From positions 868,001 through 932,000 of the forward strand of contig JAADJZ010000008.1 in NCBI GenBank assembly GCA_011032825.1: a stretch of 64,000 nucleotides of DNA, given 5' to 3'. Source of the DNA: Massariosphaeria phaeospora (Eukaryota; Ascomycota; Dothideomycetes; Pleosporales). Position 1 is the first letter of the stretch; each line of letters starts with the position of its first letter. The notes beneath the pieces are model-generated. The model was not told the DNA's origin. It was given only the letters and a program-made list of their open reading frames with translations, and did no database searches. The position numbers and the translations under genes were made by a program. Below are positions 1 through 64,000 of this stretch, piece by piece.

Positions 1-50
1 TCACGCACACCCAGCTTTGCGCACACTCACACGACGTTCCAGATCCTGCC

Positions 51-1236
51 ATGTTTGTCCCTCGAGCTCTCCGGCTCAAGGGCGTCAAAGAAAAAAAAGC
101 CCCCAAGAATGCCGCGAGTTCGCACAAAGATCAAGAGCCGCAGACTCAGACGCCTGTGAAGCAAACGCAAACAGAATCGGCGGACACTCCAGTCGAAGCA
201 ATGCAGCGAACAAGTACAACATCGACACTCCTCGCACCTGAGCATATTGACCCCCAAAAAGCAATCTCTAGAGGGCCTAGGTTCACCACTACGCCGGTTA
301 CGCCAGAGTACATTGCCATCTTAGCCGCTGGAATCGACTTGATCTTCACCGACTATGCCTTCCAAAATGCAGAGAGCGCGAGCTGGCTCCACACACGATA
401 CAGGGTGGTCGCGGGTGAAGACAAGTGTACGCCCGACTACCACACTCTACATGGGATCGAGACTGACTGTCTCTATGCTAGTTGTACACCTCTCGGCAAT
501 CCTTGAGCATCCCAATATCTCGACCCTGAAACCAGTAGCCACCCAGACACTGCTCCGTCAAGCTGTAGAAGGCCACCTCCTCGCATCTTTCGATATCTCA
601 GACAATGGCTACTTCGTCCGCCGAAAACCGTCCTCGTACCCTCTACCCTTTATTCCTGCGAACGCCTCCGATGTCGTCAATGACGAGGGCTTGAGCTTTT
701 GGGACCAGCGTACAATCTATGTCGAGCCCCATACACGCGCCTTCTGCAAGACTCCAGCAAGAGTGGCTCATTGGCTGAGAGAACACGGAGAAATGAAAAA
801 CAAGTGGTTGCCGATTCAAGCCGTTCAGACGCTGTGGAACAGCTGTGCATTCGTCATTCTGAGTGGCAATGTGACGCACGAGGATCCATGGCAGAAATGG
901 CGGTCGCTCGAGAAGCCCGAGTATTGGAAGATCATGACAAAAATGGAACATACGAAGCGCACCGAAGAGTATATGCAGCTGCTCGCCATAGACAACCCGA
1001 AACCCAATCGCAAACGCACTCTGGAGACAGCAAGCAAGCGGAGCGATATCGTCCACACGAGTACGACGTCCGATGCCAACGATAAATCCAAGGTCGAAGA
1101 ACCCCCGGGCAAGACCAAACGAAAGAGGAAGAGGCCTGCCAAAAACACTGGAGATAAGGTAGGGGTTGAGAATACTCATATGGCCGCCCCGCAAGAAGTT
1201 GCCAATGGCGTATCCAACAAAAAGCTCAAGACTTGA
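51..1236 (+). CDS. Unknown protein with basic, nuclear-type C-terminus
   Basis: Two exons, 51-414 and 482-1236, joined across a 67-nt intron (donor GTGAAG at 415, acceptor CTAG ending at 481). The join keeps frame and gives 372 aa. I do not recognise the family. The first 90 residues are polar and low in complexity. The middle (about residues 90-290) is folded-looking, with aromatic and hydrophobic stretches such as FDISDNGYFVRRK and EDPWQKWRSLEKPEYWK. The last 90 residues are rich in Lys, Arg, Ser and Thr, with a run KTKRKRKRPAK that looks like a nuclear localisation signal, and the protein ends KKLKT. A nuclear or nucleic-acid-related role is only an inference. The start at 51 is the first ATG of the open frame; the window begins 50 bases upstream, so a longer 5' end cannot be excluded. 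Confidence 0.6.
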
Positions 1237-1941
1237 AAGGTTTGATGCCTAAGGTAGTATAAACGCGAGTCTCTCGAGTGAATACTCACAGAGGCACAGC
1301 AACGTGTGCTACTACTGAATCACATTATGCACAGTTTCTGTTGGACCTGGTGAGTACAAGCAAGATGAAATCTACTGGAGCTTGTATGGCAGCACCGTAC
1401 TACGCACGTCTGGTCCATATACTTACGTTCGCGCTGGCACTGACTTGCTAGCACTAATATCGGCAAGGATGTAGCCAAGACGTACGCGAAGCCCAGAGCT
1501 ATTCGGATCATTTGCGAGCCGAGGCACCTCGAGCTTTGAAGTGTGGAAGCCGCGGGAGGACTGCATGCCATCTCGTACGTGGTCAATATCATGAAAAAAT
1601 GAACTCTCAACTCTTCTTCCACTACCACTGTGATTTTTCTATGGACAGCATCATGCACAGTGGATTTGCAAGACGACCACTGTAATAGACAGAACAATGG
1701 AGAAGGTCACATACTGGTCAGCTAAGACATACACTATATCAAATGTCGACATCTTGACACTTTTGTTCGGCGAGTGGGTTCGGACTTCATTCCGGTAGTA
1801 AATTATTTCACCATGGGAATCACTAACAACTTCAAATACGGAGTATTCTCTTGCAAAGCCTGAGTCCGCAATCCATATCTCGGCAGCCGATCTAGCCTTG
1901 CAATGAACCGCTCGGTGACCGTCATGTCCCTCGACAGGACT
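1237..1941. other. Intergenic, no gene seen
   Basis: About 700 bases with only short, overlapping frames on both strands. The longest, 125 codons on the minus strand (1320-1697), has no recognisable motif and an odd, Cys- and Ser-rich composition. I treat it as non-coding. Confidence 0.5.
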
Positions 1942-2090
1942 AACGACTCGGGCTCCGTGTCCCTCCTGCTGCCTGAGGTGGTTGCCCGCATTGTTGACGA
2001 CACCGGCCGCGACGCGACGTCGAGCCCGGCGCCGCCGGCGAGATCCTCGTGAAAGGCCAAATGGGCTACTACAAGCACGATGCCGCGTTC
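1942..2090 (+). pseudogene. Relic of an AMP-dependent acyl-CoA ligase
   Basis: Read on the plus strand, 1951-2018 encodes GSVSLLLPEVVARIVDDTGR. From 2019 a different frame encodes VEPGAAGEILVKGQMGYYKH. Together these match the stretch of 4-coumarate:CoA-ligase-like enzymes that precedes and includes the conserved GE(I/L)xVKG motif. Without the frame change, the first frame runs into TGA at 2050. The break lies at a repeated GCGAC (about 2008-2017), which looks like a 5-bp tandem duplication. Nothing recognisable of the rest of the ligase (AMP-binding P-loop upstream, C-terminal Lys motif downstream) is seen nearby. It is a short decayed fragment, not a working gene. Confidence 0.6.
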
Positions 2091-2331
2091 CGTTCTACAT
2101 CTTCGCCCGCAACAAGGCGTGTGTCGGAGTAAGGGATTGCTTCGGCGTTACGCAGATTTGGGGATAGGTGTTAAAGGGAGAAGTGGTAATCATGATACAG
2201 TTTACTTCATTTATCAAGAGCTAGAACGCCTTCGCGACTCAGGTCGGATCGGATCGGATCGTACACGTCCAAATGCCTAAGCATGCTAACCACTACACAT
2301 ACATTCATCTACACGCTGCACTCGTACACAG

Positions 2332-3693
2332 TTACAACTCGAGACTCTCCTTGACAAACGGCTCAAGCCGTTCCTTGAGCTCCCCAACGCTCATCATTTC
2401 GCCCTCCCAGTTGGCCTGCTCTCCAGCAGCGTTCTTCGGCGGGATCAACACATCCGAGACGACCTGGATGACGCCGTCGCTGGCGACGCCGTCATGCACC
2501 GTCACGCGCGAGAACCCGTTGATCCGGATCTCGACAAAGGGGCCGTAGCGGGCGACGTCGACGGCTAGGTACTTGCCTTCCAGGACCGTGGGCAGGTCGA
2601 AGTGGAAGTACGGGGGGCGGTCGGTCGTCTCGGGCTTCTTGTCGTCATCGGTGGCGTCGTAGAAGGCGTCGGTGTATAGAGTCTGGTTGACGATCATGTG
2701 GTACTCGAGCAGCGCCTTGAGGTACTTCAGGCCGTATGGGCTGAAGAGAAAGGCGTTGATCTTGGGCCCGAGCTTCTTGAAGGCGAAGTTGGAGGGGGCG
2801 AAGAAGGTGCCGCCTTGATGGGGGTACTCGGTGCTGTTGAGCTTGTCGAACAGGTCCGTCTTGGAGAGACCTAACTCAAGGGTGCTGAACTCGCCTGGGA
2901 GCAGGTCGATGATGGTGGCGACGCGCGGTGGGGGCACGAGGATCGAGTCAATGCCGTGGATCACACCGTTGGTGCCGAAAATGTTGACTGCGACGATCCT
3001 GCTGTAGAAGTTGATGGTAGGTCCTCTAAGGGTGACGCGGACGGTGAGGCGCTGCTTGTGGCCGAGGTTCTTCTCTGGCTCGTAGAGCGTTGGGATGGTG
3101 TAGGAGTGGAGGACACGGCCGGCCGGGTAGAGCGAGTCGGTGACGTGGTAGAGCAGTACGTTCTTCAAGAACTCCTTTGAGGGCTTCTCGTGGTGCTTTG
3201 GGATCTTCTCAAAGGCTTCGTCGGTTGGGGCAAAAATGGTATAGTTCGCCTTGGTGCTGTTGAGCGTTTTGACTAGGTCGGGGTACTCGTCGATGAGCTC
3301 GGCTAGCTTGGTGGTATACTTGCTCTTGCTAATGAGCTCGTAGACGGTCTGATTTGGTTTTCCGCTGTGCGGTGGGTGGCGGGGCCCCTCATGATGAGGT
3401 CCATCGTGGGGAGGGTGATGCGGGTCCTCGTTGAGGCCAGCAAAACTGTCGTAGATGGGCGAGCCCTCAAGCCAAGAGTCGACATCGCACCCGACCTCGT
3501 GGACCTTGTGATACAGATTCTCGCCTACATTCTTGAAGGTGTTGGATGCCTTCGCCAAGGCATTGTCCAGCACACTCTGCGTGCTGCGGACGAGCTGTCT
3601 TTCGGTATTCTCAATAGCCTGGAACACCTCTGGCTCGGTAATGACGAAGCCCGACGCCAGCGACACGAACGGTAGAAGCTGGGTAAACTTCAT
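2332..3693 (-). CDS. Secreted two-domain fasciclin (FAS1) protein
   Basis: An intronless 453-aa protein. The first 18 or so residues (MKFTQLLPFVSLASGFVI) form a signal peptide. Residues about 90-110 are a His/Pro-rich linker (HHPPHDGPHH). Two FAS1 domains follow. The first (about 115-255) has the typical YTIFAPTDEAFEKI and a closing GVIHGIDSILVPP. The second (about 258-420) has TFFAPSNFAFKKLGP and ends in GVIQVVSDVLIPP. FAS1 proteins are extracellular or wall-associated and mediate adhesion in other fungi. No GPI-type hydrophobic tail is visible, so this one is probably secreted. Several NxT/NxS sites (NQT, NYT, NST) suggest N-glycosylation. The start is well fixed by the signal peptide. Confidence 0.88.
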   Translation of the reverse strand: MKFTQLLPFVSLASGFVITEPEVFQAIENTERQLVRSTQSVLDNALAKASNTFKNVGENLYHKVHEVGCDVDSWLEGSPIYDSFAGLNEDPHHPPHDGPHHEGPRHPPHSGKPNQTVYELISKSKYTTKLAELIDEYPDLVKTLNSTKANYTIFAPTDEAFEKIPKHHEKPSKEFLKNVLLYHVTDSLYPAGRVLHSYTIPTLYEPEKNLGHKQRLTVRVTLRGPTINFYSRIVAVNIFGTNGVIHGIDSILVPPPRVATIIDLLPGEFSTLELGLSKTDLFDKLNSTEYPHQGGTFFAPSNFAFKKLGPKINAFLFSPYGLKYLKALLEYHMIVNQTLYTDAFYDATDDDKKPETTDRPPYFHFDLPTVLEGKYLAVDVARYGPFVEIRINGFSRVTVHDGVASDGVIQVVSDVLIPPKNAAGEQANWEGEMMSVGELKERLEPFVKESLEL

Positions 3694-4807
3694 GTTGATT
3701 GTGGAGTGGATGGATGTTGGAGGGACCGCACTTCGAACGACTCTGATGTACGGGCCGGTCTAGTAGACGGCAATGCAGTCGATGACACCACTACAATATG
3801 GAGTGGCGTGTTATGGATCCTTGGTCGCCACCCGCTACGTTCCGGCCGTATAGCAAACAACGAATCTCAGCGCCTACTCGGTACAAGTGTGTGGAATGGA
3901 AGGCTAGGCCAAGTGCAATTGAGTGCGTTGTTGCTTACGCCGCGGCATCAGTAAATGTACTTGAAGCACGCAGGTAGGCACGTAGGCTGCAGGCAACGCG
4001 CGTCGTCATCCGTGTCAGCAGCAGCTCCAATCGTCACCACAGAGGACATCTATGACGCAAGCGCGGGTGCATGTTGGCCGAACACCGTACGAAAAACGGA
4101 CTGACACGGGCGAGATCTGTTGGGTCGGCTTGTTCGGGTTTGCATACAAAAGTCCGAGTACCTCTGGTCACCGAAGTTGAGATGGCACAATTCATGTTGC
4201 GTTGCACCGGCGAACGCATCGCCATCCGTCAAGGCACGAAAATGAAAGCCTTCGGTCACGTGCCGGCCCAACCACCCCTGTCCGCGGGCGGCATCGGGCC
4301 TTGACAGCCGAAGCGCTAAACAGCATGCGAGTCGAGCGAGTCCCACAGCGGAAAGGCGCATGTTCGTCGTCACCAACAACCCGCCATCTACCGCCATATT
4401 GGACAACATGCTGCAGCCAGGCCCATCTCTAGCCCTGTCACGCCATGACAGCAACATTTTGCATGGTCTGCACTACATAATCAGATTGCTGCGCTGAGTG
4501 GTATCTTCACGTAACCCCGCATCTTTCCCCACAGCGACTCACTCGGTATGTCGTGCCATTGGGCCAACGGGAAACCGGCCATGTGTGCAAAAGGTTAGAG
4601 CCTGCCCAAAACAAGCTTCCCCCCCAAGACTGTGTCAAGCTTTGTCTTGCACAGGATGCTAGATACCCGCGTCCCCACGCGATTGTGATCATATCTGCGT
4701 CACCTTTGGTCAGTCAGCTACTTAACTACAGTCCCTCGTAAAACGCTCGATACCCACGCTTTTTGAATTAAAACTAGAATCTGTTCGAAACAGAACTACC
4801 CGACACC
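3694..4807. other. Intergenic between fasciclin and GAD genes
   Basis: About 1.1 kb that must hold the promoters of the two divergent genes. The only frames are short and conflict with each other (for example 4050-4457 minus), without motifs. I see no repeat or RNA gene. Confidence 0.5.
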
Positions 4808-6685
4808 ATGCCGCTCGCCAGACATGTTGACCCTGACGAACTGATCAAGACGCTACGTGACCAGCCTGGACACAAAGCGGGCGGTCATTCAAACCGATCC
4901 GTGAATCATACAACTCCCTATTCCAGTCGATATGCCAGCTCCACAGAGATACCGAAATTCCGGATCCCTCATGATGGGGCACCGGCCGATACTGTACAAC
5001 AGCTGATCAGGGATGAGTTGGAATTGGACGGTGTGAGTATTGACGGACAATTGATCTACAGGTGTTATATTCACACCATATAGCGTCCAAGCTTGAATCT
5101 GGCTTCATTCGTTGGCACCTACATGGAGCGAGAGGCTGAACAGCTTATGGTAGAAAACCTCTCCAAGAACCTTTCGGATGCCGATGAATATCCTGCTATG
5201 ATGGACATCCACGCTCGCTGCGTCTCTATTATTGCTCAGCTGTGGGGCGCGCAGAAAGGAGAGCAAGCGATTGGATCTGCTACCACCGGCTCGAGCGAAG
5301 CTATCCACCTCGGCGGACTGGCCATGAAGCGTCGCTGGCAGGAGAAGAGACGGGCAGAGGGGAAGGACGCGTCAAATCCAAACATACTTATGGGCGCCAA
5401 CGCTCAAGTTGCGCTCGAGAAGTTCGCCCGCTACTTCGAAGTGGAGGCGAGGATACTGCCGGTTTGTGAAGATAGCTCATATCGACTTGACCCGGAGCTC
5501 GTGAAGAAGAACATTGATGAGAACACAATCGGCGTGTTTGTCATTCTCGGGTCTACGTATACTGGCCATTATGAACCCGTAGAGCAGGTGTCCTCCATTC
5601 TGGATGACTACGAGAAGGAGACCGGAGTGTCGATTCCGATTCACGTCGATGTAAGTGATGATCCTATGGTGATGTTGATTCCGGGTCAGACATACTATCT
5701 CTTAACTTCGTACGTCAATTACCTTGAGTAACCATCAACGTTTTAGGCCGCGTCAGGAGGCTTCATTGCGCCCTTTACCAAGGCCAAAGCTGGCTTCAAA
5801 TGGAACTTTGAATTACCGCGGGTCAAATCGATCAACACCTCTGGCCACAAATTTGGTCTAGTATACGCTGGCGTAGGTTGGATCATCTGGCGAGATGAAA
5901 GTTATCTGCCCAAGCACTTGATCTTTGAGCTTCACTACCTGGGTGGTACCGAGGAATCGTACACGTTGAACTTCTCAAGACCAGGAGCGCAGATCATTGC
6001 CCAGTACTATAACCTCATCCATCTTGGTTACACCGGTTTTCAGAGCATAATGGAGAATGTTCTAACTAACGCTCGGTTGTTAAGCTGCGCGCTAGAGAGC
6101 ACCGGATGGTACCGATGTGTAAGTATTCCAGGGTTTATGGTAGGTATGCATTATTGACACAATACAGGTTAGCGACATTCACCGCAAGAAAGGTGACCAT
6201 AAGTACGAGAAGGGCAAGAAGCCGTATGAGGGGGGCGAGAGCAGTGCAGATTACAATGCCGGCTTGCCCGTGGTTGCCTTCACGTTGACGGACGAGTTCA
6301 AGAAAGAATTTCCGCACGTCAAGCAAGAGGCAGTGAGCAACTTATTGAGGGCCAAACAATACATTATCCCGAGTACGTCGACGCTGCACTGTCTGCGCTC
6401 TTTCTAACGCAGCTAGATTACCCACTGCCGCCCAACGAGGAGAAAACGGAGATCTTAAGAGTAGTGGTTCGGGAGAGTCTGTCCCTCGATATGATCGATC
6501 GACTCCTAGCAGCGATCTGCTCTGTCACAGAAACACTCATGAAAAGTGATGTGTTTGACCTTGCAGCATGGGAGCCTTCACTTCCGAGTATCGAAAAGCA
6601 GCATGCCTCTGCGGGGCTCCAGGGCAAGGATAAGCACAAAGGCAAGCGGCCAATGCACCACGGCGTCCACCGCTCGGTGTGTTAG
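4808..6685 (+). CDS. Glutamate decarboxylase (PLP-dependent)
   Basis: Converts L-glutamate to GABA and CO2 (GABA shunt, acid and oxidative stress tolerance). Five exons: 4808-5032, 5084-5650, 5747-6118, 6168-6372 and 6417-6685; 545 aa, close to the usual fungal length. Introns are 44-96 nt and GT-AG. Family marks include [47 protein letters not shown] (spanning intron 2) and the PLP-binding lysine in [17 protein letters not shown]. Then come [21 protein letters not shown] and [24 protein letters not shown], which spans intron 4 and fixes its acceptor at 6416. The C-terminus after about residue 515 is a basic, polar tail of unknown role. The start at 4808 is followed directly by the family-typical N-terminus ([14 protein letters not shown]). 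Confidence 0.93.
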
Positions 6686-7456
6686 TTGTGACGGTGGCCG
6701 ACGAGGGCGGATAGAAAACGCTCCGGCATCACAGATGTGCGGCTGAGGTGGTTTGAGAGGGGAACCGATGATGGCTTGGTTGCCTTGAAAGGGGGGATTA
6801 GATGCAGTGTCACCAGCCGCCTAAACTACAGCCAAAGCATGTGTCTGCAAATCACTCTTGATTGACTGTCAAGTGCTCATCGACGACAGCGCCACAAGAA
6901 CAGGCTACAGCCAATCGTCCGAAGGCCGTTGTCTTTCCCTGCAGCTGTGCAAAATACTCCCTCCCATCGTGGCGTGCAGCTGAACCAGATCCCAGATCAC
7001 CGTGCGTAAGCGAGATCTGCCTAGGCCGGATGCGGCAAAGCGCGGCGTCCCATGTTCGCGATCCGCAAATCTTCTATGACAGCACCACATCGCGAGTCTG
7101 CTTCGCCGTCCACGGCCTCCCTTTTGCCCAGCGATCCCGCCATGCAGCCAATAGCGGGTCTCGGCCTCACTATGGACTACGTCATACCGCCAGCTATCCA
7201 GACCCTGATCTGTCGCCGTCTCGGAACGGCCTCTTCAAAGCCGTGCTGGACGTTGCTTTCTACCAGCCCGTCGGTCACAGAGACTAGATGACATACGCTC
7301 TTGTCTTTTAGCGCATTTAGTCTCGTCTCCCAGAACCTTCGGTGAGACGCGCTCCAAAATGTCCACCATGTCATGACCTTTGAATACACCGCATTGCTTT
7401 CGACTGTACCACGTTTCGGTATGACTCCTTTGTTGAAACGCACATGAAAGCGCCTC
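6686..7456. other. Intergenic, no gene seen
   Basis: About 770 bases between GAD and the cryptochrome gene, which share orientation. It should contain the GAD 3' end and the cryptochrome promoter. The overlapping 60-140-codon frames here (for example 6862-7287 plus) have no motif and I do not support them. Confidence 0.45.
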
Positions 7457-7457
7457 C

Positions 7458-9654
7458 TTGATGCTTCGCCGTAACTCATGGCCGTTTCTTGCCACCTCTC
7501 TTTGCCTTAACTGTCTGTCACGCGATCTCAGCTTTTCGCGGCAGTATTGTCACACTATGGTTCCTGCAAAACCTCGCGTTCTCATCTACATTGTGCGTCG
7601 CGATGTTCGCCTCTCGGACAATCCGATCTTTCATAATGCTTCGCTGTCATCCTTGAGGCACAATACGACCCTAAACTCATCCAAGATCTCAGAGAAACTC
7701 AATAGAGCAGACTCCCCCGTTTCAGATGGTCACATTCACAATTTCACGCATCTCTTGCCGGTCTACGTCCTTCCAGCGAACCAGATTGAAGTTTCGGGTT
7801 TTGTCAGCTCTTCCGCGGACCGTTGCCCCTACCCCGAAGCCCGAAGCCAGGTGGCTGGGGTGTGGCGCACAGGACCACATCGCGCCAAGTTTCTAGCTGA
7901 AGGAGTTTGGAACCTCAAGGAAGCACTTGAAAGCCTAGGATGTGGATCAGGGTTAGAAGTCAGAGTCGGAATGATTGGAGATGTGGTGGAACACATGTTA
8001 GATTGGTATTCGGACACGACCAGTAATACAGGCGGGCAAAGATCAGATGTAGCAGGTATATGGATGACTGCCGAGGAAGGTAGCGAAGAGAAAGACGATG
8101 AGAAAGCAATCACCAGTATAGCAGAGGCAAGAGGGATCGAGTGCAAGATTTGGGATGACGAGAAGTACTATATTGATGAGTATGTTACCACCACAGCCAA
8201 ATTGCACCCTTCCATGAAAGCTAATTCGTTACAGCCGCGATCAACCTTTTACTAATGCACGCGACCTACCTAATGTTTATACCTCGTACCGAAAGTCACT
8301 TGAGCCTCTCCGTGACCAACCACGGTCCACACTACCTACTCCAACACAACTTCCGCCACTTCCTCCCGACATCCCTCCCCAAAAGGAACCGTTTCGGATA
8401 CCATCTACTTTGGCCGGACTGAAAGAGTCTCTCCTGGAGCCCTTGGAAAAAGACCTGAGCTACGGGTTGACATATCCCCCTCGCTGGCCCGAGGGCGCAC
8501 AATCCGCACATGACCTCAAAGGAGGAGAGTCTGCTGCTCGAGAACGTCTTTCTCATCTAATATCAAGCGGGGCCATGAGCTCCTACAAAGCCACAAGAAA
8601 CGGCATGCTCGGGATGGACTTTAGCACTAAGCTCTCAGCGTATCTAGCTCAGGGCCATGTGACTGCGCGGCAAGTCCACTGGGCCATGATAGACTTTGAG
8701 GAGGGCAGAGGCTCTGGTCAAGATGTTCATGATTATGGAAAAGGCGAGAACGTAGGCACTGCGGCGGTTAGGTTCGAGCTTCTGTGGCGAGACTACATGA
8801 GACTTTGTCTGAGGAAGTTTGGATCAAGAATGTTCAACGTTGATGGTATTCGCGACTATTCGACTCGACGGAAGTTACATTATGACGTCGACGTCCCTCA
8901 GAGCGAACAGCAAGGTCTGCCTAAGAAGAGGTGGAGGTACCTCGACAGAAGTAGCGGCCCTGGCGATGATCCCAAGAAAACACAAGAAATATTCGAACGA
9001 TTCCGTAGTGGACGCACTGGAATGGGGCTCATTGATGCTTCGAACCGCGAATTATTTCTCACGGGATATACTTCGAACCGCGCAAGGCAAAACGTAGCCT
9101 CTTACGAATCATGTCATCTTGGACTCGACTGGCGTCTCGGAGCCGAATGGTACGAGTTTCTCCTCATTGATTACGATGTCGCCAATAACTGGGGTAACTG
9201 GCAATATGTCGCTGGCGTGGGCAACGACCCCAGACAAGGACGGGTGTTCAACCCCGTGAAACAGGCTCTTGACTACGATGGCCACGGAGAGTACATCAAA
9301 GCCTGGGTCCCCGAGCTCCGCGGCATCAAGCTGATGAAGACTGTGGGATCGAACAAAAAAGAGGAGTTGGATCAGCAGCGCCTCATGGGTGTCTATCAGG
9401 CTTGGAGGTTGGGTGAATGGGAGAAAGGGGAGCTGGGACTCAAGGGTCTTGAGTGGGTTGAGCACCCGCTCGTTAAGATACCATTTGCCGTTGGCAAAGG
9501 AAGAGGTGGTGGTAGTGGAGGCGGGGGCGGAGGAGGAGGCGGAGGAGGAGACAGGAGAGGAAAGGGTAAGTCAAGAGGCGGCGGAGGCGGCCCATGGAGA
9601 GGTGGAGGAGGCTCCCGGGGTTTCCGAAGGATGGGTATCGAGGAGAAGGCGTGA
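7458..9654 (+). CDS. Cryptochrome DASH (photolyase family) with Gly/Arg-rich tail
   Basis: A blue-light flavoprotein; DASH members repair CPD lesions in single-stranded or looped DNA and can act as photoreceptors. Two exons, 7458-8179 and 8235-9654 (55-nt intron), 713 aa. The photolyase N-domain starts at VLIYIVRRDVRLSDNP. The FAD domain has ENVGTAAVRFELLWRDY, SSYKATRNGMLGMDFS, GYTSNRARQNVAS, DWRLGAEWYEFLLIDYDV and NNWGNWQYVAGVGNDPRQ, which are DASH signatures. The last ~50 residues are a Gly-rich, RGG-like tail that could bind nucleic acid. Two starts are possible. The ATG at 7458 adds 33 residues rich in Arg, Ser and Leu that resemble a mitochondrial presequence. The ATG at 7557 (MVPAKPRVL) starts directly at the domain. 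Confidence 0.92.
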
Positions 9655-9961
9655 AGTGGGCAGAACTTGCCGGGCGAGGCTAGATGAGCACGCTTTTTCT
9701 TATATGACCCGTTTCTATGCGGCGAGTCACTAATGCGTGCTATCTCAATCCATGGTTCTCTACTAAAGCCCGCTCTCTGATTGCATTAGCCACATCGTGC
9801 AGAGCTTAACAATGCTGCTCGATGTTTCCGCCGGACCGGTCACACAAAGAAGAGTGAGACAAAACATTGTTCAAGACATGTAGTTTTCGCATTTACACAA
9901 CACACATATCTTATATAACCACCACCTAGCTCCCTCCCGAACTATCCCTCCAGACTCTTCA
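9655..9961. promoter_or_regulatory. Intergenic with TATA-like box upstream of the J-like gene
   Basis: About 300 bases. TTATATAACC at 9911-9920 is a TATA-like element about 45 bases before the ATG at 9962 and about 135 before the second possible start at 10054. The spacing slightly favours the inner start. No other element is recognised. Confidence 0.35.
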
Positions 9962-10828
9962 ATGTGCCGTGTAACAATTACGCCCCTCCACAAAACTCAC
10001 GCACACACCCCTGAAGAATACCCCCATCCCCGAAAAGCAACCGCTCCATCAGCCATGGAGGCCAACAAAACCGCCCCCATCCCCTCAGGCGTCTACCTCT
10101 CCTCTGTCTCCACCACGCTCCTCAACCTCGCACCCCCATCCACACCCCCCTCATCCACCTCATCCTCATCCCCATCCTCCACCTCATCCCTCGCTTTACC
10201 ATCCCCACCAACCCAAACCCAGCCCTTCACCGACCACTACGCCATCCTCGCCCTTTCCATCTCGGCCACCACCGAGGACATCAAGACGGCGTTCCGCCGC
10301 CTGCGCGCCGACTTCTTCCGCACCGACCTGGCCAAGTACCGCGCGCTGCAGGCCGCGTACGATGTCCTGGTTGATCGCGAGGCGCGCGAGGCGTATGATG
10401 CCATGTGTCGGAAACGCATGGGGCTGCCGGGGGTGAAGCTGAAGGGCAGGGTTAGGGGGCTGGTGGAGAGGGTGCAGGGCGGGCTGGAGAAGGTAAGGGA
10501 GGAGAAGATGCGGGAGGAGAAGGAGAGGGAGGAGAAACTTCGCGAAGAGAAACTTCGTGAAGAGAAACTTCGTGAGGAAAAGCTCCGGGAAGAGAAACTT
10601 CGTGAAGCGAAACTCCTCGCCGAACAACTCCTCGCCGAGCAAAAACGCGCCGACCCCAACTGGGCGCTCAAGCACTCAACGCCGGTGTACAAGCCCCTGA
10701 TCGGCACTCGCCCCTATCAGAGCTACGTGCCTATTGGCGTGGCGTATGAAGGGAGGATTGTGCATCTCCGGTGGAAGTGCGGGAGGCCGAAGTATGTGTT
10801 GAGCAAGGCGAGGGGGGCGAGGCCTTGA
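9962..10828 (+). CDS. J-domain-like protein lacking HPD, with LREEK repeat coiled coil
   Basis: An intronless 288-aa frame. Residues about 50-85 are a Ser/Pro/Thr-rich spacer. Residues about 88-150 read as a J domain (DHYAILALSISATTEDIKTAFRR ... YRALQAAYDVLVDREAREAYD). The loop that should carry the catalytic HPD instead reads RADFFRTD, so stimulation of Hsp70 ATPase is unlikely (J-like, type IV). Residues about 165-225 are a charged helix built from tandem EEKLR units encoded by 15-bp repeats, probably a coiled coil. The C-terminus has a short folded-looking segment ending VLSKARGARP. Translation may begin at 9962 or at the internal ATG at 10054 (MEANKTAP). Function unknown; a scaffolding role is a guess. 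Confidence 0.7.
   Translation: MCRVTITPLHKTHAHTPEEYPHPRKATAPSAMEANKTAPIPSGVYLSSVSTTLLNLAPPSTPPSSTSSSSPSSTSSLALPSPPTQTQPFTDHYAILALSISATTEDIKTAFRRLRADFFRTDLAKYRALQAAYDVLVDREAREAYDAMCRKRMGLPGVKLKGRVRGLVERVQGGLEKVREEKMREEKEREEKLREEKLREEKLREEKLREEKLREAKLLAEQLLAEQKRADPNWALKHSTPVYKPLIGTRPYQSYVPIGVAYEGRIVHLRWKCGRPKYVLSKARGARP
10510..10635 (+). repeat. 15-bp coding tandem repeat (EEKLR units)
   Basis: About eight imperfect copies of a 15-bp unit with the theme GAAGAGAAACTTCGT, in frame inside the J-like protein gene. Copies differ mostly at third codon positions and drift into AKLLAEQ near the end. The charged, heptad-poor helix it encodes may vary in length between strains. Confidence 0.75.
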
Positions 10829-11201
10829 GAATTTTAAGGCTTAGCTGGATGTTGTTTTACAGAGCTGAGCTGGATTGAGCTATTCGCACTAAGAGTGTTT
10901 TGAGAGGTAGTGGCGTGGTCGGGTAGAATAAATACCTTGCTGAAGCTGTATATCCGTGGTAGGAAGGAGAATTGAAATTTTTTAAGGAGAACACGATTTG
11001 AGTGATTTGAGTGCTTTGACAGGGTTGCGTAGCGCTACAATACGTCATCGAGAAGTGAATGTGAGTGTGTGTCTTGTGTCTGAGGAGTGTGAGCGGTCAA
11101 TGAGCCGTAACGGCCATGATGCTGTTTCTCGTTATTCAACATCACATAGACCAGACCAAGGTCCAACCATCAGTAACGCACACCTTCCCCACACACCCCA
11201 C
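10829..11201. other. Convergent intergenic, no gene seen
   Basis: About 370 bases between two convergent genes, AT-richer than its surroundings. It probably holds both 3' ends. No RNA gene or repeat seen. Confidence 0.45.
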
Positions 11202-12360
11202 CTATCCTTCCACCTCCCTCAGAAACCCCGAAATAGCCTCCCACCCCACCCCCCTTCTCATCCCCGTCTCCTCATCCCAACTCGAATGCAACGCCACAAG
11301 CCCCCACTCCTCCCCCTCCCCATTCCTACCTCTCGCCACAAGCGGCCCCCCCGAATGCCCCCAGTACGTCCAGCAATCATGTTTCAGCGCCCCGATCTCG
11401 CTGTTATCCTGCCTATCCTGGCCCTTTGCGTACCCGCAGAACTTGCCGTCGCTGACATGCAAGACGTCGTAGCCGGTCTCGACGCCCGGACGTCCGATTT
11501 CCAGGTCTTCGGAGCCGGGGTGGCCGATGCACAGGAGAGGCGTGCGGAGAGGTGGGGGGGCTGGGGCGAGGGGCACGCATGGGAAGGGGGACTGCTGTGT
11601 GGGAGTCGTGTGTGCGGTTGCAGGTAATGGCGGCTGGGCGGCCATGATCTGGAGAAGCGCAAGGTCGCGTCTGGCATCCCACTTGACGGTCCTAGCTTGC
11701 ACGATGCGGCCGCTGGCAAATAGCAACCACCAGACTTTCCCCATGTCGAGCGCCTCGTCGGATTCGGCGATGCAGTGAGAGCATGTCAACAGCAGGCCCT
11801 CGCTCGATATGCACACTGCCGTTCCCTGATAACTCACGTCAATCTACAGCTTTTACAACCCGCACAAAGGGGCTCACCGCTTCCACCTGCGCAAACACCA
11901 ATGTAGCGTCTACGGCATTCTTCAGCCCACCATATGCCTCAGAATTAGGGTCACAGAACTCCTGGAGTTGGTGTGTCTGCGAATCCGGACTCTTGAGGCG
12001 CTGCTGTTTGTACTGCAGGAGCTTGATGCTTTTCTTGTTGAGTCCCGGTAGCGTGGATGGTAGTTTTGTTGGCAGCAAAGCGATAGAGCAACAGGCTTGG
12101 GTATTTTCCAACTTCGAAGCAGACGGGGTACCAGTTTCTTTCTGAGGCGAGTCGGAAATTGGTATCGGGTTTAGAGAAGATCCGCCTACCGGTGTCATGA
12201 TCCGTTGTCGAGCAGAGCGCCGCAACGGCGGCGCATGAGTCTCGTCCAGACTTGTTTTCATCACCTTGGGGGATACGCTATTATGATCTATGCCAGCTCT
12301 TGGAAAAGAATTATTCCCTAGAGTATTTGTATTACTAGACGACCAAGGTGAGGTGTGCAA
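11202..12360 (-). CDS. Trypsin-like serine protease domain protein
   Basis: Two exons on the minus strand, 12360-11878 and 11825-11202, with a 52-nt intron (donor GTGAGC, acceptor ATCAG); 368 aa. The N-terminal 130 residues are polar and include RRSARQRI. The protease fold begins at about residue 145. The catalytic His is in LLTCSHCI, Asp in ARRDLALLQI, and Ser in YWGHSGGPLVA, so the triad appears complete in order and spacing. A Pro-rich loop follows the Asp strand. There is no signal peptide, so an intracellular, possibly nuclear, regulatory protease is likelier than a secreted digestive one. Skipping the intron would leave two frames that each look incomplete; the join restores the strand before GTAVCISSEG. 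Confidence 0.8.
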
Positions 12361-12494
12361 GGCAACCGTGATTGGGGCCGGTGCGCCTGGGCACCCGCCG
12401 ACACACGTGACATAGTCTCACCCGCTAACGCCCACCCCAACCAAGAAGAGTAAAGACAAAAGGCAAAAAAGTACAAATAGGCGGTAAAGCCGAC

Positions 12495-12503
12495 GCAAAA
12501 AAT
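12495..12503 (-). terminator. RNA polymerase III T-run terminator
   Basis: Directly after the tRNA-Val discriminator base, the minus strand reads ATTTTTTGC. A run of six T is a typical pol III stop. Confidence 0.8.
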
Positions 12504-12589
12504 TGACTCGACTGCGGTTCGATCGCAGGACCTTCAGTGAACTAACTGGTGTGTTAGACTGACGTGATAACCAACTACACCATCGAGCC
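12504..12589 (-). tRNA. tRNA-Val (anticodon AAC) with 12-nt intron
   Basis: Minus strand from 12589 to the discriminator A at 12504. The acceptor stem GGCTCGA pairs with TCGAGTC, with one G-T pair. The D arm is TGGTGTAGTTGGTTATCAC and the anticodon stem is TCAGT/ACTGA around loop CTAACAC (AAC = Val). The T arm is CTGCG-ATCGAAC-CGCAG. Twelve nucleotides (about 12540-12551) interrupt the loop just 3' of position 37, the standard place for a nuclear tRNA intron. A run of six T on the minus strand directly after the gene is a pol III terminator. Position 54 is A instead of T, a tolerated variant. Confidence 0.93.
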
Positions 12590-13143
12590 CGGACAAACAC
12601 TTTGATTGTGATATTGAATCAGAAATCTGAGGTTCCAAAGATATATAACCTACAGAAGAAACCATTCCTTTAGACCAGCAAGTAAAAGAGATAGGTAGTA
12701 GTTAATAAGAGCGGTGTAGACGTGCACGTAGTGGATCCACAGGCAAAATTTGCGGAAGCGAAATGTGCGGACTAGACATGTCACATAGCTACGTATTCAC
12801 ACAAGAGCCCGAGCCCGTGAGCCTTGCAAGATCAGGCTTGAGCAAGATAGTATCAAGCTAATCAACAAGTATCGTAGTACAAAGAATAAGCACCTGCTTT
12901 TTCCTACCGAAAACCCGTCGGTAAGCCATGAACTGAACAAAAGGGGGAATACAATGCCGCTGAGCACCCGGCAGAATGAGACTACCTCAGAAACGCCTTG
13001 ATGTCGAGTCGACTGGACATACTTATGCCTATCGATACCCACTGATATAGGGGGTTGTAACGCCGATGTTGATGCTTGAACGCCGTGGACTAAGCCGATG
13101 GACCACAACTCCGAAAACCGTTCGACGCCGCTCATCTCGAGTC
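12590..13143. other. Intergenic, no gene seen
   Basis: About 550 bases upstream of the tRNA and downstream of the Sgf11-like gene. Short frames only; no motif. Confidence 0.45.
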
Positions 13144-14459
13144 CTACCTTGCTTCCTGCGCAGAAAGTGGCTCTGCACTGGGTGGTGCAGAACCGTTCTC
13201 AACCTTGTTCATTGAAAGTTTCAGTTTCTTTGGCCTAGGCGCGCCATCTGGCTCCGTTGCATCGTCTCGGCCCCTTTTCCCGTCGGGCTTCTCTGAGCCG
13301 TCCCTAGCCTTGCGATCTACATCCTTCGACTGAACGATGTTCTTCATCTTGATCTTCAACGGCCCACCCTCCTTTCCTGCTTTCTCCCGGTCAGCTTTCT
13401 TCACGTACGAGCTTTTCTTCTTTTTCTTGCGCTCAGGGGTATCATTATCGCCTTCATCATCCTCGTCCGCAGTCCTCTTGATCGGGCTGATACCCTTGGC
13501 TTTTGATTTTGGAAGCGACACATTGTCTTGTGAGCCCGGCGCTGGCGTGCCCATACGGCTCCCAAGCGGTGTGTTAGCCATGCCTGTACCAGTGCCGTTC
13601 CCATTCTGCCCTGTGAGCTTCGCCATGGCGTTCCGTGAGCTCTGTCGCCCACTAATGCCTAGACACTTTTCAAGATGCTGTGCAAAGCGCGTAATGAGCA
13701 GACTCCGCTTGCAGCTTGGACATGTGTGCCATGGGATGTACGAGGCCGGCTTGCCACCCGTGTTGAGCTTGTTAATTTCCTTCCCTTGTGCCTCCCCGCC
13801 GGCCATATCTGTGTCCTGCGAGCCCGGTGTGCCCACGCTCTCCTTCTCGGCGTTCTTTTGCTGCTGCTTTATCAGCTCTCGTTCCTTCTTGCTCTTAGCC
13901 ATGTCGGTGGGAAACGGATTGCCGTAGACGTCGTGGCCCGATCTCTGCACCCACGGATACAGCATGCAATACTCCTTGGTGAGGTCGGGATTCTGCATGC
14001 CCTTGCCCATGATGGGGTGCATGAGCCGGGGCAGCTTGCAGTGCGGACATGTGATCTCTGGCGTCGTCTTGAGCGGGTTGCCCCTGAGGAACACGCGCCC
14101 GTTCTCGTACTTTGCGGCGCCCGTGTCGGCGGTCGGTATCGACGGCTGGTTGGTGTACCCCTTGGCCTGCGACTGCGGCTCGACGCTGGAGAGGGCGAGG
14201 GATTCGGCTCGCGTCGCGGCGGATTGCATGCGGAGCAGCTTTTCAGCGCGGTGGCATGACAGTGCGGTGCTGTGGATGATGTTTGCGACTGTGTCCTCGA
14301 GGAGCTGTTGCGTCTGCAGGCAGCGCACATGTTTAGCAATGGCATCTCGGAGCGAGGAGTGCTGGGCAGGCCTACCAGATCGGCCAGCGCATCGGGCGAC
14401 AGCATGACGGCAGACTCGACGCCCTCGTCCGGGTCGTCGGCGGCTCTGTCGTCAGCCAT
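13144..14459 (-). CDS. Sgf11-like zinc-finger protein (SAGA deubiquitinase-module type)
   Basis: Two exons, 14459-14376 and 14313-13144, with a 62-nt intron; 417 aa. Sgf11 anchors the Ubp8 deubiquitinase to SAGA. Evidence for the family: an N-terminal helix (LTQQLLEDTVANIIHSTALSCHRAEKLL), then a late C2HC finger in WHTCPSCKRSLLITRFAQHLEKCLG followed by SGRQSSRNA, the Sgf11-type pattern C-x2-C-x9-11-H-x3-C. There is a second potential metal site (TCPHCKLPRLMHP ... KEYC, about residues 85-115). The C-terminal half is low-complexity, Lys-rich and nuclear in character (ERKKKKKSSYVKK, RPKKLKLS), so the protein is much longer than yeast Sgf11. An upstream in-frame ATG at 14564 would add 35 residues. 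Confidence 0.65.
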
Positions 14460-14759
14460 GCTGGAGCGGCCGTCGTGCGTCGTCTGCGGATCCCGAGAGG
14501 TGCGTGGCAGAAGTGCACCGCCGGCCGCGCCTGAGACGTTGGCAGATTGAAGTGGTTTAGCCACGGAGATAATGAGCGCGGCTTCCCGACACCACCGCTA
14601 GCGGCCGCCACCCCCAGCCACAGTGCCACCCCCAGCTCAGCCCTACACGTCCGCCCCCAGCATCACGTCCATGGTCCATGGAGATCCCCTCGATAGGCAA
14701 GCATTAGAGATGTTCTATACTATTGAATTTATGCTGCCTCTACAACGGGCTGTCTCTCT

Positions 14760-17315
14760 CTATATGACCTCCCACCTTGCAAGCCGCCCTATCGTGAGTC
14801 CAGCTTCACGCACGATGCACACGCGACCATCTTCTGGCACGCCTTTGCCTTCGCATTCCGCCTGTGCACCTAAAAGTCGATGTAGAGCTACGTTTGCGAT
14901 GGCCGTCGGCTGGCCCTCTGCGAGGTTGTAGTTGCCCGTCGTCGCGAACCCAATCAGATCCTCCTCACCAGGCGCCAGTGGATAGGCGTCATCGCCAGCT
15001 TTGAGCATGTCGTCTGCCAAGTCCGTCGGATTCAGGAGGTTCTGGGCCAAGTGTCTTCTCTGTATATGCTCCGGTGCATCCCTGTTATTCGTACGCTGCC
15101 TTTTCGCACTGGGCCGCCCATGCGTAGAGGCTAAGCTTGACAGTAAGGACATCCACTTGCCTCGCAGTTCAGGATTACTACTTGGAAGCCGGTAGATGCG
15201 AGCGCAGGTCGCAGGTGTCCCTCGCCCTATCATGGTAATTTTCACTGTGAACAGATGCGGTAAGGCCAGATGATCCTTGAACGCAGCACGGCCGGCTGTT
15301 AGGCCAAAGGCGTCCTTCGAGGATAGTTGTCGGAATGGAGTCCTAGAGGAGCTGGTTTCTTCCGTGGAGCTTTTCTCTCCGAGACCACTGATTGGAAGAA
15401 GTCGTTCCCAATCACAAGCCCACGGATCCCCAATCTCACCTTTTCGACCACCTCCAAGGTCGATGGTTGCCCATTCGACTCGTTTCCCCTTCGGTCGCTT
15501 CGTCCACTCTGTCTTTCTCTCAACACGCATCTGCAGTTCCCATCCCCAACCTGCGTCAGTGCCCGGGAAGTCAAAGGGGAAGCAAGGCTTCGACTGTTCA
15601 AAGCCAACCTGTCGTCTCTCCTTGAGGCATCCGAATCGCGGGTTGCCGCCTGACGAGACCGGATAACGCAGAATACCTCGCCAGACCGGCATTACACACT
15701 TCCACGGCAGAATTACAGTCCACGACCTGTGTTTCCTTGACACGTAAGTGAGTATGGGAATCTCAGGGTCGGTAGGTCGAGCATCTGGATATTTGCCTGG
15801 TATTGCAGCACTCTTGCGTGAATTAATGGATTTCTGGGACGACAAGGCACTCCCTGCAGCGAGTCGGGAGTCACGTTTGAATATTGCTGGAGCAGTCTGA
15901 GTTCGGTCAACAGGCCAGTCTGCAAGTATCTCGATCAGCTGCGATTGGGACGCAGCATCATCCCGCAGAGTTATCGACTTTGGTGGGTCCCGCAAACGTG
16001 GATCCGATATGCAGAATCCTAAGAGAGAACTTGCCGGGAGAACTCCCGGATTGGTAACAGTTGCAAGTTTGCCCCATATGGATCCAGGGGATTCTGTCGA
16101 CTGTTCCTTTGGGGGACTTGGATGCAGGACAGAACAGAGGGTCTCCGCTGCTGAAGGTCCCACCAACTCAATGGATCCAATTTCAAAGCGCAAGTCTTCA
16201 ACCGTAACAGCTGGTTTCTGAACCTTTGATATTCGGATAACCTCGTTCCATAGTTGGAGAAATGCGCTCGGATGCACCCGAATGAATAACTTTCTCTTAT
16301 TGCTGCTCAGCGCTTCTCTTGTGCACCATATCACAGTGACTTCAGCAATTTTGCTAGGCAGCTTGCCTTCCCGCTCATATATCCATCCATCCCAAGCTCT
16401 CATGCCGTCTACCCACTTTTTTCCCCTTCCCCTTGCTTGCCACGGGTCCTCTTCGTCCTCTGCAGCAAAATGAAGCCCCTTCAGTAGTCCTAGAATGCTT
16501 GCTTCGGCGCCCTCGAGACCGATTGTAGCCATGTAGCTCATGTCCCAGGCCACAGCTCCCCGGAGAGTGGCAGCTCGATGTGTATGACGGTACGCTTTGG
16601 CAACAGGCGCTAGTGGAATTGCAAATCGCCAAAGTGGTTCCTTCGGAAGTGTCATTCTTGCACGCTTTGTATGCCATATATGTGTCGGAAGCCAAGTCTT
16701 GTGCACCTGACGCCTGCGAAACCGAGATGGTGGCGTGTCGGGAGTGGCCAATGCTACCAATCTCTTAGATTTTGGCTTGGGGGCGGCCGGATGTTTGGAG
16801 CGCTCTTTCGAGGCCTGCTCTCGTGTTTCGGGCTGATTTGTAACAGCGTTATCGTCCTTCGTTGTCCGTTTTTGGCCCCGCTTCTCTTTCGCCCTTTTAC
16901 TCTTCTCTATGCCTTCTCTCCGTAGCCACTGTGTTTTTCCTTTGCCAATCCCGCTTCCGCTCTTCCCCTTTGATATAGGTGTGTTGTCCTCCAGTGCTTC
17001 GACTTTTGCCCGTCGTTTAATCCTCTTTGGCACGCGTTGTGGATTGTGACTCGCGGTTCGCCGTCGCATGTCTCTCGGGACTTCTTGGAATGCTCGCCTT
17101 GCCAGTCCCTTCTTCGCGGCTCTCATGGCATTTTCCATTGACTTGATTTCGTTCTCATGGGCGCGCATGAACTTCTTCGTATCGATCTCCCCACTAGGAT
17201 ACGCGGTAGACATGGCGGCCGAGTGGATGTTATGCTGCGGTTTCGAGAATCGCGAGCGCTTCGATGCCGGTGCACCTTCCGCCCCTTCTTTGCGCTTTTT
17301 CGGATTATCTGCCAT
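14760..17315 (-). CDS. POP1: POP1, RNase P / RNase MRP protein subunit
   Basis: The largest protein of RNase P and RNase MRP, needed for tRNA 5' processing and rRNA maturation in the nucleus. Intronless, 851 aa from the ATG at 17315 (MADNPKKRKEG). The frame stays open to an upstream ATG at 17420, but the inner start begins at a typical basic nuclear N-terminus. The POP1 N-terminal domain is visible as ARRAFQEVPRDMRRRTASHN followed by RVPKRIKRRAK. The POPLD domain is visible at about residues 550-590, with WTVILPWKCVMPVWRGILRYP and GGNPRFGCLKER. The C-terminal domain ends GFATTGNYNLAEGQPTAIA. It lies head to head with DPH1. Confidence 0.93.
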   Translation of the reverse strand: MADNPKKRKEGAEGAPASKRSRFSKPQHNIHSAAMSTAYPSGEIDTKKFMRAHENEIKSMENAMRAAKKGLARRAFQEVPRDMRRRTASHNPQRVPKRIKRRAKVEALEDNTPISKGKSGSGIGKGKTQWLRREGIEKSKRAKEKRGQKRTTKDDNAVTNQPETREQASKERSKHPAAPKPKSKRLVALATPDTPPSRFRRRQVHKTWLPTHIWHTKRARMTLPKEPLWRFAIPLAPVAKAYRHTHRAATLRGAVAWDMSYMATIGLEGAEASILGLLKGLHFAAEDEEDPWQARGRGKKWVDGMRAWDGWIYEREGKLPSKIAEVTVIWCTREALSSNKRKLFIRVHPSAFLQLWNEVIRISKVQKPAVTVEDLRFEIGSIELVGPSAAETLCSVLHPSPPKEQSTESPGSIWGKLATVTNPGVLPASSLLGFCISDPRLRDPPKSITLRDDAASQSQLIEILADWPVDRTQTAPAIFKRDSRLAAGSALSSQKSINSRKSAAIPGKYPDARPTDPEIPILTYVSRKHRSWTVILPWKCVMPVWRGILRYPVSSGGNPRFGCLKERRQVGFEQSKPCFPFDFPGTDAGWGWELQMRVERKTEWTKRPKGKRVEWATIDLGGGRKGEIGDPWACDWERLLPISGLGEKSSTEETSSSRTPFRQLSSKDAFGLTAGRAAFKDHLALPHLFTVKITMIGRGTPATCARIYRLPSSNPELRGKWMSLLSSLASTHGRPSAKRQRTNNRDAPEHIQRRHLAQNLLNPTDLADDMLKAGDDAYPLAPGEEDLIGFATTGNYNLAEGQPTAIANVALHRLLGAQAECEGKGVPEDGRVCIVREAGLTIGRLARWEVI

Positions 17316-17862
17316 AGGAGGCAGGTTATGGTGGCAGCGGCGTGGTGAGACTCGACTCATCAGACCGAAAACTTTGGTGGAGCAAAATCTCGGTCTTTCC
17401 CCACGAAGGCTTAGCGTCATTCACGAACGCACGTGCGCGTCGCGCGGCGCCGACGGACGGCCCGAGCAACTTGAGCTGACCGAGTTCCATCACTCGCACG
17501 CGTATATACCGTTTCTTGATTAGTTTGCCTCCCTCGTCCTATGCTGCGCTTGAACTAATGCCGTGCTCTCACATGTGAACAAAGCTACTCCTAGATGCCC
17601 TGGTTCGGCAGAGTTGGAAACAGGAAAACTGTAGGTGGGCCAAAGGGTTAATTTGCGTATAGATGCAAACATCATACGTAACGAACATATTTCAATAAGA
17701 AACTATCTACCCGGTACCTTTCCGAAAGAGACACCTCCAGGCTTTATTGAGTAGCGGGGTTCTTGTTGCCTGAGGCATCACCTTGCAACCCTGTGAACTT
17801 TTTCTAGAGCCCCGCTTCAAGATCGGTAATCCCGCATTCGAGACTAACGTTACGCTCAAGAT
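17316..17862. other. Shared promoter region of POP1 and DPH1
   Basis: About 550 bases between two divergent housekeeping genes. I see no TATA box; short frames only. Confidence 0.45.
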
Positions 17863-19349
17863 ATGGAGGAGGACAGAGCAGCCACGAATCTAGGACCGTC
17901 CGCAGAGGATGGCATACCGGAAGAGCCTATCACTGCACCCAAGCAGCCAAAGCGGCGTTTCGTGGGCCGGAAAACGGTCGACAATTCCAGCGGCGAACCC
18001 AAGGACCCAAATGCGAACATCGAAGACTCTAGCGCCATACAAGGTGCGAGGCACTTCAAACTCTTTACGTCTTCGTAGCAATAGCTAATGTATGCGCTTT
18101 AGTGGCCCAACCTCGTCGCACTGCTCGCGCCCTAAACGCAATTCCTGAATCCATCCTACACGACAAGGACATCAACGAGGCAATCGCGCTGCTACCCCCA
18201 AACTACAACTTTGAGATTCACAAATGCATCCACCGTATCCGGACCTCGGGAGCCAAGTCCATTGCGCTCCAGTTCCCGGAGGGGTTATTGCTGTTTGCGA
18301 CCACCATTTCCGACATCCTCACTCAATTTTGCCCTGGGACCACAACGCTGATTATGGGAGACGTGACATACGGCGCATGCTGTATTGACGACTATACAGC
18401 TCGGGCGCTAGGGTGCGATTTACTTATTCACTATGCGCACAGCTGCCTCATCCCAGTGGCCGTGACCAAGATCGCAACACTCTACATCTTCGTCTCGATC
18501 AGCATCGACACGCAACACCTCCTGAATACCATCACGCAGAACTTTCCAGCCGGCAAGACTATCGCCCTTGTCGGCACCATCCAGTTCAACGCCACAATAC
18601 ACGGCATCGTGCCCATACTCCGGCGCGAAGGCTACCACCCCATAGTCCCGCAAATAGCGCCTCTATCGAGAGGGGAGATACTGGGCTGCACTTCGCCATC
18701 CATGGCGATTAATCCAGGTCAACTCAACGGCAAAGGGAAAGAAGAGCCAGTGCCCGATATGCTCCTCTATCTCGGCGACGGCAGATTCCACCTCGAAAGC
18801 GCCATGATAGCGAACCCTTCTCTCCCCGCCTACCGCTACGACCCATATTCGCGCCGCCTCACCCACGAAACGTACGAGCACGACTCTCTCTACGACCTCC
18901 GTCGGACCGCTATCCTCACAGCGCGCAAAGCACAGACATGGGGCATAATCCTCGGATCTTTAGGCCGTCAAGGGAATCCCCACACCCTGACACTTATAGA
19001 GAACGAGCTCAAGCGCCGGGGGCTCAAGTCGATTAATCTGCTCCTTTCGGAAGTCTTTCCGGGTAAGCTGGCGATGATGGCGGATGTGGACGCCTGGGTG
19101 CAGATAGCGTGTCCGCGATTGAGCATCGATTGGGGGTATGCGTTTCCTAGGCCACTGTTGAGTCCGTATGAAGCACTTGTTGCGCTCGGCGTGAGGGATG
19201 CGCCTTGGCTGGATGAACAGGAAGCTGCAAAAACTGGGAGTGTGAAGGCGAGGAAGAATCTATATCCCATGGACTTCTATGCCAAGGAGGGCTTGGGCAG
19301 GACCACGGCTGACCATGTGAAGGCAGCAGAGGTGGAGATCAGAGGCTGA
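17863..19349 (+). CDS. DPH1: DPH1, diphthamide biosynthesis (radical ACP-transferase) subunit
   Basis: With Dph2 it carries out the first step of diphthamide synthesis on eEF2, transferring the aminocarboxypropyl group of SAM to a histidine via a [4Fe-4S] cluster. Two exons, 17863-18043 and 18103-19349, 59-nt intron; 475 aa. The N-terminal 55 residues are polar. The DPH1/DPH2 fold starts at [16 protein letters not shown]. Three cysteine sites suit cluster binding: [20 protein letters not shown] and [12 protein letters not shown], one per repeat domain. [10 protein letters not shown] and [10 protein letters not shown] are further family marks. Confidence 0.92.
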
Positions 19350-19653
19350 CGATACTACGATACTGCATTTATCGGCGTTGGTAGGTTCCTTAACATGTAT
19401 TTTCTGAGCTCCAAATTTAGACCACTTCGAGGTGTGAGGAGGTATACCATGGCTACAGCGCTTCTATTCAACTTTGGTATATTAGTCCAAGACGGACATT
19501 TATCTTTGGAGTGTATAAGTAATTTTGCAGCAACGCCATCCCACCAAATCCCAAACTCCAGCCTGACCGCACAAAACGCCGCCAAATGGGTATCCACATA
19601 ATACATGTACTCATCGCCACATCTCCGTTCGTTCGCATCTACACCAGCAACAT
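19350..19653. other. Convergent intergenic, no gene seen
   Basis: About 300 bases between the DPH1 stop and the stop of the repeat protein on the other strand. Probably only 3' untranslated sequence. Confidence 0.4.
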
Positions 19654-21953
19654 TCAGAGCCACACAGCCAGCCACCCCACCCCCATACAACCCAGCAAGA
19701 ACACGCTTTCCAGCCACGCGCCCGCGAACCCTGTAGTCGGCAGTCTCGCCGCCACGCCCGCGGCGTTCGGTTTCGCAGTCGGGTACGGCAGGCTGCCCGG
19801 CATTTCAGACGAATACATCTCACCCCCGTATCCGCCTCCGCGCGTTAGCGTGACAATCGTCGTGACGGGCGCCATGAAGCTCGTGCTGCCCTGGATTATC
19901 GCCTCTGTGCCGTGCGGCGCGACGCTGATGACGGTGCCGGAGATGGTGACGGGAGGGCCGCCGGGGATGAGCGTGGTGCCGGGCGCGAGGACGTAGTAGC
20001 CCGCGCGGTTTGCGGTGTAGACTTTTCCGTTTAGAGTTAGGAGGGGGTGGGTGGTGGTTGTGTAGATGGCGCCGTAGGCTTGGGCGAGGGTGGTGGTGAT
20101 GCCGTTTACGACTATGGCTGTTGCGGAGGGGAGCAGGGATATTGTTGTCCCGTCTACGGTGATGGCGGGACCACCGGGTGTGAGGGTTTGGCCCGAGATG
20201 ACGTATTGAGAGAAGGCGTTTGCAGAAATGGTTTGAGCGCCGATGGTTAGTGCGGCGTAGGGTTGGGCGAATGTTGAGGTCGCGCCGTTCACGACCATGC
20301 CCATTGCTGAAGGAAGGAGAGATATTGTTGACCCATCTACTGTTATGGCTGGGCCACCTGCTATGAGGGTCTGGCCGGAAATAACATATTGGGACAAGGA
20401 GTTTGCAGAGATGGTTTGCGCGCCGAGAGTTATAGCGGCGTAGGGTTGGCCAAACGTTGACGTTGCGCCGTTCACGACCAAGCCCGTGGCCGAAGGAAGC
20501 AAGGATAATGTTGTTCCGTCTACGGTAATGGCAGGACCGCCGGGCATAAGGGTTTGGCCAGAAACGACGTACTGAGAAACGGGGCCTGCAGTGATAGCAT
20601 GTGCGCCAACAGTTATTGCGGCATAGGGTTGGGCGAATGCTGATGTAGCGCCGTTTACGACAACAGCGGTTGCGGAGGGTAGGAGTGACAAGGTTGTTCT
20701 ATCGACGGTGATGGCAGGGCCGCCGGGTGCGAGAGTTTGGCCAGAGACAACGTATTGAGATCGCGAAGTTGCGGATATTATCTGTTTGCCTATCGTTACG
20801 GGTCCGAGGATTGGGGCTTCAGTTATTTGGCTGTTGTCTCGATTGGGCATGCTTGGTTTTAGAGGTATTGTCTGCGTGCCGACAATGACCTCAGTGCGGC
20901 CAGCTGTTGTTCTGATGACAACGGGAGTTTTGTCTATTATGACAGTCTGCCCCGGGGTCACAGTTGTAGAACCACCTATCACAAATCCTCCGTTGGATGG
21001 CTCTGGTTTGATAATGACATTCGAAGGACCGGCCGTTATAGTGGCTTCAGGGGGGGAAGCAGGCGTTGTTGATTTTTCTGCGTGCTCCGCAATTGGTGTT
21101 GAGGGCAATTCCTGCCACCCCGTGGCAGGCACCTCTATAATAGGGGAGCATCCTCTGCACGGCAGCGTGGCAGTGAAGTTTGGTTCTGGGATCTCGTGGT
21201 GGCCATCGGGATCGCCCGGGGCTGTTGTGGGCGCCGGTATGGGTCGTAGAGGTTCGTCTGATGATCCCATAGAAGGCTGTGTTTTCGTCACACTTACATT
21301 TGGCCTGGTAATCGGGAATGTTTCACTCAGTATTGGAATGAAGATAGTGTCGGTGAACGACGGTATATTGCCGGAAGTAGCGCCTGTTGAATCAGAAGAG
21401 ACAGGTGTAGATGGAATAAACTCAGAAGGCGGCGGTGAAGAGACAGGTGCAGATGGGATAAATTCAGAAGGCGGCGGTGAAGATATAGATGCAGACGAGA
21501 TGGGATCGGATTGCAGGGCCGATGATGTAAGACTTGACGGTATCGAGCCTGGAGGTGTAGGTTGTGATTGAGTCAACCCGGAAGGACCGGATTGCGATGG
21601 GATCGACCCTGAGGGAGAGGGTTTAGAGGTGACAGACGCAGATGGGACAAGAACCGGAGGTCCTACAGACGGCGAGACGCCAAGTCAGTGGAGATACTTC
21701 GAACAGACTGTTCGCGGCGCCTGCGTACTAGGTGCCGAAGGTATTAGAGCGAGACCAGCAATGGGTGCGTCGCTTCCAGCCCCTTCATGCTTAAGTTAGT
21801 TAAAGGAATAAGAACTGAAGACGAGCAAAGCACTAGCATACCTTCGCCGAGAAGTGCAGTAGCCACTTGTACCCATGCTGCACATATGCATAATGACCGG
21901 CATAAGAAAAGTACGGCAAACGGTTTGTCCTTCCCACAACCAGTGTTGAACAT
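19654..21953 (-). CDS. Repeat-rich, probably GPI-anchored cell-surface protein (5' end tentative)
   Basis: Exon 3 (21662-19654, 668 codons plus stop) is certain. Exon 2 (21782-21729, 54 nt) and exon 1 (ending at 21842) are supported by GT-AG ends, branch sites and frame; introns are 66 and 59 nt. The start at 21953 (MFNTGCGKDK) is a guess; the frame is open to 22091 and another exon may exist. After a hydrophobic N-terminal stretch comes a Ser/Pro/Thr-rich stalk with repeated PPPSEFIPS. Then there are four good and two weak copies of a ~61-residue unit with cores QYVVSGQTL, PGGPAITVDGTT and LSLLPSATA. The end (GFAGAWLESVFLLGCMGVGW) resembles a GPI-signal tail. Likely a wall or adhesin-type protein; no enzyme motif. 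Confidence 0.72.
20040..20780 (-). repeat. ~183-bp coding tandem repeats of the surface protein
   Basis: Four in-frame copies spaced about 183 bp apart (61 codons). The PGGPAITVDGTT segments fall near 20155, 20337, 20520 and 20703. The copies are similar in DNA as well as protein, so recent expansion or gene conversion is possible. Confidence 0.8.
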
Positions 21954-22091
21954 CGTGACAGTGAATGGGGAGGGATAGGAATTTACGATGGTGCCGGAAG
22001 CCACACATCTATAACGAAGAGAGGTGCAAATCTTACAAGTGATCAGAGATGCAGCAGTAAGTAGAGTACCAATTGCCTGGTGTCCCCGCAA

Positions 22092-24363
22092 CCCGAGCGA
22101 GCAATTAAACAGAATGAACGAGAATTCTCCGTATCCCTACCCCCGCCTCAATCAAGACATCCCGCGGCTGATGAGCGAAGGGAAGTCGAGGACAATCGTT
22201 ATATGGAGATTGCATATATTGTTTTGATTAGGTTGGCATGATAGTATTGAGGGGACGGCGGTTCCGATTGGAATAGTCCCGCGTGTGGAGCGCCTGATGT
22301 TGCATGGCATGGGATAAATTGTAAGCGAAAGCGACGCGTCTGTGATACGTCCTGCTGGATGTTTGCAGAGACTTGTCTCCTTGTCGTGCCTAAGCGGATT
22401 CCAACCGATGTCGAATGCCACAAGCCGCATGGATGCCAACATAAACTAATGCCAGCGAACCAGTCCAGGTACAACGGGTGTGGGGAAGTACAAATGATCG
22501 AAAGAGTCTGCGTGAGTGAGCAGGTTTATGTGCTTAGCGCCGAGCATCGCCCTCAGCACACCTGTGACCGATAATTAACCGGTCAAAAGAGGAGAATATA
22601 ATCAACGGAAACTGTTCCACTCTCTGACCCTTCTTGAATGCGATAGACTCTTCTAATCCGTTAATCATCTGCTTGTACGAGTCCGGTATTCAACGAACTA
22701 GCGGCACGATGATGGTTACTGATGGACAGACGCCCTGGGTGGAAAAGGTTAGCGATGACAACAGTTGCAACAGAGAGTTGAGAGTATCCATCGAGCTGGG
22801 ATTTGCCATTATTCCGGCGTTCCGGTCCGCTCGAGGGATGTCGACATGCAATCAGCCGGTAACAACTCCGCCCAATCAGCTTGGAATAGCACCCCAGCAG
22901 CCAGACCAAGTTCATTCTGATGCGGAAGAATCTAGGGTCTTGTGCACGTGGCAATGAGTATCGGGTCTGACTACCTATGGAGTGGGTGCGATGCGCGCTC
23001 CTCAAACAGGTTCCAGGAGTACTCTTGATCCATAGCCGTGAAGCTCCAGCTTCGTATTGAAAGCATTGAAACCAGATAACATGATAATGATGGGCCAACA
23101 CTGGCTTTAATGGATAGAAAAAAAACGGTGTTTTGCTCGCGTAAAAGCAAACTCTAGTACTGTTGCAAGTATCTTTTATGTGCGGGCAGAGGGAAACATG
23201 GACACTGCAATCATGCAAGTTACCGGTCCAATATGATCCAGGTAGCGCTGGTGTTACGCGAACAGCTCGAGGAGGTATGGGTGGTTCATCTTGGTCCTTG
23301 GGCCCTTGCCGGCCCCTGGTTCTTTGAAATCATGCTCTAGAAATGGTCGACTTACATCATGATATCATGACGAAAGTTGTAACTTTCGATAGTATGATAT
23401 GCAACGAAATGTTGTCGTCATACCACTAGCAGCCTGCCAGGGAGTATAGAGAAGGGCACCGTGCGAGTGACGTCGCTACAGATTTCCGTCTCATGGAACT
23501 TATAAATCTTTACATTGCTGGCTGGCAAGCGCATTGCTAGTGAACGGAGACAAATAGCCATGGAGAAGAGATCAAGCAACGGGATCAAAGCTTTTCGCGG
23601 CTCCTGGGATGAGCGTGTTCTGTTTCCAGCGTGCGATGAGTGAAAGCACCAACTTAGCTAAGGAACAGACAGGTTAAGATAGGTGGTATAAGAAGACCAT
23701 AGAAGAACGGATCTAGATGCAAGTACAGTTCACCACATGATAAGCGTGGTGTTGTGCTTGATGCAGCTTGCAACCTTGGGAGTTGACCTGAGTATTCTCC
23801 GCTAGCACTGGGGATCCGGCCCGGACGCATCATCGGTAGTGGCGTCTATCATCTTAGACACCAAAGGTTGGTAGAAGCAGGTCTTGGGTGAGTATGGTAT
23901 CGACATGCGTATAGGGCGTACGGAAAGAGTGGATGGATTCTACCTGTTTGAGAAGGCGCGATTCTAAGGAGATGGAGGGCTGGCACGTGCACTAGCCAAG
24001 ACCACACTAGCGCGACTGGTTAAGCGAGGCACACTGGAGTTCGAAATCAATTCAACCTTTGCGACAAGGCTCCGACACCCCGACTCCACGACAACAGCAG
24101 ATTGAGCAGAAGAACCCACACCAGGTACGTTGATTGCACCGTCGCTCATACGACAGACGAATTCGCCAAACGAACCAGCGATCGCGTCGCGCAGTACTCC
24201 TCTCGACACCTCCGGAGACCGTATCAAACGCAGACGACGTCAGTTCGATACGGTCGTGACTTGGGGGGCATTGCGTGGCGGCTTCAGGCTGGCCATTTCC
24301 CTTTTAAATATTAGATCAATAGCTAACCTGTACCTTGAGCAGTTCTTCTGATCGACCGCAATC
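22092..24363. other. 2.3-kb region without supported genes
   Basis: The largest gene-free stretch here. Frames such as 22661-23218 (minus, 185 codons) have no motif, odd composition and no plausible splice partners. Two abutting perfect palindromes lie at 23357-23388. The last few hundred bases should be the RPS8 promoter. I see no transposon ORF, LTR or tRNA. Confidence 0.5.
23357..23388. repeat. Two abutting perfect palindromes
   Basis: TCATGATATCATGA at 23357-23370 is a 14-bp perfect palindrome. Directly after it, CGAAAGTT-GT-AACTTTCG at 23371-23388 is an 8-bp inverted repeat with a 2-base loop. Either could bind a dimeric factor or form a small cruciform. Function unknown. Confidence 0.6.
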
Positions 24364-25073
24364 ATGGGGTATCTATTCTCTCGCTAGTTTCGTTCCATGG
24401 CAATGGCTGACCACGTCCAGTATCTCACGCGACTCCCGTCACAAACGTTCCGCCTCCGGCGCGAAGAGGGCATTCTACCGCAAGAAGAGGTAATGCATAA
24501 ACCGATCGCTTCTACAGTCATGTCTAACATGGCTCTAGGGCTTTCGAGAAGGGTCGCCAGCCTGCCAATACTCGTATTGGCGCTAAGCGTATCCATCTTG
24601 TCCGCACCCGTGGCGGCAACCGCAAATTCCGCGCTCTGCGTCTCGACTCCGGCAACTACTCATGGGGATCTGAGGGCGTCGCCAAGAAGACCCGTGTGAT
24701 CGGTGTCGTCTACCACCCCTCCAACAACGAACTCGTCCGCACGAACACCCTCACCAAGTCCGCTGTCGTCCAGATCGATGCTGCCCCGTTCCGGCAATGG
24801 TTCGAGGCTCACTACGGTGTCACTCTCGGTCGCAGGAGGCAGACCAAGTCCGGCGAGAAGGAGGAGGAAAAGAAGAAGTCCAAGAGCATCGAGCAGAAGC
24901 AGGCGGAGCGTCTCAAGGCGTCTGGCAAGGCTGAGATTGCTTTGGAGAAGCAGTTCGAGGCTGGTCGTCTCTACGCCATTGTCTCTTCCCGGCCCGGCCA
25001 GAGCGGTCGTGTGGACGGCTACATCCTTGAGGGCGATGAGCTCGCTTTCTACCAGAAACTCCTCAGGAAGTAG
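24364..25073 (+). CDS. RPS8: 40S ribosomal protein S8 (eS8)
   Basis: A small-subunit ribosomal protein. Three exons: 24364-24368 (only ATGGG), 24421-24489 and 24539-25073; 202 aa. The spliced N-terminus is MGISRDSRHKRSASGAKR, the eS8 hallmark, followed by YRKKRAFEKGRQPANTRIG, RVRTRGGNRKFRALRLD-type sequence and GNYSWGSEGVAKKTRVIGVVY. The C-terminus ends YILEGDELAFYQKLLRK. Introns (52 and 49 nt) cluster at the 5' end, usual for fungal ribosomal protein genes. An unspliced start further downstream would lose the conserved N-terminus. Confidence 0.97.
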
Positions 25074-25825
25074 AGGGTGGTTTTGGCGATTCTTCGGTGC
25101 ATGGTTCAGGTCAAAATGGGAGTTCATTCATGTATCTGGTCCGCATAGTCTCAGTGCGCCGATTGAACCCGGCAATCTAATGCCGCTTCTCTAGATATAC
25201 CACGACGGCTATGAATTACAGGTTTAACAATTTTTGTGATGTCTGTCTGCTGTTATCTCCCCACCTGCGGAAGGTCAACCCCTACTTGAACGTCTGTAGT
25301 CAAGTCATGTACCATGATCAAAATATGGTATCGGAGTGTAGCATTGTTTCATCATTTGAGTAGTTCGTACGCTATGCTGCGCCTAGACTACCAATCCCCT
25401 GTCATATACTGGCCATGGTCCACGCGAAGCTACGAGATAGAAAGACGGAAACCGAATTCTGAGATCCTCCATTGCCAGGCCTGTGCTGATAGCGTTGCAA
25501 ATTGCGTTGCCAGCGGCCTGTGACGGACCATGTGCCTCTGATTGCGCCAATGCAATGACTGGTATATAATCATAAGAAAGTAAGCAAGAAAGAAAGAAAT
25601 GTGAGCTGCTGAAAGTCATAACTGAAATACACAGTGAGATCCCAGAAAATTAGATATAAGAGTTCCGCTAAGAGGACCCGGCTGAACATATCGTTTCGAT
25701 GCCCGCTGTTGGTGGGGCATTGGTTTCGAAGGGATGCTGCAGGTAGAGAGGACCAGACCGAGCAAAGCGTGCTGATGATGTAGTCTCGAAGATGCTAAAG
25801 GCAGGTGTTGCGGCGATTGGCATTC
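25074..25825. other. Convergent intergenic, no gene seen
   Basis: About 750 bases between RPS8 and the F-box-like gene, both ending here. Only short frames (at most 78 codons), no motif. Confidence 0.45.
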
Positions 25826-27004
25826 CTAACGAGCACCTTTCTTGAACATCTCGAAGGCCTGGAAGACACCTTTCTTTAGGTCGGCCCGCCTAGCATCCTC
25901 CGCTTCGTCTTCATCCGGGTCATTGTCAGAAGCCTGGTTGCCAATTTGGGCTCCGTTAGCAGGCTCTGAGACCTCGTCATAGCGCTCGCCGTCAAAGAGG
26001 ACTCGGAGAGTGATCCAGGTCGGTATCGTCTTTGGGGTTCCGCGATATCCATATAGTTCGGCGGACATCTTAGCGTGAAGACGGTGGACGTAGACGTCGG
26101 AAGCCTCGCCCTCGTTCTTTGCCCACAGTTTTCCAAATCCCCTCGTAGTCGTTTCTAGCTCCAGGATCAGCGTCAGCTTCTGCAGACCCCGGTAGGCGTT
26201 CTTGATATGAGCATAGGCACCGTTCATAAGGTACTGGAGCATGTATAGCGAGCGCACGCGGATGGTGAGCTTCTGGACTAGACCTTGGCAGCCGCGTGGA
26301 AATAGGCACACTCGATAGTCTGTTGATGGACTCAATTCTGTGCTTGGCGGGACGATGTCGAAGATGTTGGTGCTGTACATGATAGCCTTGGTCTCGAAAT
26401 AAACCTTTTTGCTAACTCGTAGTAAGGCGATGTTGGTGAAGCGAAACATCGACATGTTGAACTTAGTGCCATCGACGGACATCTGCGATAGGGCGTATTT
26501 GATTCCAGGGCGAAGTTCCACGTGGTTTGAGTGAGCACCGGATTCGTCCTGCGTTGTGCGATTTTGCCTCACACAGATCATCGCGGGGACCGTAAGGAGT
26601 AATGAGTAGATTCTATTGCGTATGTTGAGGGGCAATTTCATCAAGGGGAAGGGTTGAACCACTCTCGGGATCGATGGCGTAGTGATGGTCTCTTTATCCT
26701 GCAACAAGGACTGTTCGCAAGTGTCCAATGCTCCAGAAGAATCTCCGGCCAGATCTTGAATGGTATCTTCCGATGAGACTGAGTAGACCGAATTTGGGCT
26801 TTCTTTCGGATCCGCAAGCACCCAATTGTAGAGGTCTACGTCGTCGTTTTCTTGACCGCGAGCAAGCCTCTTCGGAATGCGCTGGCTGTCGACGTCATCG
26901 AGGAACCGAAACCGCTTCTTCAAGCCTCCAGTGGGTGGTGGCGTAAGTAACTGGACATTCTGTTCCTCAACCCTTGTTGGGGTCTTGGGCTCGGGAGGGG
27001 ACAT
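25826..27004 (-). CDS. F-box-like protein of the fungal 2EXR/DUF7730 type
   Basis: Intronless, 392 aa. The first 115 residues are polar and probably disordered. FPLMKLPLNIRNRIYSLLL (about 118-137) is the F-box-like helix seen in a large, expanded family in filamentous ascomycetes. It is followed by the usual folded domain with ALLRVSKKVYFETKAIMY and VQKLTIRVRSLYMLQYL. The C-terminal 50 residues are acidic (DNDPDEDEAEDARR) and end FQAFEMFKKGAR. Substrates and partners are unknown; by analogy it may feed a target to an SCF ligase, but this is inference. Confidence 0.7.
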   Translation of the reverse strand: MSPPEPKTPTRVEEQNVQLLTPPPTGGLKKRFRFLDDVDSQRIPKRLARGQENDDVDLYNWVLADPKESPNSVYSVSSEDTIQDLAGDSSGALDTCEQSLLQDKETITTPSIPRVVQPFPLMKLPLNIRNRIYSLLLTVPAMICVRQNRTTQDESGAHSNHVELRPGIKYALSQMSVDGTKFNMSMFRFTNIALLRVSKKVYFETKAIMYSTNIFDIVPPSTELSPSTDYRVCLFPRGCQGLVQKLTIRVRSLYMLQYLMNGAYAHIKNAYRGLQKLTLILELETTTRGFGKLWAKNEGEASDVYVHRLHAKMSAELYGYRGTPKTIPTWITLRVLFDGERYDEVSEPANGAQIGNQASDNDPDEDEAEDARRADLKKGVFQAFEMFKKGAR

Positions 27005-27922
27005 GTCGGTTGATGGCGCTCGAGGATATTGCTCAGCGAAAAGGCTCCCGATGGAAACCGAGCAGAAAGAGGAGTAGTGGAGTTGGGGACAGCAAGAAGA
27101 AAGTGCGATGAAGAGCGGTGAGGAGTCAACTTATACGATAGAAATCCGAGGACGAGGCGAGGGCCAAGGTGAAGGTAAAGAGCGCTGGGTCTCCGCGAGC
27201 GTCTTAGCCATCGCTCCTTTACTTTAGCGGTGAGACGAGTCGGTCCTCTCCCACAGGCCGGTACCCCGCCTATACGACCGAGATTGATTGTAAGGCGAGG
27301 TGAAGACGGATTACTGGAAAAAGTTGGAGATCCGGAGTGAGAGAATGGATTGTGGAATCCATTATTAGAGGGTTTTGACAGTGGTATTTGAGAACTAAGT
27401 AAGAGTGGTTTCGAAGTAAAGAGCAGACAGAAAATCGAGGTTAGTAGACGTGTATCTGAGGCTTGTTGCTCTCTGAGGAGTGAAGTGCCGCAGCATACAT
27501 GAGGAGCGGAGTATGCTTCCTGGGAAGACGATGAAGGATGTAAACGAAAATGGTGGAGCTAGATGCCATTGTGATAGTTTGATCAATCGCTCTTGATTGA
27601 TCAGTAGGCACGCTTTTGAGTACAGCGAAGGGACTAGATGAATGGTAATGGATCCATTCGTGGTCGACTACTGCTTGGACTGTGAGAATTATTACATGGT
27701 CCAAAGTCTTCGGTGTTAAGCATCAGAGTTGGCTGTGTTAGCGAAATTGCTCTATATTGACAATAGAAGGCAGACTCATCACCACGGGAGGAAGTTGTGG
27801 TTCATGACGCTCGGACCAGGTTCTCCGCCAAGCTTCAAAGAATCTCAGTCAACCTCACACCCGAGCCAGTCGACACCACCCCAAGCTCCATCATCCCGCA
27901 ATCCATCTCCTCTCCGCCCACA
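27005..27922. other. Shared upstream region of F-box-like and OSCP genes
   Basis: About 900 bases between two divergent genes. Frames here are short and conflict with each other. No clear element recognised. Confidence 0.4.
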
Positions 27923-28840
27923 ATGTTCTCCGCCAGGGCTGTCAGCTCTGCTTTCCGAGCCGGGGCTCCTCGCGCCCCAATTGCTGCCCGCGTCGCGGCT
28001 ACCCGGAGCTACGCTGCGGTCGCTACACCGAGCAGCGCATCGACGAAGCCACCGGTCGCCCTTTTCGGCATTGACGGAACCTACGCCAGCGCTCTGGTAC
28101 GTCGAATCACTCCAATTCTGTACTTTCCACGATGCACAACGATGGAGTGGCGTGCAATTGGCCTCGGACCGATTTCGGACACGCAAGACTGACAATCCCC
28201 TAGTACACTGCGGCCGCAAAGTCCAGCGCTCTCGACCCGACCGCCAAATCCCTCGAATCTCTCGCCAGTGTATTCAAGAAGGATCCGAAGCTTTCCACCG
28301 TGCTCCGCGCCCCGTCACTCTCTGTTTCGGACAAGGAGCAAATCGTCGCAGAACTGCAGAAGCACATCGGCAACCAGGACAAGGAGAACGTCGTGAAGAA
28401 CTTCCTCCGCACGCTCGCCGAGAACAACAGGTTGGGAGTTCTGGAGGGCGTAGTGGAGAAGTTCGGTCTTCTTATGGGAGCGTACCGGGGAGAGGTTGAG
28501 TTGACGGTCACCAGTGCTGCGGTATGTTGCATCTATTCTGTGTTGTATCAAAGCTCTGGCTTGTTTCTGAGCTAAGCGGTTGCAACTACATTATCGAGCC
28601 ATACTGAGTAGAGACTGACATAACATTTCGCAGCCTCTCGACAACCGCACCCTTTCGCGCCTCGAATCCGCCATCTTCAAATCCCAATACGTCAGCAACG
28701 GCCAAAAGCTCAAAGTCGTGCCCAAAGTCAACCCAGAAATCCGCGGTGGTCTAATCGTCGAAATCGGCGAGCGCACCATCGATCTCTCCGTCGCAGCCAG
28801 GATGGCCAAGATGAACAAGCTGCTCAAGGACACTTTGTAG
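27923..28840 (+). CDS. ATP5: ATP synthase OSCP subunit (subunit 5), mitochondrial
   Basis: The oligomycin-sensitivity-conferring protein links F1 to the peripheral stalk of the mitochondrial ATP synthase. Three exons: 27923-28096, 28204-28521 and 28634-28840, phase-0 introns of 107 and 112 nt; 232 aa. The first ~35 residues (MFSARAVSSAFRAGAPRAP) are an Arg/Ala/Ser-rich presequence. The domain begins PPVALFGIDGTYASALYTAA. Later marks are NFLRTLAENNRLGVLEGVVEKF and the C-terminal GGLIVEIGERTIDLSVAARM, the OSCP signature. The C-terminus ends KMNKLLKDTL. Confidence 0.96.
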
Positions 28841-29916
28841 ATATAGCAATTGCATAGGCCGAGCGAATGACCTGCGAGCTGGTTTGAGAAGACCTGTGTA
28901 CTTTAGAAGATCTGTGGAAAGCTTGTTCGTTTGTCTAACATTTTTCATTGCATTTGCTACAATGCTTGCTACCATGTCAACCTGGAATACAGTCACGTCG
29001 GCGAAGCCTACCAGATTCTACTTTGCTTCGGATGCACCATCCTCTTGGACCTGTGGCTAGTCTCGCATCGCTTTTCAAGACCTCCAACGCGTTCATAAGC
29101 AGAGTCGCCATCACCCCGTCAACTTCGTCCATGCTAGCCATATGCTGGACTGATGCTGCTGCAACAGCAATGTGCTCCACTGTCGTAACCACACTGCCAA
29201 AAGTCTCATCGATGACAATTGCGGTTCTCTTCTGAGGACTTCACTACTGATCTTTTCCGAATCGCCCACTCAGCGTACTGTATTACACACAGGAATATCA
29301 CTGCCATGTGCGTGTAGCTAAGTTGTAGCGTGTTAGTGTTAGTACTAGCAACTTTAAACAGCGCTGCGGACGTAAAGTAAGTGAGTGCAGCATATAGGGG
29401 AGTTAAAGAGCAATAAGACGAAATTTCTTAAAACCGTGGTAGTGCTGATGCAGTGCCGGCGCAAGGCTTGAACATGAATGCCCTCTAGTTCTTTCATGGG
29501 ACCTTCGATCCCTCTCTCCCTCCGTTGGGGTCCGCAGCGCCGGTTTGGGCGGCTACGCGTTGCTTGGCCTTGGCCTTGTCCAGACACTGCTGCATATCCC
29601 TCTGCAGTCTCGATCTCCCATAGAGCAACTCAGCCCAGCTCGATTCGTAGAGGCCGGTTGGCACATGTATGGTTAGATCTGAAGCACACCAAGCGGCAGA
29701 GTCTCAAGTATACTATGCATACCACTTCGACAGGATGGTGTTGAGCGTGGACGTATGTGATGCTAGCTGGCTGGCTATGTGCCGGATAATGGTGGACTTG
29801 AAGTGCTGGTTTTGCGTCGACAGGGCAAAGGTAAAAAATGAGGCACTACTCTTGTGCAAAGACACAACAATCATCTGAAAGGATCGCATCTTGCTGAAAT
29901 CTCCTGAGATTGCGCA
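28841..29916. other. Intergenic with one weak minus-strand coding candidate
   Basis: About 1.1 kb between OSCP and BTN1. A minus-strand frame at 28977-29235 encodes an Ala/Val/Met-rich, helix-like stretch (IAVAAASVQHMASMDEVDG) with better-looking composition than random, preceded by a possible acceptor. No full gene model could be built. Confidence 0.35.
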
Positions 29917-31408
29917 TTACCGTATCTTGCAGTAATTCCGCCCATGGCCAACCTGCCACTTACACAACCACACCTCAACTGCCATGCTAATAAACCCCGC
30001 TATACAAACCCCCCCAGAATCACTCACACTGGTCGCCCCCAGACTGAATTCCCTGTCCTCTTTGGGCACGTTGTCTGTGATTTCCGCAAAGGTGCTCACA
30101 TATACAAGGCCGCCAAGCAGTCCCTCCCAGAAGATGACGATGCAAACGACGTAGAAGTGGGGAATGAAGTCGAACATGGCGTGCAGAGTTAAAAGGAGGA
30201 GATTGGCTACTTGGAGGAACGAGGGTAGGTAAAGATGGTGGATTCGGAAAAATGGGGTCGAGGAGCGCGAGATGAAGACTCCGACTTGGTATACCGCGTT
30301 GTATGTGGAGTAGAAGGACCGGTATTTGTCGAAGGGACTCGAGGCGAGAGGGAAGAGGAGAGTGGGTGCTACGCCTTGGTTGATCGTGTATTCGGCAATG
30401 TAGACGAGTAGAAGTGGAAGCATGCTGTTGTCTGTTAATGCGAGATCTCGTCTAACAACCCCATTTTTATTGGGTAAACATCACGTACTAAGGGAAGAAT
30501 AAACCGCGCGAGCGTTTGAGGTTCGCCTTGAAATTTCTCCTTGCTTGAGCCGTCTTTGTGCTAGTGACAGACTTGAAGGAAGCGGAATGAATGGAGGAAG
30601 ATAGCAAGCCTCCATGGTCTTCCTGTGGGGTACTATCAGGTTCCAACGAGTCCTCCACCAGCCTCTGCTGCTCGTCCTCGTCAAGGACCTCGTACCCAAC
30701 ATGTCTGCCCGAGGAAGCAAGGAGAGGCCCTTGAGGAAGAACGATGAAGAAGCTCACGAGCATGACGACAGGGAGAAAGGAGAAGGCCAGCAAGCTTGTT
30801 CTGGGGGTGATGCGCAAGGTAGTCGTAGCGATAGCATATGCGCCAGCACCGATCAAGCCCGCACCACCGGTTCCAGAACCCCAAGAAGCTAAGGCGAAGT
30901 GTCCATAGTAGTGGGTCAAGCTGAGAAAGGAGAGCTCGCCGCCGCCGCTGCTCATGCTTGCCAAAATCACACCACACATCTTTATTCCGATTGTCTTGGA
31001 GTCCTGCAGCGGGGGCGTAAGGGCGATAACGAGCATGCCGCATACTGACAGTGCCACGAATATCAAAATCCGAATCTTGTAGGGGATCTTATGGATGAAG
31101 TACGGGGCGCACAGCTTGACCAGGAACGAGGGTATGACATCGGCGAGGAGCACTACGCCCTTGGGCACATCGGGGCCGACGAGGTCGAGGGCGGAGGACA
31201 GGATGATGACGTAGAGTACATTGTTGATGAGACCTGGGCATGTGGTTAGCTATTTGTGCCAGGCTATCAGTGGCAAGACAGACAACGTACCAAACAGCCA
31301 GAAGGCTGCACATACTCTGGGATCGGCGCCGTGGAAGAGAGCTTTGAGGCGTGCGCGGTAGAGGCCCCACGAGGCGGCGGGAGAGCCAGGCATAGGGAGG
31401 AGTGGCAT
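29917..31408 (-). CDS. BTN1: BTN1/CLN3 (battenin) lysosomal/vacuolar membrane protein
   Basis: A vacuolar membrane protein involved in vacuole pH and amino-acid balance; orthologue of the human Batten disease protein. Three exons: 31408-31291, 31233-30489 and 30424-29917; 456 aa. Splicing the last intron creates [19 protein letters not shown], a CLN3 hallmark. Others are [17 protein letters not shown] (spanning intron 1), [16 protein letters not shown], and the internal [16 protein letters not shown]. About ten hydrophobic segments are visible. A charged cytosolic loop (about residues 220-290; [12 protein letters not shown]) separates the halves. A second Met six residues in could also start it. 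Confidence 0.95.
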
Positions 31409-32497
31409 GAGCGCGTCCAGGTAGAGGCGAGACGGCGCAGAGAGTGCTATCTAGCTTTTACATGCCGGCAGACGTGATGACATTGAAAGGCGCGTGTGGT
31501 CCACGGGTGGGTGCTGGCTGCGTGTTGGGGAACCTTACAGCGCGAGGCAGGTCACAATACGTCGTGCCCAGTGCCCAGTGCCCAGTGCCCAGTGCCCAGT
31601 GGCCACTGCCCCCCAGGTGCTATCGGATCGGATGCCGCCCCGCTACGGCCCACATACAGGGATGCGCTCGGCAAAGGAGCGGTGGGCCAGTTCAGTTCGC
31701 CCGATGCCAGCGAGGCAGCCATGACCTCAGCACCCCGTCCACCTGTTCGCCCTGGAAAGGTAGCTAGCTCTGCATATCGCACGCATGGCCTGGCAGGAAA
31801 GAGGAAAGATACAACAGGGCCCTGCAGGACCATTGTTCTGTAAGCTGGAGTCGGTCCGTCCCGACTGACACGGAATTTCTGCCCGGGCGGTGAGTTCGCA
31901 AACTCTAGCTCCAACTGAAACGAGCAGCATCCAGGAACACGATGCGCGGGCCTTCGACGCCGGCGCATAGCTGCCGGCACAGCGTGGTCTTTGCGGCGAT
32001 GCAAAGCTGCAGCCGACGCGCAGCGCACGATGCGATGGAGGCCGTTCCGCATTCGAGGAGCCTTGTCGGCCGTAGACGCGCGCTGCACCTGCTCGGAGGC
32101 AGCCCTATCACGCGCAACGGCGAGCAGCGAGCAGCGAGCTGTGACAGCGCAGCGCAGCGCAGTTGCCGGGAGCGCGCCAAATTCGTGCCCTAACGTTACT
32201 ACCCTGGGACGATGCGGGGCGCTAGGCTGCACCGGGGCATGTGGCTGCAGGCCCATCGCACCTTCGACGTGCTCGAGTGCTTCTCCTCTCTTCCTCTCGC
32301 CAGCTGCCTTCTACCTACTTCCGTTTGCCTTTTGAACATGCCGGGCGTGCGTCTGGCATTCCGTCTGCCTCTGTGAACATGGCACAGCAACTCGTCGACT
32401 GCTAGACCGCCCGCTCCCGTCCTCTCCCTCCCAACTCCCAACTGTGCTGCAGGTGCGCCGAGTTCGAGCTCGAGGTCGACTTTGAACAGCAGCAGCA
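31409..32497. other. GC-rich intergenic/5' region with 7-bp tandem repeat
   Basis: About 1.1 kb between the divergent BTN1 and Rxt3 genes, high in GC. Several long but motif-free frames occur on both strands, as expected for GC-rich non-coding DNA. It contains the short tandem array at 31565-31599. The last part is probably the 5' UTR of the Rxt3 gene. Confidence 0.45.
31565..31599 (+). repeat. Tandem array of GTGCCCA (7 bp x 5)
   Basis: Five perfect head-to-tail copies of GTGCCCA, followed by the imperfect GTGGCCA. A minisatellite-like array in the region between BTN1 and Rxt3. Confidence 0.9.
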
Positions 32498-35400
32498 ATG
32501 GACCCCCGCCAGCCTCAACACCCGTTCACGCGACCGACCGAACGCCCGCTGATCCACAATCCCAACCACCAGCCCTCTCCGCAGACTTCGCAGGCTTCGC
32601 AGGCTACGCAGGCCCAGCCCTTCGCCGGCTACCCTCCCGCCTCGCAACCGCAGCTGCCCATCCACGTCCCATTCTCCGCCGACCCATACCCGGCGTCTCG
32701 ACGCGATCCGTTCCTACACTCGGCTGCGCAGCATGCTCGACGCAGCAGCTATGGCGTGCAAACAAAGGGCGCGTCGCAGGCTCAAGGCGAGCGACACGGC
32801 GGCTGGGCAAACACAGGTACGATGCGGCTGCGGCTGCGGCTCTCATTTTCTGGAACCCTCTGCTGTGGTGTAACGAGGGGAGCCATTTCTGCCGTGGATG
32901 CAGCAGTGTCTTAGGTCGCTGGTGGCACACTTCGCATGGCGCCCGCACGACGGAGTTGGAGAGTGAGCGTGTGGACATGTTGTGTTGGGCGTGCGGGACA
33001 TGGCGATTCTCGGGTCCGTCGCCGCCGCGCAGACGGTCAACGCCAGAAGCGTGTGTGGGACTCGGGCGGTGGGTGCACTAGTTGTGCTCCACGGCACGTC
33101 AGGACCTGCTGCTTATGCGCTGCGTTGACTCCGAGAGGCCAGTGGGCCCGTCAGTCGCATACACAGCCTGTGCCACCGCCGTCTCCACGCCGGCGAGCCG
33201 CCATGGCTCTGTCCAGTCTGTCCTCGATGCATTATTTAGCAGCCGCATTCCTCGGGTGCCTCGACCGCATCACAATTCGCCATTACCCGCACAGATCACA
33301 CGCTAAGCGAGACATTCCCTGTCCAGGCTAACATGTTGTCTAGCGCGAGCCCATGGCCTTCACCATGCACCCCATCATCAGTCGCAGTCCGGCCCACCGC
33401 CGCCTCCATCGATGAGCGCCTCGCACAACTCTGCAGCCCAGTCGCCGTATGACTACGATGCCACGCGCCGGCCGTCGCTCGGTGGCGCGAGCCCCCCAAA
33501 CTCCTACAAAGGTAAGTGGGCCCCGCGCGGGCAGCTGCCCGATCCCTCCTCAGGAGCTTGCCTTTGTTGAAACCGCAGCAGCTCCCTCGCACGACCCCCC
33601 TCCGCCGCCGCCCTCCTTTGCGCGAACGCACATGCCCCCGCCGTCTTCGCCACAGCAACAACCCGGTTTTGGATCCCAGGCACAACGCCCGCTCTACTCC
33701 TCGACGTTTGGCGCCGCTCGAGAACTCCCTGGGCTAGGCCAGGCGCATCGACCTGGGAGCAGCATGTCCATCTCATCTCTTATCGGCGGCGGTGACACTG
33801 GTGCTGCCCACCAAGGCGCACAATCACAACCGTCACCTGGCAGCGCACCCGCAGCCGTGCCCCCGTCAATCCATCACAGTATGCAGCCACCATCGCCCAG
33901 GCGTGCTTTTCCATCTGGTTCAAGATCGGACGTTCCACCGTACCGACGTCAGCCGTCCCCTGATAGATATATATATGCGGGCAGTGCAACAAGAGGGCCG
34001 GAAGGCCCGAGCTATCCGGCTGGCTCCCCTACACGGTCGTACAATAACCAGGGGTCACCAGAGCAGGCCCGGCAGTCGCTGCCGCCCTCGTTACAGCCCT
34101 ACAAACCGATGGTCTTCCAAGGACAACGCCATTACGCGTCATCGCCAAACGATGCTCAGACGAGAACCCCTCGGCAACCGTCTGCAAATATCCCTCCACG
34201 ACCGAGTAGCCAGCCGAGTGGCCCGCCTGGTCTCCCCGAGCAAGGTGCGAAGATGATTTACGATAGCCTTGGTGGACGCCATCACGCTTACCGGCCCCCT
34301 GAAGAACGGCGACGAACCTTAGGGGAGTCCCATCACACCCGGCCCAACGCTGCAGATCTTTTGGGAGCTACTTCGCAGCCGACCGCGGACAGAGACCGCC
34401 CGGTAACTGTCCAGCCAATTTCTCATTCAGTATTCAGTCCACCTCACGATCAGCGCAGCGCGCTAGGACCGGTCCCCGCGTCGCAAAATCCCTGGCGTCA
34501 TTCTGCACCAGAAGATGCGCCACGAGAGACCACAGAAGTACGACGAGACGAGCCACCGCCTATGTACCGGGGTTACGGAGCTTACTCGACGGCCGCCCCG
34601 GCTCCTATGCCTCAGGGAGGGTTCGGTGCAGAAGACATGGTTCGCGGACGGAGCTTAGACCATCTCAATAATCGAGTGTTGGAGCAATACCATGCTGCGC
34701 CCACTTCAGATCCGCAATCGAGCGATAGACAGAAGGCAGAGCATCTTTCGCGATCCTTATCATCCGGAGGCAGCATATATCCAAGTCGATCAGTGTACGA
34801 CCAATCGCGTAGAATGGGCGAAGAAATGCAGCACTCGAAATCTTTTCTCGGACTGGGCCCCGATGCCAACAGAAGAACTGGACGTGCTTCTCCTCTTCCC
34901 CAAGCTGTACAAGGAGCGCAAGCACAGCCCTTATTAATTGGCAAAGACCCGACGATCAAAAGCGAGTTCGGGCGTATGTTTTCTGGTCTCGGTAGCGGCT
35001 TGGGAGGCTCAACACCTTCACGGGGAAGCCCAATGCCGCAGAATGGACACGAATCGTTCCCCCCTGGTATTGATATGAATGAGTTGCGTCTCCAACGGGT
35101 CAATTCTCAGAATGGTAGGAAAGTCAAAAGAGTAAAAGACGAGGAGGGTATGTTTGATAATGAGAGCATTGACGGCAGAGGAACCCCATCAGGTGTTCGT
35201 GGTGCGAAACGTAACAAGGCCAGCCACCACCATCATCATGCTCATGCCCATCAGTAAGTCTCGTAAACAGTCGCAAGCTTTAGGCCTCTATACTAACATG
35301 GGCAGTCATCACCACCATCACCACAAACCTGACGAAGAAGCGCCGCTTTCAACTAGCTCGACTCCGTTCAACAGACTTATGAGCGTACCCCAGAATGGTA

Positions 35401-36242
35401 CACCGTCGTCACATCATCACCATCACTACCATAACGCGGCACACCATCACCACCATGCTCCGCGCGGTAACCAGATGGGACCCATCCCTCCGGTTCGACT
35501 TCCTGTTCAGGTTCATAACATACAACCAGTCCTAGACGAAGCTGCGAAGCATCCTCGCAAACACCTTGGATCTCACCTCTATGAAGCAACGACGGAGTTA
35601 CCAAAGCCCAACTCGTCACTGGACGACCAATTTGGCTATGCTTCCAAGCCAAAATCCTTGCCACGCTTTGAAATCAACCCAATAAATTGCACGTTTACTA
35701 TTAGGGTACCGCGGTTCTACCTAAAACCCCGGCAACGACAGCAAATTGTGCTGCAACGGCATCTGTGGGGTGCGCGTATATACCGCGATGACTCGGATCC
35801 AATTGCTGCTGCCATTCACTCTGGATGGATACGCGGTGAGTGGGATGATACAGTTGATGTCAGCATGCTGGATCCCCGAGTCACAGCACCAAACGACCCC
35901 AGCGACGCCGAAGATTGCCTGACGAAGCCACCTGCTGCCCCGGTGACGCCGCCGGCCGATATGGACCTACAGATCGACATTTTAATCTTGCCTCGAATCC
36001 AAGAGTACGCCAACTCGGTCGAGTACGGTATCTCGAGCCGACGAAGTACTACGCACGACGGTCTGAGTTTCATGGTGCACAGGATCCGTTGGATAGAGGA
36101 TGGCTTTGGTAGCCGTGGACAGGAAAGAACTGCGGCGGCCATGAAGCGTAGGCTCGACGCAAGCGCAACCCTCCTCTCCCTACAGAGCGGTGGCGACGAC
36201 ATGTTTAGAAGTGTCAATGGGACAACGAAACTGCATGCCTGA
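32498..36242 (+). CDS. RXT3: Rxt3, Rpd3L histone deacetylase complex subunit
   Basis: Four exons: 32498-32816, 33344-33511, 33579-35253 and 35306-36242; 1032 aa. The Rxt3 domain is in the last exon (FTIRVPRFYLKPRQRQ ... LWGARIYRDDSDPIAAAIHSGWIRGEW ... LQIDILILPRIQEYANSVEYGISSR). Rxt3 belongs to the large Rpd3 deacetylase complex. The N-terminal 800 residues are low-complexity Pro/Ser/Gln-rich sequence. Just before the domain are two His-rich tracts (residues encoded at 35222-35330 and 35411-35460), the first split by the last intron. Intron 1 is 527 nt, far longer than others in the window; its acceptor (TCTAG at 33343) is chosen because it gives an open Pro/His-rich exon in frame. The N-terminal exons are less sure than the C-terminal ones. 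Confidence 0.85.
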
Positions 36243-37926
36243 TATTTAGTAAGCGACATATGGTAGGATTTGGAAAGATTTTTGAAAAATGTAGGAGTAG
36301 GAGTGTTGGCGCAATATTGCTATATACCCATAGTTTATGGCGGTGCTCGGCGCTGCGCTGATCTTGTACGGCCTGTAATTTTGGAAGTGTATCTGGGGGT
36401 TTTTGGTATACAAATGTTGGTAGTAATGATAGCATAGAGTGTGTCCAGGAATATAATGGTATAAAACATAACAATCCAAGGTAGTGGCGTGTGAGTAGTT
36501 CAAGGCATACATGCATGGCATGCTCTCTGTGAGGATGACAAGATTGGTAGCATTCGGTATGCCGCCGCAGTGGACGGTGGTATAGCAGGCTTGGAAGACG
36601 GCTTGTCTTGCGGGCTCCACGTGGTGACGGGAGTGCTAAGTGGCTTTTGGCTTTCTATGTCGTGCCCCTCTGATAAGGAATCCAACAGCCCCGAAGTCGC
36701 ACTGGCTGGCTGTCTGTCTGACAAACAACACTGGCGAGGCAAGAGCGTTCTGCACAGCCAAACCCGCTGCACGAAAACACGAAAACACGAGCCAACCTTG
36801 GAAAGCATCGCCGTCTGCACACTTGTCGCTGCGCGCTTACTTGTGCTGTTTTACTGCGCACCCCCTCCGGTGTCTGTCCCCCCCACCAGCCCACACTTGC
36901 CATCGTCTGTCGGCCAGAGCCCGCGCACTACCCGCCCACGTCCTTGCAGCTGGACGACGCTGCGCTTCGGACCCGCCAGAAAGCCGTTGCTGACCATGTC
37001 GCGCGTGCGTAACTACTCGATATCGACGGTGAGTGATTTTCCGTTTCTTCGGGTGCAACGTCGTCGGCCTCATCTATCGACGTCCGAACCACCTGCCGCG
37101 CGCTGGATGTGGTGCAGCAGCCTCGGCCGAGCCGCGCAGAGGGGCACTTTGGGGGGCAGGCCGGCATCTTCTGCGGGTGGCCTCAGCCTCGTACACCGCC
37201 AGTGGCGTCATCGGCCTTTCCAATTTGTGTGACACCCGTGGACGAGAGGCACACGACCATTCACGAGCAGCCCACACCGTCCACGCAGTCCGCCTGCCAC
37301 CAGCTCCTTGCCCCAATCCATCGTTGCGCCTCTGTGCAGCGCTGCTCAGGAACACGTCTCTACATGGCCGTCCGCCCTCTTCACCAACAGCAAACGCGAG
37401 AGTGCCAGCAGCCTCACGGCCATTCTCCGCACAGGTGCCAGCCGGGCCAGTGGAACGTCGCAGTCGGCCGCCCGCGCCAGCTTTCTGATTGAGCAACGCC
37501 GCCTGCGGTGATTGCTTCACCACCGCCGGCGTCTGCTCGCAGGGCTGCCCGAACGCACCCGGTACAAAGGCGTGGCTCCCTGTGCGGGGGGAATCGTCAC
37601 CACCAAGCTCCTTCTGTCCTCGCTTCACACGACCACCGCCGAGCAGAGCCCAGTGCTCTCCAACACCCGCAACTCTTCCCCCGCAGTTGCCCGCCCTCCC
37701 CTCGACGTCCACTGCGCGCTGCATCTGGAGTGCTGTGCTGCTGGCAGGCCCTGCACCATCTTGCACCCCGTCGAAAAGACCCCGCTTCTGTCGCGGCGCC
37801 TCGGAAAAGCTCCGCCCGCAGTCGGATTCCATATTCCTTTTCTTCTGCTTCGACTGTATACACATTTTGCGCTTTATTTTGACCGCTCTTTCCTGTCCCA
37901 CGAGCCCAGGCTCGCTGTTGCTACCC
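36243..37926. other. Upstream region of PFK2/FBPase-2, probably long 5' UTR
   Basis: About 1.7 kb. The right half is very GC-rich, with long open frames on both strands (for example 37074-38054 minus) that lack motifs. An ATG at 36997 opens an 11-codon stretch (MSRVRNYSIST) ending at a good donor (GTGAGT at 37030). It could be an upstream exon or a uORF, but no acceptor before 37927 puts it in frame with the enzyme. Confidence 0.4.
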
Positions 37927-39421
37927 ATGTCGGAGACCAATGGCGTGTACACGCCCAACATGCGCGCTGTACCTACGGGCGAATTCTTGACGCCGAACCG
38001 GAAGACTAACGGAGCGGGTGTGCAGGCCGAAGACACGCGGATATGCGTCGTCATGGTGGGATTGCCCGCGCGTGGGAAGAGTCTGATCGCTCAGAAAGGC
38101 AAGTGTCTCTACGATGAGTACAAACACGCCATACTAACACTGGCCGATGTAGTGGTCCGATACCTCCACTGGCTGTCCATCAAGGCCAAGACGTTCAACG
38201 TAGGCCAGTATCGACGCACAGCGACTCCGAATCCCTCTGCCGAGTTCTTCGACACCTCAAACCCAGAAGGAGAACGCCTTCGGAAGGCGGCAGCGGAAGC
38301 AGCCGTGAATGACATGTGCAAGTGGTTCTCCGAGGGACGGGGTCTCATTGCGATACTGGACGCGACAAACTCTACCAAGACGCGCCGTAGATGGATACAA
38401 GAACGCTGCCAGCGGGAGGATATCGAGACGCTGTTCGTCGAGTCAAAGTGTGACGATGAAGACCTGATCATGAGCAATATCCTCGAAGTCAAAACCACGT
38501 CCCCAGACTACGTAGGCCAAGATCCGGAGGCCGCTGCAGCCGACTTCCGCAACCGCATCCGGAACTACGAGAAGGTATACCAGACGATTGACGAGGATGA
38601 GCACGACCTTACCTATGTCAAGCTGATTGACGTGGGGAAGAAAGTAATCATCAACCAGATCCAAGACTATCTCCAGAGTAGAGTCGTGTACTACCTGATG
38701 AATCTGCATATCAAGCCGCGCTCCATCTGGTTGTCTCGGGTAAGTTTTCCACAGGATTGAATTGAGCTGTAGTAACTGTTTGTAGCACGGCGAATCGCAA
38801 TACAACCTCACGGGCCAGATCGGCGGAGATGCAGATATCTCTGAGCGCGGCGAAGCATACGCCCATGCACTTCCCGGCCTCGTTGCAAGGTCTGTCGGCG
38901 ATGGCCGCAAACTGACCGTGTGGACTTCGACCCTGAAGCGCACCATTCAGACAGCTCGCTTTCTACCCTTCGAAAAGTTGGAATGGAAGGCGCTCGACGA
39001 ACTCGACTCTGGTGTCTGTGACGGCCTTACATACGGAGAGATTGAAGAGCGATACCCAGAGGACTTCGCGCAACGTGACGAAGACAAATACAACTATCGC
39101 TATCTTGGCGGAGAATCATACCGCGACGTCGTGATCCGACTTGAGCCCATTATCATGGAGCTGGAACGCAGTGAGAACATACTGATTGTCACGCATCAGG
39201 CCATCTTAAGATGCATCTATGCATATTTCATGAATATCCCGCAGGAGCAAAGCCCTTGGATGGAGGTCCCACTCCACACGCTCATCAAGTTAACACCCAA
39301 GGCGTACTCAACGCAGGAAGAAAGGCTCAAGGCCGATATCCCAGCGGTCAGCACTTGGAGAGGCAAGGGGAGCAGTGCGAAACACCAAGAAACCAACGGC
39401 AGCGCTCCCGCAAGCGCATAG
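37927..39421 (+). CDS. 6-phosphofructo-2-kinase/fructose-2,6-bisphosphatase
   Basis: Makes and degrades fructose 2,6-bisphosphate, the allosteric switch between glycolysis and gluconeogenesis. Exons: 37927-38098, 38153-38739 and 38786-39421; 464 aa. The kinase domain has VVMVGLPARGKSLIAQK (Walker A) and, after splicing, VVRYLHWLSIKAKTFNVGQYRR. The phosphatase domain starts at SRHGESQYNLTGQIGGD with the catalytic His, and continues TSTLKRTIQTARF and HQAILRCIYAYFM with the second His. The first intron (38099-38152) has a GC donor (GCAAGT) and a perfect TACTAAC branch site. It is 54 nt without stops, so naive translation adds 18 foreign residues inside the kinase core. The start at 37927 (MSETNGVYTP) is the first Met before the conserved region. 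Confidence 0.94.
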
Positions 39422-40873
39422 GCCGCCATGTTTTGCTCACTCCTCGAGCTCAAGTGGTCCCCGTGAGGCACAGAGTACTAACCGGTAGGGAGAGTAACAG
39501 AGCTTACTTGTGCCATCGACGGCCTTGCCGCATTCTAGGGCAGAAACTTGGGGGATGCGATCACGGTGGAACAAGCTTTACGCAACACGAATCCATACTC
39601 ACGACTAAATGCTTTCACTTTCTAGGGACAAGGCGTATGGCATATAATAGGATAGCTTCTCCTTCCCGGTCATACTAGTGTCTCTCTCCTTGAGCGTTTG
39701 GTCTTTATTCGGCTCGACACCTATTGGTTTACTCTAGAAGCATTTTTTTTGGATTGTTGGACTGGGCATGGTATGGATGTCTCGGCATTGGTATTCGCTC
39801 GGCAACGGGTTTTCCTTGGGCATACCGTACCCTTGGGCTGTCTACAAGTCTATTGTTAGCTCAAGATTGGGGGTTCATGACTGGCATTAGCGGTGAATGG
39901 TATTTGGTATTTGGATATATTAAATTTTCTGACTGTGGTGGTGCGTCTGCTTGGGCCACGTGCGGTGCTCGTGGTAACAAAACTGAACTCAGCTTTTGCA
40001 GACTAATACGCAACTTGACTTTGTAAGCGTTCGCACTTTCCCATCCCGACACCATTCGGGATGGGATGATATTCAACACTTTTAGCGATGGGTTACTACT
40101 ATTGGGCCGTATCTCATGGCTAGGTATATCATTCGGGCTAGATGTTTTTGTTTTGCTTATGCCGACTAGGACCGACTGTTGTTCGTGCCGAAGTAGGTAG
40201 GGTAGGGTAGGCGATGATGCTTGTTTGGGGTCTCTCGGTGAGTATGCGCAGAAAGCTACCAAGGTAGTTCGAGCACAGGTTTCTACGCGAAGTTATTTTG
40301 TATTTCTTGAACCCCTATATTTCACTGTGTGCAAACCCTTCGTTTCTAACCTGTATCTATGAGGTGATTCGATAAGTATATTTGTCCCTCACGTTTCTTT
40401 AGTAAAAAAATTCACGTCGCGGACCTACCCATAGAGGGAAGTTGAACGGTTTCCATAGTACCGCTGCCTTGTGCAGCTGACATGGTAATAACACACTATC
40501 TACTGGACAAGAGGGCGAGTTGTCTTGATGCACGATGATTCTCGTGAGAAAGGTTTTGGCCTTGTTGTGGCTATGTGTGTGCGATGATTCTGGGGTTCCT
40601 TGGTAGGGATTATTGGGGGTGGGAAAAGTTTAATGGAGTTGGGGGTATATAAGAGACGGGGTTTTCGCGTGGTTTTGCACTTGGTATTGAAGGTGTATCG
40701 TGGTGACTAGTGAAAAGTTTTTCGAAAAAAGTAAGTGGTCTGGTCTGGTTTGAATGGATGGATGGATAGGTGAATGGATGTAGGGGATGAGTTGCTAACG
40801 AACGCGAAGACAGAACTACCTGTACGATATCAACAGCTTTCACCAAGATATACCGCACTCTACACTCTCCGCC
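39422..40873. other. Intergenic, no gene seen
   Basis: About 1.45 kb. A TATATAAG at about 40645 could be a TATA box for the gene at 40874. Small GGTAG tandem runs lie near 40193-40210 and GGATGGAT near 40757. No supported coding frame. Confidence 0.45.
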
Positions 40874-41833
40874 ATGCCCCACACAAGACCCGCCCCAAAG
40901 GCGAAAGAAGAAGTCCCGCCCCTGACGATGCAGCTCCGGCATCCACGCAAAAGACCAGCTCCCGAGGAGAACGAAGAAGACATTCCGCGCCAAACAGTGA
41001 AGCTTCGGCTTCGGCTTCGACCTGAACTGGAACCGGAACCAGAGCAAGAGGAAGAGGAAGAGGAAGAGGAAGCGGAATGCATGGAATGCATGTCCGTAGA
41101 GAAAGCAGCTTGCATTCTCTTCCACATGGGCCGTGACGAGCGCCCGCCGAACCAAGGGCCCTGCCCCATTCACGACAAGGAGTGGCAGTCTGAGCGGCGG
41201 CAGCGGACGGTTTCGCCGCCGCCTATGCCGGTCAAGAAGGTAGTTGTGGGCCAGACGCTGGCTCGGCCAGCTGCACAGCCAGCTGCCCAGGGAAATGGTG
41301 GTGCGCTTCACACGGGTACGACTACGGCTACGGCTACGGCCGGTGGCGCTGCGTTGCCGTCGCTCAATACGGGCTTGTCGCTCCCCTCCGCCATGATGCC
41401 GCCTCCCGCGAATAGGCCTGTGCGGAAGGGCAAGCTGCCGGTGGGGGGTTGTCGTTGTGCTGTGCTGTGCTGTGCACTGCGAGGGGTGGAGATGGTCGGC
41501 GAGGGGGGGCTTTGCACTGAGGATACGGTCAAGCCTTCTTTGATTAGGGCTTCTTCGATCAAAGCTTCTTCAATCAAGGCTTCTTTAATCAGGGCTTCTT
41601 TCGATCAAGGCTCCTTCGATCACGGCACCTCCATCACGGCTTCTTTTGTTCACGACTTCTTCCAATCACGACTTCTTCTGATTAAGATTCGATCAAGGCT
41701 TCTTTCAATCACGGCTCCATTCAACAACGGCTTCTTTACTCGTGCTCGACGCGACGAGTCTACCTGCAGGTTACGGGAAAAATTACACATTGTGTACGAG
41801 GTTTGCGTTAGGGTTATTGTACTTCAAAAGTAA
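40874..41833 (+). CDS. Unknown protein with Glu-rich tract and repeat-derived C-terminus
   Basis: A 319-codon open frame, not recognised. Residues about 25-75 alternate basic and acidic runs, with a long Glu tract (EEEEEEEEAE). Then there is a Cys-containing segment (ECMECMSVEKAACILFHMG ... PCPIHDKEW) with spacing that might bind a metal. Pro/Ala-rich sequence follows. From about residue 215 the frame is made of degenerate ~15-bp repeats giving SIKASSIKASLIRAS, which look like repeat DNA that happens to be open. The true gene may end or splice earlier, near 41440. A TATA-like box lies about 230 bases upstream. Confidence 0.45.
   Translation: MPHTRPAPKAKEEVPPLTMQLRHPRKRPAPEENEEDIPRQTVKLRLRLRPELEPEPEQEEEEEEEEAECMECMSVEKAACILFHMGRDERPPNQGPCPIHDKEWQSERRQRTVSPPPMPVKKVVVGQTLARPAAQPAAQGNGGALHTGTTTATATAGGAALPSLNTGLSLPSAMMPPPANRPVRKGKLPVGGCRCAVLCCALRGVEMVGEGGLCTEDTVKPSLIRASSIKASSIKASLIRASFDQGSFDHGTSITASFVHDFFQSRLLLIKIRSRLLSITAPFNNGFFTRARRDESTCRLREKLHIVYEVCVRVIVLQK
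41530..41740 (+). repeat. Degenerate ~15-16-bp tandem repeats (GGCTTCTTYRATCA)
   Basis: About a dozen imperfect copies of a GGCTTCTTTGATCA-like unit, spaced 15-20 bp, in the 3' part of the unknown frame at 40874-41833. The array decays towards its 3' end. Confidence 0.7.
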
Positions 41834-42143
41834 TGGGCTGGGCTGGTATGGTTTGGTCTAGTGCGGGCGCTGGAGGCGATGGGTGTTATTGTGTTATGTT
41901 GATATGTTGTTGTTGGCTTGTTGTCAGACTAGGTGGTGGTAAATAGATATGTAGTCCGCTGAAATCCGCCCCGGCTTTCCGCTCGGCTCATCCTTCCTGT
42001 TTGTGTTCTTCCGCTAGACTTTCTCGCCGCGGGAATCCGCACCCCGCATATCGCACCCGCGCTCGCGCCCGCACCAAACCAAACCATCATCCTTCAAGCG
42101 CCACCCCCCATCCACATCGGCCAAACAAACAAACAACCAAACC
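41834..42143. other. Intergenic, no gene seen
   Basis: About 310 bases; probable promoter of the gene at 42144. Nothing specific recognised. Confidence 0.4.
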
Positions 42144-42884
42144 ATGCCCCCACCGCCTGTCCCCACGCCCTTCCTCAGCACCGTCCTCAACCCGGCTCTC
42201 CCAAACGCCGCCCCACACCCACCCCCGGCACAGCCCTCTCCCGCAACAGCAACAGCATCAACCTCAACACCGACATCCACGCCCCCCCGACCACCGCGCC
42301 ACACCCGACCGACGCGCGCCCCCGCCGCGCCCCCGCCCCTCACGCCCTTGCAGCGCTCGCTGCAAGCGCGCGGCAAATCCATCCACATGGCGCCCCGCGA
42401 CGCGGAGCCGTACGAGGCGCGGCAGCGGCGCGAGCACGCGGCGACGGTGCTGGAGAACGCGGAGATGCTGATGTGGTATGCGGGGGCGCGGAATGAGGTA
42501 TGCATTGCCTGTTTATCCTACCTACCCACCTACCTACCTATCTATCTATCGCGTTGCCATCATACTAGCGCTATACAAAACACAATGTCAAGAGAATATA
42601 TCGAGATTGAACGACGCTGACAGATACGCTGCGCTGCACAGGGCCTGTCTCAAACGCGCCAACACTTCCAGAACCTCGTGCTCGGCCTGCAGGTCCCGGA
42701 CCGCGACGTCCTGTGGCGCGAGGAATGGGAGATTCCCGTACAGCAGCGGGTGTCGCGGCGGCCGGGCAGCGCGGGCGAGGGCGAGGGCGCTGCTGCGAGT
42801 CCGGCGCGGAGTGGCAAGGGGAGGGACAGGGACAAGGAGAGGGAGAGGAAGGGGAAGAAGAGGGTTTCTAGCGCTGGTGTTTGA
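42144..42884 (+). CDS. Unknown small helical protein
   Basis: Two exons, 42144-42497 and 42624-42884, with a 126-nt phase-0 intron; 204 aa. Residues 1-70 are Pro/Thr/Ser-rich. Residues about 70-150 form a helical core (LTPLQRSLQARGKSIHMAP, ENAEMLMWYAGARNE, then IRCAAQGLSQTRQHFQN after the splice), followed by DVLWREEWEIPVQQR. The C-terminus is a basic KGRDRDKERERKGKKR tail. I do not recognise the family. Splicing is supported by the continuous helix across the intron, the CGCTGACAG branch/acceptor, and the stop TGA at 42884. Confidence 0.65.
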
Positions 42885-43595
42885 CAAAAAAAGTGGGGTG
42901 AGGAAATGGGGGTTTGCACGATTCGGACGGCCTTGTACACGTTCGGATGGGGTTTTTGCACGTCTATGGGACGGTACTTGTGCGTGGCATGGCATGGCGT
43001 GGCGTCTTTCAGGGATTATAAAAAATTGGGCCGGACAGTAGCGTTATACCCCCCCATCAGAAAGCACACGGCGTACGGTTTCCAATATCTAGTCCATTGA
43101 TCACTGAATGAGGGATAATGATTGATAAATTGATTGATAGATATGTCATGTTTTCCCACCCACTACCCAGCCAACCCATTTTCCCTGGCCCAAAAAAAGC
43201 GAGCTTGGCTATCCCATACAGAGACATGTCCAGTCCCCAGCCCATAGATAACACCTACTGCCCAATAAATGCAAACCTCACTCTACAAACCCCCAACTCT
43301 CTCATAACAGCACAACAACGAGATGCACTCTCCAACACCATCACATACCCTCCTCCATGCCCACGTTCCGCCACCAAGGCGCCGAGGCCCCCTTGTCTGC
43401 AAACATTTCTTCTGCGTCGCCGACCTGCCGTCTTTCACTAACCTCCCTGGTCAACTGCCCGGACAGCTTGAGCCGCATCGCGCGGGACGCCATCAAGTTT
43501 CCGTTCTTTGAGCCACTAGTACTACCACGCGCCAGTCCTCGAGACGATCGGATGAGCTCGCTCGACGTCCAGTCGTCTCTCATGACCGGTAATTG
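42885..43595. other. Convergent intergenic, no gene seen
   Basis: About 710 bases between two convergent genes. Frames are short; no RNA gene or repeat recognised. Confidence 0.45.
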
Positions 43596-45149
43596 CTATT
43601 GGAGAGGTTCAGACGATGAGCTGAGACGGTTGAGGTGGAGGTAGACGTCCGTGCCGTAGCTGTTCACAGTCAGTATGTTCACTATTGCCGATGTGTGTTG
43701 GGTTGGGAGGTGCAACGTACCCTTCCAAGCTGATGAGCTTCAAGTCGCCGCCAAAATACCTCGCGTACAGTCTCGAGATCGGCAGCCCGTATCCGAAACC
43801 GGCCATTGGAGCCTTGAAGTCGCTTTTGTTAAAATCGGGATCGAGGCTCGGGGTTTGGTCGACGGTCGTGTACATGTACGTCCATACGAGAGGTATTGAG
43901 GAACGAGGAATGCCGCCTCCTTCATCCGAGATCTTAATTGTTATGTCTTCTTTGCCCTCGGCTACGATGACTTTTGTCACTGGGAAGTCCTCTTTATCTT
44001 GCCCTCGAGTCTCTACCACAGCACGGAGCGAGTTCTTGAGCGTCTCAAATAACATGTGCGAGAGATGTCCGGGAACATACATGAAGCTGATGTCGGGATT
44101 GCAGATAAGTTGCACTTTGGGTGCTTCGAAGAGACCGTAATGGTCCTCGCAGACGAATCGCGCGTTTTCGATGGCCTCCTGTGCTAGCTCCGAGACGTTC
44201 GTCTTCGTGCATATTATGCCAACGTAGTTCGGGTCGGAGCGCTGCCGCTGATCAGTCAGGGCAATGTGTTGCCCTATTAGCATGCGTATGCCAATGCGTG
44301 ACATGTAAAAGCGGTCGAGGAAGGCCTGGATATTGTGGTCGATTTGCATTCGTTGCTTCTTCCGCTTCCATTCCAAGATGCCCTGCGCTACTGTCGTCAC
44401 AACGCTGTCGTGCCGCCGCTTTATCTGCTCGAGTGTGTCGGCGAATTTTGTGTTGTAGGCGCCCAGCTCGGGTGGCCATTCTCCTCCGTCATCTAGAGCG
44501 GCGTAGTATCTCCTGCTCGATGTTGACCCTTTGACCTCTCTTCCATTCCCGTTCGCGTTTCGAATACCGTTGCCATTCGTTTCTGGTGCGGACCTATACT
44601 GGCCTTTAACGACGCTAGGGTTCTGCGTGGCTTTGCTTATCATCTGCGAGTCTTTACCACTCCGCTTCGCTGGCCGCAGTAATCGATCTTTGATGTCGGT
44701 GGAGAGGTTCGGCCGGGGGAGGTTCACAAGCTCCTGCGACGCATGAGTCAATAACTCTGATGGATGCAGCACACACAGCTTACCTCAAACGATTGTGCAT
44801 ACCAGTCGCGCACTCGGCCAATCGAAGGCATCTCATTGAGGCCCTCGGGAAGGTCGCTGAGCTCCTGCACGCGATGTGCTAGCCGTATGGGCAGCTCTTC
44901 TGAGAGGAACTGCGACGCGCGAAAGAGGGTCCCGGTTGATGGGCGTTCGCCGAACTGCACCATCTGGCGAAGAGACACACCTGGAGTAGCATTAGACGGA
45001 AGGCCGCAGCTGCGTTTGGGCATGCACACCAGTTGCGGGGAATTTGCTATAGTGCTACCGGACGTTAGCAGGCGAGCGCGGGTACGTGTACGTGACGCGC
45101 GCCGTACCTTGATGGTGTCCATCAGCTTTTCGGACCGCTTCCACGACAT
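43596..45149 (-). CDS. Mitochondrial PDH/BCKDH kinase (GHKL protein kinase)
   Basis: Phosphorylates and inactivates the pyruvate (or branched-chain) dehydrogenase complex in mitochondria. Five exons: 45149-45108, 45054-45030 (25 nt), 44980-44784, 44733-43721 and 43659-43596; 446 aa. The spliced N-terminus reads HYSKFPATGVSLRQMVQFG, then RASQFLSEELPIRLAHRVQEL and GLNEMPSIGRVRDWYAQSF. The GHKL ATP site is ETLKNSLRAVVE (N box), KISDEGGGIP (G1) and GFGYGLPISRLYARYFGG (G2). The last exon supplies GYGTDVYLHLNRL. An ~85-residue polar insert after residue 100 (NGNGIRNANGNGREVK) is larger than in animal kinases. Whether it is the PDK or the BCKDK paralogue cannot be told from sequence alone. Confidence 0.93.
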
Positions 45150-46304
45150 GGTGCCAATTGTTTAAGGCCGGACGGCCTTTCTCGCTGCGACGTCGCCAAA
45201 GTGAAGTTGGGGTGAGTCGAATGGAGGACGAAGCTTGGAGAGCGGACGGATACCCCCGCAATGACGCTAAGATGAAGGGAAATGTAGACCGAGGTTGCGG
45301 AGCTCCGGTAACGCGGTTAGAAATGAGGATACGAAAGGACGGGATAATGAACGAAACACACGACTGTGCTGTGTCTTTAACGTGAGATGGTTGCACGGTG
45401 CAATTGGGCGTGGGACTGGTGGGCATGTGAGAGCGTTCCTGTGACACGCTCTGCCTGCTCATAGCTCCCACCCGGCGAGCTCCTCCCCACCCTTTCTCAG
45501 CCTCCGAGCCTCGACCCTCCCGCGCCAAACACCTATCTGGGAGAGCTTTCACGTGGAGCGCAGAAAAGCTACACGCTGAGGTTGCACTAGCGGCTGACGC
45601 GACTGCATTGTCGATTGCTGCTCAAGTGCTCACCGTACATTTTTCTCAGTCACGCGCAACTGGCCGTTATAATCTTCGGCAGCTTCTTGCTCCTCAATGT
45701 AGCGTTCCGGCTGGCGTCCACGAGCCCGAGGCCCACGGGTGCTCGCGTGATGCGTTCAATCCATGGACGGACGAGCTATTTCATGAGGCCCGACTAGCTA
45801 CAGCTGCGCTCCGTAGTTGTTGCGGATTTGCTGCCTTGCAATTGGCCTGGTGTGTTCGAGGAAATTCCTCGTGCATTATTTGGTACGAGACTCTCTTTAT
45901 AGTGGAAGCGAGCTGTCACCTTGACTTGGCAGGGACCTTAGTCTACCATCAACACAACCTCACCCAAGTCCATTGCTTCTCGAGAGGCGAAGTCGGCTAC
46001 TTTCCCATTGCGCAGAACACAATCATTGTAGAGGCTTGAGAAGGGGAGAATGTAATTCGATATGCGTGCTACCACGTCCCATGCTGCACTGGAAAACCAA
46101 GAATTCGCTCTTACAAGTTACACAAAACACATAGTATACAGGAACATGCTGCACAGGTACCACGCACTACCATCCCAACCGTACGTCTATCATGCTTGTC
46201 TGTTGGTACACAGATCGGAAAAGGAGCTTCTGAAAGGTGGCGGATTAAAAGACGTCTATGCCGAGAGTTGAAAGAAAGTTCGTGCCGGTCGTCTCCATAC
46301 ACGT
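45150..46304. other. Intergenic, no supported gene
   Basis: About 1.15 kb. A 143-codon plus-strand frame (45608-46039) is Cys/His-rich, without motif or splice partners, and I do not annotate it. Confidence 0.4.
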
Positions 46305-47037
46305 TTACTTGGTCTCGTTCTGGAGGAAGGTGATGAGGTCGTTTCGGTCCTTGGGCTTCTTGAGACCGCCGAAGGCCATCTTGGTGCCGGGAATGTACTT
46401 CTTGGGGTTTTCTAGGTACTCAAACTGCGACCTAGTTAGAAAAAAGCGCCGGATAGCCATGCAAACGAAGTGGCAAGACGATGCATACCAGAGTGTTCTC
46501 GTCCCATGTTAGGCCCTTTTGCTTGTTGGCGTCGGTGTACGAGAAACCCTCGACCTGGCCAGTCTTACGGCCGAAGAGGCCGTGCAGCTCAGGGCCGATC
46601 TTGTTGCCCTCGCCCGCCTTCAGGGTATGGCACTGAGCGCATCTCGTCTGCTAGGTGTTAGCAGGGCTCGGAATAGCTCAACGACGGCCAGTGCTGGGCA
46701 CTTCCGGTGCGTTGTTATGTAGCGTACCTTGAAGAGATTGGCACCCTTCTTAGCATCGCCTACGAGATGTGTCAGCGAGGAACATGGTGAACAAAGGCCG
46801 TCTTGTCAAGAAAGCTCCGCGGACTTGGCCTCCCGCGATCGCAAAGCTGCCACCTTGCGATTGTCGCAGTGAGTGCTGCTCGTTGAATTGCTGACCGACG
46901 GGAAAGTCGGTTCGCAGTCTGCCGAGCAACGATTCTCAAGGTGCGCAAGCTCGTTGACAATGGGAGGCCGTGGCGATGGCGATGAGGAACTAATGACGTC
47001 GAGGCGCGCAGGATGACATACCGGCCTCGAAACCCAT
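46305..47037 (-). CDS. CYC1: Cytochrome c
   Basis: Soluble electron carrier between complexes III and IV in the mitochondrial intermembrane space. Four exons: 47037-47022 (16 nt), 46759-46728 (32 nt), 46647-46489 and 46424-46305; 108 aa. Spliced N-terminus [18 protein letters not shown]; haem attachment CAQCHTL; then [34 protein letters not shown], and the axial Met in [13 protein letters not shown]. It ends FLQNETK. Intron 1 is 262 nt. A CCAATCA box lies about 190 bases upstream of the start. Confidence 0.97.
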
Positions 47038-47817
47038 TGTGAAGGACAAGGAAGAAGTTGGTGGATGGAAATGAAGACGGTATGGATGTGTTGCTTGAGT
47101 GTGGACTGGAGAGCAATTGCTGGTGTCTGCGGCGAGTGAGAAGGAGAAAGGAAGAAAGTTGCGGGAGATCGGGGAAGACAGAAAAGAAGTTGGCGCGCCA
47201 TCATCGGTCATTGAATTGCAAGAGCGCTGATTGGCCAGACGGCGCCACACGTGGCTCGGCACAAAGCGCCCGGGCAGGACCGGCCGCGGCGGGACATTCC
47301 GGAGCAGATTCTTCGCCATGCCATTTGCGCTTTGCTATGCGCCATTTGCACTTGCCGTTTGCATCTGCACCTGCCGTCATGCGCGCGCTCTTGCTGTCGC
47401 TCTTGACATGTCTGATGTCGGCCAGGCGTCAAGTGCTTTCTTTCTTCGCGGCTCCGCAGCTTCGCACTCTCCACGCCCAAAAAGCTGCTCCCTCTCCAAA
47501 AGTAAGCATGCCTCTGCCTCATCATGCCGGCAGCTGCACCACTCACCGCTCGACTCGTCGTCCCGCACCGTCTCTGCCGCCCCTGTGAGCCTTGAGCACC
47601 ACCGCCAGGGGCACAACTTCCAAGCTTTTGGTACCACTCTCTCCGGACCAGCTCGTGACCGGCTCGCTGCCGCCATTCATTGCTACCGCCCCTCGTTGCG
47701 CCCTCGCAGCCGGCTAAGAGCAGGCCAAGCGCACTTGCAGTATCGCGACCGTTCCTACAGTAGCCCACTGCCGGCACCTCCGATTTGAGCTCACCCTCGG
47801 CCGCTCCGCCACGTACC
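47038..47817. other. Divergent promoter region of cytochrome c and SDR genes
   Basis: About 780 GC-rich bases. Open frames on both strands are long but motif-free. The CCAATCA element at 47228-47234 is listed separately. Confidence 0.45.
47228..47234 (-). promoter_or_regulatory. CCAATCA box upstream of cytochrome c
   Basis: The minus strand reads GGCCAATCAGCG about 190 bases before the cytochrome c ATG. CCAATCA is the consensus for the HAP/CBC complex, which controls respiratory genes including cytochrome c in fungi. Single short motif, so moderate confidence. Confidence 0.45.
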
Positions 47818-48877
47818 ATGAACCAAATCCCCGATGTGCTGTATGGCGACCAAGACCTCACCACCTGGCTGATTGTCGGCGCAAGTCGCGGCATCGGTCT
47901 CGAGTTCGTGCGTCAACTCCTCGCCAGAGGGGAGCGAATCATTGCCACGGTGCGCGAGCCCTGGGCATCCCACGCGTCTGGTCTGTGGGGCCAAGCGGGG
48001 AGTGACCATGGTCGCTGCCAGATGTATGTGTGTGATATTTTGTCCGAAGACAGCATTGTTGTATGTTCTTGCTCCACCCTAGCATGCATGCATTGTGACC
48101 TGACGGCTCCAGCAATTCGTTGCTCAGTTGACGACTCTTCGCAATTTCAAGATCGATTACGTAGTCATCAATGCCGGTGTTCTGAGGTACCCCAATGTAG
48201 GCCTCATACATGTTTCCTGGAGCCGCGCTAACAATGGCAGAGAGCAACTGAGTTGTTTGTCTGCCCTTCACTATCTTGGGTGACTTCTGCTTTTTTGGCA
48301 TTGACTTGTTGGATAGCATAGCTAACCGGTGGTGTAGTTCGTTCGAAGAATTCGCTTTCCACCTACACACTAACACCATTGGTCCGATAATCACTGCTCA
48401 AAAGCTACTCCAGACCAACATACCAGTCGGCACTATTGTGTTCATGTCAAGTGACTCCGGCTCACATGGCAATTTTCGCGAAATGGAGGACGGCTTTGCC
48501 GCCTATGCAGCTTCAAAATCCGCACTGAACATGGCTATACGACACATGGCAGCAGAGCTAAAGAGGAAGGACGATGACACCATTATATTAGCCATGCATC
48601 CTGGCGAGGTGGCTACGTGAGTGTATGAATGTTGACCTAGTGCCAGGGCTGACCAAGCGCAGCGACATGGCCAACATCAATCTGACATGGCAGGTCGAAG
48701 GAATCATTACACCAGAGCAGTCGGTTGTGAACATGCTAGAGGTAATACAGAGCAAAGGCATCCAGCACAGCGGGACATTCTGGACATGGGAAGGCAAGGT
48801 GAGTTTGTCTCAAGCTCTAACTTCGTGCAAGTCGGGCTTGCTAATAGTCCGGTCCTCCCAAGCCTTACGTTTGGTGA
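47818..48877 (+). CDS. Short-chain dehydrogenase/reductase (SDR)
   Basis: NAD(P)-dependent oxidoreductase of unknown substrate. Six exons: 47818-48060, 48113-48196, 48241-48254 (14 nt), 48338-48616, 48663-48798 and 48863-48877 (15 nt); 256 aa, the standard SDR length. Marks: WLIVGASRGIGLEFVRQLLARG (cofactor GxxxGxG), VVINAGV (NAG), the catalytic Ser in VFMSSDSG and Tyr/Lys in YAASKSALNM, and MHPGEVATDMANINLTW, which needs splicing at 48616/48663. The last exon gives the short end GKPYVW, matching the usual GK-x-YPW-like finish. The 14-nt exon restores frame before SFEEFAFHLHTNT and should be checked with transcripts. Confidence 0.87.
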
Positions 48878-49379
48878 ATATAGTCGTCTGGCCTAATGAG
48901 GTTTATAGCCGTAGGTCTTCTGAAGACTTTATGCTGCTTTTTCATAGACGCCAGCTGACCGCAGACCAATGCAAAAAACAAGTGATATTGCTGACACGTC
49001 GCTACAACCCTTTCTGTGAGCATGCCTCGCTGTAAACCCCATTTTAACTTGGTCAACCAAGTCTCACTATCATTTCGCTAAAACAGTGCCAGATACACCC
49101 GGCTTCCATCCTTCTTTCACTATGTTACCCCGTTGCACTGTTCTCCAGCCACGGTACTCATTTCTGGCGCGCTTCCAAGAGGGATATAATTGGCGGGGAA
49201 TCTTGGTGTGGAATACGATAACGATGTTCACAGCAGCAGAAGCACTTGTAATATGGGAATGTAAGATATCAAATGACGATAAGGCCAGAATGTCTGTAAG
49301 TCCTGCACGGAGAAGAATAACATCTCGCCAAGTCTATTAGTTGCATCGCCACCTCACGCCTCCCATTTACCTCTCGCCT
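48878..49379. other. Convergent intergenic, no gene seen
   Basis: About 500 bases between convergent SDR and mpaB-type genes. Short frames only. Confidence 0.45.
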
Positions 49380-50882
49380 CTACCAAATCTTCGCAACCAC
49401 CGCCGATGCCACCTTCAACGACGCCCACGCCCCAATACCAACGACCCCGAGAAATATCCCCAACGCCTTCAAATTCCTACTCTCGACGCTTGAACTCTGC
49501 AACCTAATTTTGCGGAACTCGCCCATGTTAGTAACAGTCTCATACTGCGGCACATATTTGAACTCGAACAGCGTTTCGGTGCCAGCCAGCCCAAACTTGG
49601 CGTCGACGATGAACGCGTAGAAGAGTTTCTTGAGCTTCTCGATCTTGCGGCGGTCGAGGTGTGGTATGGAGCGGTACGTGTAGCAGATGCTCATAAAGAG
49701 GAGACATTGGCCGGCCATGAGCGCCCAGTAGTATGGCGACACGCGCGGTAGGCCGAGCTTGTCAGCGAGTTCGTTGCCGTTGAGCCAGCGAGCGCTGGCG
49801 ATCAGCATGTTTGCGGAGACATAGGTCGGCGGCTGGCCTTCTAGGGCATGGATGATGTTCGTGGCGAGGACCTTCGACATCTCTGACGGGTGCACTTCGT
49901 TGTAGAGCAGCGATTCCATCATAGCTTTTGCTTTGGCGGGCGTCGCGAAGTGCTCGGTGGGCGTGCCCAGCAGGTAGCCGATGTACCGCCATAGAGCGAC
50001 ATAGTCGGCCTTCTCTTGCTCGCGCAGGAAGATGCCTTGCCGCGGGAAGCTGATCCAGACCAGAGTCGCGCAGAAGGTGCCGACGGTGCCGATTTGGTCG
50101 ATATCGTTGATGGGGACGCCCCATTCCTCGAGGTTGAAGTAGCTGGGGCGTTCGGCCGCGAGCTTCACGATGCGTTGGCGGACGGCGGCGTGCAGCAAAC
50201 GCACGCGGATTGACGATGCGTGGCCGGCGCCGCCGGGCTGCAGCGATTCAATCGACCGCGTGCATTGCAGGATGTGTTGCGTAGTCTCGAAGAGTCGCCT
50301 CTTTGCGACTTTCGGTGAGAATCCGCCGGTTCGGGCGAGTGTCTCGACGACGCGGGCGGCGCCCATGCCTCCCAGCAGCGATTGATACGTTAATCCCGTA
50401 AGAGCTGGCCCGCCGTAGCGGTAGAAGACGTCCTGACCTCTTTCTAGTTGCGCCCAGTCCACCCACGGCGGGACAGTGTGCACTTCGTCCCATAGCTGCG
50501 CGAGTTTCGGGTCTTCGGTGTGGTGGTCACGGAGTAAGGCGAATAGGTCTCTTTGCGGGAGGGGCAGGCTTTCTTTCTTCTCTTCAGGCGTCTCGTGGAG
50601 CGGGGTTGGCACGCTGTTGTCGTTGTTGTTGCTGTTGCGTGGCAAAACACCGGGGGAGGGTGGTGAGATGGCGTTGAGCCGGTTGAGACAGTCTTCTGCT
50701 AGGACGTCGTAGCTGTGTTTGAGGGGTCTGGTTTGCTCGTCCGTTAGGTGGTCTTCGGTCCATTCGAACTCATAGCCCCAGCAGCTGTTGAACGTCAGTA
50801 TGCGCTTGGCGAAGATCGAGTAGACTTGGGCTTACTGCCGGGTGTTTTCTGTGCGCCGCCGGAAAGGGTTCCAGAATGCCAT
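49380..50882 (-). CDS. mpaB / rubber-oxygenase-type haem oxygenase (DUF2236)
   Basis: Family members use a b-type haem for oxidative cleavage; ER-bound MpaB of Penicillium cleaves a farnesyl side chain in mycophenolic acid synthesis. Here no pathway neighbours are present, so a general membrane oxygenase is likely. Two exons, 50882-50836 and 50784-49380; 483 aa. The spliced N-terminus is MAFWNPFRRRTENTRHCWGYEFEWT. Domain marks: RGQDVFYRYGGPALTGLTYQSLLGGMGAARVVETLARTGGF and IDQIGTVGTFCATLVWISFPRQGI. A C-terminal membrane helix (LGIFLGVVGIGAWASL) fits an ER anchor. The ATG in exon 1 is the first in frame. Confidence 0.85.
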
Positions 50883-51255
50883 ATCGACTCAACGGGACTA
50901 ATGCTACGTTTGACGGGAGTATAGGATGCGACTGGAGACTGGAAACTTCGGCAAGAACGACCATGGCGACATACATGTGTAGTCCATGACACTGCGCCGT
51001 CATTGTACCCAGACGTTTGGGTCATGGCAAAAGATCGGTTACGACCCGTGATTGGTTCTGCTTCTATCAGACTGCTCGATGTTCACGATTAGCCGGGGCG
51101 TGGGGAGAATCAATCTTCGTCCGATATGGAACGATCAATGACGTAGACTCTGGAATGTGGCTGCTGTGGCTGTTGTCGTGCGAGATATGGTCCGTGCATA
51201 CTTTATAAAAGTTCCCGACGAGATCGGCCGTCTGCTCTCGGACCAACACCAAAAC
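50883..51255. other. Divergent promoter region, mpaB-type and RRG9 genes
   Basis: About 370 bases. TTTATAAA-like sequence at about 51202-51208 lies about 50 bases upstream of the RRG9 start. Nothing else recognised. Confidence 0.35.
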
Positions 51256-52146
51256 ATGAACTGCCACGCGTGTACCCAGCGAACCCTCCGTCTCTTCGTT
51301 CGGTCATTTACGGGTACCGAGTCGCTCCTTTTACTTCCGCGATCCGCGCCTCGGCGGAGCCAGAGCACCGCCCAGTTCTCCGCCGCCGCAGCCCGCTCGT
51401 TCCAAAGGAGAGAGGACCCCACAGAGAGTCCGGACTCATTCGCAGCCAAGAAACCTTGGAAACCAGCAGCGACAGAGGGGTTTTCGAAGATCAGATATAC
51501 GGCGACAGAGTATGCAGGGACAAACAAGGGGAGAGAGGACCCCACAGAAAGGCCGGACCCATTCGCAGCCAAGAGACGTTGGAAACCAGCAGCGCCAGAG
51601 GGGTTTCCGAAGATCATATATACGGCGACAGAGTATGCAGGGACAAATAAGGGGAGAGAGCCATGGCAGATACAAAAAGCAGCGCTCAAGGAAAAGCTCG
51701 GGGGTGCAGCGTGGAGCCCGCGCAAGAAGCTGTCTCCCGACACCATGGAAGGCATACGGCACCTGCACCAGACACAGCCTGAGAGATTCACAACCCCGGT
51801 CCTCGCGCAGCATTTCCAAGTCTCGCCAGACGCTATCCGCCGGATACTGAAGAGCACATGGCAACCGAGCGACGAGGAGCAGGAAGAAAGACTGCGCAGA
51901 TGGGACAAGCGCGGCGAGACGATATGGTCGAACTTGGTGGAGCTGGGTGTGAAGCCGCCGAAAAGGTGGAGGGAAATGGGCGTCGGGAGAGTCACAGGAG
52001 GGGGCCTGCCCAAATGGAAGTCCCAGGAGAGGAATATGGTGGCTGTCAATGATAGCTTTAACGAAGATATTATTCCTACTGTGGATAGCTCTGGGCAATC
52101 GAGTTCGTTGCAAGGGGAGATGATCCCGTTATCTGAAAGGATCTGA
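51256..52146 (+). CDS. RRG9: RRG9 (neugrin family), mitochondrial genome maintenance
   Basis: Required for respiratory growth and mitochondrial DNA maintenance in yeast; neugrin in animals binds mitochondrial rRNA. Intronless, 296 aa from the ATG at 51256, chosen because it begins an Arg/Ser/Thr-rich presequence (MNCHACTQRTLRLFVRSF). The frame is open to 51157. The Rrg9 core is EPWQIQKAALKEKLGGAAWS, PRKKLSPDTMEGIRHLHQ, FTTPVLAQHFQVSPDAIRRI, LKSTWQPSDEEQEER and GVKPPKRWREMG. Before the core, residues about 52-133 are two nearly identical 41-residue units encoded by a 123-bp tandem duplication. The C-terminal 45 residues are polar and not conserved. Confidence 0.92.
   Translation: MNCHACTQRTLRLFVRSFTGTESLLLLPRSAPRRSQSTAQFSAAAARSFQRREDPTESPDSFAAKKPWKPAATEGFSKIRYTATEYAGTNKGREDPTERPDPFAAKRRWKPAAPEGFPKIIYTATEYAGTNKGREPWQIQKAALKEKLGGAAWSPRKKLSPDTMEGIRHLHQTQPERFTTPVLAQHFQVSPDAIRRILKSTWQPSDEEQEERLRRWDKRGETIWSNLVELGVKPPKRWREMGVGRVTGGGLPKWKSQERNMVAVNDSFNEDIIPTVDSSGQSSSLQGEMIPLSERI
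51408..51653 (+). repeat. 123-bp tandem duplication inside RRG9
   Basis: Copy 1 about 51408-51530, copy 2 about 51531-51653, in frame. They differ at a minority of positions, several of them changing amino acids (for example AKKPWKPAATEG against AKRRWKPAAPEG). A third copy starts and breaks off at GAGAGA near 51654. Confidence 0.9.
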
Positions 52147-52515
52147 TAGGAAAGGACGAGCTGGAGCGACATAGAGATGGGCCGATTAGTTCTATTCACA
52201 ACGAACGCTCAGATTTTTGGAATCTCCCGGAGCCTCGCGAATCACAACTAGTATCGGGAACTTGTGTGGCAGCTATTCATCATACCCGCGATTGATCAGA
52301 CGAATCATCTCATCCGTTCATCATCAGACAAAACTTATCAGAAGTGACACGAAAAAGTCGATGCATAGCTCAGTATCATCAAACCCGGTAATTACATTAT
52401 TTCCAAAACAAAATGTGGTATCGGACAAAAGAAACGCCAAAGCTGCCGGCCCTATCGCCAGCCCTTCAACTCCTCCAACCCCTCGCCATGACCTCGGCGT
52501 ACTTCCCGTCGCAGC
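52147..52515. other. Convergent intergenic, no gene seen
   Basis: About 370 bases between convergent RRG9 and the small repeat protein. Nothing recognised. Confidence 0.4.
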
Positions 52516-53013
52516 TCAAGCACCGTATGTAGTACGATACGCCGCATTCACACTCCTGTGGTGCTCCTTCGCATGCTGCTTAACCGCATTCCACGCCCTC
52601 CTTGCATTCGTCTCAGACCTCACCACCACCTCTTCCTCCTTCTCCGTCCTCTCAGACTCGAAACTCGCCCTTGGACTGCCTACCGCCGTTGGCGCCCTGG
52701 ACGAGAAGGTCGAAGGCGGTGTACGCCCGCCGCCGTAGTAGATGCCGTACGCCGTGTTCAGGCTCTCGTGGTGCTCCTTGGCGTGCTTCTTGACCGCTTT
52801 CCACGCTTTGCTCATGGGGTGGGACTTGCTCGAGCTAGAGGAGGCGTGCGTGGAGGTGGATGGGTTGCGCGACTCGAGGGAAGGGCGGGGCGAGGTGCCG
52901 GGCGAGTAGGAGGTTGCGGAGGCGGCGTTGACGGAGTCGTGGTGGGGTTTTGCGTAGTTGGCGAGCGTCTTCCAGGCGGATTGCTTGGTGGCCATGGTGT
53001 TTGCTGAAGACAT
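52516..53013 (-). CDS. Small protein with three AWK-HAKxHHxSxNxAY repeats
   Basis: Intronless, 165 aa, not recognised. It is built from three copies of a ~26-residue helix-like motif: AWKTLANYAKPHHDSVNAAS (residues ~13-32), AWKAVKKHAKEHHESLNTAY (~70-89) and AWNAVKQHAKEHHRSVNAAY (~139-158), each followed by a Tyr/Gly segment (YYGGG, TTYGA). The spacers are Ser/Pro/Thr-rich. The conserved Trp, paired His and Asn at fixed spacing suggest selection on each unit. There is no signal peptide or membrane segment, so it is probably soluble and intracellular. The start is the first of two close ATGs (53013, 52995). Confidence 0.7.
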   Translation of the reverse strand: MSSANTMATKQSAWKTLANYAKPHHDSVNAASATSYSPGTSPRPSLESRNPSTSTHASSSSSKSHPMSKAWKAVKKHAKEHHESLNTAYGIYYGGGRTPPSTFSSRAPTAVGSPRASFESERTEKEEEVVVRSETNARRAWNAVKQHAKEHHRSVNAAYRTTYGA

Positions 53014-53725
53014 TTTTGGTGGTTTCGGTTGGTTGATTGATTGTGGTGGGGGCTCAGATGTTCTGTGAACTGATATAAAAGGCAGGTAAATCGTTCGTCC
53101 AAAGTCGATATATTCGGAAACTCTTCTCCCGAAAGTCTAATAGGCAACTGATCGACTGGTCTTCTGTCTAACACCTGCACACTCCTCGCGCACCGCCCTC
53201 CTTTATACTTCCCCCCCCAACACCCAACCCACCTGCCTCACGCCATCCCCGCTTACCCAACCCTCCATTTCCCCAGCACGCCCTTCCTCCACGCCTCCAT
53301 GTCAATCTTCCACATTAACCCCGAACACCACCCTGTCCCGCTAATCCCCTTTCGGCAGCCGAGCCCATCGCCTATTGGCCCGCGTGCTGACGAAGCTTGT
53401 TCAGCGGGCCGGTGTGGCGCGCCTCAGGTGTCGTTTTGCCGGCGGAAAGGCGCGCAGGGGTGGGGTTGCGCCCTTGTTACGCCCTGCGGGTGAGTACATA
53501 GTTGGGAGGTGGAAGTTATTCCGCTGGGGGGTGAGGTCATCTGGCTGAGTCTGGGTGCGAGGGGTGGTCGGCCGAGGAGTTTTCCGAAGAGTTTCCCGAC
53601 GGTTCGGGCATTGCATCAACCTTCTCACTCATGCAATCGCGACAGACAATAGGGAGCACCATGTTCGGCAACATAACTTAGAATGAAACTGAACTGCCAG
53701 GCTGACACGCTCTACTGGAGTTTCG
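53014..53725. other. Intergenic, no gene seen
   Basis: About 710 bases between two minus-strand genes: promoter of the small repeat protein and 3' end of the A-T-R enzyme gene. A C-rich stretch lies at about 53205-53320. No gene seen. Confidence 0.45.
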
Positions 53726-56700
53726 CTAAAGGTCCTGAATCCAACCGTTGACCCAAGCTTCTAGGCAGTCTTTCTCTAATGGTTGTAATGTTCGCATTGT
53801 ACTGCTAGATGCCATTGACTGACCAAGCTCAAACGTACCCAACGAGCTCTTCTTAGAGAGGACACTCTCAAAAAAAGGGAGTAGTTTGACCGCAGGGTTA
53901 GCGGTCAGGGCTTCACCATCAAAAGAGCCAACGTTAGAGATAGCCCTTAGTCTCATCACCCATTCTCGATAAGACACCACTTCAACCAGAGGACCACCTT
54001 TTTCAGATACTATTTTGTTGAGGGCATAGTTGACTGTAGGTAGGAGTTCCGTCCAGCGGCTAGGCTTTGGATGCACTATATGGAAAGTGGTATTGGCTTC
54101 TGTAGAGTGTTGTATATCGGAGACTTCCAAGAGAATCCTTGCGACGGAGTTGACTGGTATCCATCGAATATCTTTGCTGCTCTCTAGACATCCTAGAGTA
54201 TCTGGAAGTGCTCTGATGTGGAGAGAGCTGATTACCAGACTAGGGAACCACTCCTGTCGGTTCCACCCACGTCTTCGAAGACTGTCCCCTGATATCTGGC
54301 CAACGCGTGCGCATATTGTTTTCAGTCCGAGAATTTGAGATGCACACTCGAGTATCCTTTCAGCAATGTATTTGGATTGTCCGTAACCCATCGACAACGG
54401 GGCTTGGGAGTCCGCGATAGCGCTTTCGGGAATGACAGATTGCTTGGTGTATCCTGCGACGGATGCGATGGAGGAGACGAGCTGCAGCATGACCCGGCGT
54501 GGGCTACGAGTTGCAAATTGCACGAGCCCAATAACACCATCAAGGCATCCTGCATAGGATTGCAAGGACTCGTTGAAATTGACAAGCCACGCGTTGTGGA
54601 TAACGTGCACTACAGATTTCTGCAAGTCTTCAAAATCTGGACCGGAAAGTCCGAAGCACGGCAAAGCAAGATCCCCAGTAAGAAAGGTGACGCGACAGTG
54701 TGGAAAGTCAGCTGGCAAGCCCCTGCTCTTGTTCCGTCTGATCTGCAAATCTTGCGAATCCAGGGATTGATTAAGACAGTAAATCCTCTGTGTTGTACTT
54801 TCGAGCAGGGCATCCAGAATGTGGGACCCCAGTGCTCCAGTTGACCCTGTTAAGAGAATGGCATTCTCTGACTGTGGCGCTGTCACCCTTTGGCGTGGCC
54901 ATCTTGCGTCTTGAGAAACTATACGTTGATGCTCTGCAGCGTCTAGCCGGTCTAAGCTCGCATCAAATCTGTTGCGACTCATTGTTGTCTTGATCGCAAG
55001 GTCTTCCTGGAGAAGTGCGTCGATTTTCGATTGATATGATTGAACCATTTCGGAAACCTCGTCACCTAGAGCAGGGGATGCCAAGTCGGGTAGAGAAGCA
55101 TGCGTGATAGAATCTGCGAGCGACTTGATGGTCGGGTTCGAATAAATCGATTTCATCGTTGTAGAAAGTTGAGGAAACTCCCCTATTAGTGCTCTACGAA
55201 ACTGACTAGCTTGCAGCGAATCCATTCCAAGAGAGAAAAAATTGGTTGTGTCCGAGAGCACACTGCTGTTCAAACTGTAGGCAATCTGACGTACGATATT
55301 AGTTACATCATTGATTGCAAGTGGCTCCACAAGACGGTTCTCCGACTTGTCTTCGTCCTTGTGGGCAGTTTCCTCGAAGAAGCGATCGAGGATGTCCTTG
55401 TACAGAGCCAGTGTCCCTCGGCGTTGTACGGTCCCCTTGGCTGTTCTGAGGAACGGCATAGATGCAGACGCTATAAGAACTTTATCTTTGGCTACTTTCG
55501 CATGTCGCGGGCAGTATTTGTTGCTGTCCTCTATAGTCGGCCAGATATTTTCCACGAGATCTCGTTTGGCTTCCTCTGATAGTTCCTGTCTGACTGTAGG
55601 CTCTATGAGCAAAGCGGCTTCCTGGCGCTGTTGACCGACTAGCAGTGCTGCATACACTTCGGGATGCTTTGCGATTTCGTCCTGGAAGGTGGTTGGATTG
55701 GTCTTTTCTCCGTTGAGAAAGACAACAATATCATCGATCCGACCAACATGACTAAAGAGATTGGAAGATGATGGATGTTTCACAAATAGATCCCTTGTTT
55801 CATAGAACTGCATACCCTCGAAATGACAAAAGACTGGCTGGTACCTCTCCCCAACCTCGTTCGCGTTGTTATCTTGTCGGCGGATTTGTACAAGTTCATA
55901 ATAATTGTCAAACCGATACTCAAATTTTACGTTTGCTCCAGGATGGATATGAACATAGTGCCAATCTTCTCTGCACCAATCGTATTTGCTCCGTATCAAC
56001 GGGAGGGCAGAGCATTCACTACTCCCGAGTATTTGGTATAAGCCCATATTCTGCGCAACGGTCAAACCAGAGTCCCTCGGAACTGAGCCGCCTGAAAAGA
56101 ACAAGTAATCGAGTCGATTCACCACGGTCTCCAGGATCTTCGGGTCTCTGCCGATCTCATCAACGATCACGGGCGATACAAAAGCCCAGTCAAGTGGCGT
56201 ACTGTTCAAAGCACCCAGAAATACATCCATGGTAGCAGGAGTCCCTGCAGTGGGGTAGACAGGGATGCCTTTGTAGAATGCTGGGAAGATAAGGGTCAAC
56301 ACGAGACCGGCGATGTGGAATGGTGGAAGAGTAACCAAATAGCATCCTTTTCGAAATTTTTCATCAATGCTTGTGTATCCTTCTGGCGGAACCAGTGTTT
56401 GAGTGTTATACGCACGTGAGATCCACTCGTTGCTGTAAATTATTGGTTTCGGGATGCCTGTCGAGCCGGAGGTGTGCAGTATGAAGATAGGGTCTGTCCT
56501 CGCATTTTCGAAACCTTTCCGGTACGTCTTTGGCTGAATGTGACTCGGGTCCAGATCGATCAACTCGTCTAACGTTGGGATAATGAGCTTGGTAGTAATA
56601 ATCTTCTCGACAATCGATACCGCCACTGGCATGGGGTATGTCGTAATGAGTTTGAAGCAGGCCAATCTTGTGAACAAGGATATCTGAGCTTCTTCGCTGT

Positions 56701-56995
56701 TTCGCGGACTTGGCAAGAATATCGTGAAGCCAGTCTTGATTCCAGCAAGCAGAACAATAGTGTATCTCAAATCGCTCAGACCCAGGTACGCGATACGTTC
56801 ATGATCGTTGCTCTGTCCAAATGTTGAGGTGATTAGGTTAGCCACATGGTTGATGGCTGTCGCAACAGCGAGATTTGTAACAGCTCGATACCCGTTTTCA
56901 TAGGCATTTTCTCTAGGTATTTTGGCAAAAGTTCCTAGAGGATCGCTTCCAGCTCTGGAGTCGATGATGTCTGGAAGCAGCTGGTCACAGTGCAT
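53726..56995 (-). CDS. NRPS-like adenylating reductase (A-T-R, carboxylic acid reductase type)
   Basis: Activates a carboxylic or amino acid as AMP ester, loads it on a phosphopantetheine arm and releases it by NAD(P)H reduction to aldehyde or alcohol. Intronless, 1089 aa. Adenylation domain: A3 ILHTSGSTGIPKPI (residues 172-185), A5-like YQILGSSECSALP (320-332), A7-type ETRDLFVKH (399-407), A8-type GRIDDIVVFLNGEKTNP, and a late K in LRTAKGTVQRRGT. Thiolation domain: FFSLGMDSLQ with the pantetheine Ser at 593. Reductase domain: LLTGSTGALGSHIL (NADPH site, 714-727) and the catalytic YxxxK in YGQSKYIAE. There is no condensation domain. It resembles fungal reductases used for small amino- or aryl-acid products. 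Divergent from the amine oxidase gene across a repeat-bearing promoter. Confidence 0.92.
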   Translation of the reverse strand: MHCDQLLPDIIDSRAGSDPLGTFAKIPRENAYENGYRAVTNLAVATAINHVANLITSTFGQSNDHERIAYLGLSDLRYTIVLLAGIKTGFTIFLPSPRNSEEAQISLFTRLACFKLITTYPMPVAVSIVEKIITTKLIIPTLDELIDLDPSHIQPKTYRKGFENARTDPIFILHTSGSTGIPKPIIYSNEWISRAYNTQTLVPPEGYTSIDEKFRKGCYLVTLPPFHIAGLVLTLIFPAFYKGIPVYPTAGTPATMDVFLGALNSTPLDWAFVSPVIVDEIGRDPKILETVVNRLDYLFFSGGSVPRDSGLTVAQNMGLYQILGSSECSALPLIRSKYDWCREDWHYVHIHPGANVKFEYRFDNYYELVQIRRQDNNANEVGERYQPVFCHFEGMQFYETRDLFVKHPSSSNLFSHVGRIDDIVVFLNGEKTNPTTFQDEIAKHPEVYAALLVGQQRQEAALLIEPTVRQELSEEAKRDLVENIWPTIEDSNKYCPRHAKVAKDKVLIASASMPFLRTAKGTVQRRGTLALYKDILDRFFEETAHKDEDKSENRLVEPLAINDVTNIVRQIAYSLNSSVLSDTTNFFSLGMDSLQASQFRRALIGEFPQLSTTMKSIYSNPTIKSLADSITHASLPDLASPALGDEVSEMVQSYQSKIDALLQEDLAIKTTMSRNRFDASLDRLDAAEHQRIVSQDARWPRQRVTAPQSENAILLTGSTGALGSHILDALLESTTQRIYCLNQSLDSQDLQIRRNKSRGLPADFPHCRVTFLTGDLALPCFGLSGPDFEDLQKSVVHVIHNAWLVNFNESLQSYAGCLDGVIGLVQFATRSPRRVMLQLVSSIASVAGYTKQSVIPESAIADSQAPLSMGYGQSKYIAERILECASQILGLKTICARVGQISGDSLRRRGWNRQEWFPSLVISSLHIRALPDTLGCLESSKDIRWIPVNSVARILLEVSDIQHSTEANTTFHIVHPKPSRWTELLPTVNYALNKIVSEKGGPLVEVVSYREWVMRLRAISNVGSFDGEALTANPAVKLLPFFESVLSKKSSLGTFELGQSMASSSTMRTLQPLEKDCLEAWVNGWIQDL

Positions 56996-58216
56996 TTTGT
57001 CGTTGTAGGTGCGTAGGTGGGAGAATCTTCTAGCAAAACCCAGCCGGCTGAATTGAATTGTAAGATTTTGTCTATTCGACTAGAGATAGTGATAATCGAG
57101 TAGAAGCAGTAGTGTAGAAGTAACATTTGAAAGGTAAGTATTCTTTATACTGTCTGTGTTTGTGGAAAAATGATGATAGGAATGCTAAGAACAGGAGGCT
57201 TAAGTTTCATGGCTTTGAGTCATGACATCTTGTGTAAGTGAGCCTGCGGGTATACCGGTGATGCTCGGTAGTGTAACATCTGCAAGCAGCTACAGTCCAG
57301 GCTAAGCGCCGCCGCCACCGCCCAGCTTATTACAGGAAAGCCTGCCTTCCCTTCAATGCCTTTTGATGTATGTGCCTGTGAAGAACTGAAGGCTCAAGTT
57401 TCATGGCTTTGAGTCATAACGTTTTGTGTAAGTGAGGCTGCGGGTGTACCGGTGATGCTCGGTAATGTAACAACTGCAATCAGCTACACTCTAGGTTAAG
57501 CGCGCCCGTTGGTTTGATCGTTGGATGCCCGTTCGTATTGCTCCATCGTGAAGGCGGCCCCCGCTGGGCAGTATCCGAGTGTTGGAATCATGAGAGATAT
57601 TTTGTGTGCGTGTGTGTGTGTGTGAAGAGATGAGGGGGGCGAGAGAAGCGAAGACTTTATCAGTCATCTTAGTCAGTGCAAACGACGAACCATGGTTCCG
57701 AGAGTGCGGCTCCACAAAATGGCCACCCATTCAGATTCCGCGGAATACCAATGAGGCTTTTTTTGAGCATTCGCGCAAACTTTTATCCTAGTTTAAGCGC
57801 CACCGCCGCTAGGTAACTCTGCCTTCCCTTCAACGCCTTTTACACAGGATGCATATGCCTGTGAAGAACCGAAGGCTAAGGATTTATAGCTTTAAGTTAT
57901 AACATCATTTTGTGTAAGTGAATCGGTGATGCTCGGTAACATGAAACATATAGCGTGGTGTGCGGCATGTCGCACTAGCAAGAGAGTCAGTCATACCATT
58001 TCTCAGCTGTGGCTAACAGAGCTGACATTTACAACAAGAAGATCGTCATGCTGCCGCTGTCATTAAAGCACATGTACTGGTCAATCAATAGCTTTTCACG
58101 GCAACGAGTTATCAATGAAGAAAAACAAAAAGCTTTTGACATCTTTCCAACTCTCTTTCGAAAACCAAACTTCCTCATATCTTACTTCGAACTAGAACTA
58201 CTGCTTGTAGTACTCC
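56996..58216. promoter_or_regulatory. Bidirectional promoter region with three diverged repeats
   Basis: 1.2 kb between the A-T-R enzyme and amine oxidase genes, which read away from it. It carries three copies of a repeat that share GGTGATGCTCGGTA (57257, 57451, 57925). It also has a GTGTGTGTGTG run at about 57602-57624. No supported gene; the 60-103-codon frames conflict with the repeats. Confidence 0.55.
57190..57950 (+). repeat. Three copies of a promoter repeat (~190 bp unit)
   Basis: Copies at about 57190-57310, 57335-57505 and 57790-57945. Shared blocks in order: AAGCGCC(R)CCGCC, CTGCCTTCCCTTCAAYGCC, TGCCTGTGAAGAAC-GAAGGCT, GGCTTTGAGTCATAAC, TTGTGTAAGTGA, CGGTGATGCTCGGTA. Copies 1 and 2 are 194 bp apart; copy 3 is 474 bp further on and more diverged. 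All have the same orientation. Confidence 0.8.
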
Positions 58217-59737
58217 ATGGGCAATTCGAAACTGCAGATCGGCATAGTAGGTGGAGGTGCATCTGGTATCTACTCCGCCCTACTCCTTCAACGAGAAGGC
58301 CACTCAGTTACCTTGTTTGAGGCCACCGAGCGGCTTGGTGGGCGGATCTATACGCATCACTTTCAACCACAAACACCCAATGAGGATCCTCTGTTCGAAG
58401 TTGGAGCAATGCGTCTGCCAGATTCGTCAAGACATGAAATTGTATTCGATTTTGTGAACTACCTCAACACGCATCAAGGCAGACAAGACAAAATCAATCT
58501 TATACCTTTTGTTATGTCCCACGAGAACAACATAACGTTTGTGGACGGCAAGCAGAGGAGTTATACTGGAACGCACCTCGAGTCTAATGTTGGCCTCCCG
58601 AAAGAGTTCCAAGGCATCTCCGCTCAGAAGTTGTTGGAAGGAATTATCTTACCGTGGACAGCGATTTTGGAAGGCGATTTTGAATCAGGGTTCCGGGCTG
58701 TACTTGAGTATGATGGGTGGTCTTTCCGCACATACCTCAACTCGGTCGAAAACTGGCCCCACGAAGTTATCGACTTTGTCGAAATGATTGCAAGTCAAAC
58801 AAATCAGTTCGATCTCAGTTTCACAGAGGTCATTATGCAGTGCTTGGACTTTGGAACACAAGGTTTGTACACTGGCAACCTGTATTCCCTTATATAATTC
58901 TACTAATGGCAAACTACAGAATGGTTTACCGTTCGAGGAGGAATGTCTCGAATGGTTGATACCGCGGCCAGTGTGATCGGAAGTCAACACATTAATCTCA
59001 ACATGCCGATAAAATACATTATGGAACTGGATAATGGCAGAGTCTGCCTCTCGACTGGATGTCCATCCTCTACGAAGTGGGTGTTTGACAAAATAATACT
59101 CGCAATACTAGCTTCTAGCCTACAGAGTGTACTCGAACGTCCTCGATGGGACATGAAGAAAGAACAAGCAATACGAAGCACATACTTTGAGCCTCTCTAT
59201 AAGATGGGTCTTCACTTCAAAGTGCGCTTTTGGGAACACGGCAAGAAGCCTATATTTGGCGGCCAAAGCGTAACAGACCTTCGCATCCGGCGAATCATCT
59301 ACCCATCCACCGACCTAGGGTCTCGAGGCTCTGGAGTCTTGATTTTATATGCATGGATGACTGATGCAGCTCGTTGGTATGCGTTATCAAGTCAGGAACG
59401 CATCGATGTGGCACTCTACGAACTCGGAAAAATTCACACCAAAGCAGACTGTGGATTTGATGTAACGGAGTGTTTTATCGAGGCGCTCGACATGAACTGG
59501 GCTGGACATTCCTCAACCGGTGGCTGCATGTACCTTCCCGGACAATTCTCGAGATTTCATGAAGTCATGGGGAGGCCCGAAGGCCCGATATTCTTTGCGG
59601 GAGAACGCCTCAGCAAGCATCATGCTTGGATTGCAGGTGCAATGGACTCGGCATATAATACGGTGCGAGAGGTGTTAGGATGTCGGGATATACACACACT
59701 CGGGATGTTGACAGGAAATGTTAAAGCCATGTTGTAG
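58217..59737 (+). CDS. Flavin-containing amine / L-amino-acid oxidase
   Basis: An FAD enzyme that oxidises an amine or amino acid to an imine with release of H2O2. Two exons, 58217-58862 and 58920-59737, 57-nt intron (GTTTGT donor, CTACTAATG branch, CTACAG acceptor); 487 aa. Marks: QIGIVGGGASGIYSALLLQ (dinucleotide fold), FEATERLGGRIYTH (GGR motif), FEVGAMRLP, EWFTVRGGMSRMVD across the splice, and the C-terminal FAD loop FFAGERLSKHHAWIAGAMDSA. No signal peptide. It shares a promoter region with the A-T-R enzyme; together they could make and oxidise an amino-aldehyde or amino-alcohol product, but the substrate is unknown. Confidence 0.9.
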
Positions 59738-60047
59738 CCTGCCGAAGAATTTGTCTTCAACGGTAGCCAGAAAGTCACTTGAACTTTATGCAAAGTGCAC
59801 TGCAAACATCAACTTCCTCTCGAGTGTAAAATGCCTACTATTGGCCTACGGAACATTTTCGTGTATGCATAGCTGCACAAGGTAATTGGCTGGACACTCC
59901 GCCTCAACACATCGTACCCCGCAGTCTTCAGCTCCGCCAGCGCTGAGAACTCACAAACCGCTAGGTGCTATATGAAAGCCGCGTGGTATATCCAATTCCC
60001 ATCAGCCCAGGAGTCTGGAGATACTGCCCTACACAAAATCACTCAGC
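59738..60047. other. Intergenic upstream of the gasdermin-like gene
   Basis: About 310 bases: 3' end of the oxidase gene and promoter of the next gene. No clear element recognised. Confidence 0.4.
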
Positions 60048-60890
60048 ATGGCGCTCAAAACCTACCTTCTGGCTCCGAACTTCACACTGGAACCCGACGG
60101 TCCCATTCGCATTGGCAGAGTCATAATCGACCCGTTCCGCCCAACCAAACCACTCCACATCCCAACCTCTGAACCGGCCATAGCAACTCACGTGGACTTC
60201 GACAGCTCCCACTCACGCAACACCAGCCATTCCTTGCATGGAAGCGTGTTCGCCCAATTTCTTCAGGTCGCGAGCGCCAACGTCGGTGCCGGAGTCAGCA
60301 AAGACGTCCTCACTCAGTATACTATGGACAGTCTAGAGACTCAGCGTATTAAAGAGGATCCTACCGACTTCGACGCAGCCGAACTAGTCAAGCATCCTCC
60401 GGTTCAGGCTGCTATCAACTCAGGAGTCTTGGGCTCGGCGCCAGTGTACATGATTACCGGTATCAAGATCGCGAAAGGCTTCGGTTTGAGCACGCAGGTG
60501 GTACGCACGCGGGAAGTACAGAGTGGAGGGAGCGGTACAGTGACAGGAGACATTGCTGTAGGCGCCGATGTAGGGGCTTCGCGTACAAAAGGGGCAGAAG
60601 ACGCGTTTCGGTCTGGGAGTGATATCATATTTGCGTACCAGCTCCATGCTATTGCGTATAAGAAGTGGTGGCGCAAGAAATTGACAGTTGTTGTTTACGC
60701 TCCGTCGTCGGCGTTCCTGAGTGACGACGCCGAAGCCGTGGAGGATGAAGCCGCGGTCGGGGACGTTACACCTGACCATGTGCTCGCTATAGCGGAAGAG
60801 AATGAGGATGACTCGGTCAAAGCTGTGGATGGCTTAGATGGAGATTCGAAATGTGTCTGTATCGCCTTCAAGGACAGTGACGACGAATAA
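60048..60890 (+). CDS. Putative gasdermin-like cell-death protein (het-Q1/rcd-1 type)
   Basis: Intronless, 280 aa, with no signal peptide, membrane helix or enzyme motif. Seen directly: an N-terminal Pro-containing segment (LAPNFTLEPDGPIRIG), two amphipathic beta-rich stretches (APVYMITGIKIAKGFGLSTQ, 131-150; RKKLTVVVYAPSSAFL, 209-224), a Gly/Ser-rich linker (157-176) and a strongly acidic C-terminal tail (225-280). Known: fungal gasdermin-like proteins are about 250-280 aa, act as membrane pore formers after a short C-terminal tail is cut off, and are often encoded beside a protease gene. Inferred: the size, tail and tail-to-tail pairing with a subtilisin gene fit this class. The family call rests on context and layout, not on a profile match, and it may be a different NLR-associated fungal effector. 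Confidence 0.5.
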   Translation: MALKTYLLAPNFTLEPDGPIRIGRVIIDPFRPTKPLHIPTSEPAIATHVDFDSSHSRNTSHSLHGSVFAQFLQVASANVGAGVSKDVLTQYTMDSLETQRIKEDPTDFDAAELVKHPPVQAAINSGVLGSAPVYMITGIKIAKGFGLSTQVVRTREVQSGGSGTVTGDIAVGADVGASRTKGAEDAFRSGSDIIFAYQLHAIAYKKWWRKKLTVVVYAPSSAFLSDDAEAVEDEAAVGDVTPDHVLAIAEENEDDSVKAVDGLDGDSKCVCIAFKDSDDE

Positions 60891-60913
60891 GGCAATCTGG
60901 TTGAAAGAAGGAT

Positions 60914-63828
60914 TCACCCTCTCCTAGCCTCCCGTGAACTCACCAGCAGCAATGCATCGCGCATGCTGTCATCGTTCCGAAGAAATTCATCTGCAGAGAG
61001 ATAGTATATCTTTTCTCCCATTTTCCTGGATAGTTTTAGAAGCATCGAACGCATTCCGCGCTCTGTCCATAGTGAAATAAGACTTGGGTGTAATGGTGCA
61101 TACCCTTCGATACGCAAACGTGCATATCCTAGAGTAGTTGCTGCGATTCCGGCCGCAATAGGAGTAGCGATAGAGGTTCCGGTGCTGCACAGCTCTCCAG
61201 ACTCGTGGCAAAGGGATGCTCCAGGTACGTCTTTCCCCAGTGTGCCGAATACGTCTACTCCGGCAAAGTCTGGTGGAGGGTTCAGAGGTAAAAACGTCCC
61301 CTGGTGATCGGTTCCTCGGATTGAGAAGACAGAACTATGTTGGGCGGGGAACATCTCGAGCTGGTTGCCGCCATCGTTCGCAGCAGCAGCGAAGAACAGG
61401 ATCCGTTGGTTTCTGCTGGATAGCGCTTGTGCGATGGCATTGCTGATTACCTTTGTGTCGTCTACTTCAATCTCCTCGGAGAAGCCGAATGACATTGATA
61501 TGATGTCTGCTTCGGCGGTCTCTGCTGCCCATTTTATTGCCTATCCGCTGTTAACTTCTCAGGCGCCAGCGCGAGATATAGATATGCTTACCTTGGCAAT
61601 ACTTTGACTAGCTTTCCCTAGATCAGCCGAGCTGGTTGCCACTCGTGCAACGCAGATGTCTGCAGCTGGTGCCATTTTCATTGCAAGAGAAACTACATGT
61701 GTGCCGTGCCCGTCGTTATCGAGAGGTTGAGCGCTCCCCCCCACAAAATCTTCCCACATACAAAGTCGATTGGACCTTGGTTTTGGATAAAAGAACGAAG
61801 ATTTCCTATCGTACCCCGTGTCAAGAACAGCAATGCGAATCCGTCGAAGTTGGGGATTATTGCGATATCGTTGTGCCAGGTTCAGAGTTCCAGTGTTCAT
61901 AGTCCAATCCAACCACTCTTTGGAAGATTTAGGTAGGCTTCAAGCGCTGTTTAGGCTTACTAGTCACAAGCAGGACTGGTAAGTACTCACCTCGTTTTCT
62001 GATTGCCAGACAAAAGTGTGGTGTGGAGCAGGTTCTGCGGCTCAGTTTTGGGTAGAGCATAATCCAAAAGCTCCACCATATCTGGCTGGTTGATGATACC
62101 CATCTCGGCACACAGTTGCTCCAACGGAAATATTACTCTTTTGTACAGTATGTCTCGCCGTATCTGAACATCATTTTCCCTTGAGTTCTTCTGATGAGGG
62201 ACATGGAAAAGCTTAGGATCCAGACAACTTTGGGCAGCGGCTCTGTATTTGTTGCGTATTTCTTCGTTTCTGACGTCCAAACCGGGCCAATTTGTACTTT
62301 TGGCCACCTCTTGGTAGGTGGTAAAGTCTGTATTCAATTGCGCGTCCGAATATGCTGCACCGTGAGTTTGCCTTGGCTTTGTGAGGCAGATCTCTACAAG
62401 CATTATACCGAGGGCGAGTATGCGAGGGTATCGATGGAGCACACTGTAACTCTGGCAATGTTCTGAGTACTCGTTTTGCCCTGTTTCTGGGGCCGCAAAA
62501 GCAAAGAAGGGGCTTGACGGATCGATTTTTTCTTGGTCCATGTCTCCATCGGGATTAAGTCGATACTCTCGCATGAAATGTATGGTTTCGGTTGCCCAGT
62601 GCATACGCATAAAATCAGAGTCGTAGTAGCGCCAGACTGATTTGGCAAGGATGTATGCCAGTAGTATCCTGCCCTTTGAGGATATGTTTTTGCGCTGTAA
62701 GACTTGCGATAGGGATATACTTGGAGCTTCAACAACACGTCTGTCGGGTGCATCTGCCTGGAATAGTTGATGAAGGCATCCGTCAACAATTCTCAGCCGA
62801 ATACAAACGTTCCCCAGGGACCTGCCGAGGAGGTCACAAAAATGACCTGCCTCGATTACTTTAGTAATTTCTTCCTCCTCATTGTAATTAGGCTCTAATA
62901 ATTCCTGGTCCGCAAAATGTATCTGTCTTTTCCGTCTAAGCCGTAGCTAGTTAGCACGGGGCAATTGTACTTTGGGGGAATCGGGCCATACCTTGGGACT
63001 TCGAATCGTAACTGCTGCCACTTCACCAATACCTCGGGAGGCGGGGTTGCAGGTGTTGTCGAAAACACCATATCAAAGAATATATCTTCCTGGGTGGAAC
63101 GGGCTTTGTCCACCAGACGGAGCCTTGTCCAGTGCCTCTGAACTGAACAAGATCCAGAATCATCTAACAAGCATGTGCAATTGGAGTGTTGTAGTAACGT
63201 CTTGTACAGGAGCTCGTTCGTCTGCGGAGGGTATTCGACAGGGGGCATAATTTGATCGATCTGCCACCTGTCAACGCTAGTTTGGGTCTGTACCAGTTCC
63301 GCAACCACCCGTTTTGTGCCCACAAATTTTTCAAGATTAGACATGAACTTCCCAAGACGTGACCCTCCAGAAGCAGCAAATTCTGATAGTGATGACTGAA
63401 AACCCATGCGGATCTGGGGAGATGGCTGGAGAAGTGCTTGGAGGATAGGAAATGGCACAACTCCATCGTTATGAGTTGCGTAGAGACCGCTTGCTTGAGG
63501 ATTGACAGGCCACTAAGCACCTATCAGTCCAAGGCATTGATAACTGAGATGCCGTTTTGGATATACGAACCGTGCAGACTGCTTCTAGCTGACCAAGGAA
63601 CCTCGGAAGGCGCCTGGATATTACTTCCAAATTGCATGATCGCGGGTCTTCTAGTGTAAATCGGACCTCGATCAGTCTGGCTGCAAGGACTCCGAGATTG
63701 AGAATCCTGATTCTATCCAGCTTTTGCTGTCCACGCGCCGTCGGGTTTGTCCTCACAGCGTCCGCAGCAACGCCGGCCAGGTTACCGGTAACGATGATGG
63801 CCAAGTTCCATAGCTCCTGATTATCCAT
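60914..63828 (-). CDS. DUF7580-subtilisin (S8) protease, het-Q2-like
   Basis: Five exons: 63828-63571, 63512-62992, 62935-61991, 61937-61592 and 61540-60914 (introns 51-58 nt); 898 aa. Residues 1-570 form the fungal DUF7580-type helical domain, with ISSKGRILLAYILAKSVWRY, DFMRMHWATETIHFMREY, ALGIMLVEICL and IFPLEQLC. The C-terminal S8 domain has the full triad: Asp614 in IAVLDTGYD, His652 in DNDGHGTHV and Ser813 in GTSIATPIAAG; the oxyanion Asn is in AAANDGGNQ. No signal peptide or propeptide is seen, so it is cytosolic. Known: such DUF7580-S8 proteins are intracellular, allorecognition-type proteases, and HET-Q2 cleaves and activates a fungal gasdermin. Inferred: it acts on the product of the convergent neighbour, whose stop lies 23 bp away. 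Confidence 0.9.
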
Positions 63829-64000
63829 CAAGAGCGGCTGGGGTGAGTTGAGATGTGTAGCCGACGGCCGCAAAGAAGGAGGTTTGGCTGAGTGTGCACA
63901 TCGGGCTAGGCTAGGGCTGAGCTGCGGGGAAAGCGCGCCCGGGCGCCTTCACCCCCTCACACTTGGCATCAGACCTCAGCAATACCATCCAGCCTAGCCT

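Follow-up and report, generated by a model that had tools for sequence, protein, structure and literature searches.

The locus lies within the window, by which we mean the whole 64,000-nucleotide stretch analysed here (C50:868001-932000, on contig C50 of 1,652,558 bp in the 42.1 Mb assembly of Massariosphaeria phaeospora, a species for which no paper by name appeared among the literature matches listed). Two genes stand there tail to tail: an intronless gene for a 280-aa protein at 60048-60890 on the forward strand, with its stop codon at 60888-60890, and a gene for an 898-aa protein at 60914-63828 on the reverse strand. An earlier note on this DNA had described the genes as convergent, with stops 23 bp apart, and the spacer computed from both gene ends is indeed 23 bp long (60891-60913). 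Further features of the window are a flavin amine oxidase gene at 58217-59737 (forward strand, two frames, with a probable intron near 58900) and, ahead of it, diverged repeats at 57171-57940, where 194 bp separate two copies and an incomplete third one lies about 0.48 kb further on.

The 280-codon open reading frame is not a chance one, since it has 59 relatives (at E <= 1e-3 the search lists 60 proteins, of which one is that of the window). Pfam names no family for the protein at E values up to 10, and its identity was therefore sought by profile and by fold. As a single sequence it matches RCD-1-1 at E 7.3e-4; as a profile it matches RCD-1-1 at 7.3e-16 and HET-Q1 (9uv9) at 7.6e-7, RCD-1-1 and RCD-1-2 being the best profile matches among solved structures. 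A gasdermin-type fold had been named beforehand as the check on this protein, and structure comparison also found a gasdermin N-domain fold, with RCD-1 the best match by fold as by sequence; the HET-Q1 entry 9uv9 was absent among the fold matches listed, an absence that by itself carries no weight. With sequence homology to RCD-1 and HET-Q1 and the N-domain fold both found, the 280-aa protein is a fungal gasdermin, with its pore-forming domain at about residues 1-224. Searches of IMG/VR contigs with the gasdermin and with DUF7580, the domain of the neighbouring protein described below, confirmed no relative.

The acidic tail that the earlier note had seen is plain from the charge count: residues 226-280, about 55 aa, hold 20 Asp/Glu and carry a net charge of -17, and we presume that this C-terminal tail (residues 225-280, at 60720-60887 on the forward strand) is inhibitory. 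Among 58 aligned rows, window included, the tail reaches at least 20 aa in all except P0057, and it is net negative in 57 of those 57, with a median of -12. At its boundary lies a candidate cut site, SAFL (residues 221-224; 60708-60719, forward strand), which is picked out by conservation: Leu stands at 224 in 56 of the 58 rows, and 55 of the 58 have F, L, M or Y at 223. In the gasdermin model the last strand of the core (211-216) comes ahead of SAFL, residues 227-239 shortly after it have pLDDT under 50, and the rest of the tail is modelled with a helix and a hairpin. HET-Q2 is described as trimming about 5 kDa off HET-Q1 at F238 of 278 (PMC10989679), so size and place agree with the window tail; the match to the HET-Q1 PDB chain ends at 211, HET-Q1 is not alignable across the tail, and no placement of its F238 on the window gasdermin was obtained. 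We infer that the motif serves as the cut site. Against this, a motif at a tail boundary could be kept for folding and not for cleavage, and its full form, [AS]A[FLMY]L, occurs in only 41 of the 58 rows (the looser [ASGT][AGT][FLMY]L in 51).

The second gene is read in five exons (63828-63571, 63512-62992, 62935-61991, 61937-61592 and 61540-60914) separated by four GT-AG introns of 58, 56, 53 and 51 nt, the stop codon reaching 60914. P0061, the public M. phaeospora version of the protein, has 757 aa and starts at residue 143 of our model, to which it is identical from there on except at the intron-2 junction. We prefer the 898-aa model, because it covers a Mariannaea relative from end to end, and that relative also matches the first exon and keeps 'VPR' after the same residues; judged on these alignments it is probably better than the public version. 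Near its C-terminus the protein carries a subtilase (S8) domain (residues 608-827; 61130-61840, reverse strand, spanning intron 4; Pfam Peptidase_S8, E 1.2e-17). The intact triad claimed for it is in place, as Asp614, His652 and Ser813, together with Asn745. His652, Asn745 and Ser813 align with identical residues of subtilisin BPN', and Asp614, within VLDTG, occupies the Asp position, at which the engineered BPN' chain compared has Gly; we take these aligned Asp, His, Asn and Ser residues to have the catalytic roles usual in S8 enzymes.

Ahead of the protease domain Pfam finds DUF7580 (PF24476; residues 189-535; 62110-63206, reverse strand, spanning intron 2) at E 4.3e-26, with 92.8 bits against a gathering cut-off of 27, so that the earlier description of a DUF7580-S8 protease stands in both its domains. 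The model of a homologue, P0085, gives kinase matches of moderate score for the DUF7580 region, and by way of this model the region appears to have a protein kinase-like fold; MLKL was absent among the fold matches listed, which again carries no weight by itself. In the same model N-terminal helices at 6-176, barely covered by the fold comparison, precede the kinase-like domain, and the N-terminal helical part has no Pfam match, to HeLo or a four-helix bundle (4HB) as to any other family. In the stretch taken to follow helix E, none of 11 aligned relatives has the HRD motif of active kinases. In literature searches of partial coverage DUF7580 was not met by name.

Several DUF7580 relatives show features of their own. 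P0067 (901 aa, from a 2,911-bp contig) is related to the sensor part, at 40% identity over 62% of the query, and has a PNP_UDP phosphorylase domain at its end where the window protein has S8, which looks like an exchange of the output domain. The last 30 residues of P0085, which has DUF7580 and no S8, hold a short Gly/Asn-rich motif that to us recalls fungal amyloid signalling motifs. Four DUF7580 genes of M. phaeospora itself (L013, L007, L012 and L045) share a hydrophobic start, MSG-E-AG--LG--P, possibly a membrane-targeting helix, which the window protease lacks.

Within the M. phaeospora genome three queries led to the same three gasdermin places (C50, C51 and C29) and to no others, these and the other place counts for the genome being lower bounds. 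All three adjoin an S8 place, for which the chance is about 2e-8 under random placement. At C51 a gasdermin gene (L028:334-1212, forward strand) is convergent with a DUF7580-S8 gene on the reverse strand, with 44 bp between the stops; at C29 the gasdermin comes after same-strand frames with TPR-like repeats (below Pfam cut-offs) and with S8 (L026, L002; about 89.7-93.2 kb), which presumably form one TPR-S8 gene. Seen from the protease side, 27 S8 match places merge into 22 loci, of which three are beside a gasdermin and 19 are without one that the three queries find; in ten S8 loci taken with 1.5-kb flanks (L014-L023), a gasdermin was found by profile in one (L018, at C29). The C51 gasdermin is 31% identical to that of the window over 221 columns, and in a gasdermin tree built from 55 of the 60 proteins (P0023, P0036, P0043, P0046 and P0057 being dropped as short), the gasdermin half of P0062 (below) and the two paralogues, both paralogues fall outside the window's group; to judge by their sequences, the gasdermin paralogues are old.

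For other genomes we compared by eye the contig sizes and locus tags of the 60 gasdermins with those of 52 protease-side proteins (P0061-P0112, not all of which carry both DUF7580 and S8). In Fusarium falciforme the gasdermin relative and the DUF7580 relative are FALCPG4_007814 and _007813, on a contig of 4,333,058 bp, and these tags are the only ones that show adjacency directly; the neighbour, P0070, is annotated with DUF7580 and without an S8 domain. From equal contig sizes the two relatives probably share a contig in Mariannaea sp. PMI_226 (2,552,786 bp) and in Trichoderma chlorosporum (1,241,771 bp), as P0015 and P0094 probably do (11,677 bp). The remaining listed proteins gave no pairing match, which is not evidence of absence, as the gasdermin list holds close relatives only. 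In Trichoglossum hirsutum, P0062 is a single predicted protein of 888 aa in which a partial DUF7580 and S8 are followed by a complete gasdermin, the two parts showing 68% and 70% identity with the pair in the window. This could be a genuine fusion, or gene prediction may have run two neighbouring genes together; in both cases the parts lie next to each other there, in the same direction. A link of the gasdermin family to S8 genes, on which the earlier note's reading depended, is thus found both in this genome and elsewhere. Trichoglossum belongs to a different class from M. phaeospora, and horizontal transfer was considered for the 70% identity; we do not claim it, as the tree leaves the node open.

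For fungal gasdermin-linked proteases, Clave et al. in 2022 reportedly described 18 architectures. About 1900 gasdermins have been counted in 400 fungal genomes, about 80% of them clustered with a protease gene, mostly S8 (PMC10197012). The window pair is a further case of this known pairing; the new member that the earlier note had expected is one in its gasdermin identity, and is of a kind already known. That note had also likened the layout to het-Q1/het-Q2 pairs, which according to the review in PMC12881547 are idiomorphs, that is, different genes at one locus, and not tail to tail. What the layout fits is the commoner gasdermin/Q2-like cluster of two genes, in which a short-tailed gasdermin stands beside a multidomain S8 protease (PMC10197012; PMC12881547), and the window protease is HET-Q2-like in being an S8 protein with catalytic residues whose gene is clustered with a gasdermin. 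The window pair differs from such clusters in that its sensor part is DUF7580 and not TPR, ANK or WD40 repeats, and in that a divergently oriented C2H2-like gene neighbours each of the two DUF7580-S8 loci of this genome. The review also mentions protease domains joined to 'other predicted kinase-like domains' (PMC12881547). The kinase-like sensor part and the possible third gene look less familiar. With MLKL and fungal HeLo/HELL-kinase proteins the window protein may share N-terminal helices followed by a kinase-like domain (as in the P0085 model), and one DUF7580 match of this genome, C34:771527, lies behind a HeLo domain; in contrast to those proteins, the output of the window system is a protease. 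Bacterial gasdermin-protease defence loci differ in consisting of bacterial genes, and the sequence match to them is far weaker than that to RCD-1.

We propose that the pair is, very probably, a compact pyroptosis-like death switch in which the gasdermin is activated by the neighbouring protease. The gasdermin would be made as an inactive 280-aa protein, held in check by the acidic tail at its C-terminus. The protein encoded beside it would be both its sensor and its activator, with the N-terminal helical region and the DUF7580 kinase-like domain restraining the C-terminal subtilase until a trigger arrives. The subtilase would then cut the gasdermin at or near Phe223-Leu224, removing about 56 residues, and the freed N-terminal domain would enter the plasma membrane as a beta-barrel ring. 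This would kill the hyphal compartment, either as a defence or when it has fused with an incompatible partner. Cleavage, pore formation and compartment death are proposed because of what is reviewed for HET-Q1/HET-Q2 and RCD-1. Several observations weigh against this explanation: RCD-1 is described as cleavage-free, so that proteolysis is not obligatory for the family (PMC12881547); 19 of the 22 S8 loci have no adjoining gasdermin that we found; and the F. falciforme neighbour is annotated without S8.

The alternatives concern what the pair is for, and how the gasdermin fires. The genetically described fungal gasdermins are of the allorecognition kind (PMC10989679; PMC12881547), and by analogy the window pair could be a heterokaryon incompatibility locus, with some strains holding one gene only or incompatible versions. 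In Podospora anserina, HET-Q1/HET-Q2 likewise combine a gasdermin with an S8 protease, and HET-Q1 has 278 aa against 280 here, whereas HET-Q2 has 388 aa against 898 for the window protease (PMC10989679). Unlike the het-Q1/het-Q2 idiomorphs, however, both window genes occur together in a single genome with their frames open, and we regard this reading as unlikely. Less probable still is a gasdermin that works as RCD-1 of Neurospora crassa does, activated by a divergent allele without cleavage, with the protease either uninvolved or serving to degrade the gasdermin. RCD-1-1 and RCD-1-2, its best solved-structure profile matches, do work in this way; RCD-1 is activated by two alleles (PMC12881547), whereas the window gasdermin has a linked protease gene, and both the acidity of every tail of at least 20 aa and the repeated protease linkage, in other genomes and at all three gasdermin places found here, argue against a cleavage-free mode. 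That the genes are chance neighbours, the DUF7580-S8 protein having some unrelated substrate, is very improbable: 13 of 15 DUF7580 places have no S8 place within 10 kb (C50 and C51 being the two that do) and all six DUF7580 frames outside gasdermin loci that were tested as proteins match no S8, but the pairing is repeated in this genome and elsewhere, and P0062 is predicted as a fused form.

Beside the proposed protease-activated switch, just beyond the end of the window and upstream of the protease, lies a C2H2-zinc-finger-like gene, which comprises at least one frame and is divergent from the protease gene (at about 1215-5809 of L024, which is G000:C50:931000-940900; its match place is C50:933533). 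A similar gene neighbours the C51 module (BLASTP E 9e-12 in a single comparison, with 28% identity over 125 columns of the zinc-finger part), and a comparison of the two genes over another part gave no similarity. Pfam finds no family in these regions at C50 and C51; the C2H2-like label comes from a copy at C15, which has weak zinc-finger matches below the Pfam cut-off, and from Cys/His spacing read by eye. With the C50 region as query the genome yields 10 places, itself included, each 2.0-4.5 kb from a DUF7580 place, on its 5′ side and divergent from it. The C15 copy finds the same 10 and an eleventh, C45:755789, whose contig has no DUF7580 place; the C51 query finds six, all among the 10; and the N-terminal parts of two C2H2-like genes find four and eight, all at the same loci. 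The flanks of the other five DUF7580 places hold two more such partners (C28, C48), which were sought only beside DUF7580 places and are biased by design. A head-to-head C2H2-like partner is thus present at 12 of the 15 DUF7580 places of this genome, the exceptions being C13, C35 and C34:771527, the last a partial DUF7580 match about 0.8 kb behind the HeLo domain and on the same strand. With C50 and C51 left out as the starting observation, the genome-wide search gives 8 of 13, for which the chance is about 2e-18 under random placement (3e-22 with the two counted), jointly copied pairs not being independent. Literature searches by title or opening, of partial coverage, met no published pairing of C2H2, kinase-like and gasdermin genes.

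Such a recurring partner raises the tentative suggestion of a three-gene immune circuit, made up of the C2H2-like protein, a DUF7580 pseudokinase sensor-protease and the gasdermin, in which DUF7580 would act as an MLKL-like sensor with swappable outputs; we think this somewhat less probable than its being otherwise. If it is so, the outputs of DUF7580 would range from none, through the PNP_UDP phosphorylase domain of P0067, to an S8 domain that fires a gasdermin, and a necroptosis-type scaffold would be joined to a pyroptosis-type executioner. A 2025 review (PMC12881547) counts among the major open questions what kind of stimulus sets off the sensors in pyroptosis-like pathways of fungi. For that question the locus is a compact, testable unit, with a predicted cut site, a protease with catalytic residues and a kinase-like domain, and it further offers a third gene that recurs and a close relative whose two parts are predicted to form a single protein. 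Should the C2H2-like partner be part of the circuit, it could hint at what such sensors watch.
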